From NCBI GenBank assembly GCA_018052825.1, contig JAGPMN010000012.1, positions 1 to 36,326 of the forward strand: a stretch of 36,326 nucleotides of DNA. Reading direction: 5' to 3'. Made by a program: the position numbers and the translations under genes. Positions 1 to 36,326 of this stretch are shown piece after piece (position 1 is the first letter of the stretch; every line of letters starts with the position of its first letter). The stretch is from Methanothrix sp. GTDB lineage: Archaea > Halobacteriota > Methanosarcinia > Methanotrichales > Methanotrichaceae. The notes under the pieces were generated by a model. It was not told the DNA's origin and searched no databases. It saw only the letters and a program-made list of their open reading frames with translations.

Positions 1-71
1 GGATGTATTATGATAAATATAAACGAAGAGTGGATCACGGGTAAAAAGTATTTAACGATGGACGAGGAGTA

Positions 72-730
72 ATGATATTAGGATACAGGGCCGCTATGAA
101 ATTACAGCAAATTCGGCACACTGCCCAAAATACTCCAAAAGAGATTGGATCGAGTATGAAATCAACAACGACGGAAACCGTGATATTAGAAAAGAAAGCA
201 GAAAAATAGATGTTAATAGCATAAAAATAATTAGCAAAGGGGAAAACGAATTCATTAGGAGCGAACTCAGGAAAAGACTCACTACTTTAGAAGAATTATC
301 TGAGAATTATAAGAAAGATAAGACCTCACTGGGTGTAATCAAACCTCGATTAGATGATTTCAAATTAAGAGATAGAGACTTGGATAAGTCAAAAAGAGAT
401 TTTCTGAAATATCAAACTACACTTATACCAACCTTTAAACCGGACATGTTTGATAAGCTTCCAAGCTATAAATTTCGATGTTGCGATAACTGCAATGGGC
501 ATGAGATATTTTGCGAAGATATCGAAGCCGTAGAACTTTATAGAAAAATGAAGCGCGTGCATAAGAATGTAGAAGAATGCGAATACGGTGTAAAGAAGAA
601 ATTGTTTGACTGGATGAAAGGGCGGGACCTTTACTTTGTGATAGGAACGCACTTTTTATATGGAACTCCATTGATCATATCTTTAATATATCCTAAATAT
701 TATGGTGAATATCTTGATAGATTCTTGTAG
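72..730 (+). pseudogene. AT-rich gene of unknown function, probably frameshifted near its 5' end
   Basis: I do not recognise this family. One plus-strand frame is open from 56 to 730 but has no ATG, GTG or TTG start before 380. An ATG at 72, overlapping the TAA of a 20-codon frame (10-72), lies in another frame; one extra G in the GGG run at 88-90 would join it to the long frame and give about 219 residues. The body is rich in Lys, Asp and Glu, with an early HCPKYSKRDW segment, a Cys cluster CCDNCNGHE about 85 residues from the end, and a C-terminal stretch GRDLYFVIGTH. The Cys/His residues could bind a metal. The sequence is clearly more AT-rich than the rest of the window, suggesting recent acquisition. 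A sequencing error or an unusual start remains possible, as does a shorter gene starting at TTG 380. Confidence 0.45.
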
Positions 731-785
731 TAGAACATCTAATGGTTTAGATATAGATATAACCAATGTACTATAACCTTCTGTC

Positions 786-835
786 ACTTTAGATGCAAGA
801 CTGGGACTTTAGTTGCAGGATCGACTTTAGCTGCA
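786..835. repeat. Three near-identical 12-bp direct repeats
   Basis: The 12-mer ACTTTAGNTGCA occurs three times, at 786-797, 806-817 and 824-835, with start-to-start spacings of 20 and 18 bp. The copies differ only at the eighth base (A, T, C). They sit between the AT-rich gene and the promoter of the tRNA-Val gene. They could be binding sites or a scar of insertion next to a tRNA; the sequence does not decide. Confidence 0.6.
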
Positions 836-853
836 AAGCCGGCCAGACCGAAG

Positions 854-862
854 CCTTTATCT
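854..862 (+). promoter_or_regulatory. TATA-like box of the tRNA-Val/tRNA-Phe unit
   Basis: CCTTTATCT lies about 32 bp upstream of the mature tRNA-Val 5' end, a normal distance for an archaeal TATA box feeding a tRNA transcript with a short leader. It is assigned by position and AT-richness only. Confidence 0.4.
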
Positions 863-890
863 GCGAGAATGCGATAGGAAAGGTGCCTGC

Positions 891-964
891 GGGCCCGTGG
901 TCTAGCTGGTTATGACGTCGCCTTGACATGGCGGAGGTCATGCGTTCGAATCGCGTCGGGCCCA
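891..964 (+). tRNA. tRNA-Val (anticodon GAC)
   Basis: The sequence folds into a full cloverleaf. The acceptor GGGCCCG pairs with CGGGCCC (957-963) and the discriminator is A964. The anticodon stem TCGCC/GGCGG encloses TTGACAT, giving anticodon GAC. The T-arm is ATGCG/CGCGT with a TTCGAAT loop. CCA is not encoded. It is separated by 5 nt from the following tRNA-Phe, so the two are probably one transcript. Confidence 0.95.
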
Positions 965-969
965 CTTGA

Positions 970-1042
<73 letters not shown>

Positions 1043-1047
1043 TGTGA

Positions 1048-1055
1048 TTTTTTTT
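1048..1055 (+). terminator. Oligo-T terminator after the tRNA pair
   Basis: A run of eight T residues begins 6 nt after tRNA-Phe and lies just before the convergent end of scpA (1067). Oligo-T without a hairpin is a usual archaeal termination signal, and here it would stop tRNA transcripts from running antisense into scpA. Confidence 0.6.
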
Positions 1056-1066
1056 GTCTCTCGTAT

Positions 1067-1741
1067 TCACCCGTGCCTGCTCACGAACAGCTCCCCGAAG
1101 ATATCCGGCTGCTCCAGCCACACCTGCTTTCTCTGGGCCATGAAGAGCAGCGAGATGTAGTTCGTCACCCCGTCCTCGGCCCTGCCATGCCTGCTGTTTA
1201 TGTCCCGGAATGTGACAGTGGGCTTGTTCATGAACATATCATCTAAAATCGGCCCCAGAGCTTTGATCCCCTCCTCGATTCCCTCGTCGTGTGAGAGGTC
1301 CAGGACCTTCTCCTCTGTGGAGGGCCACCTCTCCCGCATGGCCTTCCTCCTGCCCACCATCTCCGCCTTCTTCAGCTCCGATATCAGCTCATCAAGAGTC
1401 ACCGGCCTCCTGCTGTGCCGGCGGATTGGGGGGCTTGGAAGCTGCTCCTCTATGACCTCCTCCCCGGCCGGCTCCTCCATCTCAGGCTCCGGCTCCTCCA
1501 CCTCACTCTGCTCCTCCATGGAGTCGGACTTGAGGCGCAGGAGTATGCTGGCGTAGAGCAGGGTTCTGGCCGGAATTCTCAGGTCCCTATTCTCCAGGGA
1601 GTCTATGTACTGCAGGAACTTCTCAGTGGCCCTGGCGATGTCGATGTCCCATGGATCGATCTCCCCCCGCCTGGCAAGCTCCACCAGGACTTCAGCCGGC
1701 TCGCCGAACTCGAACTCGTGGTCGAATTGATCTTCGCTCAT
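1067..1741 (-). CDS. scpA: Segregation and condensation protein A (kleisin ScpA)
   Basis: ScpA is the kleisin subunit that bridges the two ATPase heads of the SMC dimer in the chromosome condensation complex. The 224-residue protein begins with the characteristic ScpA N-terminal helix region (PAEVLVELARRGEIDPWDIDIA), followed by a segment resembling the SMC-neck contact (LLYASILLRLKSDSM). Residues about 82-110 are an acidic, Pro/Glu-rich linker, and a winged-helix-like region with VTFRDI and FMAQRKQVWLEQPDIFGELFV closes the chain. Its ATG overlaps the smc stop codon in ATGA, so the two are translationally coupled and made together. No scpB is seen in the window. The length is normal for archaeal ScpA. 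Confidence 0.93.
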   Translation of the reverse strand: MSEDQFDHEFEFGEPAEVLVELARRGEIDPWDIDIARATEKFLQYIDSLENRDLRIPARTLLYASILLRLKSDSMEEQSEVEEPEPEMEEPAGEEVIEEQLPSPPIRRHSRRPVTLDELISELKKAEMVGRRKAMRERWPSTEEKVLDLSHDEGIEEGIKALGPILDDMFMNKPTVTFRDINSRHGRAEDGVTNYISLLFMAQRKQVWLEQPDIFGELFVSRHG

Positions 1742-4700
1742 TTAGCCTCAGCCTGTAACTGCTCTGCTTCCTCCTCTGCCGGTCCCTGCGGCTGCTCCAA
1801 AACCCCTGCGGGCGCTGCGCTCTCTCCGGCCTCATCACTCAACCCGTCTCTGATGCAGATGCCTGTCACACTGGTGATGTTGTTCTCCTGCATGGTCACG
1901 CCCAGTGTGTAGCGGGACTGCAGTATCATGGGCTTTCGCAGTGACACCACTATGAACTGGGCCCGGGCGGAGATCTTCTTGATGAGCCTAGCCACCCTCT
2001 CCACATTGGCCCCGTCCAGGAACATGTCGATCTCGTCCATGGCATAGAATGGGGCGGGACGGTACATCTGAATGGCAAAGATGAATGATAGGGCGGTGAG
2101 GCTCTTCTCCCCTCCAGACATGGCCTCCAGCCGGTGGAAGGGCTTTCCCGCCGGCCGGGCCTTGATGGTCATGCCACCATCCAGAGGATCTTCAGGGCTC
2201 TCCAGTATCAGGTCGCCCTCTCCTCTGGACAGCTCCTGGAATATGGCCTTGAAGTTCCTGTTGATCTCGGTGAAGCTGGAGAGGAACGCCTCCTTCTTCA
2301 TCTGATCGTACCTCTCCAGCTTGTCTATTATAGCCTCCCTCTCGCCTGCGAGGGTGCTCCTCCGCTGCGCTAAAATGTCATAGCGGGTCTTGACGTGATC
2401 ATACTCGGCTATGGCCAGCATGTTCACCGGCTCCAGAGTCCTCATCGCCTGCTCTAAAGCCATGATCTTCTCTGCCACACTCTCGCTGCTGGGAGGCTCC
2501 TGAGATGGATCCACACCGCAGCCCTCGATCTGGCTTCGCAGTGCCTCGACTTTGGAGGCGGCTGATTCCCTTGCGGCAGCAGTGGCGCTGCGCCTGGCCT
2601 CAATCCTGTCCCCCTCCCTCCTAGCCACGTCTATCTCCCGCTGCAGAGCTAATGTCCTCTCCAGTATGTCTCCCCGCACCCCCTTCAGCCCGAACAGCTC
2701 ACCCTCGATCTCGGCCTCCCTGGCAACAGCAGCCTTCAGATCTTCGCCCAGAGATGCAATCCTGGCGGAAGCCGCCTCCTTCTTCTGCAGCGCCTCAGCC
2801 TTCTGGGCCTCCAGCGACTGCCTTCTCTCCCCGATCTCCCCGATCTTCTCAGAGAGGCCTTCCTCCCGAATCCTGTCCTTGAGGATCTCTGAGTCGATGG
2901 CCGAGATCCTGTCCGTGAGCCGCTTGATCTCGGCGCCGGCTGCATCGGCCCGCCGGTTCAGCTCCACGATCTCCGAGCCCTTCAGCTCCGCCTCCAGCCT
3001 GTCGATCATCTCCTGCGCCGCAGCCAGAGCCGTCTCAGCCCCGTCTATCTCCTTTTCGAGGCAGCCCAGCCGCTCCTTTAAGCCGGAGGACTCATCCTCC
3101 ATAGCAGCCAGTCGCTCCCTCTTATCGGCTATGGACCTCTCCAGGCGGGGGCGGGAGGATCCCATCTCATCCAGCTGGAATGTCTTTTTGGAGATGCTCT
3201 TGTTCAGCTCCTCAATCTGCCGGTCGATCCTGGATATATGCCCCTCTATCCCGTCCAGCCCATCCAGCCGCTCGCTCCTCACTCCTTCTGCCGAGGCTAT
3301 CCTCTCAGACAGATCGAGAAGCCTGTTCTTCTCCTCGGCTGCGAACCTCATCCTGGAGCGGTAGTGCCCTCCGGTCATGGCTCCCGACTTCTCAACCAGG
3401 TCGCCCTCCAGTGTGACCATCCGGTAGCGCCCCATCATCTGCCTGGCGTGGCTGAGGCTCTCCACCACCAGTGTATCCCGGAAGACATACCAGAAGGCGG
3501 GCAGGAATTTGGGGTCGAAGTCCACCAGCCTGAGGGCATAATCCACAACTCCCGGGTGATTGGGCCTAGCGGCAAGGCCTCCTCTCTCCAGCCTGTTGAG
3601 CGGCAGAAATGTGGCCCTGCCGATCTGAGACCTCTTCAGGTACTCGATGGCAGCAGCAGCATCGCCGTCCGTCTCCGCCACTATGCTCTGCATGCGCGCG
3701 CCCGCCGCCACCTCGACGGCGGCGGAGTACTTTGCATCTACACTGGCGAGCTCTGAGACGGTTCCATAGAGCCCCGAGAGGATCTGCCTCTTTATGGCGG
3801 AGCGCACCGCCTCCACCGCCCGGCTGTAGCCTGATTTGTCCTCGGCCGCCCTCATGCGCCCGTCGCACTTGGCAAACTCGCCCTGCAGCCTCTGCAGCTC
3901 TCTCTCCACCTCTACGATCTCCCGGCGCAGACGCAGCCTGGTGCTCTCCAGGTCATCCCGGTCCCTCTCCATCTGCATGGCCTTGTCGTTGAGGGCGGCA
4001 ACCTCCGCCCTGAGCTTGCCAGCCTCGTGGTCGAGCCCAGCCAGACTGTCCAATGCCTCCTTGATGCCGGCTGAGAGCTCCTCTCTTTCAAGCCCCGCCC
4101 GCCGGCTGGCATCCAGCAGCCTGTCCCTCTCTCTCACCTGGTCGCCCAGCCGTGACTTGGCCTCCTCCCGCATCTGCCTCGCACCTGCGAGCTCATCCCG
4201 CAGTCCGGCGAACTTGGCATCAGCCGCAGCCAGGCTCTCCTGGGCGGCTGCGGAAAGCTGCAATTGATCATCCATCTCTCCTTTGATGCTGGCCTGCCGG
4301 AGGGACGCCTCCCTCATCTTATCACGAACGGCTGCCAGCTCGGCTGAGAGCTTTCCCTCCTGTATGAAGCAGCTCTTCTGCTGTCCGTCAATCTCGGCCG
4401 CGGCCTTCTCAGCCATCTCCATCACTGCCGCCTGCCGGGCGATCTCCCCCTTCAGCTCCTCGATCCCGCGCTTGACTGAGATCTGCTCATCCTCTCCCTT
4501 ATGGGTGATCTCCTGGCTGAGGGCGGCAAGCCTCTCGTCGAGAAGTGAGAGCTCTGTCCTCTTGCCCTCTGCCTTTTCCAAAAGCGCCTGGCTCTTCTCC
4601 TCCAAAGAGGAGAGCTCTCTATCCAGGCCTGCCAGCTCAGCTGATGCCTCCTTGAGCCTTGCCAGCAGCAAGAAGGCCTCCTGCCTGGCCAGCTCCTCCC

Positions 4701-5361
4701 TGTGCGCCTGGTAGGAGCGGGCCCTGTCCCTCTCCACCTGCAGCCTGGCCAGCTGAGCCGAAACCTCCTCCAGGATCACATCCACCCGGCCGATGCGCTC
4801 CCGCACCACCTCCAGCTCGTCCATCGCCTTTTTCTTCTTCTCGTCGAACTCCGAAACCCCGGCGATATCGTCTATGATCTTCCTGCGATCGACAGGAGGC
4901 ATCTCTATGATCCGGGTCACATCCCCCTGCATGACGATGTTGTAGCTCTCAGGAGTTATGCCCGCCTTGGCCAGCAGGTCCAAAAGCTCCGCCTGGCTGC
5001 ATGACCTGCCGTTAAAATAATAAGAGGACGCATATTTGTCAGATTTGACCTTGATCTTGCGTGAGATTTCGATCGTATCCAGGTCCAGGGGAAAGGTGCG
5101 CCCGCTGTTGTCCAGCCTGACTGTCACCTCGGCGTAATCTGGATTCTTGCCGCTCTCCCCCCGGTAGATGAGGTCGGGCAGCCTCTCAGCCCGCATTGCC
5201 CGGGAGCTGGACAGGCAGAGGGCGAATAGAAGGGCATCGACGATATTCGATTTGCCGCTGCCGTTCGGCCCGGTGACGGTAACAAAATCATTCTTGAGAG
5301 GAACTCTAACGCTTCTGCCGAAGGATTTGAAGTTCTTGAGTTCCACCTCTCTGATATACAA
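1738..5361 (-). CDS. smc: Chromosome segregation protein SMC
   Basis: SMC is the large coiled-coil ATPase of the condensin-like complex that compacts and segregates the chromosome. The 1207-residue chain has the full layout: an N-terminal head with Walker A GPNGSGKSN (about residue 32), a long coiled coil, a hinge near 525-660 (GLYGTVSELASVDAKYSAAV onward), the returning coiled coil, and a C-terminal head with signature MSGGEKS (about 1080) and Walker B FYAMDEIDMFLDGANV. The start is a TTG that gives the canonical MYIREVELKNFKSFG; no ATG serves as well. A short acidic Glu/Ala tail follows the ATPase head. The gene is co-transcribed with scpA and is divergent from mmp10. Confidence 0.97.
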   Translation of the reverse strand: MYIREVELKNFKSFGRSVRVPLKNDFVTVTGPNGSGKSNIVDALLFALCLSSSRAMRAERLPDLIYRGESGKNPDYAEVTVRLDNSGRTFPLDLDTIEISRKIKVKSDKYASSYYFNGRSCSQAELLDLLAKAGITPESYNIVMQGDVTRIIEMPPVDRRKIIDDIAGVSEFDEKKKKAMDELEVVRERIGRVDVILEEVSAQLARLQVERDRARSYQAHREELARQEAFLLLARLKEASAELAGLDRELSSLEEKSQALLEKAEGKRTELSLLDERLAALSQEITHKGEDEQISVKRGIEELKGEIARQAAVMEMAEKAAAEIDGQQKSCFIQEGKLSAELAAVRDKMREASLRQASIKGEMDDQLQLSAAAQESLAAADAKFAGLRDELAGARQMREEAKSRLGDQVRERDRLLDASRRAGLEREELSAGIKEALDSLAGLDHEAGKLRAEVAALNDKAMQMERDRDDLESTRLRLRREIVEVERELQRLQGEFAKCDGRMRAAEDKSGYSRAVEAVRSAIKRQILSGLYGTVSELASVDAKYSAAVEVAAGARMQSIVAETDGDAAAAIEYLKRSQIGRATFLPLNRLERGGLAARPNHPGVVDYALRLVDFDPKFLPAFWYVFRDTLVVESLSHARQMMGRYRMVTLEGDLVEKSGAMTGGHYRSRMRFAAEEKNRLLDLSERIASAEGVRSERLDGLDGIEGHISRIDRQIEELNKSISKKTFQLDEMGSSRPRLERSIADKRERLAAMEDESSGLKERLGCLEKEIDGAETALAAAQEMIDRLEAELKGSEIVELNRRADAAGAEIKRLTDRISAIDSEILKDRIREEGLSEKIGEIGERRQSLEAQKAEALQKKEAASARIASLGEDLKAAVAREAEIEGELFGLKGVRGDILERTLALQREIDVARREGDRIEARRSATAAARESAASKVEALRSQIEGCGVDPSQEPPSSESVAEKIMALEQAMRTLEPVNMLAIAEYDHVKTRYDILAQRRSTLAGEREAIIDKLERYDQMKKEAFLSSFTEINRNFKAIFQELSRGEGDLILESPEDPLDGGMTIKARPAGKPFHRLEAMSGGEKSLTALSFIFAIQMYRPAPFYAMDEIDMFLDGANVERVARLIKKISARAQFIVVSLRKPMILQSRYTLGVTMQENNITSVTGICIRDGLSDEAGESAAPAGVLEQPQGPAEEEAEQLQAEAK

Positions 5362-5676
5362 AGGTTATCCCCGCCCCCTTCACAGATACATGTTTTTTGT
5401 CTCCCTTCTGGTTGTTCTAGCTTTCGCTCCGGCCATAGCCCACATTGCATTTAACAGGCACTTTAAATTAAATATGTATTCAAGGATGTATATATTGTTT
5501 TCCTATAGCTTGCAGTCTCCCGGCTTGTATTAAGCAATGGCCACTGCCGATATCTCTGGATAGATTATTATCCCATCTGATGGCGATGGAGCTCCCCTCT
5601 TCCTGATATACGCCATCATCATCTGAGATGTCAAAGCCCAAAATCTATTTACCCTCCGGAAAAGCTCTGAGGCAGC
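5362..5676. promoter_or_regulatory. Divergent smc/mmp10 intergenic region
   Basis: This 315-bp gap has no convincing gene. AT-rich TATA candidates for smc (minus strand) lie near 5448-5476 (CTTTAAATTAAATATG on the plus strand), implying a leader of some 70-100 nt. That leader contains a minus-strand minimal frame ATG-TAT-CTG-TGA at 5391-5380, preceded by AGGGAG. For mmp10 (plus strand), CTATTTA at 5645-5651 is centred about 29 bp before the ATG at 5677, which would give a nearly leaderless mRNA, though GAGG at 5669-5672 could also act as a ribosome binding site on a slightly longer transcript. Confidence 0.45.
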
Positions 5677-6894
5677 ATGGATATACTTGCCGATGTGGGG
5701 GGAAGGCCTGGACTGGACTGTAAAGGCTTTTGTAGCTATTGTTATTTCAAAGGGGTAAAAAGCGTTCCCCCCTTTGGATGCAAGTTCTGCATGCCCTTTA
5801 AGAAGGGCTGCGATTACTGCACCCGGGCCATAGTAGAAGGCTATCCCGGCTTCAAGCCGGTTCGCAGCGTGCTTTTTGATGTGGCGGCAAAGTGCATGGG
5901 GGAGACCCCGGACAAGGTCACAATCAGCGGCGGGGGCGATCTGAGCTGCTACCCTGAGCTTCTGCGGCTGACTGAGACGCTCTCCCAGGGAATGGTGCCC
6001 ATCACACTGGGATACACATCCGGCAAGGGATTCAAGACAGCAGATGACGCCGAACAGCTCATCAAGGCCGGCGTCCGGGAGGTCTCGTTCACAGTCTTCT
6101 CCACCCGCCCTGAGTTGAGGAGGAGGTACATGGGCGATAAAAATGCCGAAATCGCCCTGGAAAACCTCAAGACATTCTGCGGAAGCTGTGATGTTTACTG
6201 CGCCAGCGTCCTGCTCCCCGGAGTCAACGACGGCGAGGAGCTGGAGAGGACTGCCTCCGACCTTGAGGAGATGGGTGCCAGGGGCCTGATTCTGATGAGG
6301 TTTGCCAACAGCCGGGAGCAGGGACTGATTTTGGGAAACTCTCCCATACTGCCAGGCATAATACCCCACGGCGTCGAACAGTTCAGGGATATCGTCACAG
6401 CCACGGCTGAGGCCCACCGCCTCAGGGTGACTGGAACTCCCCTCTGGGACCCGGTCACCAAGGCGCCCTTCGCCCTCGCATATCACCCTGAGGCCCTCTC
6501 CGGTCTGCCCAAGCTGCGCCGGGGGGCGACTCTCATCACCGGCCTGACGGCCCGACCCCTACTGACATCGATATTTGAAAACCTGGGCGGCGACGTGAAT
6601 GTGGTGGCCCTGAACAAGGACATCGGATGCCTGATAACCATCGAGGATTTCATGGAGCTGGACCTCAAAGAGGTAAAGGAGACGGTCATCATTCCGGGGC
6701 GAACCCTGGCCCACGAGATGGAGATCAAAAAAGCTCTCAGCCGCGATGGCAGGGAGAGGATCGTTGCCCGCGGCCCGGACAGGCTCACAGTGGACGGGGA
6801 GATGAGCATCTCCATGACAGAAAAGGAGGTCCTCGATCTGGAGATGGAGGCATTCGGGGAGCTGATAGGGGCTGTCAATGCCCTGGGTGTGTAG
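5677..6894 (+). CDS. mmp10: Methanogenesis marker protein 10, radical SAM McrA arginine methyltransferase
   Basis: Mmp10 is the cobalamin-dependent radical SAM enzyme that C-methylates the conserved active-site-region arginine of McrA, the alpha subunit of methyl-coenzyme M reductase. The 405-residue chain carries the radical SAM cluster motif C15-x3-C19-x2-C22 very near the N-terminus, then a second Cys-rich segment C35-x2-C38...C45-x2-C48, as expected for Mmp10. A TIM-barrel body with [12 protein letters not shown] follows, and the C-terminal part (from about 290, [10 protein letters not shown]...) is the family's own domain. The family is confined to organisms carrying Mcr, which marks this as a methanogen or relative. 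No mcr genes are in the window. It is a monocistronic gene facing away from smc and converging on the rps7 end. Confidence 0.95.
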
Positions 6895-6940
6895 CAAGAG
6901 CACCCCTTTCATCTCTCCTTATTACAGCCGCCTGGTCCAG

Positions 6941-6975
6941 CAAAAATAGATCCAATAGGCGCGTCTCGCGCCTAT
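6941..6975 (-). terminator. Hairpin plus T-run terminator of the RNA polymerase/ribosomal operon
   Basis: A perfect 9-bp stem ATAGGCGCG/CGCGCCTAT with a 3-nt loop spans 6955-6975 and overlaps the rps7 stop codon (6972-6974). Read on the minus strand it is followed by a short spacer and TTTTT (6942-6946). This is an unusually good intrinsic-like terminator for an archaeon, and it marks the end of the operon that starts near tRNA-Lys. Confidence 0.7.
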
Positions 6976-7529
6976 CTAGCGGCCTTGGCCACACGCTCCA
7001 CACTGTCCCTGTGGTTGATGGCGTAGCTCTTGACGTCGCGGCCTGCTGCGGCTATGATCTCATCAGCGAGGGCAGCCTCGACGCTCTTGGTCTTCTTAAA
7101 GGATGCCTCGCGTGCGCCCTTGGCTATGAACATGAGGGCGGCGTCCACCCTTCTCTGCGGTGCGGTGTCAACAGCCTTGGGCACTGTGATTCCTCCGTAC
7201 TTGAGCCTGACTACCTCCTCCCGCGGCCCGGCATTGGATATGGCCCTGGCGAGGACGGAGAGCGGATTCTCCTTGGTCTTCCTGGCCACGATATCAAAGG
7301 CCCCTTCGACTATGCCGTAGGCCTTGAGCTTCTTGCCGGTGTTCTTCTCCTTTCTCATCATCTTATTGACCAGGCGCTCCACTATGTGCTGCTCGGACTT
7401 CTTGAACTGCTGCTTGGCATGCCTTCCGCCCGAGTGCATGACCATCCTGGGCGCCAGGTTCATGTAGCCCTTTATACTCGGGTCTGCAACCTCGACCTCC
7501 GCCGGGTCCCACTTGCCGAATACCTTCAT
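6972..7529 (-). CDS. rps7: 30S ribosomal protein S7
   Basis: S7 nucleates assembly of the 3' domain of 16S rRNA at the head of the small subunit. The 185-residue protein matches archaeal S7 in length and motifs: [19 protein letters not shown] early, [18 protein letters not shown] in the middle, and the [20 protein letters not shown] core. A GAGGT ribosome binding site precedes the ATG, which lies only 5 nt past the rps12 stop. It is the last gene of the operon: a terminator hairpin overlaps its stop codon, so fusA and tuf, often next in Euryarchaeota, are not part of this transcript. Confidence 0.97.
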
Positions 7530-7534
7530 AATAA

Positions 7535-7963
7535 TTACCTCACCGGCTTCTCCTTTCTTCCCCGTACCAGCTCCTGCAGGGAGACGTTGTTGACTGCGAT
7601 GACCTTGAAGCGAACTCCAGGAATGTCTCCCATGGAGCGTCCCTGGCGGCCGCCGATGCGGTCTATGGTGACCTCATCGTGCTCATCGATGAACCCGATG
7701 GCTCCGTCGCCCGGGGCGAAGGCAGTGACCTGCCGTCCATTCTTAATGAGCTGAATGCGCACGGCCTTTCTTATGGCCGAGTTGGGCTGCTTGGCCTCGA
7801 TTCCCACTTTCTCCAGGACTATTCCCCTTCCCATGGGCGCTCCACTCAGCGGGTCAGCCTTTATCTTGCTGCCCGACATCCTGCGGATATACTTGGGATA
7901 GCTCCACCGGAGCGTCTTCCTATCACTCTCCAGTTTCCTGGCGGCATAGATTCCATTTCCCAT
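7535..7963 (-). CDS. rps12: 30S ribosomal protein S12
   Basis: S12 sits at the decoding site and helps control translational accuracy. The 142-residue protein shows the universal [15 protein letters not shown] loop and the archaeal/eukaryotic-type [17 protein letters not shown] segment, with a C-terminal [18 protein letters not shown]. The length is standard for the archaeal protein (eukaryotic S23 type). It lies between the nusA-like gene and rps7 with short gaps, in the conserved archaeal order. Confidence 0.97.
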
Positions 7964-7972
7964 TCATTTCAC

Positions 7973-8404
7973 CTATTGAATAATGATATCATCAACGCCA
8001 TGATGCCTCTGCGCAAGCATCTTTGCCTTTAATATGTTGCGGCCATCTCTGCCGATGGCAATGCCCTTGTCCTTATTTGCTACCTCTACATAAGCCAATC
8101 GCTTATTGTTCTTATTGACTATCATCACATTCTTTATGGCCGCCGGCTGGAAGAGGTTCTCCAAAAACTCCTTGACATCGTCGCTGTACTCGACTATCTC
8201 GATCTGCTTTCCTACCGACTTCTTCACCCGGTTGATGTTCGAGCCCTTCCGGCCTATGGCTGCACCCATGTCTCCCTTCTTTATGACGAAGATGATGCGG
8301 CCGTTCTCCTCATCCACAATGCAGTCCCTGGCCACGCCCCCAGTCAGGCTCTCGAACAGCGCTATATATCTGATTCCCTCGGTTGTGAGCTTGAACTCAC
8401 TCAT
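7973..8404 (-). CDS. nusA: Archaeal NusA-like KH-domain transcription factor
   Basis: This is the short archaeal NusA homologue, which keeps only the RNA-binding KH pair and lacks the bacterial N-terminal RNAP-binding and S1 domains. Both KH GxxG loops are visible: AAIGRKGSNI and IAIGRDGRNI, with an intervening LENLFQPAAIKNVMIV. The 143-residue length is typical. Its ATG overlaps the end of rpl30e in ATGA, and it precedes rps12, the usual archaeal context. A role in transcription termination or antitermination, or in rRNA handling, is inferred from family membership. Confidence 0.95.
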   Translation of the reverse strand: MSEFKLTTEGIRYIALFESLTGGVARDCIVDEENGRIIFVIKKGDMGAAIGRKGSNINRVKKSVGKQIEIVEYSDDVKEFLENLFQPAAIKNVMIVNKNNKRLAYVEVANKDKGIAIGRDGRNILKAKMLAQRHHGVDDIIIQ

Positions 8405-8709
8405 GCCTCAACACCCCGAATCTCGCGCTGCAGTGCCATTATCTCCGAGTCCCCTGGCTCGATTACGGCCAAGGCAGCCACAGAGAAGGGTTTTCCGCAG
8501 GCAGATCCGAGGTCCTTGCCCATTCCCTGGTAGCCGTAGACGGGAATGTCCATGGTATCCAGTTGCGCCCTTACATCCGCCGGGCAGTCCGCAGCAAATA
8601 CTATGAGCTTTGCCTGTCCGCCAATCCCTGCTTCCAGAGTGCTATTCGATCCCAGCACCATTTTTCCGGTTCTGATACAGCTTCTCAGTGCCCTATCTAC
8701 GTTTATCAT
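8401..8709 (-). CDS. rpl30e: 50S ribosomal protein L30e
   Basis: L30e belongs to the L7Ae/L30e/S12e RNA-binding fold and joins the large subunit. I place the start at ATG 8709 (MINVDRALRS), giving 102 residues, the normal length. A GAGGT ribosome binding site lies 7 nt upstream, and the in-frame ATG at 8739 is inside rpoA2. Visible features are the GKMVLGSNSTLEAG RNA-contact loop and the VYGYQGMGKDLGSACG stretch. It sits between rpoA2 and nusA with a 4-nt overlap onto nusA. Confidence 0.95.
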   Translation of the reverse strand: MINVDRALRSCIRTGKMVLGSNSTLEAGIGGQAKLIVFAADCPADVRAQLDTMDIPVYGYQGMGKDLGSACGKPFSVAALAVIEPGDSEIMALQREIRGVEA

Positions 8710-8719
8710 CGTTATTACC

Positions 8720-12483
<3,764 letters not shown>

Positions 12484-12492
12484 ATTTTCCAC

Positions 12493-14322
12493 CTAAACAG
12501 CGTCTTCCAGCATCAGTCGCGGCGCTACACCCAGTGATTTGATCTCATCGAGCAGCAGCTTGAAGGCATAGCTCATCTCCACGGGATAGATTTCGGTATC
12601 TGCCCCGCAGGTCGGGCAGAAGTCCGCATTTCTTCTCCGGTCGTGTATGGCGATCATGCCGCAGTGGCTGCATACCAGCTCAGTCACCTTATCCGACTCG
12701 TCTACCAGCCTCTCTTTCAGGGCTAAGGCTGCGCCGTGGGCGATGAGCACATCCCTCTCCATCTCACCGAACCTCAGGCCTCCTTCACGTGCACGCCCTT
12801 CTGTGGGCTGGCGGGTCAGGACCTGCACCGGGCCGCGGGAGCGGGCGTGCATCTTGCCTGTGACCATGTGGTAGAGCTTCTGGTAGAGGATCACTCCCAC
12901 GAAGACATCGGCCATGATCTGCTCGCCGGTGGCTCCGTTGTAGAATACCTCCCTTCCCGTATGTGAAAATCCGAATTTGGTGAGGGCGCGGCGCAGGTCC
13001 GGCTCATTCTCTCCCAAAAAGGCGGTGGCATCTATGAACCGGCCCTCGAGCGAGCCGACCTTTCCCCCGATCATCTCCAGCACATGCCCCACAGTCATAC
13101 GCGATGGGATGGCATGGGGATTGAGCAGCAGGTCGGGCACGACTCCGGATTCTGTGAAGGGCATATCCTCCTGGGGCACAATCAGACCCACCACACCCTT
13201 CTGGCCGTGCCGGGAGGCGAACTTGTCTCCCAGCTCAGGAGTCCTCTGGTCCCGGGTCTTTACCTTGGCCAGGCGGTTGCCGTTGGATGACTCGGTGAGT
13301 ATGACCATGTCCACGACTCCCTTCTCGTTGGAGCGCATGGTGACTGAAGTCTCCCGCCTCTGCTGGGCGGTCAGGCCGAACTCAGAGGGCTCCTCCAGAA
13401 AACGGGGCGGGCTTGTCTTGCCTATCAGCACATCATTTGGGCCCACATAGGCGTTGGGGTTGACAAGGCCGTCTGAATCCAGCTGATCGTAGGCCTCGCT
13501 GCCACGTGCGCCGCGCACCTCGACATCCGGGATCTCGAATTTGTCCTCCTGACCGCCCGGGTACTTCCGCTCCTCTGCCTCGGAGACGCGGAAGAAGTGG
13601 CTTCGCGCAAGGCCCCTGTGAATGGAGCCGCGGTTCATGACCAGAGCATCCTCAATGTTGTACCCCTCATAAGCCAGAACGGCGACGACGAAGTTCTGGC
13701 CGGCCGGCCGCTCCTCGAAGCCGATGGCCGCGGATGTCTTGGTCCGAACGATGGCCCTCTGAGGGCTGTTGAGGTAATGGCCGCGCGTATCGGGCCGCAG
13801 CCTCATGTTGGCGGTGGACATGCCCAGGCACTGCTTGACCATTCCTGCCCCCATGGTATTCCTGGGGCTGGCATTGTGCTCGGGATAGGGCACGAGCCCT
13901 GCGGCTATGCCTAAAATGAGTGACGGGTCCAGCTCCAGATGGGTGTGCTGAGGGGTGATGTCCTCCTCCCAGATGGCGATGAGGGTGTTCTCCTCCTCCT
14001 CGGCATCCAGGTACTCGACCAGGCCTGCTTCCACCAGATCCTGGAACGTCATCTCCCCACTCTCGATCTTCTGCACATGCTCCTCTGTAACCTTCGCCCG
14101 GCCATCCTCCACCACGATGAGCGGCCTTCTAGCCCGGCCGGAGTCGGTGTTTATGAAGATCTCATTGGTCTCTTCAAAGTGGGCTACATTCATCTGGCCG
14201 CTGATGCTTCCTGAGCGCCTCAGCCTACGCAGATCGGATACCAGTGCCCTGGGATCATCATGATGCCCCACGATCTCCCCGTTTACATAAACTCGCGCTC
14301 CGGATAACATATCGTCAGCCAA
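12493..14322 (-). CDS. rpoB1: DNA-directed RNA polymerase subunit B' (RpoB1, C-terminal half of B)
   Basis: This is the C-terminal half of the second-largest subunit, split from rpoB2 as in many methanogens. I prefer the TTG start at 14322 ([15 protein letters not shown]), because AGGTGGT sits 4 nt upstream; GTG 14331 is the alternative. The 609-residue chain carries [17 protein letters not shown], the [15 protein letters not shown] active-site segment, [16 protein letters not shown], and a C-terminal zinc ribbon CSHCG...CPTCG. It overlaps the rpoB2 end by 8 nt, implying coupled translation. Confidence 0.96.
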
Positions 14323-15805
14323 CGTTACCACCTACCGCAATCACGCCTAAATCCTGTAAGATCTTCTTGATATTCTCAGAATCATCTGCGCCCTTGGACA
14401 GCTCCACTCCCTGGGCGAAGTTCTTTACCAGGCCGCAGTTGGGCCCCTCTGGGGTCTCGCTGGGACAGATGCGCCCCCACTGGGTGGCATGCAGATCCCT
14501 GGCCTCGAAGTGAGGCTGGGAGCGGGAGAGGGGTGATATGACGCGGCGCAGGTGAGAGAGTGTGGCCATGTAATCCGTCCGGTCTAAAAGCTGGGAGACG
14601 CCCGTCCTGCCGCCCACCCAGTTGCCCGTGGCCAGGGGATGGATCATCCTCTCAGTGAGGACGTCTGCCCGAACCGTAGTGATCACATTGAGGTCTCTGT
14701 TCCTCATGCTTGCCCTCTCCAGCTGATATTTGATGTCCCTCGTCAGGCGGTTGAAGGCCACCCGGAAGAGGTCCTCCATCAGGTCTCCTGAGAGCTTGAG
14801 CCTCTTGTTGGAATAATGATCCTTGTCGTCCTCGCCCCGCCGGCCCAGCGCAAGCTCGAAGCAGGCCTCGGCCATGCGGGAGAGGAACAGGGCCTTAGCA
14901 TAGCGGTCCTTCTCATCCACGCCGATGTGGGGCAGCAGGTATCTGTCCAGGACGTATGTCGCCCTCTTCTTCTGATACTCCTTGGCCTGGCCGGCGGCAA
15001 CCCTCGTGCCGATCTTCTCCAGAGCCTCGTCTGTTGTGGATACCTCCGCATCCTCCAGGTTCTCCAGCATGAACTTGATGATCTCGGGGTTATCTGATAC
15101 CGACTTGACTATGTCCATATCCGTCTCCATGCCCAGCGAGCGCAGCAGGGTCACAAAGTTGAGCCTGCCTGATACGGATGGGAAGGACACCTCCAGAATG
15201 GAGCGGCGGCCCCTCTCCACAATGACCAGGGAGCGGTATCCCTGCCTCTGGGAGAAGACCTTGGCCACCTCTATGTTCTCATCGTAGCGCTGGTTGTACT
15301 CCACCAGAATCTTGTTGGGGGCCAGGTCCTCGAGGGTCATTATCACCCTCTCAGACCCGTTGACCACGAAGTAGCCTCCCGGGTCGGACGGATCCTCTCC
15401 GTAGGCGATCATCTCGTCTGCTGACAGGCCGTGAAGATTGCAGACCTTGGAGTTGAGCATGATGGGCAGGGTGCCTATGTCCGCCTCCACCAGATCCTTC
15501 TCGGTCTCGCCCTCCACTATCGTCATCTCCAGCTTGATGGGAGAGGCATATGTGAGATTGCGCAGCCGGGCGTCGTTAGGATAGAGAGCCTCGATGGAGC
15601 CGTCTGCTTCGCGCACCATGGGCTTTTCCACCCGGATATTGCCAAGCCTGACATATGTGTTCTCGATATTGGTCTCTATTACGGCGACCTCATCTATGAC
15701 CTTTTGCAGGCCCTTATCTATAAAATCGTTGAACGAGTTTATATGATGGTGCACCAATTTGTCCCTGGTAAAATAGGAGCTGTAAAGTACATTTTTATCG
15801 AGCAA
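14315..15805 (-). CDS. rpoB2: DNA-directed RNA polymerase subunit B'' (RpoB2, N-terminal half of B)
   Basis: This encodes the N-terminal half of the second-largest polymerase subunit (protrusion, lobe and fork). The 496-residue chain opens with the family-typical [15 protein letters not shown] and contains [37 protein letters not shown] and, at the end, the fork region [10 protein letters not shown]-like motif ([23 protein letters not shown]). The start is TTG at 15805, supported by AGGTGG 4 nt upstream and by the homologous N-terminus. It starts 10 nt after the rpoH stop and overlaps rpoB1. Confidence 0.97.
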
Positions 15806-15815
15806 AGGACCACCT

Positions 15816-16052
15816 TTAATCGATTACCAGCCGGTAAAAGATCGACTGCCTGGCTGTAGTGCTTTTTCGAACTATCTTTATGATGTCGCCTGCCTTGGCC
15901 CCGATCTCCTTGGCAGCAGGGTCGTTTACGTGAATCTTCGGCAGCTGCGGGGCGGCGATGTCGAAGTCACTCAGCACCTGCATCCCCTCTTCCGGCGTGA
16001 GCAGCACGTGTTCCGGAACCATCTCATGATCTTTTACGGCAAATTTGGTCAC
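15816..16052 (-). CDS. rpoH: DNA-directed RNA polymerase subunit H (RpoH, Rpb5 C-terminal domain)
   Basis: RpoH is the small archaeal polymerase subunit matching the C-terminal domain of eukaryotic Rpb5. I start it at GTG 16052 (MTKFAVKDHEMVPEH), preceded by AAGGTGG at 5 nt; this gives 78 residues, the normal size. Longer frames would run back into the tRNA-Lys gene and are rejected. The motif HEMVPEHVLLTPEEG and the ending LPKIHVNDPAAKEIGAKAGD...SIFYRLV are typical. It is the first protein gene of the operon, 54 nt after tRNA-Lys. Confidence 0.94.
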   Translation of the reverse strand: MTKFAVKDHEMVPEHVLLTPEEGMQVLSDFDIAAPQLPKIHVNDPAAKEIGAKAGDIIKIVRKSTTARQSIFYRLVID

Positions 16053-16106
16053 TCGAACCACCTTCTGAGTGATGGAGCAGCATACGAGCCTCAAGGAAAA
16101 TCCAAA

Positions 16107-16197
16107 CGGGCTCGGGGGGATTTGAACCCTCGACCACCTGGTATCTTCACCCAAAAATTTAAAAGCCAGACGCTCTGCCTAACTGAGCTACGAGCCC
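16107..16197 (-). tRNA. tRNA-Lys (anticodon UUU) with a 17-nt intron
   Basis: Minus-strand cloverleaf: acceptor GGGCTCG (5' end 16197) pairs with CGAGCCC, and the discriminator is G (16107). The D-stem is GCTC/GAGC. The anticodon stem TCTGG/CCAGG encloses 24 nt instead of 7; removing 17 nt (16143-16159 on the plus strand) after position 37 leaves CTTTTAA, anticodon UUU. The T-arm GAGGG/CCCCC has an A-C mismatch around a TTCAAAT loop. CCA is not encoded. The gene stands directly upstream of rpoH and probably shares its transcript. Confidence 0.9.
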
Positions 16198-16284
16198 CCG
16201 CTTCCTGGCCTGCCTTAAGCCTCTCATGCTGCACGCAGTTGGCAATAAATGCATCCCACATAAAAGCTTTTTCCCCAGCGGGAC

Positions 16285-17409
16285 CTAGACAAGCCCCACT
16301 AGGCGAGCTATCTCCGAGCCGACCTCGGAGGTGGTCGAACTTCCTCCCAGGTCATAAGTCCTTATCCTGCCCTCATATAGGTTCCGCTCGATGGCTGCTA
16401 TGATGTCCGCAGCCGCCTGGCCCTGGCCCAGGTGCTCGAGAAGCATGGCTCCAGCCCAGATGGTGGCCACGGGATTGACCTTATTCTGACCTCTGTACTT
16501 GGGGGCTGAGCCGTGGATGGGCTCGAACATGCTGGTCCCATCGGGATTGAGGTTGGCGCCTGGCGCGAGGCCCAGGCCCCCCTGAATCATGGCTCCAAGG
16601 TCGGTGATGATGTCTCCGAACATATTTGGGGCGACAACCACGTCAAACCATTCAGGATTCTTGACAAACCACATGGTTATGGCATCCACGAAGTTGAAGC
16701 TGTGCTCCACATGGGGATATGCAGAGGCCACATCAAGGAAGACCTCCCGCCAGAAGCCGTAGATGTCGCTCAGCACATTGGCCTTGTCAACGCTAGCCAC
16801 CCGGCGGCGGCGCTTCATTGCCAGATCGAAGGCGTACTTGATGACCCGCTGGCAGCCTTCGCGGCTGACCTCTCCGATCTGATATCCGATCTCATCGCTG
16901 TCTGAATCGATATCCAGGCCGAACTTTATGTTGTAGAGCATCCTTTTAATCTCAAAGTCGGCGTGGCTCTTGCCCTTCTTCGCGCGACTGCCTATGCCGA
17001 TGTAAAAGTCCTCTGTGTTCTCGCGGACGACCACGAAGTCGATATCCTTTGGCGTTTTATCCTTCAGGGGCGTCCAGATGCCCTCCAGGAGCTTGACAGG
17101 CCGCAGGTTCACATACTGATCGAAGTAGAAGCGCATGGCGAGCAGCACTCCCTTCTCCAGTATTCCCGGCTTTACCCTGGGGTCGCCGATGGCGCCGAGG
17201 TAGATGGCAGGATAGGAAGACAGATCCCTGAGGGTCTCCTCGGATATCAGCTCACCCGTTTCGATGTAGTGCTCCGCCCCAAGCTCATACTCCTTCCATT
17301 CCAGAGAAAAGTTGTGCCTGTCTGCCGCCGCCTCCAGGACCTTGCAGCCCTCTGCTATGATCTCCGGGCCTATGCCGTCGCCCGGAATTAATGGAACAGT
17401 ATATTTCAT
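16285..17409 (-). CDS. leuB: Isopropylmalate/isocitrate dehydrogenase family protein, probably 3-isopropylmalate dehydrogenase
   Basis: This NAD(P)-dependent beta-decarboxylating dehydrogenase most likely oxidises 3-isopropylmalate in leucine synthesis. Its 374 residues show the family pattern: [10 protein letters not shown] at the N-terminus, LRPVKL with substrate-binding arginine (about 100), the [10 protein letters not shown] loop (about 126-135), the [26 protein letters not shown] signature with metal-binding aspartates (about 265-285), and the cofactor-region [21 protein letters not shown]. Its ATG overlaps the leuD stop by 4 nt, which supports a shared pathway. The N-terminus is longer than in the common methanogen LeuB/AksF proteins and resembles bacterial tartrate/isopropylmalate types. 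A role in homoisocitrate (coenzyme B) chemistry cannot be excluded. Confidence 0.85.
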
Positions 17410-17909
17410 GCCACCACCCTGACCAACTGACGCCTGGTATACTCCGCCAGTCCACCGGCATCCACGATATCCATGAGAAACTGGGGCAGAGGCGTGGTCC
17501 TGTAGGACTCGTTGCGGGATAGGTTATGAATCAGCCCTCCCGCCATATCTATCTCGATCTCATCTCCGTCGGAGATCCCATCCACCTCGCTGCAGATGAA
17601 CAGGGGCAGGCCGATGTTTATGGCGTTCCTGAAGAATATCCTGGCGAAGGATTTTGCTACAACCGCCCTAACCCCGGCGCCCTTCAGGGCTAAAGGAGCG
17701 TGCTCTCGGGATGAGCCGCAGCCGAAGTTCTCTCCGCCCACCACATAGTCACCCCGCGAAATGCTTCCCGCCATCTCCGGCCGGACACCCTCAAACAGAT
17801 GTGCCGCCAGCTCTCGCGGGTCGTTGATGACCAGATAGCGTCCGGGGATGATTGCATCCGTGTCGATATCGTCTCCAAACCTCCAAGCTCTGCCTGCCAA
17901 AAATCTCAA
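17406..17909 (-). CDS. leuD: 3-isopropylmalate dehydratase small subunit (LeuD-type)
   Basis: This is the small (swivelling) subunit of isopropylmalate isomerase, which works with an aconitase-type large subunit not in this window. The 167 residues include [21 protein letters not shown] and the aconitase motif [22 protein letters not shown]. The substrate loop reads YLVI, closer to the YLVY associated with isopropylmalate than to the YLRT of homoaconitase. The start is a TTG at 17909, chosen because the family begins exactly there; the adjacent GGAG is too close to be an ideal binding site. A TATA box at 17946-17954 fits a short leader. leuB follows with a 4-nt overlap. Confidence 0.9.
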
Positions 17910-17945
17910 CTCCGAATCGGTGAACTATATCCCATGATATCGAGG

Positions 17946-17954
17946 TATATTAAA
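17946..17954 (-). promoter_or_regulatory. TATA box of leuD-leuB
   Basis: Read on the minus strand this is TTTAATATA, centred about 40 bp before the leuD start codon, which would give a leader of roughly 10-15 nt. It is assigned by sequence and spacing. Confidence 0.5.
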
Positions 17955-18068
17955 GTAATGCCAGAAAATCAGGGAGAGAAGAAATTTATAACTCAGCCAA
18001 ATATTAATAAAAAATTACTCTTTTTTAATAATAAAAGGATAACAGCACCTTTTTTTACCGGAGGGGAT

Positions 18069-18122
18069 ATGTGCGATTACAATGAGCGATGCGAACCGCC
18101 GGCAGCCATGATATTTGGATGA
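18069..18122 (+). CDS. Possible 17-codon leader peptide with strong ribosome binding site
   Basis: The frame MCDYNERCEPPAAMIFG starts at ATG 18069, directly after CCGGAGGGGAT, one of the strongest ribosome-binding-site matches in the window, and ends with TGA at 18120-18122. It contains a Cys pair spaced six apart. The same frame stays open beyond the TGA for 51 more sense codons (to TAG 18276-18278) with Asp/Arg/Lys-rich sequence, and an ATG overlapping the TGA (18119) opens a 43-codon frame. It lies 260 bp upstream of the purP-family gene. It could be a regulatory leader, the first part of a longer recoded or broken gene, or chance. Confidence 0.3.
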   Translation: MCDYNERCEPPAAMIFG

Positions 18123-18381
18123 GCTCAAGATCAGGCGGCTGTGGCTGGCCGGCGTGGCAAGGGTGCTGCCGGGGAGATGGTCGCGACGGACTCGCTGGCG
18201 TCAGATGTTCGCGGATTGTATTCGCTGGGGCGGAAGGATTATTGTCCTAGGGATGAGAAAAGGAACTGGAGCTAGGGTGAGGCCAAGGATTTGCCCCCTT
18301 GCCAGAGCAGGGAGGAAGGGCCATTGATAAATTGGGATGGGAATATGCGGGACAAACGTAATTATTTTGAGGTGCTCTGAC
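18123..18381. other. GC-rich leader region upstream of the purP-family gene, no firm gene
   Basis: Between the tiny frame ending at 18122 and the purP-family start there are 259 bases without a supported gene. All three plus-strand frames are open for 100 bp or more, including a TTG-started Arg-rich 70-codon frame (18115-18327), which looks like a GC-rich accident. The stretch is rich in G and C runs and could form RNA structure, but I recognise no known riboswitch or RNA. GATAAATTG at 18325-18333 could be a weak TATA box for the downstream gene. Confidence 0.3.
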
Positions 18382-19527
18382 TTGATAGATCGCAGCAAGG
18401 TTTTGGAGGTCTTGAGGGGTTATGATCTCGAGGACCTGCGAATCGGGATGATTGCATCCCATTCTGCCCTGGATACGGCAGATGGCGCAGTGGAGGAGAA
18501 TTTCAGGACTCTGGCTGTGTGCCAGGAGGGACGGGAGAGGACCTATGCGAAGTACTTCCGGGCCAACCGGGATCGATCGGGCCGGATCATAAACGGCATG
18601 ATCGATGAGGTCATGGTGCTCAAGAGGTTTCCGCAGGTCATGGAGGAGGAGAGACAGAATGCTCTGCGTGCCAAGAACACTCTCTTCGTGCCCAACCGCT
18701 CTTTTACATCCTACTGCGGCATAGATGCCGTGGAAGACCAGTTTCTTGTGCCCCTTCTGGGATCGCGAAATCTGCTGCGCTCCGAGGAGCGGGGCGACAA
18801 GAAGGACTATTACTGGATACTGGAGAAGGCTGGGCTGCCATTCCCGGAGCCTGTGGAGGCCGAGGAGATAAAGGAGCTGGTCATGGTCAAGCTGCCTCAT
18901 GCAGTGAAGACCCTGGAGAGGGGATTTTTCACAGCTGCATCCTACGAGGAGTACTGCCAGAAGGCCGATCTTCTGCTGCGCCAGAATGTGATAGACCAGG
19001 ATGGCATCGAGCTGGCCAGGATCGAGAGGTACATCATAGGACCTGTCTTCAACCTCGACTTCTTCTATTCACCCATCAGCAAGGCCGTTGAGCTCTTAGG
19101 CATAGACTGGCGCTTTGAGACGTCATTAGACGGCCATTGCCGCCTGCCTGCGCCTCAGCAGCTGACGCTGAACGAGCGGCAGATCAATCCGGAGTATACA
19201 GTCTGCGGCCACAACTCGGCAACTCTCCGCGAGTCGCTTTTGGAAAAGGCTTTTGCACTGGCGGAAAAGTACGTGGAGGCGACGCAGGAGTACTATGCTC
19301 CTGGCATCATAGGACCCTTCTGCCTGCAGACATGTGTGGATAAGGACCTGAACTTCTACATATACGACGTCGCCCCCAGGGTTGGCGGCGGCACAAATGT
19401 GCACATGGCCGTGGGACATCCCTACGGAAATGCCCTCTGGAGGACAAATATGTCCACTGGCAGGCGGCTGGCGCGGGAGGTCAGGATCGCCCTGGAGAAT
19501 GACTGCCTGGAGAAGATCGTAACTTAA
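18382..19527 (+). CDS. purP: PurP-family ATP-grasp enzyme (formate-dependent FAICAR synthetase or paralogue)
   Basis: PurP uses formate and ATP to formylate AICAR to FAICAR in archaeal purine synthesis. The 381-residue protein has the family N-terminal segment VLRGYDLEDLRIGMIASHSALD, the nucleotide-domain motif FVPNRSFTSYCGIDAVEDQF followed by PLLGSRNLLRSEER, and the ATP-grasp C-terminal half with GPVFNLDFFYSP and YDVAPRVGGGTNVHM. I choose TTG 18382 because GAGGTG lies 7 nt upstream and homologues begin there; an in-frame ATG at 18337 would add 15 unconserved residues. Many archaea hold two PurP-type paralogues of which only one is proven, so the exact substrate is less certain than the family. 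The PH-domain gene follows after 15 nt. Confidence 0.85.
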   Translation: MIDRSKVLEVLRGYDLEDLRIGMIASHSALDTADGAVEENFRTLAVCQEGRERTYAKYFRANRDRSGRIINGMIDEVMVLKRFPQVMEEERQNALRAKNTLFVPNRSFTSYCGIDAVEDQFLVPLLGSRNLLRSEERGDKKDYYWILEKAGLPFPEPVEAEEIKELVMVKLPHAVKTLERGFFTAASYEEYCQKADLLLRQNVIDQDGIELARIERYIIGPVFNLDFFYSPISKAVELLGIDWRFETSLDGHCRLPAPQQLTLNERQINPEYTVCGHNSATLRESLLEKAFALAEKYVEATQEYYAPGIIGPFCLQTCVDKDLNFYIYDVAPRVGGGTNVHMAVGHPYGNALWRTNMSTGRRLAREVRIALENDCLEKIVT

Positions 19528-19542
19528 AATCCGAGATCGAAT

Positions 19543-19956
19543 ATGACTGAGGTGGAGCAGCCCGGAGAGATAGTGGTTCCGGGAAAGCTGAGGAGGACTG
19601 CCAAGAAGATTGCAGAGGCGGGCGAGGCCATAGTGCAGATAGCGCCGGCCATACTCTACAGCCGGGCCTCGGAGCAGATGCTGGCCATCGCCCGGACGGG
19701 GATGATGGACAAGATCATCGGCTATCTTGTGACTACGGACAGAAATGTGCATTTCGTGCGCCCGGGCCTGGCCTGGGACAATGTGCAGACAGTGCCCCTC
19801 GACAGCATCGATGATGTGGAGTATGTGGATGAGTTTCACAGCAACACCCTCAAGATCCTTGTGGGTGAGAGCTCTGAGAAGATCATATTCTACGATGATA
19901 CGGACGGCATCAGGTTCTTCCAGTACTTGAAGAGGATAAAGGCCAAAAAGCAATAG
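19543..19956 (+). CDS. PH-like domain protein of unknown role
   Basis: The 137-residue protein has an N-terminal helical segment (about 1-50, including KKIAEAGEAIVQIAPAILYSRASEQ) and a C-terminal bacterial-type PH domain: GYLVTTDRNVHFVRPGLAWDNVQTVPLDSIDDVEYVDEF as strands one to four, followed by HSNTLKILVGESSEKIIFYD and a closing helix FFQYLKRIKAKKQ. Such domains usually bind peptides or membranes, and no catalytic residues are visible. It is soluble, with no signal peptide or membrane segment. It starts 15 nt after the purP-family gene and is probably in the same transcript; whether it works with it is unknown. Confidence 0.7.
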   Translation: MTEVEQPGEIVVPGKLRRTAKKIAEAGEAIVQIAPAILYSRASEQMLAIARTGMMDKIIGYLVTTDRNVHFVRPGLAWDNVQTVPLDSIDDVEYVDEFHSNTLKILVGESSEKIIFYDDTDGIRFFQYLKRIKAKKQ

Positions 19957-19973
19957 CTCGGTGCGATGGCGTT

Positions 19974-19980
19974 TTTATAT
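19974..19980 (+). promoter_or_regulatory. TATA box of the TudS-like gene
   Basis: TTTATAT is centred about 26 bp before the ATG at 20003, the distance expected if transcription begins at or near the start codon. This supports a leaderless mRNA and decides the start of the downstream gene. Confidence 0.6.
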
Positions 19981-20002
19981 GAATATCTCATACTGCTCCG
20001 GC

Positions 20003-20443
20003 ATGTCCAGTCCGGAGATTACCATCGCCGCCCACTGTCTGCTCAATCCACTGATAAGGGTAAAAGGCCTCTCTCCCCTGCCGTTCCGGCCGGAGGGGCC
20101 CGTCGTGCAGCTTCCCTGCCCGGAGGCGCTATACATGGGCCTGTCCCGCTGGGCGGTGACGAAAGATCAGATGGATGTGCCCCAGTTTCGCCGCTTCTGC
20201 AGGGAGCTGCTCATTTCATGGGCGGACCTGCTGGAGATGCTCTGCCGAGATGGGGCAGTGCTGAGGATCGTGGGGGCTGCTGGCAGCCCAAGCTGTGGCG
20301 TTCTTACGACGAGCAGAGGCTACAGCGGCGGACGCCTTCGCGAGCAAGCACATGAGCACGTGGCCGGGCAGGGAGTATTCATGGAGGAGCTTTTAGCCGA
20401 GCTGAAGCGGAGGGATGTGAGCTTCCTGGCGGAGGAGGTATGA
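20003..20443 (+). CDS. TudS-related (DUF523-like) putative desulfidase
   Basis: The 146-residue protein resembles TudS, a [4Fe-4S]-dependent enzyme that removes sulfur from thiouracil-type thiolated compounds, and the related desulfidase group of anaerobes. Three cysteines fit the cluster ligands of the family: C12 in AAHCLLNP, C39 in QLPCPE and C98 in GSPSCGV. The GLSRWAVTKDQMD segment between the second and third is also typical. I start at ATG 20003, since an archaeal TATA box lies 26 bp upstream and homologues start just before the first Cys; earlier in-frame ATGs fall on the TATA box itself. The true substrate is unknown. Confidence 0.7.
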   Translation: MSSPEITIAAHCLLNPLIRVKGLSPLPFRPEGPVVQLPCPEALYMGLSRWAVTKDQMDVPQFRRFCRELLISWADLLEMLCRDGAVLRIVGAAGSPSCGVLTTSRGYSGGRLREQAHEHVAGQGVFMEELLAELKRRDVSFLAEEV

Positions 20444-20474
20444 ATACGCAATCAGGCACTTTGCTTGTCGTCCC

Positions 20475-20513
20475 CCCAGGCCTGGGCCGGCTGTGGGGAA
20501 TACAGTTAAATAC
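20475..20513 (+). promoter_or_regulatory. Promoter region of tRNA-Leu with an adjoining palindrome
   Basis: GTTAAATAC (20505-20513) is a good TATA candidate about 33 bp before the tRNA-Leu 5' end. Just upstream is the perfect 12-bp palindrome CCCAGGCCTGGG (20475-20486), which could be a hairpin ending the TudS-like transcript. The palindrome's role is not shown by sequence alone. Confidence 0.4.
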
Positions 20514-20541
20514 TTCTACTGCATGAGATTGGCTGCCTCTT

Positions 20542-20626
20542 GCGGGGGTTGCCAAGCCAGGTCAAAGGCGCTGGATTCAGGGTCCAGTCACGAAGGTGTT
20601 CGTGGGTTCGAATCCCATCCCCCGCA
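20542..20626 (+). tRNA. tRNA-Leu (anticodon CAG)
   Basis: The acceptor GCGGGGG pairs with CCCCCGC and the discriminator is A20626. The anticodon stem CTGGA/TCCAG encloses TTCAGGG, anticodon CAG. A long variable arm (type II tRNA) and the T-arm GTGGG/CCCAT around TTCGAAT confirm leucine identity. There is no intron and no encoded CCA. Confidence 0.95.
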
Positions 20627-20802
20627 CCTGATTCGCGCTAATGATAGCGGTTTTGCGGCATCATTTGCCAGGTTCAATTGTATCGCTTGATTATCTGCTG
20701 AACCCTGCGTGACACTTTGATATCCAGCGCGATCCTTTTTGTGCTCATTGATTGCGGTTTTGACGAAGAATGTATCGGACCTTCGTCTTGTTGAGCTTCA
20801 TA

Positions 20803-21510
20803 TCATGGATTATGCGTCCGGGCTCGGATGGCAGGCGAAATAATTTCGGGACTACACATCATATCGATGTCCCTTCTGGCATAGTAGTTGTCGCAGGCGA
20901 GCCAGTCCTCCCAGGCCTCCCGGCAGCACTTCAACTCCCTGCATTCCCTGGTGCGGGTGAGATCCGAGGCCCGCCATAGCTTCTCCCACCACTGGCAGGA
21001 GTATAGGTTCATATTCTCCTGCCAGAAGGGCTGCATTTCCGGGGGAACGCCAGCCTCAAAATCCTTTTTCAGGCCGGGAACTGCAACCGCAATCTCCCCT
21101 CCCCTCCTGATCAGCGGGGCCAGGTGCATTCCCAGATAGTCCGGCTCAGCGCCGAAGTAGTGATAGGCGTCGATGCACACCGCCATGTCGAAGTACTCCT
21201 CTGCGAAGGGCAGGTCGTGCGCCTCGGCATGTATGGGAATTATCCTCTTCTCCAGGCCCAGGGCTTTGAACCTCTGATAGTTCTCAGTGGCGCTGATCCA
21301 GAGGTCTGCGGCGAAGACTGTGACATCGAAGTTCTTCGCCAGGAAGATGGATGTCAGGCCCTTTCCGCAGCCCAGATCCAGAACCCTCATGCCCTTTTCA
21401 ATATTCAGGGACTGCGACACCTCCTCGAAGATCCTCAACGCATTCGGCCCCATCATATTCTCTTTAAGGAATGCAAAATCAAAATTATATTCATCTCTCT
21501 TTATGCTCAT
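20803..21510 (-). CDS. Class I SAM-dependent methyltransferase, substrate unknown
   Basis: The 235-residue protein has the class I Rossmann methyltransferase core: motif I VLDLGCGKGLTSIFLA (about 44-59), an acidic post-I residue in FAADLW, motif II region HDLPFAEEYFDMAVCIDAYHYF, and a later GGEIAVAVPG strand. The C-terminal part (about 150-235) is rich in Trp, Cys and Glu and is not recognised. I choose ATG 21510 (MSIKRDEYNFDFAFLKENMMGP), with GGAGAG about 10 nt upstream; an earlier ATG at 21555 adds 15 polar residues. CTTAAAG-type sequence near 21552-21562 may be its promoter. A small-molecule substrate is likely, but nothing fixes which. Confidence 0.75.
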   Translation of the reverse strand: MSIKRDEYNFDFAFLKENMMGPNALRIFEEVSQSLNIEKGMRVLDLGCGKGLTSIFLAKNFDVTVFAADLWISATENYQRFKALGLEKRIIPIHAEAHDLPFAEEYFDMAVCIDAYHYFGAEPDYLGMHLAPLIRRGGEIAVAVPGLKKDFEAGVPPEMQPFWQENMNLYSCQWWEKLWRASDLTRTRECRELKCCREAWEDWLACDNYYARRDIDMMCSPEIISPAIRARTHNP

Positions 21511-21653
21511 TTGCCCTCTCTCCTTGTTATGCTCTTCACTATTCTCCTGCGGCAAGCTTTAAGTTGCTCTGTCGTTTCAGTTCTTAGCTCGTCTCTGTGC
21601 GCTCTGTGGTAGAAACGGTTCTGCAGGCCAGAGACAACCAGGCATCAAAGAGT

Positions 21654-22808
21654 CTATTCAAACAATGTGACATTCACCATCTCACCGGCCTCCAGCCCCT
21701 CCCTCTCCTCGGGCACTACCACAAAGCCGTCTGCTCTCGCCACAGAGCTGAGTATCCCGGCCCCGGCGATCATGATGGGCTCGGCCTTTCCCTCCCGGAT
21801 CGCCACCCTGACAAGGCTGAGGTAGCCGGGCCGTGATGGTATCTTTCTCTTCAGAGGCACTCTTGTCCTCGGTAGGCGGTCGCTCCTGCGGCCTATCTTC
21901 TGCAGTGCGGGGCGCACGAACAGGTAAAGGTCGGAGAGCATGGCCACAGGATAGCCGGGCAGGCAGACGACTGGCCTTTCAGCGAAGCTGCCAAAGGCGG
22001 TGGGCTTTCCCGGCTGCAGCCGCACCCCGTGCACGAAGAGCTCTCCCATCTCGGCCAGCATGCTGGGGGCATAGTCCTTCTCTCCCACAGATGTGCCGCC
22101 GATGATGATGATGAAATCGGAGTCAAGGCTTGCTGCAGCCACGGCCTCGCGAATGAGGGCCTCGTCGTCGGGCACTATCTGCGTCCTTTGCGCCTCTGCG
22201 CCCCACCTTTCTGCATAGAGGCGTGCCATGAGGCCGTTGATCTCGTACGCCTCGCCCGGCGAAAGGGGCCTCGTCCCGGCCTCCACCAGCTCCCCTCCAG
22301 TGGGTATGACTGTCACCTTTGGCCTCTGCCATACTGCCGCCTCCTCTACCCCCAGGGCCATGAGCAGTGCCGCATCAGGGATTCTCAGGCAGTGGCCGGC
22401 GGAAAAGACCCTCTCTCCTGCGGCGATGTCCTCCCCCTCCCGGGAGACATTCTTTCCGGCATGAAGCTGCGCAGTGGACTGCAATGTTCTGCCTCGCAGC
22501 TCTGCATCCTCCAGCATGAGCACTGCATCATACGGTGGTGGAACGGGCTGGCCGGTTCTGGCCGGAAGGAAGTCCTCTATGAAGACTGGGGCATGCGGCC
22601 TTCCGCCTGCTGTGTCAGCCGACCGGACGGCATAGCCGTCCATAGCCGCCCTGTCGAATGCCGGAAGGCTGACAGGCGAGAGGATGTCCTCAGAGAGAAC
22701 CCGGCCGGCTGACTGGCTGGCGGGCAGGCTCTCTGTACGGTGCAGAGGCATGCAGTGCTCTAAAAGCATCTGCAGTGCATCCAGTGCTCCGCAGAAACGT
22801 TTGAACAT
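21654..22808 (-). CDS. moeA: Molybdopterin molybdenumtransferase MoeA
   Basis: MoeA inserts molybdate or tungstate into adenylated molybdopterin, completing the cofactor that methanogens need for formylmethanofuran dehydrogenase. The 384 residues show the MoeA domain order: N-terminal LPASQSAGRVLSEDI and PAFDRAAMDGYAV, the GEDIAAGERV segment, the MoCF-binding core VTVIPTGGELVEAGTRPLSPGEAYEINGLM and IIIIGGTSVGEKDY, then the LQPGKPTAFGSFAERPVVCLPGYPVAML active-site region, and a C-terminal beta domain. The length is slightly shorter than the usual 400. It is divergent from ppsA, sharing a 60- to 130-bp promoter region. Confidence 0.93.
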   Translation of the reverse strand: MFKRFCGALDALQMLLEHCMPLHRTESLPASQSAGRVLSEDILSPVSLPAFDRAAMDGYAVRSADTAGGRPHAPVFIEDFLPARTGQPVPPPYDAVLMLEDAELRGRTLQSTAQLHAGKNVSREGEDIAAGERVFSAGHCLRIPDAALLMALGVEEAAVWQRPKVTVIPTGGELVEAGTRPLSPGEAYEINGLMARLYAERWGAEAQRTQIVPDDEALIREAVAAASLDSDFIIIIGGTSVGEKDYAPSMLAEMGELFVHGVRLQPGKPTAFGSFAERPVVCLPGYPVAMLSDLYLFVRPALQKIGRRSDRLPRTRVPLKRKIPSRPGYLSLVRVAIREGKAEPIMIAGAGILSSVARADGFVVVPEEREGLEAGEMVNVTLFE

Positions 22809-22835
22809 GAAACCGATGTGTCTGCACTCACCTGC

Positions 22836-22884
22836 ATAAATCCTTTTGTATATATTCTATATATCCTGTGAAAGCTTCATATAA
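22836..22884. promoter_or_regulatory. Divergent moeA/ppsA promoter region
   Basis: AT-rich TATA candidates crowd the gap: TTGTATATA (22847-22855), TCTATATAT (22856-22864) and TTCATATAA (22878-22886) on the plus strand for ppsA, and the reverse of the first two plus ATTTATGC for moeA. The overlap suggests that the two genes compete for or share promoter elements. No clear operator palindrome is seen. Confidence 0.45.
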
Positions 22885-22939
22885 GGTAATGGGCGAGGGG
22901 TGGGCAGACGAAAATGATCTCGTTTGGATGGTTGGTCTG

Positions 22940-25225
22940 ATGCAATCCGTCGTTTGGCTGGAGGAAGTTGGAAAGGACGATCTTTCCATAGTGGGCGGCA
23001 AGGGTGCGAGCCTGGGTGAGATGATAAAAATCGGCGTTCCCGTACCGGGAGGGTTTGCAGTCACGGCACAGGCCTTCCGGGATTTCATCAACCGGGCGGG
23101 CATTGCCGAAAGGCTCTTCGAGGCGCTCAACGTCGATGTCAATCAGGAGTCTGAGCTGCACAAAGCCGAAGAGGCTGCCAAGAAGCTGATCATGGAGGCC
23201 AGGGTGCCTGAGGACATAGAGCAGGCCATAAAGTCCAGCTACGAAGAGCTGTGCAGGCGCGAGGGCAAGGAGGTCTTCGTGGCCGTCCGCTCCAGCGCCA
23301 CGGCCGAGGACCTGCCTGATGCCAGCTTTGCCGGCCAGCAGGAGACATACCTCAACATGCGCGGAGCCGAGGAGGTATTCAATGCAGTGCGCAAATGCTG
23401 GGCCTCCCTCTACGGCGCGCGGGCCATATTCTACCGGGTGGAGCAGGGCTTCGAGCACGAGAGGGTCAACCTCTCCGCCGTAGTTCAGAAGATGGTCGAC
23501 TCTGAGAAGTCTGGAGTCATGTTCAGCTCCCATCCCTCCACAGGCGAGCCGCTGGTGGTCATTGAAGGCGCCTGGGGCCTGGGCGAGGCAGTTGTGAGCG
23601 GAAGCGTCTCCCCAGACAACTACGTAGTGGATAGAGCCTCAAAGAAGGTCATAAGCAAGTACATAGCCAGCAAGGAGATCATGGTTATCAGGGACCCCAA
23701 GACCCTAAAGACGGTCACAGTCAAGGTCCCGGCCAAGAAGAGGGAGGCCGCGGTCCTCAGCGATAAGGAGGCAATCGAGCTCGCCGGCTATGCAGAGATA
23801 CTGGAGGAGCACTACGGATTGCCCCAGGATATCGAGTGGGGCGTGGAGAAGGGCAAGATCTACATCCTCCAGTCCCGGCCCATAACCACAATCGCCTCCG
23901 GAAAGAAGGCGGGGTCTGCGGTCGCTCCGGATAAAAGCAGGATACTGCTTCAGGGCCTGGGAGCGGCTCCCGGCGCAGCCACGGGCATAGTGCGTCTGAT
24001 CTCCAGCGGCAGGGATCTGGACAAGGTCAAGCAGGGAGACATCATGGTCACCAGGATGACCATGCCGGACATGGTCCCGGGAATGAAGCGCGCCGGAGCC
24101 ATCGTCACCGATGAGGGAGGCATGGCCTGCCATGCAGCCATCGTCAGCCGCGAGCTGGGCTGCCCGGCGGTTGTCGGCACCAAGAAGGCCACATCCGTTC
24201 TCAAGGACGGAATGGAGGTGACAGTGGACGGCGACAAGGGCATAGTCTATGAGGGGCGCGTGCAACTGGAGGCGAACTCCAGGCCTGCTGCAGCCGCGGC
24301 CGCTGGAGGCACAGTTGTCGTCTCCAAGCCCGTCACCGCCACAGAGATCAAGGTCAATGTCAGCGAGCCGGACAGGGCGGCAGCAGCTGCGGCCACTCTG
24401 GCCGACGGCGTGGGACTGCTGCGCATCGAGCATATGATCCTGGGCCTTGGCAAGACCCCCAACTGGTACATCAAGAGCGGCAAGTCCGAGGAGTACATAG
24501 ACGAGCTGGTCAGGGGCGTCAAGACAGTGGCCGATGCCTTCTTCCCTCGCCCGGTCTGGGTGAGGACGCTGGATGCTCCAACAGATGAGTTCCGGGCAAT
24601 GGAGGGTGGCGAGAACGAGCCTCAAGAGCACAACCCGATGCTGGGCTGGAGAGGCATCAGGCGCGACCTGACAGAGACAGATCACTTCCGTCTTGAGGTT
24701 AGAGCCTTCAAGAAGCTGCACGAGATGGGGCTGACAAATGTGGGCATAATGCTGCCCATGGTCCAGCATGTTCGCGAGTTTCAGAAGGCCAAGGCCATAA
24801 TGGTCGAGGAGGGCCTGGACCTGGAGAAGATCGAAGTGGGCATCATGGTTGAGACCCCGGGCGCAGCACTCACCATAGAGGACTTCATAGCCGATGGAAT
24901 CGACTTCATATCCTTTGGAACCAACGACCTCACCCAGTACACCCTTGCCGTGGACAGGAACAATGAGAACGTGGCCGGCCTTTACTCCGAGATGCATCCA
25001 GCCGTCATCAAGCTCATCGAGTTTGTGGTGGAGCAGTGCAATGAGGCCGGAGTCAAGACCTCCATCTGCGGCCAGGCAGGCTCATATCCTGAGATGGCCA
25101 GGAGGCTGGTTGAGATCGGCATCACCAGCATATCCGCCAACATCGACGCCGTGGCCACAGTCCGTGAGACAGTTGCCAGGAGCGAAAAGATCCTCATGCT
25201 CAAAGCCCTGAGAAACAGGGATTAG
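22940..25225 (+). CDS. ppsA: Phosphoenolpyruvate synthase
   Basis: PEP synthase makes phosphoenolpyruvate from pyruvate and ATP, the gluconeogenic entry in an autotrophic or acetate-using methanogen. I begin at ATG 22940 (MQSVVWLEEVG), giving 761 residues; GTG 22868 or ATG 22928 would add unconserved residues. Domains: N-terminal ATP-grasp (about 1-330; GGKGASLGEMI, AVRSSATAEDLPDASFAGQQ), the phosphohistidine swivelling domain with GGMACHAAIVSRELG (His398), and a C-terminal PEP-binding barrel with GTNDLTQYTLAVDRN and catalytic Cys710 in SICGQAG. mfnA follows after 34 nt and is probably co-transcribed. Confidence 0.96.
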   Translation: MQSVVWLEEVGKDDLSIVGGKGASLGEMIKIGVPVPGGFAVTAQAFRDFINRAGIAERLFEALNVDVNQESELHKAEEAAKKLIMEARVPEDIEQAIKSSYEELCRREGKEVFVAVRSSATAEDLPDASFAGQQETYLNMRGAEEVFNAVRKCWASLYGARAIFYRVEQGFEHERVNLSAVVQKMVDSEKSGVMFSSHPSTGEPLVVIEGAWGLGEAVVSGSVSPDNYVVDRASKKVISKYIASKEIMVIRDPKTLKTVTVKVPAKKREAAVLSDKEAIELAGYAEILEEHYGLPQDIEWGVEKGKIYILQSRPITTIASGKKAGSAVAPDKSRILLQGLGAAPGAATGIVRLISSGRDLDKVKQGDIMVTRMTMPDMVPGMKRAGAIVTDEGGMACHAAIVSRELGCPAVVGTKKATSVLKDGMEVTVDGDKGIVYEGRVQLEANSRPAAAAAAGGTVVVSKPVTATEIKVNVSEPDRAAAAAATLADGVGLLRIEHMILGLGKTPNWYIKSGKSEEYIDELVRGVKTVADAFFPRPVWVRTLDAPTDEFRAMEGGENEPQEHNPMLGWRGIRRDLTETDHFRLEVRAFKKLHEMGLTNVGIMLPMVQHVREFQKAKAIMVEEGLDLEKIEVGIMVETPGAALTIEDFIADGIDFISFGTNDLTQYTLAVDRNNENVAGLYSEMHPAVIKLIEFVVEQCNEAGVKTSICGQAGSYPEMARRLVEIGITSISANIDAVATVRETVARSEKILMLKALRNRD

Positions 25226-25259
25226 AGCACAGGTCAAAGAAAACTGGAAGCGGAATTTG

Positions 25260-26399
25260 ATGAGTGACTCCGTGATGAGGGACAAGCCCCTTCCCGAAGA
25301 TGCAGTGATGCGCATCCTGGAGGAGGCGAGAGCGCGAAACTACAGATACGACCGCTTCTTCTCCACCATGTGCACCCTGCCTCACCCAATTGCCGTAAAG
25401 GCGCATGAGATGTTCATGGAGACGAACCTGGGCGATCCTGGTCTGTTTCCGGGCGTTGCCGATCTTGAGGAGCGTGTGGTGGCCATGATGGGGGAGATGC
25501 TGGGCTGCCCGAGCGCCTCGGGCTATGTCTCCACCGGGGGCACTGAGTCCAACATCCAGGCCATCCGGGCGGCCAGAAACGAGGCAGGCAGAAGGGACGG
25601 AAATATAGTCGTCCCGGCCTCGGCTCACTTCTCATTCGACAAGATCGGTGATCTGCTCTGCCTGGAGGTGAGGAAGGCCCGGCTGGATGAAAACCTCAGT
25701 GTCGACCTCTCTTCAGTTGAATCGCTGCTGGACAAAAAAACCGTGGCACTTGTGGGAATAGCGGGGACCACTGAGTTCGGCCAGGTGGACCCCATCCCGG
25801 AGCTGGCGTCGATTGCTGAGGAGAGGGGAATTCACCTGCATGTTGATGCCGCTTTCGGCGGATTTGTGCTGCCGTTCCTGGAAAAGAAGATTGCGTGGGA
25901 CTTTTCCGTGCCCGGGGTCTCCTCCATCACCATCGATCCTCATAAGATGGGCATGAGCACAATTCCTGCCGGCGGGCTGCTCTTCCGGAGGGAGGAATGC
26001 CTGAGCGCCCTGGAGACAGATACATATTACCTCACCAGACCAAAGCAGGCATCCCTGACAGGTACCAGAAGCGGTGCTGCAGCCGCTGCCACATATGCCG
26101 TGATGATGCATCTGGGCCTGGATGGCTTTAAGGAGATGGTGGACTACTGCATGGGCCTCACCCGCCACCTGCTGGCCGGGGCGCGCAAAATCGGCGTCCT
26201 TCCGGTAATCGACCCCATCATGAATGTGGCGGCTCTGCGAGTCCCGGATCCGTCGAATGCGAGGGAGAAGCTGATGGAGAGGGACTGGCATGTCTCAATG
26301 ACACGCGAGCCCAACCAGGCCCTCAGGCTGATATTGATGAGGCACATGAGCCGGGAGAATATAGATCTGTTTTTAGGGGATTTGCAGGAGATCATCTAA
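25260..26399 (+). CDS. mfnA: L-tyrosine/L-aspartate decarboxylase MfnA
   Basis: MfnA is the PLP-dependent decarboxylase that converts tyrosine to tyramine for methanofuran (and in some archaea aspartate to beta-alanine for coenzyme A). The 379-residue protein has the fold-type I group II decarboxylase motifs: HPIAVKAHEMFMETNLGDPGLFPG, VSTGGTESNIQAI, HLHVDAAFGGFVLP with the cofactor-binding Asp, and SITIDPHKMGMSTIPAGG, where Lys229 is the Schiff-base lysine. The start is ATG 25260; ATG 25278 is possible. It lies 34 nt downstream of ppsA and converges on the secreted Ig-like protein gene. Confidence 0.92.
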   Translation: MSDSVMRDKPLPEDAVMRILEEARARNYRYDRFFSTMCTLPHPIAVKAHEMFMETNLGDPGLFPGVADLEERVVAMMGEMLGCPSASGYVSTGGTESNIQAIRAARNEAGRRDGNIVVPASAHFSFDKIGDLLCLEVRKARLDENLSVDLSSVESLLDKKTVALVGIAGTTEFGQVDPIPELASIAEERGIHLHVDAAFGGFVLPFLEKKIAWDFSVPGVSSITIDPHKMGMSTIPAGGLLFRREECLSALETDTYYLTRPKQASLTGTRSGAAAAATYAVMMHLGLDGFKEMVDYCMGLTRHLLAGARKIGVLPVIDPIMNVAALRVPDPSNAREKLMERDWHVSMTREPNQALRLILMRHMSRENIDLFLGDLQEII

Positions 26400-26417
26400 A
26401 AAAGATTTTGATGGCCC

Positions 26418-27251
26418 CTACCTGATCACACCTTTCTGTTTTATGACATATGCTGCTCTGGTAAAGTCGTCCCAGCCTTCTGCATCGCTGTGATATCCAT
26501 CCCTTATCCGAACCTCTACTGTGTATATTCCAGCCTTTGCATTTTGTGTATCCCATATCCAGACATTGTTTGTCGTCCATAGGGTCTCCGGCAGCCAGAC
26601 ATCTTCTGTGGAAGGCCCTTTAAGGAGGAATTGATAGAGAACCGTGTCTCCATCCGGATCCGAGGCCGCTGCAGTCCAGGTGACCTTTATTCCCAGATCC
26701 TGCGGGCTCTGTCGACTCGGTTTGATGCTGTGGAGAGTGGGCGCGGAGTTTGCTTTTGCATCCTGGCCGCTGCCCTGGATGCTGTCGATGGCATATTCCG
26801 CGCTGATATGGCTGTCGTGGCTCCATGGACCGCAGTGGCGTTCGTCCCTTATGCGCATATCGATGATATTCAGGCCGCTATCCACCGGACTGGTGCTCCA
26901 GTTCCAGGTATTGTTATCAGTCCAGCCTGTCATCGGCTTCCAGGAGTTTCCGGTTGCAGGCCCATTCAGCCAGAATTGATAGAGAATACGATCTCCATCA
27001 GGATCGTAGGCGGTTCCCGTCCAGGCAATCTCCGAGCCGGCCATCAGCGGGCCTTCTCGATCAGGCGTGAGGCTTTTGGCCGAAGGCGGCTGGTTTGCGG
27101 CGCCATTTGCCGCCAAATCAGCTAAAGATGCTGAATTTTGAGTTCTGGCAGCAAGAAGCTCTTTTGTGGTGATGGCCTGTCCCATGCAGACCGTTGCTAT
27201 CATAAGCAGAGATCCTGCTAAGAGGATACGTCGTCGACTCTTTGCGTTCAT
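26418..27251 (-). CDS. Secreted protein with two tandem Ig-like domains
   Basis: The N-terminus (NAKSRRRILLAGSLLMIATVCMGQA) is a signal peptide with an Arg-rich n-region. After a spacer (about 26-55) come two homologous domains, about 56-160 and 170-277. Both share ITW-or-VTW, DPDGDxxLYQFxLxGP, WxPxTxWTxNNxWxWxT and a closing VRIRD-or-MRIRD, so the second half is an internal duplication. The DPDGD loops resemble calcium-binding turns of extracellular beta-sandwich domains. No membrane anchor follows, so the product is likely released or held at the cell surface. The start ATG has AAGGGGG 6-7 nt upstream, and a TATA-like box lies at about 27292-27304. The function is unknown; cell-surface adhesion or sheath structure is an inference. 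Confidence 0.75.
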   Translation of the reverse strand: MNAKSRRRILLAGSLLMIATVCMGQAITTKELLAARTQNSASLADLAANGAANQPPSAKSLTPDREGPLMAGSEIAWTGTAYDPDGDRILYQFWLNGPATGNSWKPMTGWTDNNTWNWSTSPVDSGLNIIDMRIRDERHCGPWSHDSHISAEYAIDSIQGSGQDAKANSAPTLHSIKPSRQSPQDLGIKVTWTAAASDPDGDTVLYQFLLKGPSTEDVWLPETLWTTNNVWIWDTQNAKAGIYTVEVRIRDGYHSDAEGWDDFTRAAYVIKQKGVIR

Positions 27252-27385
27252 GATAAACCCCCTTCATTTCCCACCAGGTCATTTTATTTCTCATTATAAT
27301 TAAATTTTTCTGAACAACTGGTAAGGAGGCCTCAAGTCGATCAAAAACAATTATGCCCTGATTAAGGGCAAGCGGGGATTTTACT

Positions 27386-27607
27386 CTAAACCTTATGCCC
27401 TATCGCGAAGCGCCTCATAACCTTATCGATCTGGACCCTGGCCTCGTCGCCCACTTTGGTGTCGGCAACGAAGATCACAAATCCCTCGACCCGGGCTATG
27501 CCGTCGCCCTCTCTGGCAATATCCTCGATCTTGACATCATACTCTCTTCCGACCTCTACTGGAGCAGGTGTGCTCATAGAGGACCGGTCTGCATTGAAAT
27601 TTGCCAT
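27386..27607 (-). CDS. TRAM-domain protein, copy 1
   Basis: The 73-residue protein is almost entirely a TRAM domain (VEVGREYDVKIEDIAREGDGIARVEGFVIFVADTKVGDEARVQIDKVMRRFAIG), a small OB-like beta-barrel that binds RNA. Stand-alone archaeal TRAM proteins act as RNA chaperones, with cold-related roles reported in methanogens. ATG 27607 is preceded by GGTGAG. It lies 28 nt after the neighbouring TRAM gene, from which it differs at only a few positions within the domain. The N-terminal 14 residues are unrelated to those of copy 2. Confidence 0.9.
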   Translation of the reverse strand: MANFNADRSSMSTPAPVEVGREYDVKIEDIAREGDGIARVEGFVIFVADTKVGDEARVQIDKVMRRFAIGHKV

Positions 27608-27635
27608 AACATCTCACCGTTCCCCAGAAAAGCAA

Positions 27636-27890
27636 TCAGATCTTATGCCCGATGGCGAAACGCCTCATAACCTTGTCGATCTGGATCCTGGCCTCGTCGC
27701 CCACATTGGTGTCGGCAACGAAGATCACGAAACCTTCTACTCGGGCAATGCCGTCGCCTTCTCTGGCAATGTCCTCGATTTTGACGTCGTACTCTGTTCC
27801 AACTTCTACGGGAGCAGTTGGAGCGGACCCTCCAGAGGATGATCCTTCCTGGCTTCTAAACAACTCTTCACCGTCCTTTGCGAAAACCAT
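27636..27890 (-). CDS. TRAM-domain protein, copy 2
   Basis: This is an 84-residue paralogue of the next gene downstream. A Ser/Gly-rich N-terminal extension (about 1-26, with SQEGSSSGGSAPTAP) leads into a TRAM domain nearly identical to copy 1 (VEVGTEYDVKIEDIAREGDG, then ADTNVGDEARIQIDKVMRRF). It is presumed to bind RNA as a chaperone. It is the first gene of the pair and is transcribed away from the RNA m5C methyltransferase gene, sharing an AT-rich promoter region near 27918-27934. Confidence 0.9.
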   Translation of the reverse strand: MVFAKDGEELFRSQEGSSSGGSAPTAPVEVGTEYDVKIEDIAREGDGIARVEGFVIFVADTNVGDEARIQIDKVMRRFAIGHKI

Positions 27891-27917
27891 AAAAAGCTTT
27901 CACGATCTGGTTGCTCG

Positions 27918-27960
27918 CTATCCGACTATTAAATCCTTTTGCTTCGTGGCCAAATTATTT
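27918..27960. promoter_or_regulatory. Divergent promoter between the TRAM pair and the RNA methyltransferase operon
   Basis: CTATTAAATCC (27924-27934) reads as a TATA-like box in both directions, about 40 bp from each start codon. A second AT-rich element, CAAATTATTTC (27950-27960), could serve the plus-strand operon if translation starts at 27987. Confidence 0.4.
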
Positions 27961-27968
27961 CTGCGACA

Positions 27969-28898
27969 ATGCCATTCAGCACATGCATGGACACTCTGGA
28001 CAGATACAGGGAAATAATCCCTGATTTTGAGGCCTTCCGGGCCTTTCAAAGCCTTCCTCTCTACAGCTCTGCCCGCATCAACACATTGAAGACCGGCAAA
28101 AAGGCGCTGCTGGAGCGGCTGGAGGAGGCTGGCGTGCCCTATCAGAGCTTCTCCTGGTATCCACTGGGGCTCAAGCTGGATGCGGAGAGCCCGGGAAAGC
28201 TGCTGGAGAGCCAGCTCGGCTACATTCATATACAGGAGGAGCTATCCATGGCACCTCCACTGGTGCTCGATCCAGGGCCCGGCGAGATGGTGCTCGACCT
28301 TTGCGCCTCACCCGGCAGCAAGACCACCCAGATCTCCCAGATGATGCAAAATCGCGGCCTGGTGGTGGCCAATGAGCCCTCTTTAGCCCGGCTGGCAGCC
28401 CTGCGCTCCAACTGCGAGAGGCTGGGAGTCCTGAATGCGGCCATCACCCGCTATGACGGACGGAGCTTTCCACGCGGCGGCTTCGACCGGGTGCTGGTCG
28501 ACGCGCCGTGCTCCTCGGAGGGGCGGGAGAGGCGCGGCCCTGGAACTCTGATGCGATGCAGTGCCACTCGGTCAAGGGGGCTGCATGTCCTGCAGGCCGG
28601 CCTTCTCAAAAGCGCCCTGCGGCTGGTCAGGCCCGGCGGAGTGGTTGTCTACTCCACATGCACATATGCCCCGGAGGAGAACGAGCTTGTGGTTCAGGCG
28701 GCGCTCGAGCAGAGTGAAGCATCCGGCGGGCCGGGCTTGCGGCTGGAGAGGATCAGCCTTCCCGGCCTGAGGGAGTGCCCTGGGATCACAGAGTGGGAGG
28801 GGAGGTCACTATCATCCGAGATGGCCAGGACTGCCCGCTACTATCCCCATATCAACGATACGGGAGGCTTTTACATTGCCAGGATCGTCAAGAAATAG
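27969..28898 (+). CDS. NSUN/RsmB-F-type RNA (cytosine-C5) methyltransferase
   Basis: This enzyme transfers a methyl group from SAM to C5 of cytosine in tRNA or rRNA. The 309-residue chain has the short N-terminal domain with RINTLKT, motif I MVLDLCASPGSKTTQI, the motif IV catalytic pair VDAPCSSEG and the motif VI nucleophile region YSTCTYAPEENE. The last is the double-Cys arrangement of NOL1/NOP2/Sun enzymes. It ends in GGFYIARIVKK without the C-terminal PUA-like domain of RsmF. That domain seems to be the next gene, which begins inside this one (28876). ATG 27969 is used here; ATG 27987 is possible. Confidence 0.9.
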   Translation: MPFSTCMDTLDRYREIIPDFEAFRAFQSLPLYSSARINTLKTGKKALLERLEEAGVPYQSFSWYPLGLKLDAESPGKLLESQLGYIHIQEELSMAPPLVLDPGPGEMVLDLCASPGSKTTQISQMMQNRGLVVANEPSLARLAALRSNCERLGVLNAAITRYDGRSFPRGGFDRVLVDAPCSSEGRERRGPGTLMRCSATRSRGLHVLQAGLLKSALRLVRPGGVVVYSTCTYAPEENELVVQAALEQSEASGGPGLRLERISLPGLRECPGITEWEGRSLSSEMARTARYYPHINDTGGFYIARIVKK

Positions 28899-29376
28899 AG
28901 CCAGAAATGTCTTTGAGCCGGTCGAGGCCTCGCGCGTGGTGCAGCTATGGCAGGAGCGCTTCGGCATGGATCTGGAGGCCTTCTCTGGCCTGCGGTTCTT
29001 TAAAAAGGCGAGCAGCATCTGGGCCATATCGGATGCGGAGCTGCCGCGCTTGAGCTACGAGTCGCTGGGAATGCGCATCATGAACTGCAAGGACCGGCCA
29101 TGGAAGCCCACCACGGCAGCATTGCAGCTCTTCGGCAGGCATGCCACCAAAAACCTGGTGCATCTGGAGGGTGGTGAGGCACGGCTCTTCCTGCAGGGGG
29201 CCAGCCAGCCCCTTCCGGAGCACTGCAATGCGGGCGCCTGCCAGCCCGGCTATGTGGTAGTATTTTATAGGGGGGATGCACTTGGGTGCGGACTATACTC
29301 ACATGGAATGCTGGTCAGCCAGATTCCCAAGGAGAGGAGAATGGAGGGCCGCTCAGGAGAGTTAGGACAGACATGA
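28876..29376 (+). CDS. PUA-like protein resembling the RsmF C-terminal region
   Basis: The 166-residue protein starts at TTG 28876, inside the end of the methyltransferase gene, with GGGAGG 8 nt upstream; no ATG fits. The first half (FEPVEASRVVQLWQERFGMDLEAFSGLRFFKKASSIWAIS) and second half (YESLGMRIMNCKDRPWKPTTAALQLFG, then LFLQGASQPLP, GYVVVFYRGDALGCGLYSHGMLVSQIPKERRM) match the pattern of the C-terminal PUA-type region found fused to RNA m5C methyltransferases. The likely role is to help the coupled methyltransferase bind its RNA. Its stop overlaps the cofH start in ATGA. The assignment rests on motif resemblance and context. Confidence 0.65.
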   Translation: MPGSSRNRARNVFEPVEASRVVQLWQERFGMDLEAFSGLRFFKKASSIWAISDAELPRLSYESLGMRIMNCKDRPWKPTTAALQLFGRHATKNLVHLEGGEARLFLQGASQPLPEHCNAGACQPGYVVVFYRGDALGCGLYSHGMLVSQIPKERRMEGRSGELGQT

Positions 29377-30452
29377 TCTCAAATGCCTCGCCTGCCCTGC
29401 AGCCGGGTGCTGCAGATTCAGATCTTGGCCGTCTATCCGAGGCGGATCTCGCGGAGCTGTGGCATCAGCCCCTGCGCCTCTTTCGCCTGGCCAATGCCCT
29501 GCGGGAGAGGTGCTGCGGGGATGACGTCTCTTTTGTGATAAACAGGAATATCAACTTCACAAACAGGTGCACAGGGAGCTGTCGCTTCTGCTCATTCAAG
29601 CATCATGAACCCTACACACTCAGCCATGAGCAGATACTGAGTAGGGCTGCGGAGGCGGAGGAGGTGGGGGCAACCGAGATATGCCTGCAAGGAGGACTGC
29701 ACCCGGAGATGGCTTTAGAGGACTACTGCGAAATACTGGAGAACATACACCGTGCATTTCCAAAGATGCATCTGCATGCATACTCCCCAATGGAGGTGCT
29801 GCATATGTCCAGGAATTCCGCAGTCGCCGTGCAGGAGGCCATCCTGCAACTGAAGAGAAGCGGCCTTGGCTCCATGCCCGGCACTGCTGCGGAGATACTT
29901 GTGGACTCGGTACGGCAGAGGATCTGCCCTGAGAAGCTAACTACGGGGCAGTGGCGGCATATAATCAGAGCCGCCCACCGGCTGGGAGTTCCCACCACCT
30001 CGACCATCCTATTCGGCCATGTGGAGAGCCTGGAGGAGCGGCTCATGCATTTGCAGGTCCTGCGGGAGATAGCAGCAGAGACGGCAGGCTTCACAGAGCT
30101 GGTGCTGCTTCCATTCATATCCGAGAACAACGTCCTCGGAAGAGATCTGATGCGAGGCGGTATGCCTGGTGGGGCGGACCTGCTGGACAGGCTCAAGATG
30201 CATGCCCTGGCCAGGGTGGCACTATATCCCTACATAGACAACATACAGGCAAGCTGGCCGAAGCTCGGCAGGGAGGCGGCGGGGGCGGCTCTGGAGTGGG
30301 GGGCCAACGATCTCGGGGGAACGCTCATGGACGAGGGCATAGCCAGAAACGCCAGGGAGGCCCCCAGCATATCTGCAGAGGAGATCGCCAGGCTGATCGA
30401 AAGCCGGGGCAGAAGGCCTGTGCAGAGGACGACGCTGTACCAGAGAGTTTGA
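29373..30452 (+). CDS. cofH: FO synthase subunit 2 (CofH), radical SAM
   Basis: CofH joins 5-amino-6-(ribitylamino)uracil to a tyrosine-derived fragment in the first step of the F420 chromophore; CofG finishes FO and is not in this window. I start at ATG 29373, which overlaps the previous stop and has AGGA 5 nt upstream, giving 359 residues. The cluster motif is C66-x3-C70-x2-C73 in NRCTGSCRFCSF, followed by EICLQGGLHPEM, HAYSPMEV, SMPGTAAEILVDSVR and an end region EWGANDLGGTLMDEGIARNA, all characteristic of CofH. F420 is the central hydride carrier of methanogens. Overlap with an RNA-modification pair suggests co-transcription rather than shared function. Confidence 0.94.
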   Translation: MISNASPALQPGAADSDLGRLSEADLAELWHQPLRLFRLANALRERCCGDDVSFVINRNINFTNRCTGSCRFCSFKHHEPYTLSHEQILSRAAEAEEVGATEICLQGGLHPEMALEDYCEILENIHRAFPKMHLHAYSPMEVLHMSRNSAVAVQEAILQLKRSGLGSMPGTAAEILVDSVRQRICPEKLTTGQWRHIIRAAHRLGVPTTSTILFGHVESLEERLMHLQVLREIAAETAGFTELVLLPFISENNVLGRDLMRGGMPGGADLLDRLKMHALARVALYPYIDNIQASWPKLGREAAGAALEWGANDLGGTLMDEGIARNAREAPSISAEEIARLIESRGRRPVQRTTLYQRV

Positions 30453-30487
30453 GAAGAGAAAAGCTCTGTTTCTGGGGAGGAGAGCGA

Positions 30488-31015
30488 ATGCCGAAAAGAA
30501 AAAGCGAATCAGTCCCCGCAAGGATGCGGACCGTCTACGATGAGATCGCAGCCCTGACAGATGCGGTCTGCCTGGAGCATCTGGATGAAGAGTATGCACA
30601 GCTCGCCCGTCTCATGACAGCAGCCCTGGCGAGAAAGAGGCCTTCGCCCCTGGAGAGGGGCAGAAAGGACGTCTGGGCGGCGTCAATCGTCTACTGCCTG
30701 GGCACAGTCAACTTCCTCTTCGACAAGTCCCAGCTCCCATACATGAGGGCGGACGAGATGGCAGCCCTCTTTGGAGTGAGCCAGAAGACTGCTGCCAACA
30801 AGGCCAGGCAGATCAGGGATATTCTCGATATCTGCCAGGCCGATCCCAAATGGTGGCGGCCATCACAAATGGAGGCGAATCCTCTGGCCTGGTGGGTGAT
30901 GGTCAACGGACTGATAGTCGACGCCAGGAATCTGCCTTTAGAGCTACAGAAGGAGCTGGTCCGAAGGGGCCTCATCCCCTTCGTTCCGGGAAAGAAGGGT
31001 GAGAAAGTCGACTAA
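30488..31015 (+). CDS. DUF6398 domain protein
   Basis: The 175-residue protein fits the DUF6398 family: an N-terminal helix pair VYDEIAALTDAVCLEHLDEEYAQLARLMTAALARKRPSPLERG, then WAASIVYCLGTVNFLFD and a helix-turn-helix-like ADEMAALFGVSQKTAANKARQIRDIL, ending in DPKWWRPSQMEANPLAWWVMVNG. The HTH-like portion suggests nucleic acid binding, but no function is established. ATG 30488 has GGAGGAGAG just upstream, and the gap to cofH is 35 nt. The frame runs open far upstream but only inside cofH, so the longer start is rejected. Confidence 0.8.
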   Translation: MPKRKSESVPARMRTVYDEIAALTDAVCLEHLDEEYAQLARLMTAALARKRPSPLERGRKDVWAASIVYCLGTVNFLFDKSQLPYMRADEMAALFGVSQKTAANKARQIRDILDICQADPKWWRPSQMEANPLAWWVMVNGLIVDARNLPLELQKELVRRGLIPFVPGKKGEKVD

Positions 31016-31053
31016 GTACGTTCTCCTGGCATTGGCGGCACATGAAGTATCGT

Positions 31054-31075
31054 TCTATCGCGATAGATTTATATC
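31054..31075 (+). promoter_or_regulatory. Palindromic operator and TATA box of the arsR operon
   Basis: TCTATCGCGATAGA (31054-31067) is a perfect 14-bp palindrome. It abuts the TATA box TTTATATC (31068-31075), centred about 29 bp before the arsR ATG at 31101, which makes the mRNA nearly leaderless. An ArsR dimer bound here would cover the TFB/TBP site. A direct repeat ATAGATT (31064-31070, 31079-31085) flanks the TATA box. Autorepression is inferred from position and family habit. Confidence 0.65.
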
Positions 31076-31100
31076 TGAATAGATTCCCCCTCATCCCATC

Positions 31101-31445
31101 ATGTCCGACAGATCCGTCTCCGACCTGCGCATCAAGATCTTGAGCGCCCTCTCCGATCCCATCCGCCTGGAGCTGCTGGAGTATCTCTCCGGCGGCGAGC
31201 GCTGCGTCTGCGAGATATTGCCCGCCTTTCACCGCTCCCAGTCCACCATCTCCAAGCACCTCTCCATACTCTATGAGGCCGGCATACTGGAGAGAAGGAT
31301 CGATGGCAAGAGAACCCTCTATCGCATAAAGGACCCTGGGGTATTCGATCTGATTCGCATGGTGGACGGCATGGCCCTGCAGCAGATATCGCAGCTGGCT
31401 GAGGCTGGACGAGTTCTGGAGAGGTCTCTGAAGAGCGGGAGATGA
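31101..31445 (+). CDS. ArsR/SmtB-family metal- or thiol-responsive repressor
   Basis: The 114-residue winged-helix protein shows the ArsR pattern: LRIKILSALSDPIRLELLEYLS, then the inducer-sensing GERCVCEILPAF (Cys35 and Cys37, the CVC motif of As(III)/Sb(III) or soft-metal sensors), the recognition helix SQSTISKHLSILYEAGIL, and the wing RRIDGKRTLYRI. It heads an operon with a COG0701 permease and a CxxC protein; its stop overlaps the permease start in ATGA. A palindrome at its promoter is the probable operator. The ligand is inferred to be arsenite or another thiol-reactive species. Confidence 0.9.
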   Translation: MSDRSVSDLRIKILSALSDPIRLELLEYLSGGERCVCEILPAFHRSQSTISKHLSILYEAGILERRIDGKRTLYRIKDPGVFDLIRMVDGMALQQISQLAEAGRVLERSLKSGR

Positions 31446-32524
31446 CATTCACGGCGATCATGGCTGCCCTGCAGGCGGGCCTTTACACGCTCCTCGGATA
31501 CCTGTCGGCACATGTTTTGACATGCCTTGTGCCTGCCTTCTTCATAGCCGGTGCCATTGCAGCTTTGCTGGAAAAGGAGACTGTGCTCAGGTACTTCGGG
31601 GCAGACGCCCCCAGGTGGCTCTGCTACAGCGTGGCTGCCACCTCCGGAACCATACTGGCGGTGTGCAGCTGCACCATCCTGCCCGTGTTTGCAGGCATAG
31701 AGAAGCGGGGCGCTGGCATCGGCCCGGCAACGGCCTTCCTCTTCTCCGGGCCGGCCATAAACCTCATGGCAGTTATACTCACTGCAAGGGTGCTGGGACT
31801 TGATCTTGGCATTGCCAGAGCAGTGGCGGCTGTGGGCATGGCCGTGATCATCGGCCTGATCATGGCTGCCATATTCGAGAGGCCTCAGGAAGAGTGCGGC
31901 GCCAGTGCTGCCATATCTGCTCTCCAGGCTGATCCCGATCCCCCGCAAGGGGGCCGTCCCGGATATGCTACAGGCTTTTTCATAGCCGTCCTGGTTGCAG
32001 TGCTGCTGGCAGCCACAACGAGCGCTTTAGAGCCTCTGCCCAAGGCCGGCATGGTAGCTGCGCTGATGATAACAGCCGTATTTCTGATGATGAAATACTA
32101 CCAGCCAGAGGAGAGGGAGGCGTTCCTCGGCGAAACCTGGTGGCTGGCCAGGAAGATCTTTCCACTGCTGGTCGTGGGAACATTTATAGCCGGCATCATC
32201 GGCTACCTACTGCCAGTGGAGTGGATTCGCACCATCTTCGGCACAAGCAGCCTTCTGGCCTGCTTTGCGGCTTCGGTGATAGGCTCCCTGCTATACATGC
32301 CAACGCTCCTGGAGGTGCCCATCGTCGGCAGCCTTTTCGGCTACAGCAGCGGTATCACAGCCGCAGGCCCGGCGCTATCCCTGCTTTTAGCCGGCCCCTC
32401 CCTCTCCCTGCCCAGCATAATCGTCATCACCAGGATCATCGGCCTTAAGAAGGGGGGCGCATACATCTCCCTTGTGGTTTTGATGTCGACCCTGGCGGGA
32501 GCGGTCTACGGGGCGGTGGCATGA
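31442..32524 (+). CDS. COG0701 (ArsP/YraQ-type) permease
   Basis: The 360-residue integral membrane protein has about eight to ten hydrophobic helices in two similar halves separated by a polar loop (about 140-180). Family motifs are VCSCTILPVFAGIEKRGAGIGPATAFLFSGPAIN in the first half and LLYMPTLLEVPIVGSLFGYSSGITAAGPALSLLLAGPSLSLP in the second. The CSC pair in the first half lies in the likely transport path. Members of this family include ArsP, an exporter of organoarsenicals, and homologues linked to thiol compounds. Position between an ArsR sensor and a redox-active CxxC protein supports export of arsenic or a sulfur/thiol compound. The substrate is not shown by sequence. Confidence 0.87.
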   Translation: MTFTAIMAALQAGLYTLLGYLSAHVLTCLVPAFFIAGAIAALLEKETVLRYFGADAPRWLCYSVAATSGTILAVCSCTILPVFAGIEKRGAGIGPATAFLFSGPAINLMAVILTARVLGLDLGIARAVAAVGMAVIIGLIMAAIFERPQEECGASAAISALQADPDPPQGGRPGYATGFFIAVLVAVLLAATTSALEPLPKAGMVAALMITAVFLMMKYYQPEEREAFLGETWWLARKIFPLLVVGTFIAGIIGYLLPVEWIRTIFGTSSLLACFAASVIGSLLYMPTLLEVPIVGSLFGYSSGITAAGPALSLLLAGPSLSLPSIIVITRIIGLKKGGAYISLVVLMSTLAGAVYGAVA

Positions 32525-32542
32525 AAAAATGTGGTGGTAAAA

Positions 32543-32779
32543 ATGGTGAAGATCGAGGTCATGGGAACAGGCTGTGCCAAGTGCAAAAGCCTGCTCAAGA
32601 ATGTGGAGAAGGCGGTCGCAGAATCTGGCATCTCCGCAGAGGTGATCAAGGTGGATGGCATCCAGGAGATAATGGAGCGGGGTGTGATGATGACCCCTGC
32701 ACTTTACATCGATGGCAAGTCCGTGATGGTGGGCAGAACTGCCACGGTCGAAGAGCTGAAAAGGCTTATAAAAAGGTGA
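32543..32779 (+). CDS. Small redox-active disulfide (thioredoxin-fold) protein
   Basis: The 78-residue protein is of the archaeal MTH895-type thioredoxin-like family: MVKIEVMGTGCAKCKSLLKNV with active Cys11-x2-Cys14, VIKVDGIQEIMERGVMMTPALYIDGKSV with the cis-Pro loop, and KRLIK at the end. ATG 32543 is chosen because GGTGGT lies 4 nt upstream. It starts 18 nt after the permease and is typically found next to COG0701 permeases, to which it probably delivers or removes electrons or thiols in the cytoplasm. Confidence 0.9.
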   Translation: MVKIEVMGTGCAKCKSLLKNVEKAVAESGISAEVIKVDGIQEIMERGVMMTPALYIDGKSVMVGRTATVEELKRLIKR

Positions 32780-32838
32780 TGCGAAGAGGGATGGACATGA
32801 AATCGATGAAGGAAGCGAAGAAGGCAGGCTGCGCCTAA
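32779..32838 (+). CDS. Possible 19-codon ORF coupled to the redox protein
   Basis: ATG 32779 overlaps the preceding stop (TGATG) and has AAAAGGTG directly before it. The product MRRGMDMKSMKEAKKAGCA is Lys/Met-rich with one Cys near its end. Tiny Cys-bearing genes do occur next to such permease/redox pairs, but the length makes chance likely. An A-run follows immediately after the TAA. Confidence 0.25.
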   Translation: MRRGMDMKSMKEAKKAGCA

Positions 32839-32892
32839 AAAAGGAGCCGGCCGCCTGAGATTGCGATCCTGAGAATTGTGGTGGTATAAACT

Positions 32893-33921
32893 ATGCATTC
32901 GCTAAACTTGGGATTTTCATTTATCAGCATAGTCTTATTGATGCTTCTGGCCCTATCCCAGAGCGCCTCCGCCGGAGCGGAATGCGCCTCTTTAGGCGGC
33001 GGTTGCGACGATGGCGGCTGGGACCCCATGGCCAAGCTTGATGAGATTGGAAACACCAGCGCCGACCAGCAGCCGGCCAATACAAAGTGGCCGGCAAAGT
33101 CAAGGGAGCAGAGGTGGAACATGAGCGCTTCCACAGAGAGCTCTTCTGCCAGAGAAGGCACAGAGGATGCAGCAGCTGAACAGCAGGCGATCACTGTGCG
33201 AAGCGATGAGGCTGCGGCCATTCTCGCCCCGCTTGATGCCGTAAACGGCGCAGATATCCTGCTGGATGTGAGCGAGAACTCGAGCAGCCATATAGCCGGC
33301 TCAGTGGTCATACCTTACATGCAGTTTAACGAGCAGCCCGGCCTTCTCAAGAACCTCTCCGAGATCACAGAGATCCTCGGCGACGCCGGCATCTCCCGCG
33401 AGGACTCGGTTGTCATATACGGCGAGTGCCTGCCATGCGGAGGAGGGCCGTCTGTGGCGACATACGTCTACTGGATGATGAAGGGGCTGGGCCATGAGAG
33501 GGTAAGGGTCCTGGACGGGACGGCTGAGGACTGGCAGGCATCCGGGCGGGTGGTTACGTCAGACGCAGCTGTTTTAGCAGGCAAGACATACTCTGCCGCC
33601 CCGACTGCAAACTACACAGCCACATATGAGATGGTGAATGGCGGAGGGGTGCAGATTGTCGATGCCAGGACGGTGCAGGAGTTCGGCTCGGGCAGCATCC
33701 CCGGATCGATAAACATTCCCTATGCAAGCGTTCTCGACGGAAATAAGATCAAGAGCGAGGAGAAGCTGGAAAAGATATTCGGGCTGCTGGATAAAGGCCA
33801 GAGTGTTGTGGTCTTCACCAACACTGGCATGAAGGCCTCTGTGGTCTGGTTTGCCCTGGAGATGATGGGATACGACGCCAGGCTCTACAGCTACCAGGAC
33901 TGGGTGGCAAATCAAAATTGA
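32893..33921 (+). CDS. Secreted double-rhodanese protein with atypical active sites
   Basis: An N-terminal signal peptide (FSFISIVLLMLLALSQSASA) is followed by a low-complexity Ser/Glu spacer (about 30-100) and two rhodanese domains (about 100-220 and 230-342). The first has ILLDVSENSSSHIAGSVVIPY and VVIYGECLPCGGGPSVATYVYWM, placing a CxxC pair (Cys179, Cys182) at the loop. The second has QIVDARTVQEFGSGSIPGSINIPY, but its loop is FTNTGMKAS, with Thr309 where catalytic Cys is expected, so it looks inactive. GGTGGT precedes ATG by 7 nt. It likely handles sulfane sulfur or disulfides outside the membrane. Co-transcription with the arsR operon is plausible (54-nt gap). Confidence 0.8.
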   Translation: MHSLNLGFSFISIVLLMLLALSQSASAGAECASLGGGCDDGGWDPMAKLDEIGNTSADQQPANTKWPAKSREQRWNMSASTESSSAREGTEDAAAEQQAITVRSDEAAAILAPLDAVNGADILLDVSENSSSHIAGSVVIPYMQFNEQPGLLKNLSEITEILGDAGISREDSVVIYGECLPCGGGPSVATYVYWMMKGLGHERVRVLDGTAEDWQASGRVVTSDAAVLAGKTYSAAPTANYTATYEMVNGGGVQIVDARTVQEFGSGSIPGSINIPYASVLDGNKIKSEEKLEKIFGLLDKGQSVVVFTNTGMKASVVWFALEMMGYDARLYSYQDWVANQN

Positions 33922-33957
33922 TTGCTGATGAAACGGGGGGGGCAAAATGCTCCGCAG

Positions 33958-34422
33958 TCATCTGCCGAAGGTCTGAGATATCCATTCTTTTATCTCATCC
34001 CTGGCTCGCCTGAAGGCAAAAAGCTGTTCCTCCTCACTTCCCACAGCCGCGGCAGGGTCATCGAAGCCTCTGTGCATGACCTTCCTGGCTTTGGGCGATC
34101 TGCTGGCAATCTCAAGGCTCGTGCTGCATATGGGGCAGGCCTGCCTCGCCCGGTCGCAGACGGTGACAGCCAGGTCGAATATGATATCTCCCAGCTCTTG
34201 ATATGTCTTGGAGCGCTGGCCCGAGATGTCGATGCCGATCTCCCGCATAGCCTGCACAGCGCGGCGATCGACGGATGTTGCGACAACTCCGGCGCTGTAG
34301 GCCTCATACCGATCTCCATACATGCTCCTCAGCAGCCCCTCGGCCATCTGGGAGCGGGCAGAGTTGTGGGTGCATAGAAAGAGCACCTTCTTCTTTTGAG
34401 CGTCTGATAAAGCGGATTTCAT
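33958..34422 (-). CDS. arsC: Arsenate reductase, low-molecular-weight phosphatase type
   Basis: This enzyme reduces As(V) to As(III) through a P-loop cysteine and a disulfide relay fed by thioredoxin. The 154 residues show the loop VLFLCTHNSARSQMAEG with Cys17, the YSAGVVATSVDRRAV segment, and VTVCDRARQACPICS, where paired cysteines match the relay of thioredoxin-coupled ArsC. The FDDPAAAVGSEEEQLFAFRRARDEI region carries the general-acid Asp. Its ATG lies 9 nt after the ccdA-fusion stop, so the two are co-transcribed. It converges with the secreted-rhodanese gene and belongs with the ArsR and permease genes functionally. Confidence 0.92.
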   Translation of the reverse strand: MKSALSDAQKKKVLFLCTHNSARSQMAEGLLRSMYGDRYEAYSAGVVATSVDRRAVQAMREIGIDISGQRSKTYQELGDIIFDLAVTVCDRARQACPICSTSLEIASRSPKARKVMHRGFDDPAAAVGSEEEQLFAFRRARDEIKEWISQTFGR

Positions 34423-34431
34423 CTGATCATT

Positions 34432-35859
34432 TCACCACAGCTTGAATCCAAAGTACCTCACAGCATAAATCAATCCGATCCCGATTACCGCCAGCCCGAA
34501 GGCCATTGTGATATATTTTCCTGCAGCGATATACTTCTCCCCGATCCACCCGCCCACAGCTCTGGAGAACGTGGCGATAGGAATCACCGGCACTCCGTGG
34601 CCGACTCCGAAGACAAAGAGCATCAATCCGCCTCCCACGGCTGTTACATTCTGGGATATGAGCCAGATGAGCACCGGAAAGACGAGGGAGACGGCGCAGG
34701 GGGCCCAGCCCATAGCGAAGAATACTCCCAGGGCAAAAGCTCCGATGAAGGCCGAGTAGTGGAAGAGGCCCATTGAGAATCGGACCAGCCTCTCCATCAA
34801 TCCCATCTTCACAGGATCATTCTCTCCAGAAAGAGCATCACGGCTGCCTCTGCCGAGATAGATGCGCGAGCTGACCGGCTCGACGATCTCGCCGATGGGC
34901 TTTATGATATTTATGCCCAGAACGATCATCAGCATCCCGGCGGCCAGGTCGAAGAAGCTGGCCTGGCGGATGAAAACGCCAATGTCCGAGAGAAACAGCC
35001 CCACCACGAAGAAGACGGCAGCCATTCCCAGTGTGAAGGCCACGCCGATCATGAAGCCCTCCTTAGATGCCGAGGCGCTCTTCCTGAGATACTCCTCTTT
35101 TCTTCTGCTGGTCATGACGTAGGAGAACATGGCCAGCAGCAGGGCAACAGAGCAGGGTGACAGCGAAGTTACAATGCCCAGGAAGAACATGCCCAGGTAA
35201 TTGACATCCTCTCTGGAGGCCACACCTTTGAATCCTGAGGCTTTTGCTTTTGCCTCTCCCCTATCCATCTCTTTAAGGCCCTTATAAAGTGCCTCAGCGC
35301 TCTGTACTCCGTCTATCTCTCCCTTGCCCAATTGATAGACGTGATAAAGGCCCGCCACATTTCCTTCTTTGTCGACCAGGATCAGGGTGGGGTTGGCAAA
35401 TCCATCCTCAAAGGTTGAGTAGCCGATATACTTGCCGGTTATTGTATAGGGCTCAAAATCCTCAATCCAGGGCCAGGTTATATTGATGTTCCACCACTCC
35501 TTAGCCAGAGCCGGACCGCTCTTCGAGTATGGATTCTTTCTGATGTTGAGTGTAACGATATTGATCTCTGGATGCTCTTTTGCCAGCAGGGAGAGCTGGC
35601 CGGTCTGGGCACTCAGAACATGCTCGCACTCCCGGCAGAGTGGATTTTCGATATTTGTGATATGAAGAAGGAGAGACTCTCCTCGATAGTCGCTCAGAGA
35701 TAGGCTCCTGCCCTGACAGTCCACTGCCTGAAAATCAGGGGCCAGTGCCTTTGTCTCCTGACTGAAAGCCTGGCAGCTTACGAGAAAGAGGATGAAGCAA
35801 AGGACGGTAAAAAGTGTGATAGACCCTGAAATTAGGGATTTTTCGCATTTTATTGTCAT
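34432..35859 (-). CDS. TlpA-like/CcdA fusion: extracytoplasmic thiol-disulfide exchange protein
   Basis: The 475-residue chain begins with a signal/anchor segment holding a lipobox-like LVSC (Cys29), then a thioredoxin-fold TlpA/AhpC-like domain (about 35-195; APDFQAVDCQGRSLSLSDYRGE) whose CxxC is Cys75-x2-Cys78 in NPLCREC. A polar linker leads to a CcdA-type domain (about 218-475) with six or more helices and the two membrane cysteines in TSLSPCSVALLL and GWAPCAVSLVFPV. CcdA carries electrons from cytoplasmic thioredoxin to the outside, and the fused domain would be the outer acceptor. It is a natural DsbD-like arrangement. It lies upstream of arsC and downstream of a truncated thioredoxin-like gene. 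Confidence 0.87.
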   Translation of the reverse strand: MTIKCEKSLISGSITLFTVLCFILFLVSCQAFSQETKALAPDFQAVDCQGRSLSLSDYRGESLLLHITNIENPLCRECEHVLSAQTGQLSLLAKEHPEINIVTLNIRKNPYSKSGPALAKEWWNINITWPWIEDFEPYTITGKYIGYSTFEDGFANPTLILVDKEGNVAGLYHVYQLGKGEIDGVQSAEALYKGLKEMDRGEAKAKASGFKGVASREDVNYLGMFFLGIVTSLSPCSVALLLAMFSYVMTSRRKEEYLRKSASASKEGFMIGVAFTLGMAAVFFVVGLFLSDIGVFIRQASFFDLAAGMLMIVLGINIIKPIGEIVEPVSSRIYLGRGSRDALSGENDPVKMGLMERLVRFSMGLFHYSAFIGAFALGVFFAMGWAPCAVSLVFPVLIWLISQNVTAVGGGLMLFVFGVGHGVPVIPIATFSRAVGGWIGEKYIAAGKYITMAFGLAVIGIGLIYAVRYFGFKLW

Positions 35860-35889
35860 ACAAGCAATCCCGCTATGTCAGGCTCTCGC

Positions 35890-36201
35890 TCAGGAATTCC
35901 AGTCAGCAGAGTTTTCATCGTATTTGCTTATGGCGTCCTCCACATAGCTCTTGATCCAATTCTCACCCGTGACCTCATCTGTGCTATGCCAGACTGGAAC
36001 GACATCTCCATCGAAATCGGGTGCAAGTGTGAGCACAACAGTTAGAGGCACATACATGGTGCCGCCGTTAGGATCGTATGCCTGCAAGGCCTCCTCAGAC
36101 CTTGAATCATCGCCTTCGGCGCTTATCAAGAAAACGTTTATCTGGCCGTTGAATTCTTCTGTGATATTCTGCACGGCTTCCGTCTGAGGTGCACAATAAT
36201 C
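35890..36201 (-). pseudogene. Thioredoxin-like gene truncated at its 5' end by an IS3-family element
   Basis: The frame reads in from the IS boundary as DYCAPQTEAVQNITEEFNG and continues for 103 codons. The motif CAPQTEAV, the strand INVFLISAEGDD, the cis-Pro-like MYVPLTVVLTLAPD and the closing helix WIKSYVEDAISKY are what one expects of a thioredoxin-fold domain. The second Cys of the probable CxxC pair remains, while the signal peptide and first strand are missing. A GTG at 36174 is a possible internal start but would leave out the active cysteine. It is the first gene of the ccdA-fusion/arsC operon, so the insertion may also have changed their expression. Confidence 0.7.
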
Positions 36202-36326
36202 TGGACTGCACCCCTGATAGTAGACAAATAGTTAAGCAACAGTATTTAAAGCAACCTCCATTTCGAACTTCTCCGGAGATCTATAGCCAAGAGCTGAATG
36301 CAGCCTCTTCTTGTTGTACACCTTCT
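36202..36326 (-). mobile_element. IS3-family insertion sequence, right end (partial, runs off the window)
   Basis: The terminal sequence, read on the plus strand, is TGGACTGCACCCC (36202-36214), a typical IS3-family TG...CA end with a run of C. Inside it lies the C-terminus of the transposase gene. The rest of the element, the other inverted repeat and the target duplication are beyond the window. Confidence 0.75.
36232..36326 (-). CDS. IS3-family transposase OrfB, C-terminal fragment at the window edge
   Basis: The visible residues read VYNKKRLHSALGYRSPEKFE and then MEVALNTVA before a TAA (36232-36234 on the plus strand). YNxxRLHSALGYRSPxxFE is the hallmark C-terminal motif of the DDE integrase domain of IS3-family OrfB transposases. 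The start lies outside the window. The stop is about 30 bp inside the element's terminus, as usual for this family. Confidence 0.9.
   Translation of the reverse strand, partial: KVYNKKRLHSALGYRSPEKFEMEVALNTVA

Follow-up and report, generated by a model that had tools for sequence, protein, structure and literature searches.

Part of a conserved Methanotrichaceae arsenic-resistance island in Methanothrix, with a proposed thiol-relay mechanism

Gene content and layout of the locus

The window, a stretch of 36,326 nucleotides from Methanothrix sp., carries at its right end seven genes of families linked to arsenic and thiol chemistry. ArsR, ArsP, thioredoxin and rhodanese genes on the forward strand converge on ArsC, TlpA-CcdA and a further gene (gene 7) on the reverse strand. 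Checks of open reading frames and of Pfam and NCBIfam profiles found all seven at the positions and with the families given in the first-pass annotation. The window is the whole of contig C9, from an assembly of 1.8 Mb, and the island is therefore cut at its right end. The features are as follows.

31048..31073, forward strand: candidate palindromic operator, conserved, TATCGTTCTATCGCGATAGA, followed by a TATA-box-like TTTATA (match to the consensus of relatives)
31101..31445, forward strand: ArsR/SmtB repressor with CVC motif, C35 and C37 (NF033788 above cut-off)
31442..32524, forward strand: ArsP-type COG0701 permease with C75 and C77 in VCSC (PF03773)
32531..32779, forward strand: cytoplasmic small thioredoxin-like protein with CAKC (TIGR00412 above cut-off)
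32893..33921, forward strand: secreted double rhodanese-like protein with CLPCGGG, C179 and C182, in domain 1 (PF00581, two stretches)
33958..34422, reverse strand: arsenate reductase of the LMW-PTP fold, thioredoxin type, C17, C89 and C96 (PF01451, match to 1JL3)
34432..35859, reverse strand: fusion of a TlpA-like domain (CREC) with a CcdA/DsbD membrane domain, with C75, C78, C236 and C388 (PF02683, 5VKV)
35890..36201, reverse strand: 3′ portion of gene 7, which codes for a secreted thioredoxin-like protein with CxxC and is broken within the CxxC codons (position of homologues next to CcdA; junction)
36202..36326, reverse strand: one terminus of an IS3-type insertion sequence, comprising its terminal inverted repeat and the last part of orfB (KRLHSALGYRSPEKFE...), then contig end (repeat matches that of contig C39)

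Gene 7, previously taken for a second thioredoxin-like protein, does belong to a family of secreted CxxC proteins directly adjoining CcdA, but it is incomplete here, being represented by a 3′ fragment, and it has no Pfam match. From position 36202 it gives way to an IS3-type element, of which the terminal inverted repeat and the end of orfB are present; the insertion point falls in the codons that specify CxxC in gene 7 homologues. The opposite end of an element of this type (terminal inverted repeat to base 126 and the start of orfA) opens contig C39 of the same genome, and the 5′ half of gene 7 comes next. The terminal inverted repeats at the end of C9 and the start of C39 match, and ATC is present on both flanks as a 3-bp target duplication. 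Judging from this junction, the two contigs presumably join at gene 7. Further along, C39 encodes ArsR, an ACR3 that scores 437 bits against a cut-off of 283, an ArsR-FeS protein and proteins resembling DsrF and DsrH. Relatives with uninterrupted contigs have the same order, with gene 7 divergent from ArsR-(rhodanese)-ACR3. ArsM is located on contig C18 of this genome, and contig C26 carries a second gene 7-CcdA pair. In this assembly, where the insertion sequence breaks gene 7, its step may be missing, or the C26 pair may stand in for it.

Protein families, conserved cysteines and the candidate operator

All predicted redox or metal-binding cysteines checked in the other six genes are kept in relatives, while gene 7 retains only part of its motif. 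ArsR scores 83.3 bits against NF033788 (cut-off 55), has weak similarity to BigR and TsoR (NCBIfam), and its CVC motif is present in 51/51 homologues. A 20-bp palindrome directly upstream of the TATA box is common to most ArsR-ArsP operons, mostly 54-57 bp before the ArsR start. The operator consensus of relatives matches positions 31048-31073 with 0 mismatches, which is the sole such match in the window, and none was obtained in 100 shuffles. A motif search did not find this ArsR-ArsP motif upstream of gene 7/CcdA or ACR3. In the ACR3 operons and upstream of gene 7/CcdA there is a different palindrome, so that the ArsR-ArsP and ACR3 operons probably answer to different ArsR proteins.

The permease is a clear ArsP (PF03773, 228 bits, cut-off 32); its membrane cysteine pair C75/C77 is found in 37/37 homologues, and no solved structure was matched by sequence. 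The thioredoxin exceeds the cut-off of the MTH895/ArsE family (TIGR00412, 99 versus 62 bits), its nearest solved structure is MTH895 (1ILO), and the CxxC corresponding to its CAKC occurs in 25/25 homologues. An ATG at 32543 would yield a 78-residue form, the usual one in relatives. A small ORF ending in cysteine, located 3′ of the thioredoxin gene, is not conserved and was rejected.

ArsC has a CX5R loop and the cysteine triad C17/C89/C96 (spacing 72 and 7), which is present in 16/16 homologues, and it aligns with the ArsC structure 1JL3, triad included (E-value = 4.7e-27). Its best NCBIfam match, TIGR02691, reaches 116 bits, below the cut-off of 174, and ArsC is thus classified not as a pI258-type equivalog, only as an enzyme predicted to work like one. 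TlpA-CcdA matches PF02683 (36 bits, cut-off 27) and the CcdA structure 5VKV, with AhpC-TSA just below cut-off. The TlpA pair C75/C78 and the CcdA cysteines C236 and C388, one per membrane half, are all present in 20/20 homologues. The AlphaFold model of this fusion (pLDDT 48) was too poor and was left unused.

The rhodanese-like protein starts with a hydrophobic, signal-like helix. Its AlphaFold model has a tandem rhodanese fold (pLDDT mostly >90 over residues 101-340), and Foldseek matches it to thiosulfate sulfurtransferases (E-value = 7e-18 to 3HWI). The earlier description as a secreted double rhodanese therefore holds with regard to the fold, but the protein is not a canonical sulfurtransferase. 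In contrast to thiosulfate sulfurtransferases of the same tandem fold (3AAX, 1UAR), it is predicted to be secreted, has threonine in place of the catalytic cysteine in the active loop of domain 2 (TNTGMKA, i.e. TNTG instead of CRxG), and has a CxxC inserted in a domain 1 loop. This C179-x-x-C182-G183 is invariant. As for rhodaneses that adjoin ACR3, CFSC is kept in genus g8 and CxxC is lost in the genus of the window. A plasmid search for the rhodanese retrieved distant sulfurtransferases only.

Across the class (238 genomes), matches to the rhodanese profile came from 50/50 Methanotrichaceae and, weakly, from 1/188 other genomes; the TlpA-CcdA fusion was found in 47/50 and 0/188, respectively. 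The cysteines that the putative inside-to-outside electron route of the first-pass annotation would use are conserved: CAKC of thioredoxin, SPC and WAPC of CcdA, CREC of TlpA, CxxC of the gene 7 family and CLPC of the rhodanese.

Gene clustering in Methanotrichaceae

We searched 50 Methanotrichaceae genomes from 11 genera with each protein or family model and tallied the distances between genes; because many contigs are short, the resulting counts are lower bounds. Gene 7 adjoins CcdA in 47/47 genomes (0.3 expected). ArsP lies within 4 kb of the thioredoxin in at least 27/42 genomes (0.2 expected), within 12 kb of the rhodanese in at least 21/44 and within 25 kb of CcdA in at least 13/43 (1.9 expected). 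CcdA, in turn, is found within 12 kb of ACR3 in at least 20/35 genomes (0.8 expected) and of ArsC in at least 13/42, and ACR3 is near a rhodanese in at least 14/36 (0.2 expected). With chance expectations of about 0.2 to 1.9 genomes overall, the clustering is not due to chance. In 13 genomes, ArsC or ArsP lies no more than 5 kb from ArsM, which like ACR3 exceeds its curated cut-off both in relatives and in the genome of the window.

The fullest operon in relatives reads ArsR-ArsP-(CBM96-like)-(glutaredoxin-DsbD)-thioredoxin-(AhpD)-(DGC)-rhodanese-rhodanese, of which the window has a reduced version. Other genera show the convergent layout too, in many cases with ArsM, and the closest match is in Candidatus Methanocrinis natronophilus (L138/L185). 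Co-occurrence of the genes, which had been proposed as a check, is thus far above chance in Methanotrichaceae, the one family for which it is shown, but fails in genus g9 (6 genomes), where the genes are mostly scattered and every inter-operon pair gives 0/6. Second copies of CcdA, gene 7 and the rhodanese exist apart from ars genes, and the core role of the three may therefore be general thiol redox.

Proposed mechanism, related systems and alternatives

Ars operons are known to combine arsR, arsP, acr3, arsC and arsM (PMC6205960, PMC9213503). The genome studied here likewise has a repressor, organoarsenical permease, arsenite exporter, arsenate reductase and methyltransferase, a set that ars operons hold near each other, but in this strain the parts are spread over three contigs. 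No account of ars operons that we found mentions TlpA-CcdA, gene 7 or the secreted rhodanese. The mix of parts resembles ArsEFG and the Tso selenoprotein operon, but the model cut-offs of both are unmet. With ArsEFG (Chen et al. 2019, cited in PMC9144182) the island shares a thioredoxin of the family that NCBIfam names ArsE and a DsbD-type membrane protein. It differs in that its CcdA, which carries a fused TlpA domain, scores far under the ArsG cut-off, and in that no gene resembling ArsF was seen. The Tso operon (TsoB rhodanese/DsbD, TsoR of ArsR type; NCBIfam, PMC13188914) has a similar mix of rhodanese, DsbD-type protein and ArsR-type regulator, but the island is without selenocysteine (there is no in-frame TGA in the rhodanese or CcdA reading frames), and its rhodanese scores 15 bits against the TsoB cut-off of 805. 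The SaoE cut-off (NF040736) is also unmet in the island (91 versus 325 bits). In the CcdA-Etrx-MsrAB2 system of Streptococcus pneumoniae, CcdA similarly hands cytoplasmic electrons to surface thioredoxin-like proteins and on to a surface acceptor, but that acceptor is methionine sulfoxide reductase and arsenic genes are absent (PMC3914529). As suspected in the first-pass annotation, no named system fits the whole set. The unusual part is a near-family-specific add-on consisting of the TlpA-CcdA fusion and secreted double rhodaneses with CxxC in domain 1.

The wider context of ACR3, ArsM, ArsC and several ArsRs makes this an ars island with a redox add-on. The first-pass annotation, which described a redox and metalloid island, had the genes and their clustering right but missed this wider arsenic context. 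An arsenic-resistance island, real and conserved, is the safest reading, to which redox coupling may be added. We consider it fairly probable that the window holds the left side and the middle of a conserved Methanotrichaceae arsenic-resistance island using the thiol relay outlined below.

ArsR would sit on the palindrome just upstream of the TATA box and be released when trivalent arsenicals bind its CVC motif. Arsenate would be reduced by ArsC with electrons from thioredoxin and the arsenite exported by ACR3 (C39) or, optionally, methylated by ArsM (C18), the methylated trivalent arsenic then leaving through ArsP, for which export of methyl-As(III) is known (PMC6205960). Cytoplasmic thioredoxin would perhaps be fed from ferredoxin by a ferredoxin:disulfide reductase, a member of this family (PF02943) and possible electron source being present in the genome. 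The same thioredoxin would also reduce CcdA, from which electrons would travel, on the outside of the cell, to its own TlpA domain and gene 7. The task of these two would be either to hold the rhodanese CxxC and further surface thiols in the reduced state or to resolve persulfides or adducts of arsenic with thiols. Flow from thioredoxin through CcdA and TlpA/gene 7 to the rhodanese is plausible given the conserved cysteines. In S. pneumoniae, CcdA feeds surface thioredoxins (PMC3914529), and in Methanosarcina a thioredoxin gene adjoins ccdA (PMC6262447). We infer that the conduit may serve the rhodanese and thereby aid arsenic defence. Against this reading, ArsC and CcdA score under the NCBIfam equivalog cut-offs for ArsC and ArsG, and the ACR3-linked rhodaneses of the window's genus are without CxxC.

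Alternatively, a sulfide- or persulfide-sensing ArsR might control a sulfur-compound permease, rhodaneses and DsrE/F/H proteins handling polysulfide or thiosulfate. The islands do contain rhodaneses, DsrE/F-like proteins, DGC and thioredoxins, and the weak similarity of ArsR to BigR and TsoR points the same way, but ACR3 and ArsM lie in the same islands, as does an ArsC in which the cysteine triad is complete, and the rhodanese has no canonical catalytic cysteine, making such a sulfur system unlikely. It is quite unlikely that the thioredoxin and the DsbD-type protein form an ArsE/ArsG-like pair in which the latter itself exports organic arsenicals and carries no electrons: the thioredoxin exceeds the TIGR00412 cut-off and the CcdA domain does match ArsG (NF040495, E-value = 1.1e-12), but with 48 bits against a cut-off of 200, and the fused extracytoplasmic CREC domain, the four conserved redox cysteines and the conserved CxxC partner gene 7 argue against such a pair. 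Very doubtful, too, is a sulfur-coupled form of arsenic detoxification, in which secreted CxxC rhodanese-like proteins, driven by the relay of thioredoxin, CcdA and TlpA/gene 7, would act outside the cell on exported arsenite or methylarsenite to give thiolated or protein-bound products, with DsrE/F/H-like carriers supplying sulfur inside. Least probable is that only ArsR-ArsP-thioredoxin, ArsC and ACR3 form an arsenic unit and that CcdA, gene 7 and the rhodanese, which almost every genome has, frequently more than once and also without ars neighbours, and which are scattered in g9, are general surface-thiol housekeeping genes nearby by chance, because CcdA-ACR3 and ArsP-rhodanese proximity is about 25-fold over expectation in two genera, often on one strand in apparent operons.

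Among the methanogens that use acetate in anoxic soils, sediments and digesters, Methanothrix is a major one, and to our knowledge the extracytoplasmic redox and sulfur pathways of archaea have been little studied. The rhodanese-like family, near-confined within the class to Methanotrichaceae and having its cysteines shifted to a domain 1 CxxC, offers a clear testable target. If the proposed thiol relay of the arsenic-resistance island is true, the island's own inside-to-outside thiol conduit would tie arsenic defence to archaeal extracytoplasmic redox and sulfur chemistry.

An IS3-type element in gene 7 and a second gene 7 pair

Gene 7, which encodes a secreted CxxC thioredoxin-like protein, is interrupted within its CxxC codons by an IS3-type element with a 3-bp ATC duplication, and the IS3-type repeat is the meeting point of two contig ends, those of the window and of contig C39 from the same genome. 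The element ends are:

window 36202-36326, IS3-type element end
C39:1-126 (locus L163), IS3-type element end

The same genome carries a second gene 7 and TlpA-CcdA pair (C26:23626-25487, L165), without ars neighbours, its CcdA being 58% identical to that of the window.

Arsenic-related loci

Near the ArsR-ACR3 promoter (L163:667-689) lies a second palindrome, about TATCGAAATnnTTyGATATG, which differs from the candidate ArsP operator and is also found upstream of ArsR-ACR3 in L138, L151, L154 and L158.

Relatives encode a second, shorter COG0701 permease (L124:7453, L125:7907, L126:8091, L132:12001, L142:4510), SaoE/SO_0444-like with a score under the cut-off, accompanied by its own ArsR and positioned near ArsC.

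Other modules

A CBM96-like secreted protein (L127:4412-4984, L166:7302-7931) is encoded, in relatives, between ArsP and the glutaredoxin-DsbD gene; in the window genome, this module resides on contig C62, together with two rhodaneses.

Two adjacent short ORFs in the window (27386-27890, minus strand), nearly identical in their C-terminal halves, probably encode tandem TRAM-domain proteins.
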